Below are positions 1-64,000 of a DNA stretch of 64,000 bases, piece after piece. Where the stretch lies: the NCBI GenBank assembly GCA_964019135.1, contig OZ025256.1, forward strand, positions 21,459,911 through 21,523,910. The letters are read 5' to 3'. The position numbers and the translations under genes were made by a program. The DNA is from Arenicola marina (lineage: Eukaryota; Annelida; Polychaeta; Arenicolidae). Within the stretch, counting starts at the first letter, position 1. Every line of letters begins with the position of its first letter. The notes beneath the pieces are model-generated. The model was not told the origin of the DNA. It made no database searches and saw only the letters and a program-made list of their open reading frames with translations.

Positions 1-192
1 TTTGGAAGAAATCGTAGACTTCTTACAGCTGTGCTCCGATTGGCGAGAAAAGGTCTGCCCTTTGTTAGGTAGGTGGCTATTGGAGGAGAACAGTCTTCCC
101 GTTATTACGTGAATGACTATTGGACAGAAAATGATCTGCCTTTTGTTACGTAGGTGCCTATGGGAGGAGAGAAGAACTGCCTGTTGTGTGAC
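1..192. repeat. Degenerate ~40-bp minisatellite in a NAPRT intron
   Basis: About four to five imperfect units of roughly 40 bp, most starting with ATTGG and carrying CTGCC..TTGTTA..GTAGGTG in the middle. Units begin near 39, 79, 119 and 160, and a weaker one may begin at position 1. It lies upstream of the first visible NAPRT exon, so it is intronic if the gene continues to the left. No coding exon is seen in 1-458. Confidence 0.6.
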
Positions 193-458
193 TACAGGAG
201 ATCGTCGTTACGAAATATATATATATATGTAATGATTGTATATATATAATTTAAATATATATAAACGCTTTGGAATATGATCTAAGTTTCATTCTACCGT
301 TTAGTTTATGTGTATTGATCTTGCCTTGGTATTTTGTTCTGCCGTTCGAAATTGTTTGTTCAGGGGAGTCTCTTTGGATCAATGATGTTTAGGTGCAGAA
401 AACCTTTACTTTAGAAAAATTCTGATATTGTGCTGCTTATCAATTCTTTGCATGGTAG

Positions 459-3400
459 GCGTCATCGCCACGGAGACGAGCGACGGGGAGCTGGCCGCCT
501 TCATCGCCTACGCAATAGCCTTCCCAGACGGCCTACTGTGCCTCGTGGACACATATGACGTCATTAGGTAAGATGGCCGTCAGCCTGCTTTTGTCGTCTC
601 TTTGTCACGTGTATCATCAATAAAAGCTACTCCCGTGTCGGCTTTTAATATGTATGACTTCTGCGATTTACCAACGGCGAACACATGGGGATTCTATGCT
701 TCCCATTGGGGAGACCCCCTAGCTCAGTTGTTAAGTTGGCCGGGCTTTAGCCTAACCGGTTGTTGATACGAACCGTGGAACCTACAACCAACCAATGCCA
801 TTTCAGTGTCACGGGATATTTCATGGCCCAAATTATTACCCTTCAAGTGCACAGAAGCGGCCTAAAAACATATTTTATGTTCATTCTTGGAAGTATTGAA
901 AGTACATATACAAGAAGATATATCAATCATAATGTAATATTATGTAAAAGATGTAAAACATCAATGTAAATTAGTTTTTGTTTAGCTTCATTAATTAGGT
1001 TTACCCTTCAGGAGTGGCATCCCTAACTTTTGCGCCGTTGCCATGGCGCTTGATGAGCTGGGGTACCGGGGCCTAGGCGTGAGGTTGGACAGCGGTGACT
1101 TGGCATATCTCTCAGTCGTTGTTCGTGAAACCTTTAACAAGATGGCTTTACGGTAAGTTGGTGCAGTGCGATGTTAGTGAAAATCACTTGATGATGTATA
1201 TTTTCATGCTTTACGTTTACTTACTCTGAACAGTATAAATTTAATCTACTGTGTATTAAGCACGGTAATATGTCAACTAAACATCTAAGTTCTATTTCGT
1301 AAAACCAAAATGTTTGTGTAGAAGAAATTCCTAATAATTTACTACAGCGAACATCTACTAAAAGATAGAAATGCTTCATATGCAATGATAGTTGTACATT
1401 TAAAATGTTAAAAGTCAACATGTAGAACAACAAATGGGAAAAGCTACCTTGGATTATGATGTCAAGGAATGCATCTTAATGCGCGCCAGATCTTCACTTA
1501 AATCTAGAAGGATGCATAGGGTACGGATACAACAGGATTTTGTTCTCGTGTATAGCTTCAACCGGCCGTGGTTCAGCAACCTGACGATCGTGGCCAGTAA
1601 CGACATCAACGAGGATACGATACACTCCCTCAACCAACAGGTCAGTACCCCCGCCCCCCCCCCCACCCTCCCCCATCCCGCGCCCTGTCCCCTCACCCCA
1701 CGTTATCCCAGCCGTGTCAGGACGGGACTCACTCAACGACAACTACCCTTGACCGGTAACGATACAGTGAACCACTTCGGCATCATAATTTGAAACATTT
1801 CTTTCTTGTTTTTGCCACGTGTTAAATATACCCCTCGGTACTAATAAGTACAAGGTCATTTGCAAAATGCGTGTGCTCCGCTTTGCAATTCAGTCACTAG
1901 ATCCCTTCCATCTACAATTAAATCAAGCTGCAAGCCCAAGCATCGTCCTCTTCTGAACTGATACTTTTCTTTCGGAAATATTAAACGTTTCAATTAAATT
2001 TCTTGCCTCCACTGAACCACAGATGCGTGCCCCATTCACTTCGAGTGCATTTGTTTTACCTTGAAGTAGGTAGTCTCATAACTTAATATATTAGATGTTA
2101 AGCACAACATGTATATATACATATATGACTTATTTTCTAATTTCAAGATAACTCTGTTTTATTATGTTCCTCGTGGGAGCTGTACGAAATTCATTTAACG
2201 CCATACGCTACTGATGAGGAATTTGTGTTGACTATTATTTAGTACACGATGATACATAATTATTCATTTGTTTCTACTGAAAAGAATATGACAATTACTT
2301 GTTTGCTGTTGGCGTCGGCATTTAGTTTTAAGGCTCTCGTTTTGTGATTTACGTAGCACACTTAAGGCATGTGCATGTGTCAAGTGGTTACCACACGGGT
2401 CAATGTATCTTTCTCATCATGTCTCTCTTACCAGTTTTGTTGTCCGTTCGTAACTTCTCTGGTTATGTCAGTGCCATGTAATTTGGTTAAGTGAAATGTT
2501 TTAGCCCCGACGTGAAAACGCGATAAAAAGACCATAAAAAGTTTAGTTTCATGAATTTATTAATTCAATCTGCTCGTGCGGCCACTTTACATTATGTAGT
2601 TGAGTGTCGAATTGCTTTACTTTATAAATCTATCGGACCGATTACCTGATATTGTTAAGTATTATATCAGCGTATAGACCTTCACTGTCAATGTGACAGA
2701 CCCACGTCAAGGTCCGTTACTGTGATGACGTAGAACGCAGAAACTCCACGAATCTGCTTCATGCACATTAAATTGTAACATGTGGACCCTTCTGTAACAA
2801 ACATTACTGATAATCCGAGAGAATTTGCATTGCGATGATTTCATGGGGGAATTTTATAGGGAGACATCGACACTGCCATTGTAAGCTTTCCGCGCATGAA
2901 ACTTGCATGATGAGCGCCTTCATCCGTATCATTGGGCGCATTTCTTTGGTAACCCGGGTGTATCCCTACGGTGGACCGAACCGTACATTACGCATCGGTT
3001 CACCGCCCGACACTTGTTTCACCCGAGTATGGGTGCGCGCATCCATTCGGTTTGCTGATGTGCCCCGTTCAAAATAGCACGGGACATTCGGGAGAAGATG
3101 GCGGCTGATTGAAAGGTGATGAGAGAAGGTTGGTTCCAGTGCCCTAACGTGGACCGGATGTGAACGTTGTGTGCATTTCATTGGAATAGGCATATCCCTG
3201 TCGGCAAACTCGGAAGTTCCCTGTCACGTGTTGCGGGCCCGGGGCGGGATACCGAACCTGGCCCAAAGAAATGCGCCCATTACGGTATCTCTCGGTGTGA
3301 CGTCACCGGTGCTCCTGCATTTCTCACCATGGCCACCAGTTTAAAATTATCTCTCCGAAGACCAGTGTCACGCGTCGCTATGGAAACGCTGGCGATGACG

Positions 3401-6400
3401 TCACAAGATTGCTCCGAATCTGGCATTTAACCCGCCATTCGCCTTGTTTGTGTGACTTCTTATTCACTTTTGTTTCCTCCGTTCATCAACCTCTTGTTCC
3501 TTCACCTCCCTCTCTATGCTGCAGAAAGTCGTCTTAGAACAAGGTCCCCCACAGGCAAGTAGCACTTGGTCCCTGTCGGCCTGGGAATACTGGATGCCGG
3601 CTTTGACAGGCACAATTATCATGGCTACTCACCAATCAGAACATCGTTACTGCTTCCCTACCTATACCTTCCTTTCGCTGCAAGGCTTTGTTTCTCCTCC
3701 ACCATAAATGTGCTGTACGGGACTTTTGTCGTACAATTCCTATTCCCTTAGTGTGTTCTGCACATATATACAGGACTTGTTCCCGTTTTAGGACGGCATT
3801 TATGAGCGTATCTTCAATTCGACATTCAGTGTATTTTTCTCATCGATTGTATCAATTGTGCCATGTCTGTCAAGTCTAACTGACAGCTATTGTTTCCGCT
3901 ATGATAGGATAATCGATATTAAATATCACATAATGTTTGCAAAGTATAAATTTACCCAAAATAATTGCATAACTGATTTGCAAATCGGTTTCACTACCGC
4001 TCTCTTTATGAATGATCGATTGTATCTGAAAAATATCTAAAATTTCATCATCATCAAACAGAAACTGGTTGAGCAATAGTTTGGTAGTACATCCATGCTG
4101 CTTGGATGCTAGGTAGTGAATTTAATCGTAGTATAAGCAACACCATATAATCAAGTCATGTAACCGAAAATGATCCCGCAATATGCACAACATATGTACT
4201 GCCTGTATATGCACATAGGAACCTTTCCGTGCCCCAAATTCTCTATCATAACCGAACCTCACGATATAAGACCGAAGTAATGGATCGTGCCAGTAATCGT
4301 TGTAGATATTGGCTGATAACGAACTGATCGTCGATGACTACTGCTAAAACTGACATCCTGCTTGATTTAAGTAATATTTCTCCAGTATAATCCAGGATAA
4401 AGTATTAGCCTGCACGCCTTTTAATTGGTAATGTACAGGTAGATTGTAACATCGGGCAGTATTGATTGTATGTGATAATATGTATGCATTTACTTTCAAC
4501 AACATATTATTTGAAGAAATCTAATAGACTTTATAGGAAAGGAACTTGTAGAAATACTGGTATACGCCTTTTTAAAACGGGTAATGTCACTCGTTTTTTT
4601 TTTCTTAAACAAATTGGCAGCTTGAATCCAGATATAATGTTATTACTTTATGTCATGAGGAAATCTTGTTAACCAGGCACTTCCCGTTAATCTATAATTG
4701 CGCTAAAAGCGTGTTTCGACGCACCTCCCTCACGCTAATCAGTCATGATGGTTCACCAAATTACGACAATCACTCATGATGGTTCACCAAATTACGACAA
4801 ATCTTCTCGCGAGTGTACCAATCGTTAACTAAATGTAATAATAATAATAATAAAAATAATAAAATAAATTCACGAGCTAGCATCAAGCACTATATTGACC
4901 TTTCGTCAATCTGCTGCGGGCGTGGTTTTTCATGCTCCCCCCGGCTAGCCAATAATGAAAGTGGTGGCGGGCTGCAACAGATTGATGAAATGCCTGACAC
5001 CCTGAAATAGCGCACTATTGTTATAGTACTTATAACAACTGATTTAAGGACATTAGCTGACAAGTTACGTTACAAGTAACGTTGCAACTATGCTATTACG
5101 TTATTAAAAAATATTTAATAATATTTCGTCTAATGATGTTCTATTTAGCAAGCATAGGCAAAATCATTTAAAGATGGTAATAGATCAAATTTCTTGATAC
5201 CTTGTCTGCGCCTCCATATTGCATAATAATTATACATATATATATAAAGTTGGTATTTTATTAATGTGATATCTCAAACAAAATTAACAATATGTAATGA
5301 TGACGATAAAATGGTGTGAGATTTATAAAATGTTACTTGGATAAACTGATTACCGATGGCGTGGTCTGTTCCGAGTGGCTTTATGGTGTTACGAATCTGT
5401 ACTAAATGAAAGGTCGGATTGGAGAATGCGATGGGTGTGTGGCGTGGGTGCGTTATTAATTTTCCCTTGTCAGTGTTGTGTAGTGGAGAGCAATCCTAAG
5501 GTCTCCGTATCTGTAGATACATGTATCTGTAGCTACATGTGTCTAGATTCATGTCTTATTGCATCTAATCCTTCTTAATGTTGAATGTCTGAACAGAACA
5601 GATTAACTGTAGTATCAATGACACTGAAATATGAATTATGTCTTCGTCTCGGGATTCATGTGTCTAGATTCATGTCTAGATTCATGTCTAGATGCATTTG
5701 ATATTTTTTTAATGTTAAATGTCTGACCCTAACAGATTAAATGTAGTGTCAATGTCACTGAAATATGAATTGCGTCTCGTCTTGAAATACCCTATATCTG
5801 ATGAATGTAATCTCCGATAGTCTGTGCTAGAAGTGACTTTTAAATGGTTAAAGAACCCGTTAGGCTTATCAAGCGCGTCGTGCAGCACGAGTTCTTTTAA
5901 ACATCTGTTTAAATGTTCGTATTTTTTCTCGAATTATAATATTGGATTAACTGTATTTTTTCTGTTTACGATTTTTCTTTCCAATTTTTAGCAAGTCATA
6001 ACTTAAAATGACACTTTTTTTCAGTTTTTTTGTGTGTCGAGAATGTGCCGCGGTATCTGAAGGATGATTTCTTGTATACAATTAAAATTATATGTGTGGC
6101 ATAATTACTCACGATATTCTCTATTGATACCTCACTCACTGGTTCGTTGTTTCTCTCCAATTGTGTCTTCTCGTATGGTGTCCAGACTGTGTTTGTAATT
6201 ATATTATCAATGTAAATGGCATGGTACGAAGACATTGCTGCGTTCTTGCTGTCCCGTGTGTGCTATGTCTGTAATGTTAATGGAATGCATGTCCGCTGTG
6301 TCTCTGTATTACTTAGATACAGTCCCAGATAACCGCACTCGTCATTGCCTTGTTATAGTCCTCGTTTGGCTGTGTTTCATCAACGGGTTGTTCGCTTTTC

Positions 6401-9400
6401 CTACTTGCAGGGTCACTCCATTGATTCGTTTGGCGTGGGGACGCATTTGGTGACCTGTCAAAGGCAACCTGCCTTAGGATGCGTCTACAAGGTAAGAACG
6501 CTCATGCAGTACTCACGGCTACCGACCGAACTGGACTAAATATAAAAGTGATCAAAGGTCTAGATATATAGCACGTTCTACGTTGTATTATCCTTCTGTG
6601 TTCTACAAAGATCGTGTGGTCGCAGGATAAAGACCCCATGTCCTTCTTCGCAAAGAGTAGGGGGTAACCTCCACCCTTCGGGGACATGGCTCCACTCTCC
6701 CTTTCTTGTCCCATTGACGCGATATGATCAGAAGTGGTTAAAGCGTCCTGAATATACAACCACAAAGATCGATCTCTATGTATTATTTAACGTTTTGATA
6801 TGCATCAAACTATCCTTGATAAGAAACTTTACATATAATGACCTTCGACTAAGACGGTTAGATCCATCCATCCAATATCTTCCACGACTTTTATATTAAA
6901 GCCTTTTTGCAATACTGTTGTAGAGAACCAGGCACTGTAAAATGTTGACTACTTCTCCTGTGATCATAGTTGGAATATATAAAATAAAAGCTTCTTACAT
7001 GGGTTACAGTTATATTGTGCATTTCGTTTCCTGAGTTGGCATCGTTGTTTTTGGAGTGCCCAGGCACCTGATTTCATGACGTCATCTCTGTTTTGCAGTT
7101 GGTTGCTGTTAACAACCAGCCGCGCATCAAGCTGAGCGAGGACGTGCAGAAGGTCACGATGCCAGGCAAGAAGGACGTCTACAGATTGTACGGCGCTGAT
7201 GGTAAACAACCTCATGAATATTCATGCATTTATCAACCAATCATCTCATTAACTCCTCCCAAATCGCATCGAATAGTATAGTTGATGTAAAACAGACAGA
7301 ACTGTTATGTGGAAATTTAAACCTTGCAGTTGAGGGCCTATTACGGTGGGTATATTACTGTTGGTTTTTTCAGGCAATGCTCTGGTGGATATCTTGCAGC
7401 AGCCAGATGAGCCGGCACCCCTCAAGTCTCAGCGGCTGCTGGTTAGACACCCCTTCCAGGTACAATTCAGAGCCTCACTCACGTGTTATGGCCTGCAGTG
7501 TGATCGATGGCTTAATTTCAGGGCACCTTAAGAAAACATAAGCTATCGATACATTATAAGTTAAATTAAAGCGGGTGTCCAACCTAATCTAATCTGCACC
7601 AAAAGTTTACTTTGTAAAATTAATTTAGCGCTTTGTTTCGGCCGACTGGTAAGGAGAAAAAAATTAAGCCAACCCGCCCCCATGAATGTCGAGTAGCGCG
7701 CCATTTTGCCTCAGCAAGTAACGTATATTGTGGCCCTTCATGTGGCGCCGCCTTACGTTAGAATTGGAAGTTATCTCGCGGAGGGAACTCTTCACAGTAA
7801 AGGTACCCTTCATTGAAAACGCGTGAAACGAGAGATCAGGGCCGCGATATACGGATGAATTGCGGCAGTCCCAAGCCGCGCAGTAGACCGTGATCTTAGT
7901 GTTTCATGTGAAAAAAACAGCATCCAACTTATTGATATATCCCTTGTAATGATTTTTATTTAGGAGTTATTTAGACCGCAGTTATCTTTATTCGCGATGT
8001 TCACGCGTTCCAGTTTTGCTCACAGAGTAGGCGTCATTTCCGGTTTAAATATAACTAGAGTATCCCCTCCTGATTGGTCAATCGCTGACACAACTCCAAA
8101 AAGAGCTGCCGCCTGGTTAAGCCGCGAAATCGTGGCTGGCTGTCACTTCTAAATTTTATTGTGAGCTACAGACATGACGGAAAATTCCCGTAATTTGGAG
8201 GATAGACACTTGGATATTATATGAGTCGGTAAGGCAGCGCTAGAGGCCAGGCTGGCGGTTTCCTTTAAGGGAATTTTGGTTTCGCTTTCATAATTGGTTG
8301 GTGTTTAATTATATAGCTTCACGACAGCAAACCGGAATAAATATTTTCAGCTTAGACACGTTCTATGTCACAGTGCTACTCCACGGTAATCTATTCCGGC
8401 AGAGACATATTTTATGTACACATAATGAAACGGCATCTATAAGGAGGTCATCAGGATCAGTTCTATTAATGAGAGATTAATAATGACGTCTGAGAGGCCA
8501 TTTATGGATATCTAGGCTAGGCAGCGATAGTGAAATTACTCTTATCTATCTGACGCTATTCTGCAATAGGAGTGAAATAGAACCTTTGTTTGGCATTGAT
8601 ATCAATGTGTTGACTGCAGGAGTCCAAGAGAGCATACGTGTGCCCAGCCCGGGTGGAGCCTCTCTACAAGTGTTACTGGCGCAATGGAAAGGTGAGACCT
8701 TATAACAGCAAATTAACCACAGTACCAGCAATACATCCAGCTTCCGGTCGCCCGATAGCTCAGTGGGTTAGAGCGCTGGCTGTGGCCACCTGAGAGCCTA
8801 ACGGCACGTGGATGGGTGGTTCGCGTCCCGCTGTGGCCATGTCTGTGTGGTCGCAGAAAACAGATCCCATGTCTTTCTTCACAAAGAGTAGGGGGTTACC
8901 CCGGGGTACATGGCTCAGCTCTTCCCTTCTTTCTCTCATTGACACGATATATGACCAGTATTGGGTAGTGTCCTGAATATGAATATATAACCAACCAAAC
9001 TGGGTCCGAAGAGACGTCGAAGGCATGAATCACAACATATCCTGCCATCACAAGAAGAATACCTGTTATTCTGGAGCAATATTAGAAAAAGGTGCCATCA
9101 TACGTACCCTGTCACGCTCGCATGGCATTAATTTTCGGTACAAAACATCGCGGGGTAAAGCGACATTTACTCATCAATGGGTCAATTATATGAAACACGT
9201 AATTGAAGCGAGAGATGATCTCTGATAAAAATGAGGACATTTTTATATTTTCGTTTTATTTCTTTATAATTGATGCATGCCTTTTCTGCTCCACACTTCA
9301 GATTATGCAAAATTTGCCGTCCCTTCAAGAGGTGCGCGCCAGAGCCCAGCAGTCATTGAACCAACTTCGAACTGATCACAAGCGAGCATTGAACCCCACG

Positions 9401-10346
9401 CCCTACAAGGTAGGATTGGTTTCATGTAGAGGTCACCCGGATGGCTCTTTGATATTACTGTGGTTTAGCGGCTCTTTCAGCTCGCTGGCTCGTCCCATGG
9501 CCAAATAATGACTGATGTATGCATATTTTGCTAGCCAAGTACCAAATACTAGGAGAATAATGCCGTTAGGGTTAAATCGGTGTTTTTTTTAACATCACCC
9601 GCGTATTCCCATCTAACGCGAAGGAAGCGGGCCCTAGCGTATAAAATATCTTAGTAGTATGCAGTAGTAGTAGAGCAGTTAACGCGTTCTACTCGCCTCG
9701 GGTGTGCTGTGGTATGTCATCTCAGCCGTCAATGTGTGGGTTCGCCCCCCCCCCCCCTGTACAAATGCCTGTGTATGATAACTATCACACGTAAGAAATC
9801 ACCCCGGAGACATAGGTTTTTCATGGCTTTTTCATAATCACGATCTCTGAACAATTCCGGAATTTAGTTTGTGTGGTCCTTCTATGTCCTTCTAATCACC
9901 ATGTGTGAACAATTTCGGATTTTATTTTGTGTGGACCTTCTATGTCCTTCTAATCACCATGTGTGAACAATTTCGGATTTTATTTTGTGTGGACCTTCTA
10001 TGTCCTTCTAATCACCATGTGTGAACAATTCTGGACTTTATTTTGTGTGGTGCTTCTATGTCCTTCTAATCACCATGTGTGAACAATTCCGGATTTTATT
10101 GAGTGTGGTGCTTCTATACCCTTGTTATCACCATATGTGAATAATTCCGGATTTTATTTTGTGTGGTCCTTCTATATCCTTCTTATCACCATGTGAGAAC
10201 AATTCCAGATACCACATTATTTTGTGTGGTCCTCCCATCATCGTTCAGTCTCATCATTCTCATTTCAGGTATCGGTGAGCGACAAGCTGTACAACTTCAT
10301 CCACGATTTGTGGCTGCAAAATGCACCCATTGGAGAGCTGTCCTGA
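459..10346 (+). CDS. NAPRT: Nicotinate phosphoribosyltransferase, C-terminal nine exons (5' part outside window)
   Basis: Cytosolic enzyme that joins nicotinate to PRPP, making nicotinate mononucleotide, the first step of the Preiss-Handler route to NAD. Exons: 459-567, 1012-1152, 1556-1640, 6411-6491, 7099-7201, 7374-7459, 8620-8691, 9302-9409 and 10269-10346 (TGA). All junctions are GT-AG and phases agree. The product reads [15 protein letters not shown], then LLDTYDV-like [37 protein letters not shown] (the phosphoribosyl-binding motif of the family), [30 protein letters not shown] and a C-terminal [17 protein letters not shown]. This follows human NAPRT collinearly to its end; about 290 residues are present and the catalytic N-terminal half lies left of the window. 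No disabling change is seen. The last intron ends in a 58-bp minisatellite. Intron 3 (1641-6410) contains a regulatory-looking GC-rich patch and intron 4 a SINE. Confidence 0.95.
703..800 (+). mobile_element. Possible tRNA-derived SINE remnant
   Basis: A tRNA-like A box (TAGCTCAGTTGTTAAG, near 720-735) is followed by a weak B-box-like GATACGAACC and by ACAACCAACCAA. The clearer SINEs of this window end in a similar CCAACCAA. It is too diverged to be sure and could be an unrelated tRNA-like sequence. Confidence 0.3.
2966..3420. promoter_or_regulatory. GC-rich patch in NAPRT intron 3 with two CREs, a YY1 site and an RFX-like site
   Basis: Within about 310 bp there is AAGATGGCGGC (YY1 consensus, 3095-3105), TGACGTCA at 3298-3305 and again at 3396-3403 (perfect CREB/ATF palindromes), and GTCGCTATGGAAAC (RFX X-box-like, about 3374-3387). 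The surrounding intron is AT-rich and lacks such sites. The grouping suggests an intronic promoter or enhancer, but no transcript can be assigned from sequence. Short open frames here show no recognisable protein. Confidence 0.4.
4898..4995. repeat. Imperfect inverted repeat (fold-back)
   Basis: TTTCGTCAATCTGCTGCGGGC on the left pairs imperfectly with GGGCTGCAACAGATTGATGAAA on the right, with a centre that also pairs partly (TTTTTCATG with AATGAAAG). It lies in NAPRT intron 3. It may be a decayed MITE; no clear target duplication was found. Confidence 0.4.
5577..5795 (+). repeat. Two-copy direct repeat in NAPRT intron 3
   Basis: Two similar ~85-bp blocks, starting near 5577 and 5710, share AATGTT(G/A)AATGTCTGA, ACAGATTAA(C/A)TGTAGT and CACTGAAATATGAATT. 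GTCTAGATTCATG recurs between them. Non-coding local duplication. Confidence 0.6.
6615..6761 (+). mobile_element. 5'-truncated tRNA-derived SINE with target duplication
   Basis: It matches the 3' body of the SINE at 12079-12319: TGTGGTCGCAGGATAAAGA, CCATGTCCTTCTTCGCAAAG, AGTAGGGGGT, GACGCGATATGA and GTGGTTAAAGCGTCCTGAAT. It is flanked by a perfect 10-bp duplication ACAAAGATCG (6605-6614 and 6762-6771). The tRNA-like head is missing, as in 5'-truncated retroposition. It lies in NAPRT intron 4, just downstream of exon 6411-6491. Confidence 0.85.
7566..8270. repeat. Dispersed ~700-bp repeat, uninterrupted copy (NAPRT intron 6)
   Basis: It is similar over its whole length to the sequence on both sides of the LINE at 50844-55900. 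Shared blocks include GCGCGCCATTTTGCC, GTGGCGCCGCCTT, GGAAGTTATCTCGCGGA, AAACGCGTGAAACGA, TAGGCGTCATTTCCGGTTT, CCTCCTGATTGGT and AGAGGCCAGGCTGGCGG. No long open frame and no clear terminal repeats were found, so its class is unknown. Its value is that it shows the empty state of the LINE insertion site. Confidence 0.75.
8746..9000 (+). mobile_element. tRNA-derived SINE, full-length form
   Basis: The head has a tRNA-like A box (TAGCTCAGTGGGTTAGAGC) and B box (GGTTCGCGTCCCG). The body has CTGTGGCCATGTCTGTGTGG, CCCATGTCTTTCTTC, AGAGTAGGGGGTTACCCC and a tail near AACCAACCAAAC. It lies in NAPRT intron 7, 55 bp past the 5' splice site of exon 8620-8691. A clear target duplication was not found. It shares its layout with the copies at 6615, 12079 and 40671. 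Confidence 0.85.
9836..10262 (+). repeat. 58-bp minisatellite at the 3' end of the last NAPRT intron
   Basis: About seven units of 58 bp containing AATTTCGGATTTTATTTTGT, GTGGACCTTCTATGTCCTTC and TAATCACCATGTGTGAAC, with unit-to-unit changes rising to the right. The array ends just before the AG acceptor of the final exon at 10269, so it occupies the branch-point and polypyrimidine region; its TTCT-rich units may supply pyrimidine tracts. Confidence 0.85.
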
Positions 10347-10664
10347 GGCGTTATCCTTCTACAGCGAAGACCTGGGGACTGGTTGTTCCCAATGGCTCCG
10401 GAGGCGTGCCCCCCGTTGAGGGATATCTACAACACATGGGCGTATCTTCATGATAGCAAATACAGTGCGGTAAATGAGGCGTGCGTATACGTAGGTAATG
10501 GATAGATGAACCCGATTTCGACGACAAGTGAAGGCAATGAATGAAGAAAAAAGTGTGAGAGAACCTATGTTTTGTTGAAATATGGCAAAGATGAAGATAA
10601 AATCGGATGAAAATGCAGGCAAAATGGCACGAGCCGGAATAGGGTAGTCCAGTGTTTGACGATG

Positions 10665-10797
10665 CCCGGTGTGGTATGCGGGGTTGTCCCTCATGCGGAA
10701 ATGTCTCCCCTGTAACTATCATGATGGCACCAAACGAACACGTGGAGCCGAGAGGGTTTCAATATCATGGGGGGACACTTCCGCATGCCACACCGGC
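10665..10797. repeat. Inverted repeat downstream of NAPRT
   Basis: CCCGGTGTGGTATGCGG on the left pairs with CCGCATGCCACACCGG on the right, with a ~100-bp spacer; the arms extend imperfectly (GTTGTCCC with GGGGACAC). ATGCGGAAATGTCTCCCC in the spacer repeats the arm theme. It lies about 320 bp past the NAPRT stop and could fold in the 3' UTR if the transcript extends that far. It is otherwise a possible MITE remnant. Confidence 0.5.
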
Positions 10798-12078
10798 TCA
10801 GGTTGTGGTTTGTAGGTCTCACTTATAGAACGCGCGATAGATTTGATCATCGCTGTATTGCGATCATTGTGAACCAGCAGTGGTCAAATTAAATGACAGG
10901 AACTATAAATGATATGTTGTATCGTAAATATTAACGTTATATTTAACAAGAGAACCACGCTTTGTTTTGTGCGAAAAAAGTCGTTGAACGTGAATATTCC
11001 TTTTGTTTCGCTACACGCAGCTTTACGATTGTTTTAGGACTGCTGACATATGTCATCGGTTGCCTACTGCTTCAAATTATATCATCCAAGACTTCATTCG
11101 TGCAGTAATGGTATCTACGGACAGATACAAAGACGAAATATGTACTAGAATCCGAATTATAGGATAAAAATAACCTCGTTGACGGCAGGGGGAATACGTT
11201 GAAGATTAGTCTTGTTGATCTCTCGCATCCTGTTCAGTATTTTCCTATTATGGATATTACCAAAAAAAAACATGTATACAACGCGTTCGATACTTTCAAA
11301 CATTGCGGCCATCTTAGGAGGTTCTGTGTCAGGCGCTTTTCTGGCAGGTTTTATTGGGTCGCAGTCGGTATATATCGCTACTACAACGGTGTGTGGATAT
11401 TTTAAAGAGAATGCTGTGATCGCGCTTTCTTCCTATGTGACTTACCATAAGTCCAGTTGCATGTTAATTAGCGCTATGTGCGGATGTTGTACTAATCGCA
11501 TCGCCACAAAAAGCGAACAGCTACATTCTTTGTATTACTTCCATAATACTTTCTACTGTTACACAGACGCCCCGTCCAAAGTGAGCGGATCGACAAGTCC
11601 TGTATAAGCTCCGTATTGATATTCGATAAGGTTGGTTTAGCATCCGTCCGTCTGCGAAAGACGATGGATTTGCAGTTTTGCTTATCGATAAAAACCGTGC
11701 TATCCTCTCAATTAAATCGTGCTCAAAATTGTTTGATTATCACTGGGTGTACGCGTAAACAGTTTCTAGTAGGCATTGAAGAAACATTTTATTCGGGTGG
11801 CACTTTAAATTGGAAGTGGATTAAACAGTGTCTGTAGTCGGAGCAATTTGGAACACGGAGTTGACATTTCAATCGAAAGTTGACGTTGCTAGAGCTCCAT
11901 GGGCTAAGTAAACGTTGTTTGTAGTCCGAGAAATGCAAAAAAAACGTTGATCCTTCTTTGTGACTTTCCTGTCGATTGCCTTGTTACTCTTGCCGCTGAA
12001 TGTTGAGGGACCAGTGAAAAACTTACACACGTAACGTCTCTGATGCGATAACTGTGTGATGTTTCTGTAAACATTTCT

Positions 12079-12319
12079 GGGGCCGCCTCGATAGCTCAGT
12101 GGGCTAGCGCGCTCGCATTGAGTTCTCTGGTCACCTGAGAGCCTAACGGCACGTGGATCGGTGGTTCGGCCCTGCTGTGGCCATGTCTGCGTGGTCGCAG
12201 GATAAAAATCCTATGTCTTTCTTCGCAAAGAGTAGGGGGTTACCAATCCACTCTCCCTTCCTTCTCCCATTGACGCGATATGACCAACAGTGGTTAAAGC
12301 GTCCTGAATAACCAACCAA
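12079..12319 (+). mobile_element. tRNA-derived SINE with perfect 14-bp target duplication
   Basis: The 241-bp element starts GGGGCCGCCTCGATAGCTCA (A-box region), has the B-box position at GGTTCGGCCCTGC, then GTGGTCGCAGGATAAAAA, TTCTTCGCAAAGAGTAGGGG, GACGCGATATGACC and a CCTGAATAACCAACCAA tail. It is flanked by CTGTAAACATTTCT at 12065-12078 and 12320-12333, which defines both ends. The identical duplications suggest a fairly recent insertion. Best reference copy in the window. Confidence 0.92.
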
Positions 12320-13149
12320 CTGTAAACATTTCTTTACGGTTGTGTAACTTAACATCTATGCCGACCCTTTATCATCATCAGTGGCCTTCAGTGTCAAAAA
12401 TGTGACTCATGGTTGTTTTTACCTTTGCCAATAGGGTGTTGCACCCCTCGACATGTTATAACACTGTATGTGTTGTTTTCGCAAATGCTATGCTGTTGCG
12501 TGCCCGATTATCGCTCGGGGTTAAACACGAGTTTGGTTCCACAATTGGTTGTGCGACTGATTAAGATTACGAACGTGGCATTTATCAGTCCTTCGAATGA
12601 CCCATTGTACACGTGATATGGCGATTCCTTTGGATGTTGATTGACAGATGTGTTTTCGCGACCGAGAGAGTGGAGCTTGTGCTTGGGTTATTACAAAGAA
12701 AGGCTGATACCGATCAGATTCCAGCCAGTTATATGACCTGCTGCGGCACAGTAATATAACAGCCCCACCGATGTATTGTTTTGCTAGAGTCAAGTCAAAT
12801 TAATCTTTGAACCATGTGAATACATGAGTAGGTAAATAACACGTGTCAAAAAGAAGAAAAGAAACATATCAATTCACATGGTTGGGAGACGCTAGTTAAG
12901 ACCTGATGGTCGCTGGCACTAGCGCCTCCCTTAAAAATATTATATTTAATGAAAGAGATTATGTGATTTAATTAATTGATTCAATAGAGGTAGTTATCAA
13001 GTGAATACAAATAAGATAAACAACACGGATATAAGCGATCATGCGTGTAGCTATTGATTATGTCACTTTTAACAAAGATGAGAATCCTATTAAAGAATGA
13101 GTGAATATATATATCGAATCCGTACAGTGAAATCCTTAATACTGATTAG

Positions 13150-13895
13150 ATTTATGTATATTTTGATTTTTTTGATTTGAGCTTTATTTCCCATCCGTTT
13201 GGAGGAGTACAAAAAGTAAGAAAACAGTCAGTTAAACATCACAACTGCACAAAGAACAAGAAACAAGAAAACGTAAAACATAACGAACATTAAAACATAT
13301 AAAGTAGGCTATGTGTACTTTTGATTGTAACAAAGTACTTTGATAGGCTGGGCTATCGGTATGTTTCTTGGAAGTAAGGGCTGAAATGTTGTGCGACTGC
13401 AGAGACAATTGGTTCTGTGTCTTCATCATTTAAAGCTCCAAAAAGTATAGCGCACATCTCATCGTCTTCTTTTGAAAGGATAAATACCGATTTTTCAACA
13501 GAGATTATATTAATTATATCTTCCCACATATTCGTGCGCACATGATTTAGCGCGAGGCATTGATTAAGAAGATGAGACTATATATTGGTCACAGTATTAG
13601 AACAAAACTTACATAAAATATGATTACTGTCTGGTATTGTTAACATACGAATAATGGATGTAAACTGTTTTCTGAGCGTTATGTTGTTCAACGCCGTGTA
13701 ATATAATCTGCTCATGCGTATCTTAGGTTGAACCTTTAAGAATAATGTTGTCCCACATTTATTCGAGAGCTGCCTGACATATTCTTCATTTTCCTCCTTT
13801 CTGGCTGAGCTCAGCAGAGTCCTACGCCATAATTGTCTCATAACATAGGGATTGCTGTGGAAGACTCCTAAGGGTGCATAGACGGATAAGTTGCT
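13150..13895 (-). mobile_element. 5'-truncated LINE: ORF2 C-terminus and 3' tail
   Basis: Read on the minus strand, 13841-13578 gives VMRQLWRRTLL, FLKVQPKIRMSRLYYTALN, then SIIRMLTIPDSNHILCKFC. After one in-frame stop the frame continues as SHLLNQCLALNHVRTNMWED (to about 13353). The PDSNHILC..C..H layout matches the cysteine/histidine C-terminal segment seen after the reverse transcriptase in many LINE ORF2 proteins. The 3' end has AATAAAG followed by a TCAAAA-type tail near 13160. No reverse transcriptase remains, which indicates a 5'-truncated copy. It looks unlike the LINE at 50844-55900, whose ORF2 ends without this segment. Confidence 0.65.
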
Positions 13896-14332
13896 TTATC
13901 AAGCTAAAATCAACGGTTATGATCTCTATCATTGGCATAGTTGGTGATAATGTGGCACTAGTGCCTTTTTATCACTTGTTTTATTGATAGTACCGGTAGG
14001 ATATATTATAAATGGTATTTTTTTCCAGAAAGGATTGTTTTTGTAATATCCATCGCTGCATGGATGGTAACCTATTATTACAGTGCAGTATCAATAGGTG
14101 TATGTGGCTAGCTAAAAGGATTTATATGGGGAAATGTGCTGGTGGTTTGGTTAATAAGATTTATTATTATAGTGGTAAAAGGGAGAGGAAGTTGTTGATA
14201 ATAATCATGTGGCAGTATAATCAGGGGACATGACGAATCTCCCAGCAACAGTGGATTGTAACCACAGTATATATGTTGCCAACCAGGTTGACGCATTGAG
14301 TGTTTTTGTTTTGGCGTTGACAGCCTTGTTTG

Positions 14333-14440
14333 TAGCTCTGACATCAAAACCACCACCAAGGTGAAGATTTTGAAAAGCACGATAGGTTTCGATGTAAAGT
14401 CCCTTTCGAAAGTTCCCGGCGTAAAATGTCTAAACCACAA
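14333..14440 (+). repeat. Dispersed repeat shared with 56762-56866
   Basis: TAGCTCTGACAT(C/T)AAAACC, ACCACCAAGGTGAAG, TTTCGAAAG and TCCCGG occur in the same order at 14333-14440 and at 56762-56866. The two stretches are diverged relatives of one interspersed family of unknown class. Flanking DNA is not shared on either side as far as I can see. Confidence 0.6.
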
Positions 14441-15300
14441 CTTCAAATATTCACCTGTTTGCAATCTACAAACTTTATTCTTACTCCTGGCGTTTTCTGA
14501 AGTGGCCCGCGGACAAAATATGCACTAACATGTGAAAAATAGGCCATTTACAGGAGTTTCGTTATCGTTCGCATCCATGCTTGTTTTCTACATCGAAAAG
14601 TGTTGTGTTAGTCAAAACCTTGACCTTGTTGGGGGTGTTGATGTCAGAGCCAGATTGGTTGCTACATTTGTTGTGTTTATGTAGCTTACTTAGATTGTGT
14701 ATTCCAACTTGTTGGATATACTACTGATAGCTGAAACTCTTTGGCGTCGTACTTGTGTATATTACATGTTTTGTATCCCCTTGAAGTAATATGACTTCTG
14801 GTACTTTGCTATTGAGCTATTCGGATTGTAAATATTATCTAGAAACATTTTTTTTTTTTTTTTTTGAGCATAAATTATTTTGTGTTTTAGCCATCTCATT
14901 GAGACAGAAAATTTGTAAATACTAAAGGATGTCATGTTATGCTATATGCTTGTGATATGTTGCAGCAATAATAGCCAACCCCACGGCTTTTGCAGATACT
15001 TGTGAAGCGTTTCTTTCATAAAACCTTATTGCTGTGATAAAAACAAAGTATTTGTAAATATTTCGTGTGGCCAAGTAGTTTTTGCTAAGGCGCGTTTTTA
15101 CTAATATAGCGGCGTTGTTAATTTGTATGGAATTATATCACAGGGATAGGTCTCAGAGACAACGGAACAAAACAAATGACAGTGAAGACGGAAAAAAATG
15201 AAATTCCGAAATTAAAAACAAATCAAGGGAGATCTAGTGTAGTGTGCACTGATGTATTGGTTTATAATATGTATAACGGGCATCAATGATGTGACAGGCA

Positions 15301-15705
15301 AGTTTAAAGTTACATGTGGAGCTGACCGTTGCAACGGCTGTACCAAAATAAACATAAACAGGAAATGTTACCTTTGACAACAAGCAGTGTCAACGGCCAC
15401 CGCCAAAAAAAAAGGGGCGCTCCGAACGCTTCTATTGTCTTATATAATTTAGCGCTTGGGCGCCCCTGTCGGTGGCACCGGTAAACGACTTGTGTACACA
15501 CGTTTATGACGTTTCAAATCAGCACAAGTTTTCATTTTTGTGGCGGACAATTCATGAATTTGAAATGTTTTGCTCATTGGCAGATAATTGGTGAGCGATA
15601 TGGTAGGTGTTTATTGTCTGTTTAAGGCCTTAGGTTTGTGTTCTTATACGCAAATTTGGCATTCAAAAACAGCAAAACAACTCCACATGCAACTTTAAAC
15701 TTTAT
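15301..15705. repeat. ~400-bp unit bounded by inverted repeats
   Basis: AGTTTAAAGTTACATGTGGAG at the left (15301) is inverted as CTCCACATGCAACTTTAAAC at the right (15681). The interior has no coding potential. A related ACAT/GCATGTGGAG end occurs near 56876. This layout suits a non-autonomous DNA transposon, but I could not fix a target duplication. Confidence 0.45.
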
Positions 15706-16521
15706 TTTTCTGTGGTAAAAGTACTTTTTACGTTTTCATTTTTCACGTGTTTTTGCATTGAGAAGGAGGTAAATGGCTTCAAATTTGTTAAATTTCGGCA
15801 ATTAGTTTCAGTATTAAGTCGTGGCTAGAATGAAGAAGCTTTTGTCTGATGTTATAGGACCCCTTGTTGAAGCGATCTGTATGAAATGCCTCCTCCGTGA
15901 TGTGGACCAGCTTACATCAATGTGAAATAAATATTCTAGTGCACTATATACCGTCGTTTCTTCAGCACATACTGGTCTTGTAATAGCGAATCACGAAAAC
16001 AATAAATTTCCGTTACATTAACGACGAAGTATTCCACATCTGCCTATATTCTTGAAACTCCTGCATCCGCCTTTGGGATGAGTTTCAATTGGGGTAAATA
16101 TTGCACATGTGGTCATTGTTAATGTGAGGGAAACCATGCTTGTGTGGACTAGTTTTAAAGTTGTGCCTTCTTGTAAGCCGTCCCGCTTTCATGAAAATGA
16201 AGTTTTATCTACTTAATTATTAAGTTTTATCGTGCGAGAGATAAAAACAACGCATAAAGGGAGTGGGGGGGGGGGAATGAACGCTCAACATCTGTCATTT
16301 TATCCTATTTATTGGACTCGACAATGCAATGGAACATAATCAGTAAATACAGTAAAACTTCTGCAGATGCTTCACGAGAGAACAAACCATTGAAAAGCAC
16401 TCGTACCGCACATAGGCCAAATCCACACGAAAGTCTTTCACACATTTAAGAGTTTCCCTCTGGTTCCGGGCGCGACGCTAATAAATACGATGATTTGATG
16501 TTGGACGGAAATCAATGTTAT

Positions 16522-16527
16522 TTTATT
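16522..16527 (-). promoter_or_regulatory. Candidate poly(A) signal of DNAJC27
   Basis: AATAAA on the minus strand, about 200 nt past the DNAJC27 stop codon at 16731-16733. It is the nearest canonical hexamer I see downstream; use is inferred. Confidence 0.45.
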
Positions 16528-16730
16528 CACAACGATGTGTAGATAAGCATCGTATTACAGCTATCACGACATACATACCACCCCGCATACTACCAGACGC
16601 CCATCTTCAAACCGCTCACACCGTAATAACCTTTCCCTGGCGTGGCAAGCCTTGCCTAGTACGCACGCCACAGAACGGGGGGAAAACATACACGTTCAAA
16701 ATGTCACACGCAGGTAGTGCGCATGCTTCG

Positions 16731-19700
16731 TCACCTTGGCGCGACCTTGAGGAGAGCTGTTCTAGCGGCCACGAGCATCTTGAAGGCCTCCTCGCTCCCC
16801 GGAGCCACGCTCTTGTCTGGGTGCAGCAGGACGGACAGCTTTCGGAAGGCTCGGTTGATATCATCCCTGGAATAGATCATTTAACAAACCGTAAATAGAC
16901 TATTATAAGCCGTAGACATAGTAAAACAAACCTCATCGAGATAATAGATTGACCTCAATCTATAAAATCTGTAAAATTGTCTATAATTACACGGAGCATC
17001 ATGACGGCATTTAAACTATGGCCTTCAAATGTATATAGCAAGCACCTCTTCGTTCTACTCCTGACGAAGAAGGACATGGGATCTTCGTCCCGTACACACA
17101 GACATTTGCACAGGTGGGGTTTGAACCACCCACCGGCCTCTTTAGGCTGGCCTAGCAGAGCACACTCGACAATAGCCGATCGGGGTAAACTCTATATAAT
17201 CAGCCAGATACATACCCATAAAAAGAGGACTAGCACGGGAGCATAGGATACAAATCGTAAATTTTTGTGAGGATTTACCCGACATCAAACCTGTATGTTA
17301 TCTACTCCGTCTATGAGATTGTACGGTGTGAGATTCCAAGCACCGTAAATGGTCAAAAATAACTACTTGATGGTTTTAAATGAAGCTGTAAAGTAGCGCC
17401 GCCATCCCGCCGCGGGACTCACTTGGACGCTCCGTGGCTGAGCCCAAGCCTATCGCAATCATCTTTAGCACATTTCAATCGCTGGATGGCGTCCACTTGT
17501 TCCTTGGTGTAACCAAGCTGCATCTGGATTGGTTGCCTCTTGCCGCCATTTTGCGCTGCCGTCACGACGCCATCGAACATGTTCTGAGAACCGATTGAAC
17601 GTACTACATGCATAAGGTAGATTGAAATGAATTACTGCTGTTAATATGGTCTGTAAACAGATTGAACTATATTTAATAACTTTGATGCAAATGAATGAAC
17701 TATCGATATTTACGTGATAAACCGATTTAACGTACAACATTAGAGAAGGTGTATCTGTAAAACAGACACTGTGAACGTTTCTTTTTCAATTCATAATATT
17801 TCCAATTCATGATATTGAAATGAACTATTCCTATGTACATTATGTGAGAACATATTGAACTTACTACATTCGTAAGGTTGATTAAAATGAACTATCGCTA
17901 CTTACACGATGTGAGAATACATGGAATTCAAAAGGTTTCTCTGTAGAACAGACACTGAGAACATATAACCTCTGCAAGTTACTTACCTGAAACATTTCTG
18001 TCACACCTTCGCCGGTCTGGGCGGAGGTTTCAAAGTGATGGAAACCTTTGGCGTCCGCCCAGATCCTCGATTCCGTTTCATCAACCACACGCTTCTTGTC
18101 TGTCTACAATATGGAAACAGTTTATAGATAAACATTCAGATACCGTAATTTCCGGTGTATACGTCACACCTTTTTCCTCGCGGCCGGGGACTGCGACGTA
18201 TACACTGGTGCGACCGATGCGTAAACCAAGTCCAAGCTTGCATGTCTCTCGGGCCCCTCCCGACCTCCCCCCCCCCCCAACCCACCCACCCAACTACTTG
18301 ACCAGCCGGGAGATCTCGGGTTGTTCTTCCACCGTTCCCGCCTATCATAATCCCATCCGGCGAATGAAGCCAATTACTCTGGCGCTACTTGTATAACTAC
18401 TCTCGTGTATTCAAGGTTACCATTGTATTTCATTCAGCCATTCAGATCCAAGGTGTGCCATATCTCTGCATTGATATTTAAGATGACAAATTCGTCAGTT
18501 TTTCTATCCGCATGCGGTCTACTCAAAGTCAGAAAAAAAACTACAACTTTAGTTATTTGGTTACATTCTTTAGTTAGTTAGTGATTTACCTTATTCGCAC
18601 AGACGACAAACACAACATTTTCCAATTCCGAGCTGTGGCCGACTTCGTTCTTCATTTCATTTAACCAGCTATCCAAGGCTTCAAAACTCGACCGATCTGA
18701 TACGTCGTAGACAAGCAGAACACCTTGCGTGTCTTTGTAAAATTCATTTCGTACCTAATAAATTGTAGAAGGGCATTGTTAGCGCACGAAAGAAAATACG
18801 TAATATACCACATCTCTATATTATGTTACGCTATGTCAAAATGCCTCTCTGTGCTCACCATTAAAGGTAGATACATTGCATTTAACATTAATCCACTGTC
18901 ACAGTACCTCATGTTATGTATAATACATACTCTTATATAGCTTGCATGAATCAAACAAAGGCCTGGTTAATCACTGGTTAATATAGTTAGTATATATTTG
19001 TACTCACATGTACACAATCAAAACACATGCCACAAATAATTAAGTATACAAATTCACAATTAGGTGCAATGCAGATAACTTACTTCATAAAATATAGGAT
19101 GACCAGCCATATCAAAGATGTTGACTTTAACATCTATGTCTTTCAATTGCACCCTGCAGAAAAACCACAAGAAAGCACAAAATGACCAAACCCTATAATG
19201 TTTTAATTATAGATATAGATGCTATCTGTTATTGCATATTTAACATACCATTTATTTATACTACTGGGTAATACTTATGCCTTCTCAAAAAGCAGTTCTC
19301 ATAATTAAGTTAAGTGTGTTAATTAATATTATAATCTATACATAGATGTTGTATACTATGGGCCAGAAGTATGAAATAAATGTTTACTCTTACTTATGCC
19401 TTTAGACATTATCAATTTTTTTGGCTAATGTATGTAGTGTATTAAGGATTATATCACCCATAAGCATAACTTACTTTGTCACACCATAATCGATACCAAT
19501 AGTTGCAAGATACTTCCCAATGAATCTTTTCTCACAGTATCTTTTGATGATGCAGCTCTGAAATAAAGCAAAATCAAGGAATATAATATTTGCTCATTGA
19601 ATGTAGGATAATAAATTCCAATCAGTAATATATGTTATACATATAGCACTTGTAAGCAATTTCACTATCTAAAGAAGATAATTTAAAGATACAACAATGG

Positions 19701-19838
19701 TTGCTTTCCTTTTTGTACATATGTTATATATATATATATTATATGAAAACAGAAATACTCATATTTACAGCATAGCCTCACCTTCCCAACCCCAGCATTT
19801 CCCATGCTGATGATTTTAATCCTCAGAGATTTCTTCAT
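16731..19838 (-). CDS. DNAJC27: DnaJ homolog subfamily C member 27 (Rab-like GTPase with J domain), complete
   Basis: Ras-superfamily GTPase fused to a C-terminal J domain; the vertebrate protein (RBJ) is linked to nuclear MEK/ERK signalling. Seven minus-strand exons: 19838-19782 (ATG), 19557-19475, 19153-19084, 18754-18590, 18103-17987, 17583-17423 and 16866-16731 (TGA); all GT-AG, with phases consistent, giving 262 residues against about 273 in human. Visible motifs: P-loop GNAGVGKS, switch I ending KYLATIGIDYG, FDMAGHP (G3; an atypical DxxG as in the family), CANKTDKK in place of the usual NKxD (G4), and ETSAQTGEG (G5). The J domain follows: LGLSHGASKDDINRAFRKL, then LLHPDKSVAPGSEEAFK with the HPD triad that stimulates Hsp70, ending TALLKVAPR. 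No C-terminal prenylation cysteine is present, as in the human protein. It is divergent with TUBE1. The intron between exons 6 and 7 carries a diverged SINE. Confidence 0.96.
17050..17190 (-). mobile_element. Diverged tRNA-derived SINE, minus strand
   Basis: Reverse complement reads GTGGGTGGTTCAAACCCC (B box), then TGTCTGTGTGTACGGGACGA, GATCCCATGTCCTTCTTCG and AGGAGTAG, in the same order as the SINEs at 8746 and 12079. The A-box end is decayed. It lies in the last DNAJC27 intron, in sense orientation to that gene. Confidence 0.6.
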
Positions 19839-20324
19839 CCTTTTATAGCTTCAAGTTGTCCTGGCTAATATACTTCCCAGGATGTTTTCATTCATAGGCT
19901 AAATCTACAGGGAATACATTAGGTCACACATGTAAAGGCCCATATTAATATTTCATATAACAGCATATATATTGCTTATCAACATGATCAAGCTTATGCC
20001 ATATTTTTGTGCGTAATCTTCACTTACCAGTATTTAACAAGGTTACACACATTGTATGAACATGTCCATGACTACTTCAACTAGAAATTTATGGATGGCT
20101 AGAGATTGCACTTTAACCTAGAATGATTCTATATGCCATGTAACACTTGATCAGCATAAACTAGAGAAATAAATTCCGACTAGATTGTATAATCTGACAC
20201 AACTACCTATTGATTACAATTGTATCCCAAATTGATAGGCAGCGATTGAAGAGTGGTCAGTATGCCTGTGGACTGACTGGGCCAACACCCCAGTGACTAT
20301 AGTCCTGCGAGCAACCTGCTGTGG

Positions 20325-20482
20325 CTACCGCCAATAGCAGTCACAGCAAATCAGTGGAGGGGTAGGGGGCCCCACAGGGTATACAAAATATACTGTATTT
20401 TGTATACACTGTGGGAACCCCTACCCTCGATCGCCCCCCCCCCCCCTCTCAACTGATTTACTGTGCCTTTGGCAGTTGTTCA
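20325..20482. repeat. Fold-back repeat around a poly-C tract
   Basis: CAGTCACAGCAAATCAGTGG to GGTATACAAAATATA on the left pairs with TGTATTTTGTATACACTGTG to AACTGATTTACTGTGCC on the right, giving an imperfect ~150-bp hairpin. One arm has been opened by a run of about 14 C at 20436. Probably a decayed MITE. It lies in the DNAJC27-TUBE1 spacer. Confidence 0.55.
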
Positions 20483-20584
20483 TGATGTCACAATATTGCC
20501 ACATAAACCGCTCAGCAATATTTGACCGACAGGTTTCAGGGACAGCCATTAACTTCATATGTTGCCTTGCCTTTTGGGCACATG

Positions 20585-21188
20585 TGTAGTATTTTTTAGA
20601 ATTAAAGAGAATTGCTTAGTTTAGGTAGGCCATCGGCTTGCCATAGCTAGGGGCCAGGCTGGTCACGTGACTGGTCTGTGCCCTTATTGGGATCATCCAG
20701 CATCCCCCTGAGGCATGCAAAGGGAGAGATCCGGACCTGACCGGCTGACGGCAGAGAGAGCGCAGGGACTCGGATGACCAGTCATGTATCACGATTCAGA
20801 GAGCTAGTGTTAGAATAACAAGTAATATAGGGGAAAACACTGACAGCAGTAAGGACAGGAGGACCTACGCCAACCATAAGTGTTGTATCCAACTTGACAT
20901 CAAGGGGAAACGGCACTGGGGTGCTGCAGTCTTATACTATAAGGCTCCAGCCCCAGGTCCTCTTAACTCTGTAAACAAAGTAGGAACGTTGTAAGATAGT
21001 CAGTGTGTAGCACCTTTTGAATCAGAGTATTCATTCACTGTTTAGTTTCATAATAAAGTCTGAGTAAACTCTACCCCTGCCTGTGTTGTGAGGTCAGTTT
21101 CTTCTCCACAATACCGATACAGATTAAACCTGGTAGCTAAGATGCATGCTCAGTAATTCCCAGTGAAAGCCAGGCAAGAAATATTACA
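20585..21188 (+). mobile_element. Solo LTR fossil (Gypsy-like)
   Basis: The 604-bp block begins TGTAGTATTT and ends AAATATTACA, a near-perfect 10-bp terminal inversion with TG..CA ends. It is flanked by a 4-bp duplication CATG (20581-20584 and 21189-21192). An AATAAA lies about 130 bp before the right end, as expected for an LTR. No internal coding region is attached, so this looks like a solo LTR left by recombination. Family placement is by general layout only. It lies in the spacer between the divergent genes DNAJC27 and TUBE1. Confidence 0.7.
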
Positions 21189-22196
21189 CATGGTGTTGAG
21201 ATTGACCTGCCCTCCCTAAAAATCTACCCATTCTATCAAATTGAGAAGCAACACACCATCCACCCCATCGCCCCCTCAAATTGGCTCAATCCACAGATAA
21301 GCAGCGCATTACTGCCATTAGCTATTAAGTCAAAAATATAGACGTCATCATTAGTTCCGAATCTCCGAAACCTAGTGGCTCCACAAGTAGTTCCAAAGAT
21401 GTAATGTAGTCAGCTCCGATATGGGTCCAGTCGCACTCCACAAGCAGCTTGTTGGCTGAGCTCGCAGAGCCACTATAGGCTAGGTTTCTGAGATGGAACT
21501 ATATCATGAGAGTTGAGACAGTCCATAGACAGAACGGCCATACTACCAAAACAACCATTTGGTCTCCCCACCCATTAGTATGGGTGGGGGAGGAGGTGGT
21601 GGGGGCTGAGAGCTTTAAATTGGAATCCTCAGATACCAGAAAAGGCATGATTTGTAAATGTATATAAAATATTGCTTTGAAAAATCTTCAGATCATCTTT
21701 TCAAAGAATGCCAATTAGTCCATTTCGACACCTCACCACAGTGTGAGCCTCCCCTGCCTCCACCCCCCCCCCCCCCACTCCCCCACTGCACAGACAGTAT
21801 GCAGCCAATCAATCCCGCTGCCGCCTTCACACACCCCTCCTCCCTCCACCCCTCCCCACACCCCCATAGACCACTACCCCACCCACCCTAACTTAAACGG
21901 CCGTTCTGGTACAGTGGTAGGCTAGTAAGTAGTAGCACTAGCAGAGTAGGCCCCCGGCCGTTCTGTCCATACATTGAGACACTATCTGACTATAGCTTGC
22001 CTTTCGTTTCGTGACTGTCAAAAACCCACGGAGTCCACAGACAGGTTCTCACAATTTGCCGCTTGGGCTGTTGATGAAACGGATGCTATCTTAGCATATC
22101 CCGTGATTTAAGCCTTCAAGGTCTAAAGATGATACAAGCAATCAAAAACCTACGAGATATATCGGCCTCCAACCTCACAACAACTATTTTGTTGAC

Positions 22197-22205
22197 ACCG
22201 GAAGT
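22197..22205 (+). promoter_or_regulatory. ETS-type promoter motif upstream of TUBE1
   Basis: ACCGGAAGT is a perfect ETS/GABP consensus about 200 bp upstream of the TUBE1 start codon and 2.4 kb upstream of the divergent DNAJC27 start. Such sites are common near start sites of housekeeping genes without TATA boxes. Its use here is inferred. Confidence 0.45.
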
Positions 22206-22407
22206 AAACTAATTCCTGCCTTTTTATTGGCTGCGATCTCTAGGCATCCCATCATGCATTGCGAAATAAGGAATGGCGGTCCACTTGGGAAGCCTTGCGC
22301 CGAAAAGCGGCTAAACTGTTCTTTATATGTTTATATTAGGACCAGTGGATCGGAGTACTATTTTATTAAATATTCTCAATCGCCTTCACGTAAAGTTGCA
22401 TTGAAAC

Positions 22408-25400
22408 ATGACACAATCAATTATAGTGCAAGGTAAATCTTATTTATTTGGTTGTTACTATCGACGCCTTTGCAGTTAATCATCATAACGCCACCGTTTT
22501 CATTAAGCTTACCTCTCATATCACACATCTACAGATATAACTTAGATGTATATATATGAGATATGGCTTCTAACTTATTCATATAGATCCACCACAGTAG
22601 TCCAGAAAACTTGTGTTTAACTTGGCGCAAGTGACCCCAGGCTAGTCTCGTTACGTGCCAGTTTTAGCAGGCGTCCAGTCGTACCTCCCTCCCTGTTCTC
22701 GGCAACAACGCCACAAGGTTAGGGGTACCCCCAGGCAAGCCTGCTCAGAAGCTGGCGCCAAGTGTTTAACATGACATGTGTGTGGATCATGTAACAAGCC
22801 AAATATATATGGATATTGGATTGATATATACTGCCCATACCAGGATACAGATAATTACCCAGATATTATTTTACAAATTTTGATCACCTGTGCATTATTT
22901 ATTTAGAGTTTTAGACAATACATTAAGCTTGTTATCTATATACAGAAAATAATATAAAAATTACTTTACACTTTTACTTTTACACTGGTTTTCATCCTAT
23001 GCAAAAATTTAGATGTATATGACTTGTTTGTTAATTGACTTCAAATGATGAGAATTTCTTTACATATATATAGTTGGCCAGTGTGGAAATCAAATTGGCT
23101 GTCGATTTTGGGATCTGGCTCTTCGTGAACATGCTAGTGTGAATAAGGTATTTTGATGCTCACAATAAATGTTATTGACTTACTTGTAAACTTTTGCCAT
23201 AAATGCAAATATAAATTACTTTGCCTAACATCAAGTTTAATTTGAAGCATTATATTGATATTGTTGGATAGAGCATATAAGATTTATTCTTCTGGCAGGC
23301 TTTTGTTATTTTTCAGTATATGTCCATTTATAATTAACAAGCTTGGGTATATCAATATTTTTAAATCTATTATTCAGTGTGTCAGTTTGCTTATTGCTAT
23401 AATATATATATTAATAATATACTATACCTGTTAAAATTGACAAATAATGTATATTCTTTTTTCATTATCCAGCAAGGCATCTATGATGAGTCAATGAGCA
23501 GTTTCTTTAGAAATGTTGACAGCAGATATGATGATCCTGTTGATATACCTCTAGGGAATTCTAAAGGGAAAATCAGATCTTTAAAAGCAAGGGTGAGTTT
23601 AACATAAATTGTTATATCTTATTACAATCCAATGTTATGAATTTTATTCCTTAGCCAAGTTTAAATACTGTGCAAAAAGTGGTTGGAGGGAGGAAAGTGT
23701 TCATCCATAAATTTTACTACATTGCATGGCTCATGACCATTGTGCTTTGCATGTATCTTTATATGTATAGTTCATGGTTAACCAGCACCAGCATATTGAT
23801 GGCATGTACTGAAACAATTTGCAATACGAAAAATAAAAGTAAAACAGGAAACTTGTACATTGAAAGATATTATATAGCTAAAAATGTAGATGCAAGATGG
23901 TTTTATGAGTGAGTGGTTAATTGAACCTGATACACAAATGAGTAACAATTTCAACTTTTTATTTCCCTGTAGGCTGTTTTGGTGGATATGGAAGAAGGAG
24001 TTCTCAGTGAAATGCTCAAGGGTCCGCTTCGGGATGTGTTTGATCACAGGCAGTTCATAACAGATGTGTCCGGATCTGGGAATAACTGGTAATGGCCACA
24101 TGTCGATTTTCCAAGGATAATGAAGTCTTACCATGCTGGGAGTAGTACAGAGGGTCCAAACGACCCATTGGGCTTACGTTGTTTTAAATCCAAGTACCTT
24201 TATATTCCAATTTGTGTTACTTAACTTTGTGCCGGTGAAACTGAACAATAATCAGTGCAACGTTAATAATTATATAACAGAAATTCCCGTTTGGCCAATT
24301 TGCCGAATTGCAGCTAAAATAATATAGCAAACAATGAAATAAATGTTTGTGGTCTAATATTTGCTTTAATTTTATTTTTCAGGGCGTGTGGTCACAAGAT
24401 CTATGGTCCTCAGCACAGAGAACAACTCTCGGAAATGATACGTCGCTCTGCAGAATTCTGTGACTGCTTACAGTGTTTTTTTGTCATCCATTCCATGGGA
24501 GGTGGTGAGTGTGGCTTCCTGTGCAGCTTCTGTTTACATGTATTATGTTGTTGATATTTTCTATGAAAGGATATTATTGCAGAACTTTTTACCACAAAGA
24601 TTTCATCACCCCAGTCAACGCTCTCATTTCCAAATAAACACTTTTCAGTGTCCGATATCGTTAACTCCCGGGGCTTCGCCGTATATCAGGACAAGTTTCT
24701 GTTTATGCTCCACGAAACATGCTAAATGCTCTCAATCTTAACACGGATTCTAGATGGGGCCTAAAATAAGCTTAGGGACCCATTGAACATTATATATACC
24801 TGGGTCGCTTGCTCACAATTTTATGTCGGGCCTTGTCTACATGCGTTTTGTAGTCTGCGTTTGCTGTCGGATTTTAGTTGTTGGTCTGTCAGTAGATGTT
24901 ATGTCATTTGTTTGAAAGATGCGCACATGTACCGGTATACACACTTGCTTCTTGGAAGGTGTATATATATGTAAATACTCCAGTGGATTCTTCATTAAAT
25001 AATTTCATTTATTTCATCATCCCTTGTCCACGTACACATGGAAATCTTTGATTTCGAAGCTCTGGTTTAAAACTATGCAATATCACAGATCATTATTACT
25101 ACCATTTACTTTCATGTATTTATATAGGGTTACATTAAAGCCCGTGTCTTCACACGCATGCTGCAAATAATACAGGACTAAAACAAATCATTATTGCGCT
25201 AGCTTCCACATCTACCCTAGCTAATTGAGCTATTACCCCTTCTAAATTAGATAAATGAGTATACATATAGTCATGCGACTTAAATAAGTTGCTTCGCATA
25301 AAGACAAGCTTTAATCTGCAATGGCAAATGCAGGTTGGCGCTATATATATAAGCCTTTTCTACCTCCAGATCAATGTTATGAACACATGTGGTTTAATAC

Positions 25401-28400
25401 TTGAATATATATAGCATTATGTGTACCGGTAGTCTTAAAAAACAGAATGCTTAAATGACGCTATGACTTTCCGACTAAAAGCTGACCTGTTTAACACTCA
25501 TAATCTCCTAAATTAATTGCATCACAATTTCATTTGAAAGCATGAAAAGTCAGGTTCAGTCAGGTATAATCGTTAGGAAACACAAGGATATCGGTACTTT
25601 ACATAAAACTCTAATGCTATATACAAGTATACACAGACTTCTTCAAAATTTGCGAACAGATTCAGTGATACATTTTTGTCCAGATGAATATATAAATTAT
25701 AGAATTTAAATACAAATAAATTCTTTAAAATTTGTATAAAAATACGTAGATCTCTTGAACTAGACGCCACCTTGAAAAAACGGTGGACAGCCACCCACAA
25801 TAAACTTCAGAAAATAGTTTACAATGTTCCACACCGTTGAACAACCTGGGTGCACAAGCCTTACAGATACTTTTCAGATATAATATATATATAATATAAT
25901 GATATTAAATATAAGATTTCATCGTTTCGCATGAAGTAGTAAATACTTATACCTATTACTTCAACCTTTGTTAAAAAAAAATGTCCTCTACTTGCTGAAC
26001 TTATACTTATACACTCGAACCTGGGCAAAATTCGCCCCTCGCACCAGCACGACGAGCTTACTGTTGAAATCCGACATGGCCACGTTCAGCGGAGACCCGC
26101 TATTATCGAACTCCTCCCGTCCGATCGCCATGGCAACGCCTAGGAACTCCCCCTTGCGTGAGAACACTTGAACTCGTCTGTTGCCGTAGTCAGCCACCAC
26201 AATGTTATCGGAGGAATCCACGCATACCCCGCGTGGAGTCCTCAACTCTCCGGGCTTCTTGCCGCGTTTGCCAAACTGGACCTTACATTTACCGAACGTG
26301 TCGAAGATCTTGACGCAGTCGTTGTCGTGGTCCGAGACGACGATGAGGTCCTTGCCGGTCACGGCCACGTGGTACGGGTACCGTAGGTTCTTGAAGTCCT
26401 TGCCCTTGCCGAGGAATTTCTGCAGCAGCTTGCCGTCTTGTCCGGCGAGGGTGTAGACCAAGTTGGTCTCCGTGGAGCTGACGACGACTTGACCGCTGGA
26501 CTTGACGGCGATTCCGTGCGGCTTCTCGTAGGTGAAGAAGTTCCCGAATGAGGAGAGTCTCTGGCCCCGTAAGTTGTAGCAGATGACCATCGACTCCCGA
26601 GCGTCTGAGTTGGCAACGTAGAGGTGGCCAGTCTTGTTCACCGCGACGTCGTGAATGTGCCCCTGGCATGTGAACATGGTCTTCAGAGTTCCGTTCTGCT
26701 CGAACACGAATACTCTGTTTTGCCTCTCATCGCTCACCACGATGTACCCTTCGGGAGAGACGGCCAGCCCCACCGGGGTTGTGAAATCCGTCAAATCAGT
26801 GCCATAGCGACCGAAAGAGATATCCGCTCCGTGGCGTTTCGTCTCCATGGGGATCGGATAGGCGCTTCCGGATATCACCAGGCGGCGCTGAAGTGACGGT
26901 CGTGGCGGCGGATCGGGACGCGCGCTATTGGCAACAACCCTGGGGGAGTTATGACCACGTGGGCTGTTCCGTATCGTCGCTTGGCTACCTGGACTCACGT
27001 TCGTTTGGTTGGGTTGACCATTCCGCGGATGACCCGGGGAACTAGGCGTTGGTGATTCCGCTCTCATCTGCCTGGGCGGCTTGGGTGGTGCTGCGCGTGC
27101 CGGCGGCGCCGGGCGGGACGGCTGTGTGGGTGTCAGACGCTGACCTCGACCTAGAGTCCTGCCGCCTTGATCCTGGCTGGGAAGCGGCGGCCTGGTCGGC
27201 GGCCTTGACGCCTCTTCCTGCGCGGCATCCAGCTTCAGATCCTCCAGGGACAGCGTGGGATATAACTTCCGGTACACGTAATCGGGAGGCAGCGTTCCAT
27301 TGCAAATGGCGTCCTGCAGGTTAATCACCAGATGGTTGTCCGGAAGTGCCTCGGCGCCGCTCTTCGGGTAGTCTACGTCGGCCCGACAAAGAGGGCAAGG
27401 AAACTTTCCTAGGGACTCGTAGGCCCTGCTGAAGATGTAGTCCGAGAGGCACTGCAGGCAAAACGTGTGGAGACAGGGCAATGCCTTGGGGCGCGCGTAC
27501 GTGCCGTGGCAGATCCGACACGTCAAACAGTCGTTTTTTATCTTTTCTATGACGTTGGCGGCCGGGTCACCAGACACGTCCACGCTAGATGGGCTGTCAG
27601 GGTCGGCAGTCTCGGCGGGAGGGGCACTGGCCATATCGTCCACTTAGAGTTGAAATCCAGGTCGATTAACTGCAGCGTTCAATCCTGTGTGCGGCCCTGG
27701 TGACGAAGTAAAAGGAGACACATGTAACATTTGTAAGACGTGTGTGGTCAATGATATTTTGTCATTCACTGTAGCTGACTTCCAAGATCTATATAATTAC
27801 CAGCGGTACTTGGGAGAAGGATGGATGGGAAAGAATTGGGATTGGAGACACCTTTTTGTATTGAAGTATGTCTCATATAAAATAGCAATGCTACAGAGGT
27901 TCTTCATCCAGGATTGCTAAGAATTGAAACCTACTGAAGTATTGGATATCCATTATTATTTGCAGTGACTTGGAACCAGTATATGAGATTTATTTACGCT
28001 GCTTTTGAGAGAAAATAATGATATAACCACCACTTAAAAAATTAACATGAACCAGAAATAAATTAGTTACTAGAGACATAGTAAAGGCTATAAATGCTAC
28101 AAATACTTATTTGATTAATTTAGGTTTAATTTAAGTGATCATATAGGAAGGATACCATATTTCACATATGTTTTCAGACACCCTTTTAAAGCCAGGAAAG
28201 TTATGAATTTAATGTAATGCAAGTTTTCAGATACCCAACACAGGTATTTTTTCACACATATATATGTTTTTAGACACTGTAAAACCTAAGAAACAATGCC
28301 TTGATTGTTCCGCAATGCTAGGTATCCTTATTGCTCCTCAGTGCTTGTGATTGCAGAGATGGGAGAGTGGTAGGTTACCTTATTTGGGGTAGCCACACAT

Positions 28401-31400
28401 GACCATTACAAGCATAGAGCTTCTAATGGTCATAATAGGCTATCTTTGAGGATGTTCTTGATGTGGTCTGCAGTCATTGTTTAAAGTTTCCAAGGGGGGG
28501 GGGGTGCACCCCTGTATGTATATGCTGTAGTTGTTGATGTTAGCACTAATGTCTAATCCCTTTAACAAACAACATCTTGGCCCACCCCTTAGGCCTAGTA
28601 CTTACACAGCCACCTTGACAGGGTGCTTTGATCATTCATAAAATTATTTTTAGGGATGACTTTTTGGGGGGATTCTACGAGTTGGAGGTTCTTGGATACG
28701 GATCAAAACTCCTGTGGATCAGAATATGTTAACTGTTGAAATGAAAGTTGCATCTCAGCGTTCAGCCAGGGCATTATTCGGCGGCGATGTCTGGTTAGGC
28801 CTACTCGCCAACTATAGTATACAGCTTGTCAGGCAGTAGCGGATCACTTTTGTCCAAGGAGTGATTGAGAATGTTTTCTGGGGAGCTGGTGCATCACCTT
28901 AGGCTCATTCTTTTCAGAAATGTAGGCTCTTTTCATGTGTAGCGAATTCATCATTCTCCGGCAACAACCTGTCTAAAAATGGTCAATGTTGTAGGGTACT
29001 GTATTAGGCAGTAACGGATCACTTTAGGCAGTAGCGGATCACGCCATCTTGCAGCCTGTTTTGACAGTAAACAGGTATCATAATACATTGACTGTCTCAA
29101 AAATAGGAAATCAGGTGGTCGACGATTTAATATGGCACATAGTTTATAGTTTGGTAAAAAATTCATAGCTTATTTTGATATTTTCGGAGCCGTACCGCTA
29201 CTTATATGGGACCAATGATTCATGCCATCTGGCGGCCAAGCTTGCCGGTAAAGCTTGGCGGCAAAGGCGTGCGTCACTGATCCGCTACTGCTGAGAAAGC
29301 AGCAAACGCAATTTGGATGACAACAGCAATTCTGATTTATGGAGGGATCTGATTATTTTTATGAAGGTTCATGGTATATACCTGTATACAGCTATGAAAA
29401 AATTACCTCAGTTGTGTACAGATGTATTCACTTTGGCAAGAATGGCCTGTTGAAATGGAAGTTGCTGTGTTGTACGAGAACTTGCGGAGCAAAGAGCTCG
29501 CTACCGGTAGTGCATTTGAGGTAAAAATTAATGAAAACATTGGTAGAACCTCGCGTTTTTGGACTTATTTCAAGTCAGTGGGTAATTATCTTTGAAATAA
29601 GTTCTAATTTATTACATTTAGTGGCTTTTAATAGAAACGATTCAACATGAACAGCGAAGTGATCCGCTACTTCCTGTGATACGTTACTGCCCGACAAGGC
29701 AGCTGTACTACCTGTAGTGTAGTATGGACATAGCGTCAGTGACCGGGGTGGGGGTATGGGGACCCTGCAGTGTACAGATGTATACAAAACAGTGTCAGTA
29801 GCTTCAAACTTGTGGGCTTGTTGCAGAGAACAAGTAGTAAAATGATATGTGATGGAACTAACAAAACACGTGTTTTTATACGTTGTGGGGCCCCTACACC
29901 CCCACTCCCCAAACCACCGCACCAGTGTGGTCAGTGAACCGTGAAAAACAAAACATTTACTTTTAAAAGAGTTACATGCGTTTAATCGTGGTTTGCCAAT
30001 ATTTCATAATGCTCACCTTTGGCGCATGTTTGACGTATCACTATCAGTGATTAAATGTGGCTACTTCGTGTTTAATCAATCGTTTTCCACACTCTTTCTC
30101 CAGTCTCCAGAATCTGGACGCGCTCGTCACATGAAAAGTTAGCGTGGGTTCGCCGGTTTGTTGACATCCGGAAGTAGCTGTTGGGGCTGTTCCAAGGGTG
30201 TCCAGTCTCCCTCTGTTACTCACACACAAATTGAACGGTCCAAGTTTTGAAAATGTCTCTATCCAGCTGTGTACAATTTATAGACCCAGGAAATATCATG
30301 TTATGCAAATGATAATGGTTTCTAGTTGCATATTGTGAAATGTTTGTTATTAGGTAAGTAAGAGAAAGTGGGGCACGTGGGGTCAATGTTTGTCAAATAG
30401 AACGGCGAACGTGGAGCGCCACCTACTGACCCGGTGGCTGTCCAAAGTGAGTGCGTTATGACAATGTCAGCGGACCACCTGAATCCGTAAAGTCAATGAT
30501 ATGCCCAGGTGTGTGTGGGGGGTGGGGCGGGGGGGTGCATCCCATATACTATTAGGTTAATAAATATGTGCCACCTTTTTTTCAAACTTGAAGCTCGATC
30601 TTGACTGCCACATCTTGACTACCATGACCTCTATGACATTAGTTCTGTGGCTGTAGGATGAGCAAACATCTTTTTTGCCTGTCCTGTAGTTAAGGACTAC
30701 TTAATACAATTCTGTCCACGCACATCGTTGGCAAAATAATTTTATTTTGATAACACAATTCAATGTGATGCAGCAAATTTAAATTTTTAGACAATCTTCT
30801 TGATAGTAAAAATATTAATAAGCAACAATCTTGTGATTGATTTGATTACACAATCCAATGTGATGCCGCAAATTTAAAGTTTTGGACAGTCTTCTTGATA
30901 TTAAAAATATTAATAAACAACAATCTTGTGATCCACTGAGTATTGTATATATAAATTCCAGTCACGTTAAATAAATGTAAGAACGTTTGCTGTCCTCCCA
31001 CATGCATTAGGCATAACTAGCTTAATAGTTCATCCAACTTCGGTGCGTTTCCACAACCCTGTAAGTCTTATTTAAAGGATAACACAGACTTGTGAATTCA
31101 GATCTTTGCTGGTGATATTATAACCATCCTTCGTGTACATAAGAAGGTCCGGTGCCGCCATGGCATTTTGCTTTTGGTCCTCAGATTGTCCGTCTTGGTT
31201 TGGCCCCTCTTTAGCCGATTGTTTCTTACCCCTGGTCGTCTCTCGCTGAAGAGGGGTGAAACCTGCGATTGCCGGAGCCGCCGACTCCGCCTGGGATACT
31301 CTAGAGCCGTATTGATACACGCGAACCTCCGCTATATTCACCCCCTCGATACCCTTTAGCAGTACGACCAAGTGGCCGTACGTTGTCAGGGCAACATCCT

Positions 31401-34400
31401 GCGGTCTGACGTCATGTCCGTCTCTGTGCGTGGCGGTGATGACATTAGAGATGAAACGCCCTTGGGAGTCAAACATCTGCACTCGGTGGTTATCGCGATC
31501 GGCGACGAAGATGTTGCCGAAACGATCGACGCAAATCCCCATTGGATGCATAAAGCGTCCGTCTTGCGTTCCCATTTGACCAATCATGAGTCGCGGTTTG
31601 CCGCTGACGTCAAAGACTTTCACCATGTGATTGCCGTAGTCGGATACGATGAAGTCGCCGTTGGGAGCCGCTGCGGCGAAATACGGGCTCTTAAAATGGC
31701 GTCTTCCCCGGCTGCCTTTCTTGCCAAACTGCTTTAACATTTGTAGTTCCGAGTCGAAGACGTATACGCAATGTTTCCCGATGTCTGTGACCACTATATG
31801 ATTTGAGGCGGTGATTGCTATGCCATGGGGTTGGGAGTCCGCGCCAGCCTTAGTTTTCACAGAGCAAATGCCGGTCTCTCTCCCCGCCAATGACTCGAGC
31901 ACTCCAACCTGTACCTCCTGTGGTGTGAAGTCTTTTCTCATGGCTACAGCAATGTAACCTTCAGAGGTGATGTCAATGCAGCGACTGGGAAGTCTGTTTT
32001 CCTCTGACCCGTAAAACGGCTGTTGCGACAAAGTCTTTTCATATTTACCGGCCAGTGTAAAAACAGTAATCGTGCCGTTATCGTTGGACACAAGGATGTC
32101 ATCTGCTTTCGTCACGCACACCGATATCGGGTTAAATAACTCTTTACCGTGACTGCCCAACTTTGTCAAAAGCCTTGCGTTGATTCCGGGATTCTGTTTC
32201 TTCCCAAGTAAACTTTGATATGCATCCATGATGGAGCCGACATTAATAACCATATGATCTTTGGTCAGTTCGTTCCTCTTATGTGCTTTGGCGCATTCGT
32301 CACAGAGGAAACTCTCACACTTGATGCAGCAATACGTTGCTGGGATGGCATCGCCGCTTTCTCCACATAGATCGCAGTCCTGAAGTGCCTGCGTGTTGAT
32401 GATCGAAATCAAGTTCTGCAGGAGATTGTTGTCTGGCAGACCACTGACTCCCCGTTTTTTGGGCAAATCACAGACTTGTGTGCACAGTGGGCAGAAGAGC
32501 CCGATGGTACCGTCCTGACCCTTCTTACCGTGTTTGTCGACGTGAGTCACGAGGCACGCCTTGCAGAACGTGTGCAAACACGGCAGTGTCTTGGGCCGGT
32601 TGAACGGCTTTTTACAGATCTTGCATGTCAGGAAGTCTGATTGGATTTCGTTGGCCGCATGGGCAGACATTTTACCCGTTGGTTTTCACTCTGGATCGCT
32701 GCCATATGCGGTGTTTCTAGATCATGGATCGGTTGCCGTATGCCTTGGGTGCTCCAGATGTCACAAAGGTGGTTGGAATGCCTGCAGAGGAAAAATGGAA
32801 CAGTTATGAAGTTGAGCGCTTTTATATATTTTGTCGAAGAAGTGCGCCTCCGTTATAGGGGAAGGACGCCACATTCAGCACGAGCAATGTCAGCTTGAAG
32901 AAATTTTGACCCCAGGGGATCGGGGTAGGGACTATTACATTGGCTTATGATTCACCATCATTTCAACGCCCTGGTATATAATATACATGTTTAAACTTTA
33001 GGAAAATTTGATACACGAAGTCCAATATGCATTTTATGTTTTAACTCGAATGCTAGTCATATGCAAGACGCCTACGTTAAAAAAGAAAAATGCATTTGAT
33101 AACATTGGATGTTTGTACAGCCCATTTGACAAAATTAGATGTTTGTACAGCCCATTTGATAACATTAGATGTTTGTACAGCCCATTTGATAACATTAGAT
33201 GTCTGTACAGCCCATTTGATAACATTAGATGTTTGTACAGCCCATTTGATAACATTAGATGTTTGTACAGCCCATTTGATAACATTAGATGTTTGTACAG
33301 CCCATTTGATAACATTAGATGTTTGTACAGCAGATTGCCCACACAGGAAATAATCGACGTATAGACGTAGTCCATGAGCCATATTGGGGATTGAAATGAT
33401 TGACTAAAACCACTCGTATTCTTAATTAGACACTGTAATGCGTGAATGATCTGTGAGACATTGGACATGCCACACGCCCACCATTGGTATCCATGCTGTG
33501 AATCATCATTCGGTACGAGATTGTACATGTAGTTAGAAAAAACGATTGACAAAGACTCTCGCCATAATGCGCTTCATTGAAAACGTGTGCCACTCTTATT
33601 TTAAATAAATGTTGAACTGTGTGGATGATGGGCAAGATACTGGATAGGACGGAGTCGGTTGTCAACAATAACTTTATTATAATACACGTCCATCATTGCA
33701 ATTGGTATTAATATAAACCACAGGGATCATCAGGTGGTTGGAAATGCCTGCAGAGGAAAAATGGAACAGTTATGAAGTTGAGCGCTTTTATATATTTTGT
33801 CGAAGAAGTGCGCCTCCGTTATAGGGGAAGGACGCCACATTCAGCACGAGCAATGTCAGCTTGAAGAAATTTTGACCCCAGGGGATCGGGGTAGGGACTA
33901 TTACATTGGCTTATGATTCACCATCATTTCAACGCCCTGGTATATAATATACATGTTTAAACTTTAGGAAAATTTGATACACGAAGTCCAATATGCATTT
34001 TATGTTTTAACTCGAATGCTAGTCATATGCAAGACGCCTACGTTAAAAAAGAAAAATGCATTTGATAACATTGGATGTTTGTACAGCCCATTTGACAAAA
34101 TTAGATGTTTGTACAGCCCATTTGATAACATTAGATGTTTGTACAGCCCATTTGATAACATTAGATGTCTGTACAGCCCATTTGATAACATTAGATGTTT
34201 GTACAGCCCATTTGATAACATTAGATGTTTGTACAGCCCATTTGATAACATTAGATGTTTGTACAGCCCATTTGATAACATTAGATGTTTGTACAGCAGA
34301 TTGCCCACACAGGAAATAATCGACGTATAGACGTAGTCCATGAGCCATATTGGGGATTGAAATGATTGACTAAAACCACTCGTATTCTTAATTAGACACT

Positions 34401-37400
34401 GTAATGCGTGAATGATCTGTGAGACATTGGACATGCCACACGCCCACCATTGGTATCCATGCTGTGAATCATCATTCGGTACGAGATTGTACATGTAGTT
34501 AGAAAAAACGATTGACAAAGACTCTCGCCATAATGCGCTTCATTGAAAACGTGTGCCACTCTTATTTTAAATAAATGTTGAACTGTGTGGATGATGGGCA
34601 AGATACTGGATAGGACGGAGTCGGTTGTCAACAATAACTTTATTATAATACACGTCCATCATTGCAATTGGTATTAATATAAACCACAGGGATCATCAGG
34701 TGGTTGGAAATGCCTGCAGAGGAAAAATGGAACAGTTATGAAGTTGAGCGCTTTTATATATTTTGTCGAAGAAGTGCGCCTCCGTTATAGGGGAAGGACG
34801 CCACATTCAGCACGAGCAATGTCAGCTTGAAGAAATTTTGACCCCAGGGGATCGGGGTAGGGACTATTACATTGGCTTATGATTCACCATCATTTCAACG
34901 CCCTGGTATATAATATACATGTTTAAACTTTAGGAAAATTTGATACACGAAGTCCAATATGCATTTTATGTTTTAACTCGAATGCTAGTCATATGCAAGA
35001 CGCCTACGTTAAAAAAGAAAAATGCATTTGATAACATTGGATGTTTGTACAGCCCATTTGACAAAATTAGATGTTTGTACAGCCCATTTGATAACATTAG
35101 ATGTTTGTACAGCCCATTTGATAACATTAAATGTCTGTACAGCCCATTTGATAACATTAGATGTTTGTACAGCCCATTTGATAACATTAGATGTTTTTAC
35201 AGCCCATTTGATAACATTAGATGTTTGTACAGCCCATTTGATAACATTAGATGTCTGTACAGCCCATTTGATAACATTAGATGTTTGTACAGCCCATTTG
35301 ATAACATTAGATGTTTGTACAGCCCATTTGATAACATTAGATGTTTGTACAGCCCATTTGATAACATTAGATGTTTGTACAGCCCATTTGATAACATTAG
35401 ATGTTTGTACAGCCCATTTGATAACATTAGATGTTTGTACAGCAGATTTGATAACATTAGATGTTTGTACAGCCCATTTGATAACATTAGATGTTTGTAC
35501 AGCCCATTTGATAACATTAGATGTTTGTACAGCCCATTTGATAACATTAGATGTCTGTACAGCCCATTTGATAACATTAGATGTTTGTACAGCAGATTGC
35601 CCACTCAGGAAATAATCGACGTATAGACGTAGTCCATGAGCCATATTGGGGATTGAAATGATTGACTAAAACCACTCGTATTCTTAATTAGACACTGTAA
35701 TGCGTGAATGATCTGTGAGACATTGGACATGCCACACGCCCACCATTGGTATCCATGCTGTGAATCATCATTCGGTACGAGATTGTACATGTAGTTAGAA
35801 AAAACGATTGACAAAGACTCTCGCCATAATGCGCTTCATTGAAAACGTGTGCCACTCTTATTTTAAATAAATGTTGAACTGTGTGGATGATGGGCAAGAT
35901 ACTGGATAGGACGGAGTCGGTTGTCAACAATGACTTTATTATAATACACGTCCATCATTGCCATTGGTATTAATATAAACCACAGGGATCATCATTGATT
36001 AATGAGTTAATTATTAATGTGCCAACGATATCTCACTTTATCCTGAGATAAAGCATAATATTAAGGGCCAAATGCAGATATAAACCCACCTTTTCGCCTC
36101 TGAAATATTGACAATATTGGTGTCCACCAACGTCTGTCTGTCTCTTGTGTTCGTTCGACCCTGTACCGTCTGCTGGTGGGTGCCACAGGAATGCCATGCG
36201 CCGCGCTCTGTCACGGCTTGTCGTGCCGGTCGATTTCAGCTCTCTCCAGTGGGTGACACAGCCACTGACGTACCTTGCACCCCTTGGGACAAGTGACGCC
36301 GTCATGGGCACTGGCCGTCTCGCTTCAATGGGCATGTGGCCGGCAGTCTGCTAATCCCCTTGTCATTTCGGTATCAGTTTCGCAGATGGGTTGATAACCG
36401 GCGGTGCTCGTTCGTCTGCCTTATCATCTATGCATGATTGGTTACACAGTCTTGTTACCTTTAGTCGTATCCGCCCAAGATTTCCTTGGATCCACCGTGG
36501 TAATGAGGCAACTTTCCAGCCCCGTCTTCGCTGTCAATAAATATGACATCTGACATTGAAATCTTCCAGGTTTCCGAACTTTTGATCTTTATAAACATAT
36601 ATTTTAGTCAGAATTTTAGTCATAATGGAAAGTATCTTTAAGTTTAGATATTATTAGGAGTAGCCTATCAGGAGACTCATGCCGTTATCTGCAAATTAAG
36701 CCCTTAAATAACCCGGTTTTCTTTATTCAGACTCTTAACACACATATCGGTGTGGGCCTATTGTAAACCATTTTGTTGAAAAGGGATGGCCTTGAAATTA
36801 AAGTCAATGACAAATACACCGTTATGCCCTTTTATGGTATCATTAATACTTAATTAACAGAAACACGATATGTTTATATGCGTCTCCACGGTAACAGTGT
36901 AACGACGCGCCTGTATCTATCGATCCGTGAACGGTTTGTTTACGTGTGCTCTATCACCATAGCAACGTGGGCTTAGCGTTCGGCGCTCACCTGACGAATC
37001 AATAGACGCGTGGATTCTGGGCATGCAGCGTGCGGCGGCGTGACCATGAGGTTTCAGGTCCCGCCAAGACGGCAGGGGGATACCCGCCCCCCCTTCCCCC
37101 ACACTCCCACCCATCCAACGTCGTCTCGTGGTAATCTCGTGGGTGCGTCGACATTAGCATGAGCACCGATCTCCCGGCAGAGGGCGTTACGCTTGCGCCA
37201 TAGTCCGTGATATGATGAAACGAGCTCCCTCTGCTCTGCATGAGCACGTGGACCTCTTATAGAGACTTTAGTGGTCAAACACTCTTTCGTGAAGCGACGC
37301 CTGGGTGTTAACACAGTTAATACCTGTACCGGTCCATCTTCCAGCATCCCAGGGCCAGCAACAATATTGTCTGCTTATCTAAATTATCATCCAAGCCCAA

Positions 37401-40400
37401 AAATATTCTTGGACTACTTTTATTAAATTATGCGGACTGGACTATTTAAAAAGGGGCTCTCATGGCAAGGGAAATATAAATGCAATTCTTCGTCATATAT
37501 GGGATCAACTGTATACTGGATTGGTTAAGTGTAAATAATATACAGGTACATATATATGACTAGTCTGTTTTCGATATATTGGCCTTATTGTACCCTCTCA
37601 TTTTCTTGGGAGATTTTTGTCTACTGTGGTCTTTGTGTGGGCACAAATGGCCTGAAGTACCAATGTTTCCATTTCATTTTACATCTTACCTCAGGGACCG
37701 GTTCTGGCGTGGGAAGCTATATTCTAAGCTTACTTGAAGACGAATATCCAGATGTCTACAGGCAAGACAGAATATATTAACCTAATCGATGTTAAACCCG
37801 GTGTAACGACGTACCGGTATATTTCGATCTGTGAACAGCTTTGACTGGGCTTTGAATTGCGTTATGCAACTTCAACTGAATATGAGACATATCAAATAAG
37901 ACAGATTCAGAAGCTGATGTACTTGACGGCTGCGTCTTCGTAAGGCGATGGCGATTTTTCTATGACAGATCGCTTTTATTTTACGAAATTTACTCGCCTG
38001 CAATTCGGTAGAAAAGTCATTATGTATTCCATGAAACATGGCATTGGTTAAATAAATGATATTCTCTCTCTTTGACCGCAGCTTTTCGGAAAGCCGTAAC
38101 ATACAATGTCCACTACTTTTGTATTCGTCAAATAAATTGATTCCTCTGCCTTGTGGTGGCAGGTTCGTGACTGCAGTGTACCCCTCGGCGGACGACGACG
38201 TGGTCACCTCACCTTACAACAGCGTGCTCGCCATGCGGCAGCTGACGGAGCACGCCGACGGGGTGTTCCCTATCGAGAACCAGGTCAGTGTGGTCAGGAC
38301 CTAGGGTGGGGTTGGTGAAACCAGGCCAGTGTGATCAGGACTTGGGGTGAGGCTGGTGGTAACCAGGTCAGTGTGGTCAGGACTTGGGGTGCGGCTGGTG
38401 GAAACCAGGTCAGTGTGGTCAGGACATGGGGTGGGGTGGGATGGGGTGCTCCCCATTGAGAACCAGGTCAGTGGGGACAGATCATTGGGGTGGGGTGGGG
38501 TGCTCCCCATCGAGAACCAGGTCTGTGGGGACAGGTCATTGGGGTGGGGTGGGGTGTTCCCCATCGAGAACCAGGTCAGTGGGGATAGATCATTGGGGTG
38601 GGGTGGGGTGCTCCCCATCGAGAACCAGGTCAGTGGGGACAGATCATTGGGGTGGGGTGGGGTGCTCCCCATCGAGAACCAGGTCAGTGGGGACAGGTCA
38701 TTGGGGTGGGGTGGGGTGTTCCCCATCGAGAAACAGGTCAGTGGGGACAGATCATTGGGGTGGGGTGGGGTGCTCCCCATCGAGAACCAGGTCAGTGGGG
38801 ACAGGTCATTGGGGTGGGGTGGGGTGCTCCCCATCGAGAATCAGGTCAGTGGGGACAGATCATTGGGGTGGGGTGGGGTGTTCCCCATCGAGAATCAGGT
38901 CAGTGGGGACAGATTATTGGGGTGGGGTGGGGTGCTCCCCATCGAGAACCAGGTCAGTGGGGACAGGTCATAGGGGTGGGGTGAGGTGCTCCCCATCGAG
39001 AACCAGGTCAGTGGGGATAGATCATTGGGGTGGGGTGGGGTGCTCCCCATCGAGAATCAGGTCAGTGGGGACAGATCATTGGGGTGGGGTGGGGTGCTCC
39101 CCATCGAGAACCAGGTCAGTGGGGACAGATCATTGCGGTGGGTGGGGTGCTCCCCATCGAGAACCAGGTCAGTGTGGTCAGGACTTGGGATGGGTTTTCT
39201 GGAAACCAGGTCAGTGTGGTCAAAACTTGTCATAGATTTATTGGAAACCAGGTCAGTGTGGTAAGGACTGGGTGGGGATGGTGGAAACCAGGTCAGTATG
39301 GTCAGAATTTGGGGTGCAGCAGGTGGAAACCAGCTCAACGTGGTCAGGACTTGGGGTGGGACTAGTGGACACTAGGTCAGTGTGGTCAAAACTAGCCTAG
39401 CCGCATTAATTGCCCAACAGAGGGCCCAACAGCCGGCCATGTTCGCTGGAACCAGCCTGCGTTATGTGGGCATGATGATTGGTCCGGAAGTTTTTGCCAC
39501 GTTAGAGAAATAAAAACTTAAAAATGAAAAATTCAGGCCTTTCAACTCCGGCTTGAAACCTCCTCAGTCGTTGATTCTACAACAAGAAATCTGGTGGAAC
39601 AACGTTTATGAGTGCGTGTTTCTTCGCTGTGTTGCTTAAGTAGTATATCTGAAATTGTATGTGGCAGGCCCTGGCAGACCTGGTGGGTAAGATTGGCCTG
39701 GCACTCCCAGCAGAGAAGACAGGTAAGAGGACGTACGGCCCTGGGGCGCTGGGGGCGGGCAGCAGGGTCAAGGCCGAGAGCGCCCTGACCGCCCACACCG
39801 GGGGCCTAACCAAGACCAAGGACGAGAGACCATTCGACAGCATGAACAACATCGCCGCCAACTTACTCCTTAACATGACCAGGTAATATGTGAGGCTTTT
39901 TGAAATATTTTTTACTGTTGACCTCATTTGAGTAGACGTCACTGCATTGACCTCGCCGCCTTATTAAACGGGAACCAGTCCGTCCACAGAATGGACTTGC
40001 TAGATCTGGACCGAGAACCAGCCTAGCTGCATTAATGGCCCAACAGATGGCCCAACCAGCCTGCTTTATGTCGACTTGATGATTGGTCCGGGACCCGGCA
40101 GTTTTTGCCACGGTAAAGAAATTAAGTAAAACAAATAAATTCAGGCCTGTCATCTTCGGACTGAAATCTCCTCAGTCGTTGATTCTACAAGTAAAAGAAA
40201 TCTGGTGTGACAACGTTATGAGTCCGTGTTTATTCGTTGTGTTCTTTAAATAGTATATCAGTTATTCTGTAAAAGGGGAACTATTACGTTTTGATGTAAA
40301 TATAGAACCACTCAATTTACATGCAAATACCATCGCTATGGGTGTGATTTCATTACATGCATAACAACTAATTGCTATTACGAAGATTTTCGTCATATGT

Positions 40401-43400
40401 CGGTCCGTCGTGTTGGTATGTTTGTTTACTGGTTCGTTTATTGTTATTGTCCTTTCTGGTGTCTCACAGTTCGGCGAGATTCGAGGGCTCACTGAACGTT
40501 GACTTGAACGAGATAACGATGAATCTGGTGCCGTTTCCCAAACTGCACTACCTGGTGACAAGTCAGACTCCCCTCTATGCCCTGGCTGACATCAAGGTGC
40601 CCTCGAGAAGGTGCGTGGTTATAGCTTCGACCCGGCGTGTTCGTCCAATACATCGCTCCGTGTGCACCTTGAGGGCCGCCATAGCTCAGTGGGTTAAGGC
40701 CCTCGCATTGAGCGCTCTGGATAAAGCGTCCTGAATACGTTGTATACATCTATCCTGTGCACCTTAAGCACTACCCAATTCATAGTTTGCGAACACTGGG
40801 TTAAGTCGATGACTAGTAAATGTAAAATTACCTTCTGACCAGTAAATGGTAAACTACCCGCTGACCAGTACATAGTAGATGACCAGCTGACCAGTACATA
40901 GTAAATGACACGCTGTCCCGTAAATAGTAAATGCACCGCTGACCAGTAAATAGTAAATGACCCGCTGACCAGTAAATAGTAAATGACCCGCTGACCGGTA
41001 AATAGTAAATGACCCGCTGACCTTTAAATAGTAAATTACCCCCTGACCAGTAAATAGTAAATAGCGCGCTGACCACTGAATAGTAAATGACCCGCTGACC
41101 AGTAAGGAGTAAGTGACCCGCTGACCAGTAAAGAGTAAATGGCCCGCTGACCAGTAAATAGTAAATGACCCGCTGACCAGTAAATAGTAAATGAACTGCT
41201 GACCGGTAAATAGTAAATGGCCCGCTGACCAGTAAATAGTAAATGACCCGCTGACCAGTAAAGGGTAAATGACCCGCTGACTAGTAAATAGTAAATGACC
41301 CGCTGACCAGTGAAGAGTAAATGGCCCGCTGACCAGTGAAGAGTAAATGACCCGCTGACCAGTGAAGAGTAAATGACCCGCTGACCAGTGAATAGTAAAT
41401 GACCCGCTGCCTAGTAAATAGTAATGACCCGCTGACCAATAAACAGTAAATGACCCGCTGACCAGTAAAGAGTAAATGACCCGCTGACCAGTAAATAGTA
41501 AATGACCCGCTGACCAGTAAAGACTAAATGACCCGCTGACCAGTAAAGACTAAATGACCCGCTGACCAGTAAATAGTAAATGACCCGCTGACCAGTAAAG
41601 AGTAAATGACCCGCTGACCAGTAAAGAGTAAATGACCCGCTGACCAGTAAAGACTAAATGACCCGCTGACCAGTAAAGACTAAATGGCCCGCTAACCAGT
41701 AAAGAGTAAATGACCCGCTGACCAGTAAAGAGTTAATGACCCGCTGACCAGTAGATAGTAAATGACCCGCTGACCAATAAAGAGTAAATGACCCGCTGAC
41801 CAGTAAAGAGTTAATGATCCGCTGACCAGTAAAGAGTAAATGACCCGCTAACCAGTAGATAGTAAATGACCCGCTGACCAGTAAAGAGTTAATGATCCGC
41901 TGACCAGTAAAGAGTAAATGACCCGCTAACCAGTAATAGTAAAGGACCCGCTGACCAGTAAGGAGTAAATGACCCGCTAACCAGTAATAGTAAAGGACCC
42001 GCTGACCAGTAAATAGTAAATGACCCGCTGACCAGTAATAGTAAATGACCCGCTGACCAGTAAATAGTAAGTGACACGCTGACCAGTAAGGAGTAAATAA
42101 CCCGCTGACCAGTGAAGAGTAAATGACCCGCTGACCAGTAAATAGTAAATAGCCCGCTGACCAGTGAATAGTGAATGACCCGCTGACAAGAAAATAATAA
42201 ATGAACCGCTGACCAGTGAAGAGTAAATGACCTGCTGACCAATAAACAGTAAATGAACCGCTGACCAGTGAAGAGTAAATGAACCGCTGACCAGTAAATA
42301 GTAAATGAACCGCTTACCAGTAAATAGTAAATGACCTGCTGACCAATAAACAGTAAATGAACCGCTGACCAGTGAAGAGTAAATGACCCGCTGACAAGTA
42401 AATAGTAAATGACCCGCTGACCAGTAATAGTAAATGACCCGCTAACCAGTAATAGTAAATGACCCGCTAACCAGTAAAGAGTAAATGATCCGCTGACCAG
42501 TAGATAGTAAATGACCCGCTGACCAGTAAGGAGTAAATGACCCGCTGACCAGTAAAGAGTAAATGGCCCGCTGACCGGTAAATAGTAAATGACCCGCTGA
42601 CCAGTAAACAGTAAATGACCCGCTGACCAGTAAAGAGTTAATGACCCGCTGACCAGTAAATAGTAAATGACCCGCTGACCAGTAATAGTAAATGACCCGC
42701 TGACCTTTAAATAGTAAATTACCCCCTGACCAGTAAATAGTAAATAGCGCGCTGACCACTGAATAGTAAATGACCCGCTGACCAGTAAGGAGTAAGTGAC
42801 CCGCTGACCAGTAAAGAGTAAATGGCCCGCTGACCAGTAAATAGTAAATGACCCGCTGACCAGTAAATAGTAAATGAACTGCTGACCGGTAAATAGTAAA
42901 TGGCCCGCTGACCAGTAAATAGTAAATGACCCGCTGACCAGTGAAGAGTAAATGACCCGCTGACCAGTAAAGGGTAAATGACCCGCTGACTAGTAAATAG
43001 TAAATGACCCGCTGACCAGTGAAGAGTAAATGGCCCGCTGACCAGTAAATAGTAAATGACCCGCTGACCAGTGAAGAGTAAATGACCCGCTGACCAGTGA
43101 ATAGTAAATGACCCGCTGCCTAGTAAATAGTAAATGACCCGCTGACCAATAAACAGTAAATGACCCGCTGACCAGTAAAGAGTAAATGACCCGCTGACCA
43201 GTAAATAGTAAATGACCCGCTGACCAGTAAAGACTAAATGACCCGCTGACCAGTAAAGACTAAATGACCCGCTGACCAGTAAATAGTAAATGACCCGCTG
43301 ACCAGTAAAGAGTAAATGACCCGCTGACCAGTAAAGAGTAAATGACCCGCTGACCAGTAAAGACTAAATGACCCGCTGACCAGTAAAGACTAAATGGCCC

Positions 43401-46400
43401 GCTAACCAGTAAAGAGTAAATGACCCGCTGACCAGTAAAGAGTTAATGACCCGCTGACCAGTAGATAGTAAATGACCCGCTGACCAATAAAGAGTAAATG
43501 ACCCGCTGACCAGTAAAGAGTTAATGATCCGCTGACCAGTAAAGAGTAAATGACCCGCTAACCAGTAGATAGTAAATGACCCGCTGACCAGTAAAGAGTT
43601 AATGATCCGCTGACCAGTAAAGAGTAAATGACCCGCTAACCAGTAATAGTAAAGGACCCGCTGACCAGTAAGGAGTAAATGACCCGCTAACCAGTAATAG
43701 TAAAGGACCCGCTGACCAGTAAATAGTAAATGACCCGCTGACCAGTAATAGTAAATGACCCGCTGACCAGTAAATAGTAAGTGACACGCTGACCAGTAAG
43801 GAGTAAATAACCCGCTGACCAGTGAAGAGTAAATGACCCGCTGACCAGTAAATAGTAAATAGCCCGCTGACCAGTGAATAGTGAATGACCCGCTGACAAG
43901 TAAATAATAAATGAACCGCTGACCAGTGAAGAGTAAATGACCTGCTGACCAATAAACAGTAAATGAACCGCTGACCAGTGAAGAGTAAATGAACCGCTCC
44001 GCTAACCAGTAAATAGTAAATGAACCGCTTACCAGTAAATAGTAAATGACCTGCTGACCAATAAACAGTAAATGAACCGCTGACCAGTGAAGAGTAAATG
44101 ACCCGCTGACAAGTAAATAGTAAATGACCCGCTGACCAGTAATAGTAAATGACCCGCTAACCAGTAATAGTAAATGACCCGCTAACCAGTAAAGAGTAAA
44201 TGATCCGCTGACCAGTAGATAGTAAATGACCCGCTGACCAGTAAATAGTAAATGACCCGCTGACCAGTAATAGTAAATGACCCGCTGACCAGTAAATAGT
44301 AAGTGACACGCTGACCAGTAAGGAGTAAATAACCCGCTGACCAGTGAAGAGTAAATGACCCGCTGACCAGTAAACAGTAAATTACCCGCTGACCAGTAAA
44401 TAGTAAATGACCCGCTGACCAGTAAATAGTAAATGACCCGCTGACCAGTGAAGAGTAAATGACCCGCTGACAAGTAAATAGTAAATGACCCGCTGACCAG
44501 TAAATAGTAAATGACCCGCTGACCAGTGAAGAGTAAATGACCCGCTGACAAGTAAATAGTAATGACCCGCTGACCAGTGAAGAGTAAATGACCCGCTGAC
44601 AAGTAAATAATAAATGAACCGCTGACCAGTGAAGAGTAAATGACCTGCTGACCAATAAACAGTAAATGAACCGCTGACCAGTGAAGAGTAAATGAACCGC
44701 TCCGCTAACCAGTAAATAGTAAATGAACCGCTTACCAGTAAATAGTAAATGACCTGCTGACCAATAAACAGTAAATGAACCGCTGACCAGTGAAGAGTAA
44801 ATGACCCGCTGACAAGTAAATAGTAAATGACCCGCTGACCAGTAATAGTAAATGACCCGCTAACCAGTAATAGTAAATGACCCGCTAACCAGTAAAGAGT
44901 AAATGATCCGCTGACCAGTAGATAGTAAATGACCCGCTGACCAGTAAATAGTAAATGACCCGCTGACCGGTAATAGTAAATGACCCGCTGACCAGTAAAT
45001 AGTAAGTGACACGCTGACCAGTAAGGAGTAAATAACCCGCTGACCAGTGAAGAGTAAATGACCCGCTGACCAGTAAACAGTAAATTACCCGCTGACCAGT
45101 AAATAGTAAATGACCCGCTGACCAGTAAATAGTAAATGACCCGCTGACCAGTGAAGAGTAAATGACCCGCTGACAAGTAAATAGTAAATGACCCGCTGAC
45201 CAGTAAATAGTAAATGACCCGCTGACCAGTGAAGAGTAAATGACCCGCTGACAAGTAAATAGTAATGACCCGCTGACCAGTGAAGAGTAAATGACCCGCT
45301 GACAAGTAAATAGTGAATGACCCGCTGACCAGTGAAGAGTAAATGACCCGCTGACCAGTAAATAGTAAATGACCCGCTGACCAGTGAAGAGTAAATGACC
45401 CGCTGACAAGTAAATAGTAAATGACCCGCTGACCAGTAAATAGTAAATGACCCGCTGACCAGTGAAGAGTAAATGACCGGCTGACCAGTAAATAGTAAAT
45501 GACCCGCTGACCAGTGAAGAGTAAATGACCCGCTGACCAGTAAATAGTAAATGACCCGCTGACCAGTAAACAGTAAATGACCCGCTGACAAGTAAATAGT
45601 AAATGACCCGCTGACCAGTAAATAGTAAATGACCCGCTGACCAATAAATAGTAAATGACCCGCTGACCAGTGAAGAGTAAATGACCCGCTGACAAGTAAA
45701 TAGTAAATGACCCGCTGACCAGTAATAGTAAATAACCCGCTAACCAGTAATAGTAAATGACCCGCTAACCAGTAAAGAGTAAATGATCCGCTGACCAGTA
45801 ATAGTAAATGACCCGCTGACCAGTAATAGTAAATGACCCGCTGACCAGTAAATAGTAAAGGACCCGCTGACCAGTAATAATAAATGACCCGCTAACCAGT
45901 AATAGTAAAGGACCCGCTGACCAGTAAGGAGTAAATGACCCGCTGACCAGTAAAGAGTTAATGACCCGCTGACCAGTAAATAGTAAATGACCCGCTGACC
46001 AGTAATAGTAAATGACCCGCTGACCAGTAAATAGTAAGTGACACGCTGACCAGTAAGGAGTAAATAACCCGCTGACCAGTAATAGTAAATGACCCGCTGA
46101 CCAGTAATAGTAAATGACCCGCTGACCAGTAAATAGTAAAGGACCCGCTGACCAGTAATAATAAATGACCCGCTAACCAGTAATAGTAAAGGACCCGCTG
46201 ACCAGTAAGGAGTAAATGACCCGCTGACCAGTAAAGAGTTAATGACCCGCTGACCAGTAAATAGTAAATGACCCGCTGACCAGTAATAGTAAATGACCCG
46301 CTGACCAGTAAATAGTAAGTGACACGCTGACCAGTAAGGAGTAAATAACCCGCTGACCAGTGAAGAGTAAATGACCCGCTGACCAGTAAACAGTAAATTA

Positions 46401-48687
46401 CCCGCTGACCAGTAAATAGTAAATGACCCGCTGACCAGTAAATAGTAAATGACCCGCTGACCAGTAAAGATTAAATGACCCGCTGACCAGTAAACAGTAA
46501 ATTACCCGCTGACCAGTAAATAGTAAATGACCCGCTGACCAGTAAAGATTAAATGACCCGCTGACCAGTAAACAGTAAATGACCCGCTGACCAGTAAACA
46601 GTAAATTACCCGCTGACCAGCAAATAGTGAATGTAAAATTATACCCTAGTTTCTTTTCGATAGTCAACTTTTTCATTTTGGTTTACAGGTGTGTCGCAAT
46701 TGAATCTCGTTGGGGTCTTTGTAACGATACCTAAAGATTTGTTTCCTATAAGGATCATATTTAACACCCTTTGCCCATCTTGTATCACTTGGTTCTTTTA
46801 AAAACACACCAGTTTCTCTCACGTACACCACATCCGTGCTTGCCTGAACAACCTTTCATTTATTCATTCTTTGTACATTCATGAACAATCTTTTATTTAT
46901 TCATTAGTAATATTGATTTAAATAGGTTTGCAACGACGTCTAATGCCGTTTTCGTTTCTTCCCAGACTTGACCAGATGTTTTCGGACGCGTTCTCCCGCG
47001 ACCACCAGCTGCTCCGTGCTGACCCCAAGCACGGCCTCTACCTGGCGTGCGCCCTCATGGTGCGTGGCAACGTCCAGATCTCCGACATCAGGAGAAACAT
47101 CGACAGGTAAATTCATCTTTCTTCGTTTCCATCTTTCCATGTTGGTACAGGAAGATATGGCATTAGGCAGATACCGCACATTTGACCAATAATCATATTT
47201 GAGTTAATTTAAAGATGAATAAAATGTTTCCATTTACTTTTAAATATGGTTTCACGACGATATTATACTTTGCGATATGTTCCTTGATGCATTATCAAAA
47301 TATTTCCCCAAGCAAGGAACTATCGTTAAAACTCGTTAAGCTGCCACTTTGCTCTACAATCATCAATGATATAATTTTATATCAAGATCATTTTATATGA
47401 TGAGACACTATACCTTTGACAATCTCCATCAGGAGCTCTGTAAATCTGGGTGAATTAAAGCATGGTGCGACATCCAGCGAGCTGGGGCAAAGCATTGGCA
47501 GTCTTGACCCTTCCTGACGTTCAATGACTATCCGTATGGTATCTTGTACCAGGTTACAGCCCTCCCTGCAGTTCATCCACTGGAACCAGGAGGGTTGGAA
47601 GACGGGGCTGTGTTCCGTTCCCCCTGTCGGACATCCTTACTCGCTACTCACCATGGCAAATAACACGTGCATCAGGAACAACTTCGTCGACCTCCGGGAT
47701 CGCTTCTTCAAGCTGTACAAGAGAAAGGTCAGCAGAGGGTCATTCTCCGTATGGTGTATCATAAAGGCCAACGTAGGATCATTCTCCGTATGGTGTATCA
47801 TAAAGGCCAACGTAGGACCATTCTCCGTATGGTGTATCATAAAGGCCAACGTAGGACCATTCTCCGTATGGTGTATCATAAAGGCCAACGTAAGACCATT
47901 CTCCGTATGGTGTATCATAAAGGCCAACGTAAGACCATTCTTCGTATGGTGTATCATAAAGGCCAACGTAGGATCATTCTCCGTATGGTGTATCATATAG
48001 GCCAACGTAGGACCATTCTCCGTATGGTGTATCATAAAGGCCAACGTAAGACCATTCTTCGTATGGTGTATCATAAAGGCCAACGTAGGATCATTCTCCG
48101 TATGGTGTATCATATAGGCCAACGTAGGACCATTCTCCGTATGGTGTATCATAAAGGCCAACGTAGTAACATATTTGTTGATAAGATGATGGAAATCTAG
48201 ATATGTTTGGTGTAAGTTGAACATCTGCGTCATGAGGGCCAACTTAGAAATGTTTTAACGTATGACGTAATAATGGATATTCTGATATTTTAGCTTTAAG
48301 TGAAATACATTAAATACAATCTCTGTTAAATCACTATATGAATATTGACCTCTCATTACGATACAGAACCATGTGAGTATTCACCTTTTTCTGGATCTGT
48401 TTGCGTAGTATATTGGTCAAAATGTGGGCCCGGGTAGTATATGACGCAGTCAAATCACGTGTAATAGTATAAGTGGATTCCTTGGCTCAAAACGACTCCT
48501 ACAGATTTCTATTTTCCTTTCGTTTTAGGCCCACATGCATCATTACACCCACATAGACACGATGGAAATATCGGATTTCCAAGAAAGTCTGGAGTCGCTT
48601 AACTTCCTCATCTCGGAATATGGCTCTTTAGATAAACAGAGGCTTCAGCCTCCAGAGCCGGTGCCGAGGCTTCAAATTGCCACTTGA
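22408..48687 (+). CDS. TUBE1: Epsilon-tubulin, complete, twelve exons
   Basis: Centriole/basal-body tubulin needed for triplet microtubule stability with delta-tubulin. Exons: 22408-22432 (MTQSIIVQ), 23074-23147, 23473-23592, 23973-24088, 24383-24504, 37695-37761, 38163-38283, 39668-39882, 40470-40610, 46966-47106, 47553-47727 and 48529-48687 (TGA). Phases close throughout, giving about 491 residues (human 475). Visible: [37 protein letters not shown] joined to [18 protein letters not shown] (the tubulin GTP-binding signature, split by intron 5), [83 protein letters not shown]. All introns are GT-AG except intron 6, which starts GC (AG|GCAAGA). Exon 8 holds a longer Gly/Ala/Lys-rich stretch than human. 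Intron 5 (13.2 kb) contains two antisense RING-NHL genes. Introns 7, 9 and 11 contain minisatellites. An out-of-frame upstream ORF starts at 22227; the start at 22408 is fixed by homology. Confidence 0.96.
22622..22761. mobile_element. 140-bp MITE with TTGGCGC ends and 9-bp target duplication
   Basis: It begins TTGGCGCAAGTGACCCCAGG and ends GCTGGCGCCAA, and is flanked by a perfect 9-bp duplication GTGTTTAAC (22613-22621 and 22762-22770). The right half also carries GGGGTACCCCCAGGCAAGCC, which echoes the left end. The ends and the duplication length match the 729-bp element at 59818-60546, so they belong to one family. A 9-bp duplication is typical of Mutator-like transposons, though no transposase is present. 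It lies in TUBE1 intron 1. Confidence 0.85.
24505..25987. other. TUBE1 intron 5, left part: nothing recognisable
   Basis: AT-rich DNA between TUBE1 exon 5 and the 3' end of the first nested RING-NHL gene. Short open frames have no motif, and no repeat family was recognised. Confidence 0.5.
25988..27643 (-). CDS. RING-NHL protein without B-box (TRIM-NHL-like), intronless, nested in TUBE1 intron 5
   Basis: Single-exon 551-residue protein, probably an E3 ubiquitin ligase. An N-terminal acidic Ser/Pro segment (1-35) leads to a C3HC4 RING: C42-C45, C57-H59, C62-C65, C83-C86 ([16 protein letters not shown]). Residues ~140-260 are a Pro/Arg/Ser-rich, probably disordered linker with PxxP stretches such as RPPTRPPLP and PPKPPRQ. 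From ~275 to the end there are six NHL-type repeats ([76 protein letters not shown]), which would close a six-bladed propeller. No B-box and no coiled coil are visible, unlike TRIM2/3/71. The nearest family is the metazoan TRIM2/3/32/56/71-like RING-NHL group; exact orthology is not resolvable here. The frame is open and GC-richer than the intron around it. It is antisense to TUBE1 and a diverged neighbour of the 31072-32670 gene. Confidence 0.9.
   Translation of the reverse strand: MDDMASAPPAETADPDSPSSVDVSGDPAANVIEKIKNDCLTCRICHGTYARPKALPCLHTFCLQCLSDYIFSRAYESLGKFPCPLCRADVDYPKSGAEALPDNHLVINLQDAICNGTLPPDYVYRKLYPTLSLEDLKLDAAQEEASRPPTRPPLPSQDQGGRTLGRGQRLTPTQPSRPAPPARAAPPKPPRQMRAESPTPSSPGHPRNGQPNQTNVSPGSQATIRNSPRGHNSPRVVANSARPDPPPRPSLQRRLVISGSAYPIPMETKRHGADISFGRYGTDLTDFTTPVGLAVSPEGYIVVSDERQNRVFVFEQNGTLKTMFTCQGHIHDVAVNKTGHLYVANSDARESMVICYNLRGQRLSSFGNFFTYEKPHGIAVKSSGQVVVSSTETNLVYTLAGQDGKLLQKFLGKGKDFKNLRYPYHVAVTGKDLIVVSDHDNDCVKIFDTFGKCKVQFGKRGKKPGELRTPRGVCVDSSDNIVVADYGNRRVQVFSRKGEFLGVAMAIGREEFDNSGSPLNVAMSDFNSKLVVLVRGANFAQVRVYKYKFSK
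27644..30740. other. TUBE1 intron 5 between the two RING-NHL genes: no further gene
   Basis: Contains the upstream region of the first nested gene, the GCAGTAGCGGATCAC cluster at 28831-29695, and G-rich runs near 28494 and 30512. Open frames are short and without motifs. Confidence 0.5.
28831..29695. repeat. Cluster of direct and inverted GCAGTAGCGGATCAC motifs
   Basis: AGGCAGTAGCGGATCAC occurs at 28831-28847 and 29026-29042, with AGGCAGTAACGGATCAC at 29006-29022. Inverted forms occur at about 29275-29292 (CACTGATCCGCTACTGC) and 29659-29695 (GTGATCCGCTAC followed by GTGATACGTTACTGCC). Six near-identical 15-mers in under 900 bp, three per orientation, are not expected by chance. They could be remains of a nested fold-back element or a binding-site cluster. 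Confidence 0.6.
30741..30746 (-). promoter_or_regulatory. Candidate poly(A) signal of the second nested RING-NHL gene
   Basis: AATAAA on the minus strand (within AAAATAAAATTATTTTGCC), about 330 nt past the stop codon at 31072-31074. Inferred from position only. Confidence 0.35.
30752..30932. repeat. Two-copy ~90-bp tandem repeat
   Basis: Two adjacent units share ACACAATTCAATGTGATG, GCAAATTTAAA, TCTTCTTGATA and TAAAAATATTAATAA followed by CAACAATCTTGTGAT. It lies just downstream (3') of the 31072-32670 gene, within its likely 3' flank. Confidence 0.75.
31072..32670 (-). CDS. RING-B-box-NHL protein with C-terminal CaaX box, intronless, nested in TUBE1 intron 5
   Basis: Single-exon 532-residue protein of the TRIM-NHL type, probably an E3 ubiquitin ligase. 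RING: C16-C19, C31-H33, C36-C39, C60-C63 ([17 protein letters not shown]). B-box: C99-C102, C115-C118, C123-C126, H130, H139 ([27 protein letters not shown]). Only ~45 residues lie between the B-box and the propeller, so the usual long coiled coil is missing. Six NHL-like repeats span ~180-445 ([57 protein letters not shown]). The hydrophilic Gln/Lys-rich tail ends QVCVIL: a CaaX box with X = Leu, which predicts geranylgeranylation and membrane attachment. The NHL part is clearly related to the 25988-27643 protein, but the two have diverged far. It is antisense to TUBE1. A TATA box lies about 150 bp upstream, inside a unit that is repeated three times. Confidence 0.92.
   Translation of the reverse strand: MSAHAANEIQSDFLTCKICKKPFNRPKTLPCLHTFCKACLVTHVDKHGKKGQDGTIGLFCPLCTQVCDLPKKRGVSGLPDNNLLQNLISIINTQALQDCDLCGESGDAIPATYCCIKCESFLCDECAKAHKRNELTKDHMVINVGSIMDAYQSLLGKKQNPGINARLLTKLGSHGKELFNPISVCVTKADDILVSNDNGTITVFTLAGKYEKTLSQQPFYGSEENRLPSRCIDITSEGYIAVAMRKDFTPQEVQVGVLESLAGRETGICSVKTKAGADSQPHGIAITASNHIVVTDIGKHCVYVFDSELQMLKQFGKKGSRGRRHFKSPYFAAAAPNGDFIVSDYGNHMVKVFDVSGKPRLMIGQMGTQDGRFMHPMGICVDRFGNIFVADRDNHRVQMFDSQGRFISNVITATHRDGHDVRPQDVALTTYGHLVVLLKGIEGVNIAEVRVYQYGSRVSQAESAAPAIAGFTPLQRETTRGKKQSAKEGPNQDGQSEDQKQNAMAAPDLLMYTKDGYNITSKDLNSQVCVIL
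32819..32828 (-). promoter_or_regulatory. TATA box, gene-proximal copy
   Basis: TATATAAAAG on the minus strand, about 150 bp upstream of the ATG at 32670 of the RING-B-box-NHL gene. A start site about 30 bp downstream (near 32790) would leave a ~120-nt leader, a normal length. It lies within copy 1 of the 966-bp unit. Confidence 0.6.
33091..33340. repeat. 30-bp minisatellite, 8 units (copy 1)
   Basis: Unit: CCCATTTGATAACATTAGAT followed by GTTTGTACAG. The first two units are variants (TGCATTTGAT..TTGGAT; CCCATTTGACAAAATTAGAT) and the last ends in CAGATTGCCC. The same variant order recurs in copy 2. Confidence 0.95.
33785..33794 (-). promoter_or_regulatory. TATA box, duplicated copy 2
   Basis: The same TATATAAAAG 966 bp further from the gene, with its flanks unchanged. 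Whether it starts transcripts is unknown; a transcript from here would run through the minisatellite of copy 1 before the gene. Confidence 0.45.
34057..34306. repeat. 30-bp minisatellite, 8 units (copy 2)
   Basis: It has the same units in the same order as 33091-33340, including the single GTCTGTACAG variant in the fourth position. Confidence 0.95.
34751..34760 (-). promoter_or_regulatory. TATA box, duplicated copy 3
   Basis: Third TATATAAAAG in the tandem units, 1,932 bp beyond the gene-proximal one. Confidence 0.45.
35023..35600. repeat. 30-bp minisatellite, ~19 units (copy 3, expanded)
   Basis: It is the same family as the arrays at 33091 and 34057, but with about eleven extra units and private variants (AACATTAAAT, GTTTTTACAG, an internal AGCAGATTTGATAAC). 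Copy 3 alone has expanded, so the array is unstable in length. Confidence 0.95.
35995..37694. other. TUBE1 intron 5, right part, with two RFX-like X-boxes
   Basis: No gene is seen. GTCTCCACGGTAAC (36882-36895) and ATCACCATAGCAAC (36953-36966) are close to the RFX X-box consensus GTnnCCATrGnAAC and lie about 70 bp apart in a GC-richer patch (36880-37340). A ~40-bp similarity links GTGTAACGACG..CGATCCGTGAACGG near 36897 with the same pattern near 37800. Confidence 0.4.
38284..39400 (+). repeat. Minisatellite built from the exon 7 / intron 7 junction of TUBE1
   Basis: About 14 units of 54 bp (roughly 38447-39170) each contain CCCCATCGAGAACCAG followed by GTCAGTGGGGACAG and GGGGTGGGGTGGGG. They are flanked on both sides by related ~42-bp units (CCAGGTCAGTGTGGTCAGGA). 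The real exon ends TTCCCTATCGAGAACCAG and its intron starts GTCAGTGTGG, so each unit copies the last ~16-20 exon bases plus the 5' splice site. Each 54-bp unit holds four runs of four or more G on the sense strand, enough for one quadruplex. A TAG at 38302-38304 stops the exon frame just inside the intron. Confidence 0.95.
39395..39655 (+). repeat. Direct repeat left of TUBE1 exon 8 (partner at 40009-40275)
   Basis: Shares CAGCCTGC.TTATGT, TGATGATTGGTCCGG, GTTTTTGCCACG, AATTCAGGCCT, CTCCTCAGTCGTTGATTCTA and AGTAGTATATC-type sequence with 40009-40275 in the same order and orientation. It ends just before the acceptor of exon 39668-39882. Confidence 0.85.
40009..40275 (+). repeat. Direct repeat right of TUBE1 exon 8 (partner at 39395-39655)
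   Basis: Second copy, diverged by substitutions and small indels, in intron 8. The two copies bracket exon 8, 610 bp apart. Recombination between them would delete exon 8 exactly; exon 8 is 215 nt, so the frame would be lost. Confidence 0.85.
40671..40755 (+). mobile_element. 85-bp internally deleted SINE with 10-bp target duplication
   Basis: The head GAGGGCCGCCATAGCTCAGT and GGGTTAAGGCCCTCGCATTG is joined directly to the tail GGATAAAGCGTCCTGAATA; the B box and body found in 12079-12319 are missing. It is flanked by TGTGCACCTT at 40661-40670 and 40756-40765. It lies 60 bp past the 5' splice site of TUBE1 exon 9. Confidence 0.85.
40800..46635. repeat. 5.8-kb 26-bp satellite in TUBE1 intron 9, with higher-order structure
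   Basis: About 220 units of GACCAGTAAATAGTAAATGA + CCCGCT, with recurring variants (AAAGAG, GAAGAG, AAGGAG, AATAG with one A missing). Blocks of units are themselves repeated: the odd GACCTTTAAATAGTAAATTA unit recurs after 1,683 bp (41021, 42704), the odd GAACCGCTCCGCTAACC recurs after ~703 bp (43991, 44694), and a block near 45797 recurs after ~276 bp. Minus-strand open frames of up to 437 codons run through it, but they are low-complexity translations of the repeat and not genes. Confidence 0.97.
47728..48172 (+). repeat. 39-bp minisatellite starting at the 5' splice site of TUBE1 exon 11
   Basis: About eleven units of AGGCCAACGTAGGACCATTC + TCCGTATGGTGTATCATAA. The array begins within ~15 nt of the exon 11 / intron 11 junction (AGAAAG|GTCAGCAGAGG) and occupies the first ~440 bp of the intron. 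Open frames on both strands follow from 39 being divisible by three. Confidence 0.95.
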
Positions 48688-48738
48688 TGAACTGGACAAG
48701 AAAAAGATGGCGCCGGGCGCCAATGGACTTCGTCATTA

Positions 48739-48744
48739 AATAAA
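48739..48744 (+). promoter_or_regulatory. Poly(A) signal of TUBE1
   Basis: AATAAA 52 nt past the TUBE1 stop codon, the first canonical hexamer downstream. It implies a short 3' UTR ending near 48760. Confidence 0.65.
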
Positions 48745-48867
48745 TACAGGCTCACAGTGAGAGCAGTTTATGGTACCAATGGAACGGGCCTTACACTAGG
48801 AAGCTGCCGACGCTAGACCATGTGTCCCCATGGGTATACCAGGGACCTTGCAGTGAGACATTGTCAA

Positions 48868-49560
48868 AGCTGTGACATTGGGGACCAGTCGGATCTATGC
48901 TCCTCCTAGATAACTTTATGAGGGACCAATCGGATCTATGCTCCTCCCAAATAACTTCATGAGGGACCAATCGGATCTATGCTCCTCCCACATAACTTCA
49001 TGAGGGACCAATCGGATCTATGCTCCTCCCAAGTAACTTCATGAGGGACCAATCTGATCCATGCTTTCATCAGAGACAATATGTGCTCCTCCCAAATAGC
49101 TTCACGAGGGACCAATCGGATCTAATGCTCCTCCGAAATGTGTCGTGAGGGGCTAATCGGACCTATGCTACTCCCAAGTAATTTAAATGATGGACCAATC
49201 GGATCACTACACATGTTTCATGAGGGACCAATGAGATTTATGTTATTACCAAGGCGTTGCATCAGGGACCAATGAGATCTATGTTATTACCAAGGCGTTG
49301 CATCAGGGACCAATCATATATATGCTTCTACCAAGGTGTTACATCAGGAACGAATCACATAAATGGTTCTAAGTCAAGTCAAGTCAAATATCGTTTATTT
49401 AAACCTTCTACCAAGGCGTCACATCAGGAACCAATCACACAAATGCTTCTACCAAGGCGTTGTACCAGGGACCAATCAGATATATATATGCTTCTACCAA
49501 GTAAGAGACCAATCAGAGATAAGCTTTTTATAAGCAGCAATCTAAGAATTATATGCGAAT
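48868..49560 (+). repeat. Degenerate 41-bp repeat downstream of TUBE1
   Basis: Units such as GAGGGACCAATCGGATCTAT + GCTCCTCCCAAATAACTTCAT are regular at the left and decay to the right (GGACCAAT..ATGTTATTACCAAGGCGTTGCATCA). There are about 17 recognisable units. A short LINE tail (49370-49405) has inserted into it. No protein-coding potential is believable. Confidence 0.85.
49370..49405 (-). mobile_element. Very short LINE-type 3' tail
   Basis: Minus strand reads GGTTTAAATAAACGATATTT followed by GACTTGACTTGACTT, a 3' end with AATAAA-like sequence and a short tandem tail as left by extreme 5' truncation of a LINE. A similar tail (AATTTGACTTGACTC) lies near 12788. Confidence 0.45.
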
Positions 49561-49573
49561 ACGCAACTTGAGG

Positions 49574-50405
49574 GATGACCAATGGGGGATAAAGATCTGC
49601 CAAAGAACATACAGAGAATCGATATTACACATCCTCTTCATCCAAACGGACCAATCAGAGATACGTTAATTCGTAACAGGTGCCATCAAGGCATAAAGCA
49701 GTCCAGACCAATGGAGGTTGGTGCCTCCTGGACTAGTTTAACTGCTTTAACCATCAGCCAACGATATATCTGAAACAAGCCATAGTCTAAGCCGAACAAG
49801 GTTCGCATCAGCCTCTGTATTATAAGTTGGGTTTCATAAAATTATTATGTGCCACATCAAGCATCCCCTCGTGTGATAATTAAAGGCGGATTTTAGATGC
49901 GACAAGTTTCAGAGTGCGCTGAGGCACGCTGTTCACATTGTAATAATAAAAAGTATTGAGATGCCATATTTATCTTCTCTCTCGTTTGTCTTCGTGCCCT
50001 CTGCCTCGTTGGTCTGTTGTGAAATAAATAATGCAACTACACTACATTAAAGTACATGTAATATATTCTGTAATTTTTTGTATTACCAACCCCTTTTCCA
50101 TGTCAAATAAGTATACATTCTGTCTAGAATTTAAATCATAAAAGCCTGTGTGCTATCCGGAAAGAAGCAAATTTGTTCACCGGAGCAGAAGTTGCTGGCC
50201 GACTTTATATCCCTGCACACCTGTTCGCTGTTATATATTCTGTGGCTGAATTGCTGTTTAACCTTTCATGTTTATGTTATGTCCTTGGATAAAACATGTC
50301 CATGTCAATTTGGATGCCAATGTCCAGTTTCGACTTTTTTAAACAGCAATATCGCGTGTCGCATTTACCCCTACCAACCCTTATTATGAAATGGGACAGA
50401 TCCGA
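49574..50405. other. TUBE1 downstream flank, nothing recognisable
   Basis: Unique-looking DNA between the 41-bp repeat and the dispersed repeat that hosts the LINE. Open frames here are short and motif-free. Confidence 0.45.
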
Positions 50406-50409
50406 CCTT

Positions 50410-50843
50410 GTTATTAAAGCGTGTGTAAAACCTAATCTGATCTGTAAGGAGAACAAAGGGCAACCCGCCATCATCAATGTCGAGCAGCGCGCCATTTTGC
50501 CTGTCCGGGAGCAAGTGACGTATATTCTGACCCTTCATGTGGCGCCGCCTTGCGTTTTAACTGGAAGTTATCTCGCGGAAGAAACTATTCACAGTAGAGG
50601 TAGCTTGCAGGGGAAACGCGTGAAACGAAAGATCAGGTCCGCGATTTGCGGATGAATTGCAGCAGTTTCAAGCCGCGAGGTAGACCATTATCTTAGTGTT
50701 TGATCGAAAATAGCATCCAAACATATTGATATATCTCTTGCAGCGATTGTCTCCATAAAAAAACATGATTGGAGTTCTAATCGCAGCTATTTATGTTAGC
50801 GACGATCACGCACTCTTGTTTTACTCACACAGTAGGCGTCATT
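50410..50843. repeat. Dispersed ~700-bp repeat, copy 2, left part
   Basis: Matches the left part of 7566-8270 (for example CGAGCAGCGCGCCATTTTGC, AAACGCGTGAAACGA, GTAGGCGTCATT). The match stops abruptly at ATT, where the LINE starts. Confidence 0.8.
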
Positions 50844-51153
50844 AGCGGGGCCACTGGTGGTGAAAGACGTATGTGAGCAAAGCTCTCGCTCAGTGCTGTT
50901 TTTCTGTCGAACGGATATCTGAATTCATGGATTCATTACGACACTTGAAAGTGAGTCTGACGGAGGCGGATTTTCGAGATTGGTAATTCATGCTAATGGA
51001 CATAATCTGAGAAATATAGCCATTGATGGTGTTTTTTTCTCAACATGTTGGTGGGAGATGATGGTTAAAGCCGCCATATGCTATACTCGTCACGGTTGAC
51101 CTGATATTCGCTGGCCTAGTCAAGCGGATTAGTGGTTCTACTGCGGAGGCAGA

Positions 51154-52623
51154 ATGACTCGTTGTCAGGGCCTAGCAGACGGCCCCTGCCCCCACAACAA
51201 AGACGGTTCTGATGTCAGAAGCAGTCAGGGAGACCTGTTTTTATGCCAGGAGTGCGAGAGCGTTCGATTTCCTGTGAGTGGAGCAGCGATTGATGCCGAA
51301 AAGGACGATGAAGCAGCGAATAGCTCAGACCAAGGGGAGCCAATTGTGCAGCCATTGCTGGCTTATATGATCTTCGCCATGCAATCTGGTACCAGTGACA
51401 ACATTAAGAATGCCGTAGAGGGTCACTTCACACTCGAGCAGATCATAGAGGCCAGGCATACCTTATGGGACAAATGTGGTACAGGCTTAATTAGTGAGAA
51501 GAAAAAGCGCAGAGATACTGCCACTAAGCCTGCAAGAGATACTCACGCGGGTGACATTCTCACAGCATTGGCAGCTCAAGACAGAGCGGATAAAATGCCA
51601 ACAGTACACATTAATGCCATGGATCTGAAATTTATTCCCCGGTCTCACCCGGAAGAGCTGAACAATATTTCCCTGATGGACAGGCTTAATCGTTTTGAAA
51701 AGAGGCTGACACAGGTACAGGAAGTTGTAGACAGAACTGTGTGTGAGAACATTGAAATCAAAGAAAAGATTGAAAGGAAGCCCCACTATGCGGACGCGGC
51801 TCGCAGCCCAAAACAACCAGCAACAGCATGCCAGGGCATGGGCCCAGTCCGCACAGGAGGGACACCAGACAGTGCATCTCTCCCTCTCAAACCCAGGCAA
51901 CTGCAGGAAGCGGGAGCCGACGCGGCGACAAGTGAGGATAACCAGCAATCAGAGAGTCTACCCGGGAGAAGCAGAGACAACGGCGACACTGCCCGGCACC
52001 AGCCACCAGCAGGTGGCTATAGACGCGACCAACGCAGTCAAGGCCGTGGGCGAGGCCATGGGCGTGGTGGACATCGCGGACGCGCTAGAGGAGGTCGTTC
52101 ACTACATCAGGGAGACCGAGTCGAATCCCTGGTGTCACTGGATAGGTACAGCTCCGTATCTATGGTATCTGGTGGCTGTAGGGATACATCCCGGCGGTCC
52201 TTGCGCGAGACGAACACCGATACGCGCACCAGAGACAGATCCGCGGACTCGGAGGGGTTCCGTTTACCGGCTTCCGCACAGAGGAAACACCAACGTCAAG
52301 AGCGGCAGCGAAGGAGAGTGATCACTGGTACCAAGGCAAGTGCCGGAAACTTCAAAGGGGCCCCGCAACCATTCAGAGACATATTCATCCACAGAGTGCA
52401 TTATGAGACGGGGCTCGATGAACTCCGTGAACATCTAACAGATCAACGGTTCACGGTGAGATCTCTACAAATGGTGTCTCATCCGGACAGTAAATTTAAA
52501 TCATTCCGCTTAACAATTCCCGCCTCTGAGTTCGACGCATTGTTTGACGAGACGCTGTGGCCCGATGGGGTTCGAATCAGAAGGTATGTCCCACCAGGTC
52601 GGGTGGATGGACAAAACGCATAG
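51154..52623 (+). CDS. LINE ORF1 protein, 489 residues, intact
   Basis: Nucleic-acid-binding ORF1p-like protein. The N-terminus has a Cys/His cluster (CQGLADGPCPHNK.. LFLCQECESVRFP) like a PHD/zinc-ribbon. A helical, probably coiled-coil part covers ~175-205 (MDRLNRFEKRLTQVQEVVDR). A Gly/Arg/Gln-rich basic stretch covers ~280-345 (GRGRGHGRGGHRGRARGGR). The C-terminal ~85 residues resemble an RRM-like fold (FIHRVHYETGLDELREHL .. FRLTIPASEFDALF .. LWPDGVRIRRYVP), an arrangement shared by ORF1 proteins of several invertebrate LINEs. The frame is open from ATG to stop, unlike ORF2. Confidence 0.85.
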   Translation: MTRCQGLADGPCPHNKDGSDVRSSQGDLFLCQECESVRFPVSGAAIDAEKDDEAANSSDQGEPIVQPLLAYMIFAMQSGTSDNIKNAVEGHFTLEQIIEARHTLWDKCGTGLISEKKKRRDTATKPARDTHAGDILTALAAQDRADKMPTVHINAMDLKFIPRSHPEELNNISLMDRLNRFEKRLTQVQEVVDRTVCENIEIKEKIERKPHYADAARSPKQPATACQGMGPVRTGGTPDSASLPLKPRQLQEAGADAATSEDNQQSESLPGRSRDNGDTARHQPPAGGYRRDQRSQGRGRGHGRGGHRGRARGGRSLHQGDRVESLVSLDRYSSVSMVSGGCRDTSRRSLRETNTDTRTRDRSADSEGFRLPASAQRKHQRQERQRRRVITGTKASAGNFKGAPQPFRDIFIHRVHYETGLDELREHLTDQRFTVRSLQMVSHPDSKFKSFRLTIPASEFDALFDETLWPDGVRIRRYVPPGRVDGQNA

Positions 52624-52658
52624 CTATAATGTTACTCTTGATCCTACGTATTGTTATC

Positions 52659-55600
52659 ATGGATTCTATTCTCTCTATTGCAACATATAACTCCCAGGGG
52701 CACGGAGAAGGTCGGATGGCGTATGAGTTTAATGACGAAATGTGTTTTCTTGCGCATTCAAGAGCACTGGCTTTTAAGCGATGAGCTAACCAATAGTTTC
52801 TTCGAGAATAATATAAAGAACGTCTCCTCTTATGGTGTGTCCGGAATGGAATGTAATAATCTGTTGACTGGTAGGTCGTACGGTGGCTGTGCGTTTCTGT
52901 GGAGGAATAGTCTCGTCGCAACTGTGACACCTGTCAATACAAGAAGTAGACGGCTCTGCGCGATAAATATTAATTTTAAGCCAAAGTCTGTCGTATTATT
53001 TAATGTCTATATGCCTTGTGACACGACATACGATAAGAAAAACGCTGAGGAGTATGAATCAATTCTGATCGAAATATCTGAAATATCACAACGTAATGAA
53101 GGTTCCATTATTGTGGCCGGTGGTGACTTCAATACTGATGCGTCCCGCCTCAACTCATTACACACCAAGTCACTTGTTAGCTTCATTACGAATGAAGACC
53201 TCTATAATTGTCTGTTACACCCAACTGCCTATGTTGTCTTTACGTACGAAAGCAAAGTGACAAGTAATCGGTCCACTATTGATCATTTTCTGGTTACTCC
53301 TAATGCAGTCCCAACGATTCAGTCATATTGCTCAATGCATGACGGTGATAATTTATCAGATCATATGCCTCTTGCTCTTACGATCGCATTAGATATTCAA
53401 CATGCTGAAATGAATGACGTCCCGCCGCATGGAGACCGTATACATAACTGGAAACGGGCTAAACCCCCTGATATTGTGTCATACAAGGACAAGTAACTTG
53501 TCAAATATTACGATACCATGGCAAGCGCTACAGTGTAACGATCTGTTATGTGATAACCAGGGACATTGTGTAGATATAAATAACTTTCATAATAATTTAA
53601 TTGAGGCCTGTCTGAAGGCAAGTTCCGAGTGTATACCTGCAATTGGGGCGAAAGAAAAAGTGATACCGGGTTGGAACGACCAAGTCCAAGCACAAAAGGA
53701 GCGTGCTATATTCTGGCACAAGATATGGAAAGAAAACTATTCACCACGGGAGGGACTCCTGGCCAATATCAGACGCTCAACCAGAGCACGGTATCACTAT
53801 GCAATAAGAAGCGTGAAGCAAAACAAAGACTTCCATATTGCCACTAACATGTCTGAGGCTGTACTCGCTAACAAATCGAGAGACTTCTGGTCAGAAGTGA
53901 GCAAAAAAAGAGCAAAAACCAATAATCTCCTGCCCACTACTGTAGATGGGATGAATGGAAAGCGCGAAATAGGAAATTTGTTTGCTAAGAAGTACGAGTC
54001 TCTGTACAACTCAAGTACCACTTATAACGACAAGGATATGTCCGACTTGTTGCAAACCATGAATAGCAAAATTTATCACTCGTGTCAGCATAAAGACTGT
54101 TATTCCGACCATGCTGTCACCATGTCTGACGTCAAATCAAATGTTAAGCTATTAAAACAGCATAAACATGACGGGAATACTGGTCACTGCACAGATCACA
54201 TAAAATTTGGCACGGAGAAATTGTACTCGTATCTGTCTCTGCTGTATACCAGCATGCTGTCACATGGATGTACACCAGAAGGATTCCTATCCTCCACTAT
54301 TATTCCTATTGCAAAAAATAAGCGCAAATCTCTTAATGATTCGGAAAACTATCGAGGAATCGTTCTTATAGTAGTGTCTTGGGAAAACTGCTGGATCATA
54401 TACTACTAGAAAAGAATGCTAAAGTATTTACGACTTCAGACCTGCAATTTGGCTTCAAAGCCGGTCATTCTACCATCCAGTGCTCTTTTGTTGTGAAAGA
54501 AACTATCCAATACTATATTAATCGTGGCAGCCAAGTATATACCATGTTCCTCGACGCATCTAAAGCGTTCGATAAAGTAGAATATATCAAATTGTTCAAT
54601 CTGCTGCTCAGCAAACGATTATGTCCCGTAGTTGCAAGAGTCCTGGCAGTCATGTACACATCACAGGGGGTAAGAATAAAGTGGGGCGACCACGTTTCAA
54701 ACTGCTTCCGAACAAAAAATGGTGTCAAACAAGGGGGAGTGATGTCCCCTATACTCTTCGGAATTTATCTGGACGAACTATTAGATAGACTTAAAATGTC
54801 TGGATATGGATGTCACATAGGGCAGTTATTTGCGGGCGCAAGTGCATATGCAGACGATGTGACTCTGCTAGCACCCACCAAATATTCCCTCTATCGTATG
54901 CTAAATATAGCTGATACCTTTTCCAAAGAATTTAATGTTAACTGTAATCCCACCAAAAGCAAACTAATCGTTTTCTCCAATGCACAAAATGTTAATACTA
55001 CCATAGCGTTTAACGGATCAATACTGAGGAATGTACCTGCGGTTGTGCATCTAAGAAACCATTTGGGTCAGACTGTTAATGACATCGAGAAATGCACACA
55101 TGATTTTTACAGACGGGTCAATATCACACTGGCTCAATTTGGACATGTCTATGCGGATACCAAATATAAATTATTTAAATCTTTTTGTATGCCATTATAT
55201 GGCTGCCCTCTCTGGGACCTCAGTCATGCAAGTGTGGAAAGGTTTTTCGTTGCTTGGAGCAAGTGCGTTCGTAGGATATGGGACATCCCAAATACCACTC
55301 ATTGCTATCTGCTCCATCTCATATGCAATGACGATTCCGCTCACGTGCATATCCATAAACGTTTCCTAAAAAATTTTAGTCATCTTGGAAGGTCGAAAAA
55401 CAAATATGTTTCTATGTGCCAAAAACATGCCATTGATGGAAGCCAGTCTGCAGTTGGCAACAGTTTAACCTTTGTATGTCAAAAGTATGGGTTGGATAAG
55501 TTTCATTTGAGTCGCACGCCTGATGTCAAGTATAAGCTTTATGATAAGATCGATGCCACGCACTTAGAAACAGCTAACTCCATTCGCGAATTTGCACTAT

Positions 55601-55686
55601 TTAGGGACTCAAGCTATATTCATGGGGAACAAGATTCAAACGTTGCTGATTTACGAGAAATAATTAATGTATTGTGCACTAGTTAA
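52659..55686 (+). pseudogene. LINE ORF2 (endonuclease plus reverse transcriptase), frameshifted
   Basis: It starts MDSILSIATYNSQGHGEG (APE endonuclease motif 1). The later EN motifs are GGDFNTDASRL, RSTIDHFLV and SDHMPLALTI. The reverse transcriptase shows NYRGIVL, FLDASKAFDKVEY, GVKQGGVMSPILFGIYLDEL and AYADDVTLLAP (catalytic YADD). The reading frame shifts at least three times, near 52740 (inside EN), near 53480 (after EN) and near 54370 (in the NYRGI region of RT). The domains are complete, but no single protein is encoded. The C-terminus ends INVLCTS and lacks the Cys/His segment present in the LINE remnant at 13150-13895. Confidence 0.9.
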
Positions 55687-55900
55687 ACAGGCATCCATCC
55701 ATTAATGTATATACCTGAGCTTGTATTGTTTTATTGTTTAGTTAAAATCGTTTCTATTGTTCTAGTGTTTAGTTAAAATCGTTTCTATTGTTTTAGTGTT
55801 TAGTTAAAATCGTTAATTGTTCAGGCGGGCGGCATTGTTTAGCCTAACTTGCTCATTCCATGTTTATATGTGTACCTTCAGTACGAATAAAGATATATAT

Positions 55901-56135
55901 ATTTCCGGTTTGAATGTAATTAGAGTATCGCCTCCTGATTGGTTAATCTCTGACACACCTCCGAAAAAGGCTGCCACTTGCTTGCATGGTTATAAGCGGC
56001 TGGCGTTCACTTCTCAATTTTAATGTGAGTTACAGACAGAATGGAAAATTCAGTGGATAGACACATGTGTCCTATTATATGAATCGGTAAAGCAACGTTA
56101 GAGGCCAGGCTGGCGGCTTCCTTTGATATCTGCAG
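55901..56135. repeat. Dispersed ~700-bp repeat, copy 2, right part
   Basis: Resumes the match to 7566-8270 directly after the LINE (ATTTCCGGTTTGAATGTAAT, CCTCCTGATTGGTTAATC, AGAGGCCAGGCTGGCGG). Confidence 0.8.
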
Positions 56136-56660
56136 TTAAACAGTTTTGTGACATCCCGCCATTGTCTTTCAGTGTTTCATTATTTTGACGAATTCACCAG
56201 AAAACAGAAAGAGTTCTTTATTTGAGACCGAACCATGCACTATTAGCATAAGTGTGAGTCATTCAAATAATGGCGGAAAAAACAGTGCATTATCTTGACA
56301 ATGAAAGGATTGATAAAAAGAGTAAAAAAATATTCCAGTCAGCCCCGGTATCTACAATGTATAAAGGAACCTTCGACTGCAGGCATGGTTTAAACCTTCA
56401 CATGTAATTGAGCGATAATGAGAGAGATTACAACAGAAGCGGTCCCCCTCTGGATGTTGCTTTTCAGTAGGGCTCGCGTTATTTATGTCGCTTGACTAAA
56501 CAATATCCGTTTAAACTGGTTCATGGTTATTGCCATAGGATGGTTCAACAGCACTGCCATTCATATGTAAGTTGTGAAGTGCTGTAACTGTCGAAAACTT
56601 CGGAAAGTGATTTATCAGTAAAAGTGAAACCAGACACAGTACAGTAAGTTACTACAGCAG
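56136..56660. other. Flank between host repeat and MITE, nothing recognisable
   Basis: Non-coding; no motif or repeat recognised. Confidence 0.4.
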
Positions 56661-56666
56661 TAGGCC

Positions 56667-56753
56667 TAGCCTGAATGTTCAGACGTTAGTCTTGACACTT
56701 GTTCTTGACACAAGAACAAGTGTCAAGACTGTAACGTCTGAACATTCAGGCTA
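56667..56753. mobile_element. 87-bp palindromic MITE, TAGCCTGAATG family, with 9-bp target duplication
   Basis: TAGCCTGAATGTTCAGACGT and AGTCTTGACACTTGTTCTTG on the left are almost fully inverted on the right, so the element is one hairpin. It is flanked by CAGTAGGCC at 56658-56666 and 56754-56762, a perfect 9-bp duplication. A longer member of the same family lies at 60696-60791. Confidence 0.92.
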
Positions 56754-56761
56754 CAGTAGGC

Positions 56762-56866
56762 CTAGCTCTGACATTAAAACCACCACCAAGGTGAAGGTTT
56801 TGAACAGCACAACATTGTCCCGTGTAGAGTTCTTTCGAAAGCTCCCGGTGCTAAATATGTCAACAG
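56762..56866 (+). repeat. Dispersed repeat shared with 14333-14440
   Basis: Same ordered blocks as at 14333 (TAGCTCTGACAT, ACCACCAAGGTGAAG, TTTCGAAAG). The 87-bp MITE has inserted right at its left edge. An open frame at 56692-56964 crosses both elements and is not a gene. Confidence 0.6.
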
Positions 56867-56960
56867 CATTTTTAAAGTTGCATGTGGAGTTCTTTCCCGC
56901 CAAAACTGAGCCTAGGCGAAATTTATATCAAAATTTGAAAGAAAACTTGATTATTTCATT

Positions 56961-59720
56961 CTAATATGAATAGGCATTGCCTAAGTTGCGAGCTCACCCA
57001 AATTAGAAAATAATAAAGGCTTAGCTCTTAAAGCTGCTGTATCAACTGCAGCAGCCAGCTGTCCTAATCTTATAGGTTTCTAGACAACTAGACCCAAAAC
57101 CAACATGGGTATAGTTGGTTTGAGGTTGAGTTAGCTTGGGGTCGAGTTGGCTTGGGGTTGAGTAGGTGGTGGGTCGAGTTGACTAGATACGTCTGATATC
57201 TGCTGTATTAGCTGAAGTAGTTTATATTCTTAAAGCTGCCGATACTGAAATATCTTATTTAAGTTATAGAAATGATGTTTTTATCTATTTCTTTTAATTA
57301 AAAATAAGATGGATGGCTTAGTTGTTTAACGGTAATATTTGGGCTTAAAGTCATATATGCAGAGAAATACAAAAATAACTAAGAATTAGTTGCTTGAGTC
57401 TATAATTAATCATATTAGATCTATTTTATGATAATTAATATCTTATTCATTTTTTATCCTTTTTTCCTTTTGCTAAAATTATATATAGGTTGATGAGATA
57501 TTTTTAAATCAAGTTTATAGCTGGTCATAGATTTATAGCAATCTTTTCCTATCTATGTACCAGGTATACATTCATAAAATAGCTACACCCTTTCACAGAA
57601 AGTGCCCCAATATGGCAAAAAAAAATTGATGACAACATGTCCATAAATATTTCTATTTATATTAGAAGGACTTTAATAGATCTATATCATTTCTATTAAA
57701 ACTATTTTCGGAGGTAACTCCTTCATGAAAAACATATTTTCATTGCCTGTTGTGACCTATCCATGAGAACAGATACTGAACAATTGCTAAATACACCATG
57801 AGTAAGCTTCTTGAACACTCACACCATGTCAGAAGTATGTTTTATCATCATCCTTCTTCTTCTACCATTCTAGCAATCTATAACATGTTTTATAGCATGC
57901 TTTATGCGGTTGTGACCTGTCCATGAGAACATATACTGAACTGTTGCTAAATACACCACGAGTAAGTTTCTTGAACACTCACCACATGTCAGAAGTACAA
58001 TGTATGTTTTATCATCATCCATCTTCTTCTATCATCCTAGATCTATACAATTTGCTACCAATGTAATATTGGTATCTCTCACAAAAATTGTTTTTAGAAA
58101 GTAAAGATAAAAAAAGATAACTAAACTGGGCATATGTTACCAAATTTCCAGTGTATAAGTCACACCCACCGATTTTGAGAAATTATTAGACTTGAGCCAT
58201 AGATAAGTCGCACCAGTGTATAAGTAAAATGAAGTAAACTGACCAGATATGTTGCCTATTGCCTATTTACCGGTAGACACTTTTACATGCTAAACCCTGT
58301 TTATTATGTATACTTGGTATCTCTATTTGAAAGTAATACTGCTTGAGTAGGAGTAGTCCAGACAGTTTTCTGATCCTCAAAATGGTACACATTTGTGTTG
58401 CTTATCAATATGAACTACTAAAACCGTTGTTTCAGTAATTGTTGCCTTTTTTTATTAAACTTTTAATTCAATAATTGTTTTGTTTTTCTATTAAACTTTA
58501 AATCCAATAATTGTTTCCTTTTTTAGTAAACTTTTAATTCAATAATTGTTGCCTTTTTTATTAAACTTTTTATTAAATAATTGTTGCCTTTTTGATTAAT
58601 ATTTTAATTATTTGTCAGCAAGGGGATGTTGACAATACAAAGTACAACCATTTTTTGTGTGAATATACTCAAAGCTTGACATTTTAAGAGGGGCTGTTTA
58701 GTTTCGGGAAAAGGGATTTCATTCAATATTTGTTAAACTGTTGATATCCTATAGCTATATTTTTGCCAGTGATATGTTTAAATTTCATGCCCAAATAGAC
58801 TGTATATGAAAATATTTGTATGTCCTATATTGTTTTGTGATGGTTATCTAGATCTATATTTGTCTGGCAGGGAAACCAGTTTTTGACATTTGACATTGAA
58901 AATGATTGTATTGGGACAATTTTAAACTTAAAATGTTGCTTTAAGAGGAATAAAATATATAATTCTGCATTTGATTAAAAATCGTAATAATGGCATTAAT
59001 TTAAATAAGTTATATAGATTAAAATCATTTGAAAATTAACAAAAATAGCACTGAAAAACAGCAATTTTTTCAAATCATAGATGAGTGATATGGTTGTGAA
59101 TAAATCTGAATTATTCTGGGGTGTCAAAAGTAGGCAAAATGTGTCAAAAAAAGGAAATAGTAAGTCATGTGAACAATATATAATAAAATATTCTTAAAAT
59201 ATTTACAGTTTTGGTTTAAACTCCTGTTTAATTTTTCTCAATTAAACTCTTCAAATTATATATTTCAGGGGTGGAGGCATTTGAAATATAGGTTTGGAGT
59301 CTAGAAACCAGAATTAAATTGTTATATTTAAAAAGGCCAAAACTGCAGCTGAAATTTTGATGTCCTATAGATATAGAGTCTATGTGTCAGAATTAGGCAA
59401 AAGGTGTCAAATGTTAGGAAATAGTATAGATCTATGAACAATATATATCGGTAATAAAATATTTACAGTTTTTGTTTAAAATCCTATTTAATCTGTCTCA
59501 AATAAACTCTTCAAATTAGAGCTATATATATTTCATGGGTGGAGGCATCTAAAATATAGGTTTGGAATCATAATAGAGACCAGAATTAAATTGTTATATT
59601 TAAAAAGGCAGCTGAAATTTGATGTCATATGGAAAATTTAGTATTTACCCTACCTACTTTTTAGTTTTACAGTCACAGACAGTGGTTTAAAGCCAAAGGC
59701 CCCAATTGGCCCAAAATAAC
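56961..59720 (+). repeat. Long AT-rich direct repeat, copy A (partner at 61631-64000)
   Basis: From CTAATATGAATAGGCATTGC onward the sequence is repeated at 61631 with few changes over at least 2.35 kb, until the window ends. It has no long open frame. Internal duplications are present: a ~150-bp unit (TGTCCATGAGAAC..CACCATGAGTAAG) near 57770 and 57920, short TTTTTTATTAAACTTTTAATTC-type repeats at 58440-58600, and a ~130-bp unit near 59200 and 59460. The right end of the copy cannot be fixed. Class unknown. Confidence 0.85.
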
Positions 59721-59817
59721 TAAACATGATTCCAAAAACATCAAAGTAAAATCTGCATTCCAAATAGCAATAGGCCTACTTCTGTCAGGGTCACTGACAC
59801 TGGTGTTGACCACAGCT

Positions 59818-60546
59818 TTGGCGCAAGTGCCCCCAGGCAAGCCCGCTTCTCTAGGGGCACAACGGTAACCATGTTAAAATCCTTCGACGTTAGTAGGGAA
59901 TCGACTGTAGCTTTTATTATAATGCGAGCGCGTACAATAATAGTGCTTACGTATTCTATATACCTTGTTCTATCTTCTGACATCAAGAAAGTGTGTCAAC
60001 ACTAGATTGTTCCAGTCATATTTTCGCGAACAAATGTTGGAGCTTGCGACTTTTCCCTACCAACCGCCATGTGTATGCAGCGCCACCTGGCGAATCCCGC
60101 CACCATTTGAACCATATGTAGCCTGGGTCCCAAACTCCGTAACAGTCAATGATCTGTGAAAGAGGGCGCTGCTGTTGTCCTTAAGTTCAAAGTGAGCGAC
60201 TGACAAGGCCCTCTAGCGGAGAGTCACATGCTAACGGAGAGGAGGAACCAAGTCGCATTCACAGGTACCGGCATCCGCCCAAAACAAATATGGCGGATGG
60301 CTGGTCGGGAACAGTTGTGTGCTCCAACATTTCTTCGCAAAAATATAATCGAAACAACCTAGTGTCGACACACTTTATTGATGTCAGATGATAGAACAAG
60401 GTATATAGAATACGTAAACACTATGATTGTTCGAGGACACATTATAATAAAAGCTACAGTCGATTCCCTACTAACGTCGAAGGATTTTAACATTGTTACC
60501 GTTGTGCCCCTAGAGAAGCGGGCTTGCCTGGGGGCACTTGCGCCAA
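59818..60546. mobile_element. 729-bp MITE with ~235-bp terminal inverted repeats and 9-bp target duplication
   Basis: The left end TTGGCGCAAGTGCCCCCAGG and the right end CCTGGGGGCACTTGCGCCAA are exact inversions, and similarity between the arms continues for about 235 bp (CTTCGACGTTAGTAGGGAAT, CTATATACCTTGTTCTATC, AGTGTGTC). It is flanked by ACCACAGCT at 59809-59817 and 60547-60555. Long inverted repeats plus a 9-bp duplication are characteristic of Mutator-like elements. The ~250-bp centre has no transposase. Same family as 22622-22761. Confidence 0.92.
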
Positions 60547-60600
60547 ACCACAGCTATGCTTGTTCTTTCAACCAGTCCAGATTAATTTCATCAGACATTC

Positions 60601-60650
60601 TAGCCTCGGGAGACCCACTCTGGCGGAACAGAGTGGGTCTCCCGAGGCTA
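60601..60650. mobile_element. 50-bp perfect-palindrome micro-MITE with 9-bp target duplication
   Basis: TAGCCTCGGGAGACCCACTC + TG is followed by a 6-bp loop (GCGGAA) and the exact inverse arm, giving 22-bp perfect arms. It is flanked by CAGACATTC at 60592-60600 and 60651-60659. The TAGCCT ends and 9-bp duplication match the elements at 56667 and 60696. Confidence 0.9.
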
Positions 60651-60695
60651 CAGACATTCCTGTCTCCCTGACCATATCCATATGATATCTATGGC

Positions 60696-60791
60696 TAGCC
60701 TGAATGTTCAGACGTTACAGTTTGACAGTCTGATGCTTACTGTTGTCACAAGAACAAGTGTCAAGACTGTACCGTCTGAACATTCAGGCTA
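60696..60791. mobile_element. 96-bp MITE, TAGCCTGAATG family
   Basis: The ends TAGCCTGAATGTTCAGACG and CGTCTGAACATTCAGGCTA are exact inversions. The inside shares TCACAAGAACAAGTGTCAAG with 56667-56753. It is flanked by ATCTATGGC (60687-60695) and ATCTATGAC (60792-60800), a 9-bp duplication with one mismatch, so it is slightly older than its sister copy. Confidence 0.88.
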
Positions 60792-60800
60792 ATCTATGAC

Positions 60801-61500
60801 TATCTGACTTGTTTTAGCTTGGATTAAAACTTTAGTTCAAGATCAAAATTAGCCAAAGCTGTCAAGTTAGATGGTTTTATATCAAAATACCAACCTTCAA
60901 TCTCAACAAAACGTACTGACAGTGACAAGTAGACGTCAACAAATCAAAGACTGAGTCAGTTATTTGTCTAATTTGACCAGGGGCAGTTTGACAGACCGAC
61001 GCGAAGACGACACTCGACTTGGTCACTTGTCTGACTTAAAAAATTGACAACCAGGGGCTGAAATATTCATGAAAACTGTCATAGCAATCAGTTGAAATAA
61101 ACAGATGACTTTCAAAAATAATACATACCTTGTCTAAATTTCTTATGACTTAGATCTATGCCAAACAGCAAAAACAAACAAAAGTTTGAGTCGAGTTTCG
61201 AACGCGTTCGCCAGGGTTCGCATTTTCCGGATGTTAGCATCAATGTCCCAACAGAGGGCGTTCCGCTAGTAGCCGGGAGAAATGGTGAATAAAAATGTAA
61301 TCAATGTTTTATAGTTTTCATAATCATAATCCTTCATTATTCAGACAAATAAAGCAATAAAATTATAATTTTAGGCGTATATTCTGTTATATAGTCTGGA
61401 ACTTTCTGAAATGGCTCCTATTATCGCCTTCATTCTCGGCCATGACGCGCGGCCGACGTTTTTTGAATCGTATAGTATGGCAATGTATGGCAAGCCAAAC
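60801..61500. other. Spacer between the two long repeat copies, nothing recognisable
   Basis: Non-coding sequence without identified repeats or motifs. Confidence 0.4.
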
Positions 61501-61590
61501 ACATTTTATTTATTTTTAATTAATTTATTTATTTATTTTTAATTTATTTATTTATTTTTAATTAATTAATTAATTAATTTATTTATTTTT
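61500..61590. repeat. TTTA/TTAA-rich microsatellite
   Basis: Imperfect runs of ATTT and TTAA (ATTTATTTATTTTTAATTAA and similar), about 90 bp, just left of copy B of the long repeat. Confidence 0.85.
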
Positions 61591-61630
61591 TCCCTTCGTA
61601 TACGTTACCATAATAGCTCGCTAGAGCTCG

Positions 61631-64000
61631 CTAATATGAATAGGCATTGCCTAAGTTGCGAGCTCACCCAAATAAAAAAATAATAAAGGCCTAGCTCTTA
61701 AAGCTGCTGTATCAACGGCAGCAGCCAGCTGTCCTAATCTTATAGGTTTCTAGACAACTAGACTCAAAACCAACACAGGTATAGTTGGTTTGAGGTTGAG
61801 TTAGCTTGGGGTCGAGTTGGCTTGGGGTTGAGTAGGTGATGGGTCGGGTATGTCGTGGGTCGAGTTGACTAGATGCTGTCTTATATCTGCTGTATTAGCT
61901 GAAGTAGTTTATATTCTTAAAACTACCTGTACTGAAATATATTATTTAAGTTATAGAACTGATATTTTTATCTATTTCTTTTAATTAAAAATAAGATGGA
62001 TGGCTTAGTTGTTTAACGGTAATATTTGGGCTTAAAGTCATATATGCAGAGAAATACAAAAATAAGTAGTTGCTTGAGTCTATAATTAATCATATTAGAT
62101 CTATTTTATGATAATTAATATCTTATTCATTTTTTTTCCTTTTGCTAAAATTATATATAGGTTGATGAGATATTTTTAAATCAAGTTTATACCTGGTCAG
62201 AGATTTATAGCAATCTATACCTATCTATGTACCAGGTATATGTTCATAAAAAAGCTAAATATGCCCCAATATGGCCAACAAAAATTGATGACAACATGTC
62301 CATAAATATTTTTATTTATATTAGAAGGACTTTAATAGATCTATATCATTTCTATTAAAACTATTTTCGGAGGTAACTCCTTCATGAAAAACATATTTTC
62401 ATTGCCTGTTGTGACCTATCCATGAGAACTGATACTGAACAATTGCTAAATACACCATGAGTAAGCTTCTTGAACACTCACACCATGTCAGAAGTATGTT
62501 TTATCATCATCCTTCTTCTTCTACCATTCTAGCAATCTATAACATGTTTTATAGCAGGCTTTATGCAGTTGTGACCTGTCCATGAGAACATATACTCGAT
62601 TGTTGCTAAATACACCATGAGTAAGTTTCTTGAACACTCACCACATGTCAGAAGTACAATGTATGTTTTATCATCATCCGTCTTCTTCTATCATCCTAGA
62701 TCTATACAATTTGCTACCAATGTAATATTGGTATCTCTCACAAAAAATGTTTTTAGAAAGTAAACATAAAAAAAGATAAGTAAACTGGGCATATGTTACC
62801 AAATTTCCAGTGTATAAGTCACACCCACCGATTTTGAGAAATTATTAGACTTCAGCCATAGATAAGTCGCAGCAGTGTATAAGTAAAATGAAGTAAACTG
62901 ACCATATGTTGCCTATTGCCTATTTACCGGTAGACACTTTTACATGCTAAACCCTGTTTATTATGTATACTTGGTATCTATTTGAAAGTAATACTGCTTG
63001 AGTAGGAGTAGTCCAGACAGTTTTCTGATCCTCAAAATGGTACACATTTGTGTTGCTTATCAATATGAACTACTAAAACCGTTGTTTCAGTAATTGTTGC
63101 CTTTTTTATTAAACTTTTAATTCAATAATTGTTGTTTTTTTCTATTAAACTTTAAATCCAATAATTGTTTCCTTTTTTATTAAACTTTAAATCCAATAAT
63201 TGTTTCCTTTTTTATTAAACTTTTAATTCAATAATTGTTGCCTTTTTTATTAAACTTTTTATTAAATAATTGTTGCCTTTTTGATTAATATTTTAATTAT
63301 TTGTCAGCAAGGGGATGTTGACAATACAAAGTACAACCATTTTTTGTGTGAATATACTCAAAGCTTGACATTTTAAGAGGGGCTGTTTAGTTTCGGGAAA
63401 AGGGATTTCATTCAATATTTGTTAAACTGTTGATATCCTAGCTATATTTTTGCCAGTGATATGTTTAAATTTCATGCCCAAATAGACTGGAAGTGAAAAT
63501 ATTTGTATGTCCTATATTGTTTTGTGATGGTTATCTAGATCTATATGTGTCTGGCAGGGAAACCAGTTTTTGACATTTGACATGGAAAATGATTGTATTG
63601 GGACAATTTTAAACTTAAAATGTTGCTTTAAGGGGAATAAAATATATAATTCTGCATTTGATTAAAAATCGTAATAATGGCATTAATTTAAATAAGTTAT
63701 ATAGATTAAAATCATTTGAAAATTAACAAAAATAGCACTGAAAAACAGCTATTTTTTCAAATCATAGATGAGTGATATGGTTGTGAATAAATCTGAATTA
63801 TCCTGGGGTGTCAAAAGTAGGCAAAATGTGTCAAAAAAAGGAAATAGTAAGTCATGTGAATGATATATAATAAAATATTCTTAAAATATTTACAGTTTTG
63901 GTTTTAACTCCTGTTTAATTTTTCTCAATTAAACTCTTCAAATTATATATTTCAGGGGTGGAGGCATTTGAAATATAGGTTTGGAGTCTAGAAACCAGAA
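61631..64000 (+). repeat. Long AT-rich direct repeat, copy B (cut by window end)
   Basis: Begins at the same CTAATATGAATAGGCATTGC as copy A (56961), offset by 4,670 bp, and runs to the last base, which aligns near 59313 in copy A. Net length change is about 17 bp over 2.35 kb, with scattered substitutions. The shared left edge is sharp. Confidence 0.85.

What the first reader, a model, noticed from the sequence alone, without database searches (positions are those of the whole stretch)
38163..39400. Minisatellite copies the exon 7 end and 5' splice site about twenty times
Seen: each unit carries (TTCCC)CATCGAGAACCAG followed by GTCAGT, the same bases as the true exon 7 / intron 7 junction of TUBE1. 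The intron therefore begins with an array of decoy 5' splice sites, each as good as the real one by consensus. A TAG at 38302 means that use of any decoy would truncate the protein. It resembles the amphioxus intronic minisatellites I recall as 'mirages'.
Basis: partly seen in the sequence, partly recalled or inferred. Interest (0 to 1): 0.75.

Follow-up and report, generated by a model that had tools for sequence, protein, structure and literature searches.

The report
Minisatellite copying a gene's splice junction
In this genome (mitochondrial gene order of annelid worms) an intron of the tubulin gene TUBE1 begins with about twenty tandem copies of its own 5' splice site, a structure called a mirage that was described in amphioxus, and the same thing recurs at several other genes here.

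Summary
TUBE1 exon 7 ends at 38283 (CAG|GTCAGT) and is followed by 22 donor-anchored repeat units up to about 39393. Eighteen keep the exact 9-mer CAGGTCAGT (20 in the window, 0.44 expected). Fourteen units (about 54 bp) carry the 24-nt exon tail; eight carry little more than AACCAG. The in-frame TAG at 38302 is real.

It is a mirage, a minisatellite spanning an exon-intron boundary, as reported in amphioxus (PMC3087553, passages). This genome has annelid mitochondrial gene order, and the phenomenon recurs: nine more donor-side cases, two of them less certain, and one acceptor-side case. Two of 20 myosin donors not chosen for repeats are spanned. Donor-motif matches exceed all five same-composition controls.

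Most likely mechanism: tandem duplication across the donor, nearly harmless because the first donor is used, then minisatellite growth. Decoys show no significant constraint. Splicing was not tested.

New member of a known kind; I found no report in annelids.

The parts
38163..38283 (+). TUBE1 exon 7 (121 nt), ending GGGGTGTTCCCTATCGAGAACCAG
   Evidence: Pfam Tubulin E 1.5e-6, under cut-off
38281..38289 (+). true 5' splice site CAG|GTCAGT
38284..39667 (+). intron 7
   Evidence: exon 8 starts at 39668
38302..38304 (+). first in-frame stop TAG, read if a decoy downstream of it is used
38284..38442 (+). upstream block of roughly 42-bp units; they share little more than AACCAG with the exon end
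38443..39167 (+). central block: 14 copies of the 24-nt exon tail, spaced 54 bp (last step 53), followed by GTCAGT (13) or GTCTGT (1)
39168..39393 (+). downstream block of roughly 42-bp units, more diverged (74% matches)
39668..39882 (+). TUBE1 exon 8

Best explanation
The array is a mirage: a minisatellite that grew out of the exon 7 / intron 7 junction of TUBE1. Inferred steps: (1) a tandem duplication across the donor gave roughly 42-bp units carrying the last six exon bases plus the intron start; (2) a later unequal exchange or slippage at the shared GGGGTG fused the last 24 bases of exon 7 to such a unit, and that 54-bp unit expanded in the middle of the array; (3) the copies are nearly harmless because the first, exon-proximal donor is normally used, so everything after it is intron; (4) mRNAs made from a decoy would carry the TAG at 38302 and be degraded. 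The same process has acted at several genes of this genome. Shown: unit anatomy, exon identity, stop, recurrence at other genes, motif excess. Inferred: order of events, use of the first donor, decay of mis-spliced mRNA.
For: 14 of 22 units match the exon tail at 21-23 of 24 bases. The 42-bp flanks are more diverged (88% and 74% matches) than the 54-bp centre (94%), the usual sign of a younger core. GGGGTG stands both in the exon (38260-38265) and in the unit. Recurrence at exons recognised by homology: AASS 41 bp x 138, ALDH1L1-type 39 bp, about 135 copies up to the end of the fetched stretch, two consecutive HAL introns, an ALDH exon 48 bp x 5.5, myosin L051 and L058. Donor motif in periodic triplets: 39,221 matches; same-composition controls 16,479, 12,810 and 14,413, 5,907 and 4,344. 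Decoy columns show no significant constraint. In amphioxus, RT-PCR suggested that mirages leave splicing intact (PMC3087553, passages).
Against: No RNA data. In human IFI6 two downstream repeat donors are really used (PMC4526556, passage citing Turri 1995), so decoys need not be silent. Neutral growth alone does not obviously explain why array starts cluster at donors: the 7 independent starts seen all lie between -40 and +25 and, for arrays of about three or more copies, none was seen from +26 to +260; but the zone was chosen after seeing the data and the 300-base fragments hide late starts. Raw match counts are dominated by long arrays and are lower bounds by the tool's own note.
Confidence: 0.75

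Rival explanations
1. The repeated donors are kept because they do something: they dock U1 snRNP, protecting the intron from premature polyadenylation, raising splicing, or giving regulated poison isoforms.
For: 18 of 22 decoys intact. In 5 of 7 arrays the 9-mer columns vary less than the rest. Human IFI6 precedent of used repeat donors.
Against: Rank test over 7 arrays p = 0.19 for the 9-mer and 0.08 for GT; in the three arrays not found through the donor motif p = 0.76 and 0.52. HAL-a and the 48-bp ALDH array go the other way.
Confidence: 0.12
2. Donor-linked mutation (compatible with the best explanation, adding a cause): something at transcribed donors, such as R-loops, nicking or short homology around AGGT, seeds tandem duplications there more often than elsewhere.
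For: Array starts cluster at donors. Donor motif exceeds each of five same-composition controls. Acceptor side: 0 of 20 spanned; an acceptor motif gives only 380 matches against 288 reversed.
Against: Small samples: 4 of 20 donors with an array starting at or within 25 bases, against 0 of 20 acceptors spanned, gives p = 0.11 and does not compare quite like with like. Selection against acceptor duplications could give the same asymmetry. One acceptor mirage exists (L037).
Confidence: 0.35
3. The intron is young and was itself made by tandem duplication of an AGGT-bearing exon segment.
For: This model was proposed for amphioxus globins (PMC3087553, passages).
Against: The acceptor TGTGGCAG ending at 39667 lies 274 nt beyond the array and does not match a unit, so unit duplication did not make both intron ends.
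Confidence: 0.04
4. An ordinary intronic minisatellite with chance likeness to the exon end, or an assembly artefact.
For: Minisatellites are abundant here: 69 arrays counted in the 64-kb window plus 18 fetched 10-kb stretches, some of them chosen for arrays.
Against: Near-identical 24-base tails in 14 units; one locus on a 43-Mb contig; recurrence at unrelated genes.
Confidence: 0.03

Closest known systems
Amphioxus 'mirage' minisatellites (Adh3, BflGb6, BflGb9; PMC3087553, passages)
   Same: [quoted passage not shown] many units with AG/GT signals; unit lengths overlap (Adh3 10-72 bp; here 22-67 bp); donor and acceptor sides both occur.
   Different: Mitochondrial gene order here is annelid. 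Some arrays here are far longer than the 3 and 6 units of the globin BflGb6 haplotypes (about 138 in AASS). Splicing and length instability untested here.
Human IFI6 (6-16) minisatellite with several splice donors (Turri 1995; seen only as cited in a passage of PMC4526556)
   Same: A minisatellite at a donor that supplies several donor sites.
   Different: In IFI6 two downstream repeat donors are used to make different mRNAs; in TUBE1 a decoy beyond 38302 would add the TAG.
Earthworm metallothionein intron-1 minisatellites (PMC12783039, passages)
   Same: Annelid intronic minisatellites.
   Different: Mean units of 178 and 181 bp; no copied splice junction is described in the passages I read.
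Intron gain by duplication of AG/GT proto-splice sites (Rogers, as cited in PMC3087553 passages)
   Same: Tandem duplication carrying a splice signal.
   Different: Here the intron's acceptor is not part of the repeat.

Membership tests
Mirage minisatellite | tandem units span an exon-intron boundary | tested here: met
   14 of 22 units hold a 24-nt tail of exon 7 plus the intron start
Mirage minisatellite | many but not all units keep AG/GT splice signals | tested here: met
   18 of 22 keep CAGGTCAGT
Mirage minisatellite | normal splicing is not disturbed | not testable with these tools
   no RNA data; in amphioxus suggested by RT-PCR (PMC3087553 passages)
Mirage minisatellite | length instability between alleles or cells | not testable with these tools
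   one locus found, no second haplotype in the assembly
Mirage minisatellite | reported range: cephalochordates (range, not definition) | tested here: not met
   mitochondrial order cox1-cox2-cox3-(nad6)-cob-atp6-nad5-nad4L-nad4-nad1-nad3-nad2 on one strand, the annelid pattern described in PMC2639372 (passages); nad6 by position only, nad2 by position and a general antiporter domain
Intron gained by tandem duplication | both intron ends derive from the duplicated unit | tested here: not met
   acceptor lies 274 nt beyond the array and is not unit-like
Recursive-splicing (ratchet) sites | AG|GT preceded by a polypyrimidine tract (definition recalled) | tested here: inconclusive
   TUBE1 units read GGGGTGCTCCCCATCGAGAACCAG|GT, no good tract; myosin L058 units do have a C-run plus ACAG before a 12-nt block and GT

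The most novel reading that the evidence does not exclude
In this annelid lineage 5' splice sites are themselves hot spots for tandem duplication, so that a sizeable minority of introns begin with an array of their own donor. The genome would then be a large natural experiment in which the spliceosome must pick one donor out of tens to over a hundred near-identical ones.
Probability: 0.35. Interest if true: 0.85.

Novelty: new member of a known kind. Interest (0 to 1): 0.6.

Why it matters
[quoted passage not shown] Finding them at several genes of a genome with annelid mitochondrial order suggests that they arise in distant animals and can be common. That makes two questions testable at scale with ordinary RNA sequencing: how the first of many near-identical donors is chosen, and whether exon-intron junctions are prone to tandem duplication. 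It also warns gene predictors: two arrays (ALDH1L1-type and the 48-bp ALDH one) stay open in the exon's frame for 576 and 264 nt and could be mistaken for coding repeats.

Tried and rejected
Selection on decoys: decoy columns vary less than the rest in the TUBE1, AASS, ALDH1L1, ALDH9-like and lustrin arrays and more in HAL-a and the 48-bp ALDH array. A rank test by circular shifts was not significant, least of all in the three arrays not found through the motif. One search was a first version of this test with column counts typed by hand, one count two columns off in one array; one search recomputed it from the sequence and replaces it.

Selection for unit lengths divisible by three: TUBE1 (54, 42), ALDH1L1 (39) and L036 (48) are; AASS 41, lustrin 34, HAL 46 and 22, ALDH9-like 67, myosin 62 and 37 are not. 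Not kept.

Second haplotype: none found; exon 7 and the exact junction pattern hit this locus only.

Weakness of the start-clustering test: the -40..+25 zone was set after looking, several aldehyde-dehydrogenase donors were assigned by eye, and arrays starting late in the 300-base myosin fragments would be missed. Short two-copy repeats were left out of the count: one at +70 in L042 and small ones in L049, L050 and L060. (66/301)^7 = 2.4e-5 is therefore the most favourable figure; counting detectable starts only to +160 gives about 4e-4 (my arithmetic, no call).

Of the seven C1 arrays, two (1.09 and 1.76 Mb) showed no exon in the DNA I held. One (0.85 Mb) lies near the acceptor of what I recognise from memory as an ETS-domain exon on the other strand, not spanning it.

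Literature: no annelid mirage paper in searches of one open-licence library; searches were about amphioxus and search 47 led to IFI6. The first mirage paper (PMC117041) is not held and was not read; Turri 1995 was seen only as a citation.

Full report
The sequence. Exon 7 of TUBE1 (38163-38283) ends CAG and the intron begins GTCAGT at 38284. Homology to TUBE1 continues across the intron into exon 8 at 39668 (human sequence recalled). From 38284 to about 39393 runs a compound minisatellite: roughly 42-bp units, then 54-bp units, then roughly 42-bp units. Searching AACCAGGTCAGT with up to three mismatches gave 24 hits: the true donor, one out-of-register hit and 22 units. Of these 22, 18 keep CAGGTCAGT exactly and 14 carry a 24-base exon tail matching at 21-23 bases; the other 8 match at 10-12. 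CAGGTCAGT occurs 20 times in the window against 0.44 expected in shuffles. The frame of exon 7 stops at TAG 38302, 18 nt into the intron. Of the ten TUBE1 donors I could place, this is the one spanned by an array in the repeat list.

History of the array, as inferred. The outer 42-bp units are more diverged than the central 54-bp ones (88% and 74% against 94% matches), so the core is probably younger. The 54-bp unit looks like a 42-bp unit fused to the last 24 bases of the exon at a shared GGGGTG. The exon end seems to have been captured at least twice, once as six bases and later as 24.

What genome. The assembly has 867 Mb in 762 contigs. Contig 762 is mitochondrial: its COX1 match holds 13 TGA codons, and ten further frames match Pfam families of mitochondrial genes; nad2 matched only a general antiporter domain and nad6 was placed by position. 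The order and single strand match the annelid pattern described in PMC2639372 (passages): nad6/cob after cox3, atp6 between cob and nad5, nad5 before nad4L/nad4, nad3 between nad1 and nad2. The species is unknown to me.

Is TUBE1 alone? A genome-wide pattern of three AGGTVAGT spaced 23-53 bases gave 39,221 matches on both strands. The pattern read backwards gave 16,479, two other same-composition patterns 12,810 and 14,413, and two more 5,907 and 4,344. At the longer spacing of 53-83 bases the figures are 41,282 and 17,103. These are matches, not arrays. By distinct arrays in the position-ordered, capped lists, the donor motif had 6 in the first 1.94 Mb of contig C1 (a seventh came from the longer spacing), the first control 10 in 9.67 Mb, the second 8 in 17.9 Mb (four of these lie between 15.97 and 16.04 Mb and may be one cluster). 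An acceptor-like motif gave 380 against 288 reversed.

Of those seven C1 arrays, four begin at recognisable exon ends. One is in alpha-aminoadipic semialdehyde synthase (41 bp x 138; PDB match E 3.4e-18). One is in an ALDH1L1-type exon (39 bp, about 135 copies in the fetched stretch, which it fills to the end; Pfam Aldedh E 7.1e-8; the ALDH1L1 name is recalled). One is in a lustrin-type exon (34 bp x 13.5, with only about three exon bases in the unit; Pfam E 3.1e-5, under cut-off). One is in histidine ammonia-lyase (22 bp x 21, about 16 exon bases; PDB match E 4.5e-17). The intron before it in the same gene also begins with a mirage (46 bp x 10, 21 exon bases). The other three showed none.

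A sample not chosen for repeats. From the myosin-head family (77 matches) I took the first 20 by E-value and read 40 exonic and 260 intronic bases at the 3' end of each match. Two of 20 donors are spanned: L051 (62-bp unit, 37 exon bases) and L058 (37-bp unit in which a C-run plus ACAG precedes 12 exon bases and GTACGT, so that each unit looks like a tiny complete exon). In two more, arrays start at about +4 and +22. The other 16 have no array of about three copies in view. On the upstream side of the same 20 matches, 0 of 20 acceptors are spanned, although several introns hold arrays further away; some of those upstream ends may not be the exon start. Among 13 aldehyde-dehydrogenase loci (all that one search returned), the exon's own donor, in some assigned by eye, is spanned in 0 of 13; arrays start within 25 bases after 4 of 13, two of these being a duplicated gene pair. 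Neighbouring introns in view gave one certain mirage (L036), one very likely (L033, whose true exon lies outside the fetched stretch) and one acceptor-side mirage (L037). Strictly spanned own donors are thus 2 of 33 in the two family samples.

Altogether seven independent array starts lie between -40 and +25 of a donor, and no array of about three or more copies starts from +26 to +260. The zone was chosen after seeing the data and detection falls off with distance in the short fragments, so I treat this as a strong hint rather than a measurement.

Function. If decoys were maintained, their nine columns should vary less than the rest. Over seven arrays the rank test gave p = 0.19 (9-mer) and 0.08 (GT); in the three arrays not found through the motif p = 0.76 and 0.52. 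There is no significant constraint. The plainest account is that a duplication across a donor is tolerated because the first donor is used, whereas one across an acceptor would more often disturb splicing; this is inference. PMC3087553 (passages) says that RT-PCR data suggest regular splicing at amphioxus mirages; a passage of PMC4526556 says that repeat donors are used in human IFI6. Either behaviour is possible for TUBE1.

Verdict. The finding is real and belongs to a known kind. What appears new, within searches of one open-licence library, is its presence in a genome with annelid mitochondrial order, its length at some genes and its frequency. The most valuable next step is RNA evidence across many such introns.

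Noticed in passing
L058 (G000:C7:32813879-32814178, minus strand): Myosin mirage whose 37-bp unit holds a C-run plus ACAG, 12 exon bases and GTACGT, so each copy looks like a complete 12-nt micro-exon.
   Followed up: partly
L018 3992-4459 and 4776-5232: Two consecutive introns of a histidine ammonia-lyase gene each begin with a mirage.
   Followed up: yes
L037 7-1487: Acceptor-side mirage of about 34 copies in an ALDH gene: the unit …TTTCAG|TGACGTGGAC repeats the exon start.
   Followed up: partly
47728-48166: A 39-bp array (x 10.9, from 47741) starts 13 bases after the donor at 47728; intron 10's end shares CCGTATGGT with the unit.
   Followed up: no
40810-46633: A 26-bp satellite of about 225 copies fills most of TUBE1 intron 9.
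   Followed up: no
37756-37767: Exon 6 appears to end CTACAG|GCAAGA, a GC-AG intron.
   Followed up: no
39390-39649 and 40016-40259: The end of intron 7 after the array is 75% identical to a stretch in intron 8, perhaps a transposable element.
   Followed up: no
33093-35593: A 30-bp array occurs three times at a 966-base spacing in intron 5.
   Followed up: no
L014 4784-10000; L036 (minus strand, oriented) about 1006-1229: Mirage arrays that stay open in the exon's frame for 576 and 264 nt, so decoy use would insert repeats rather than stop at once.
   Followed up: partly
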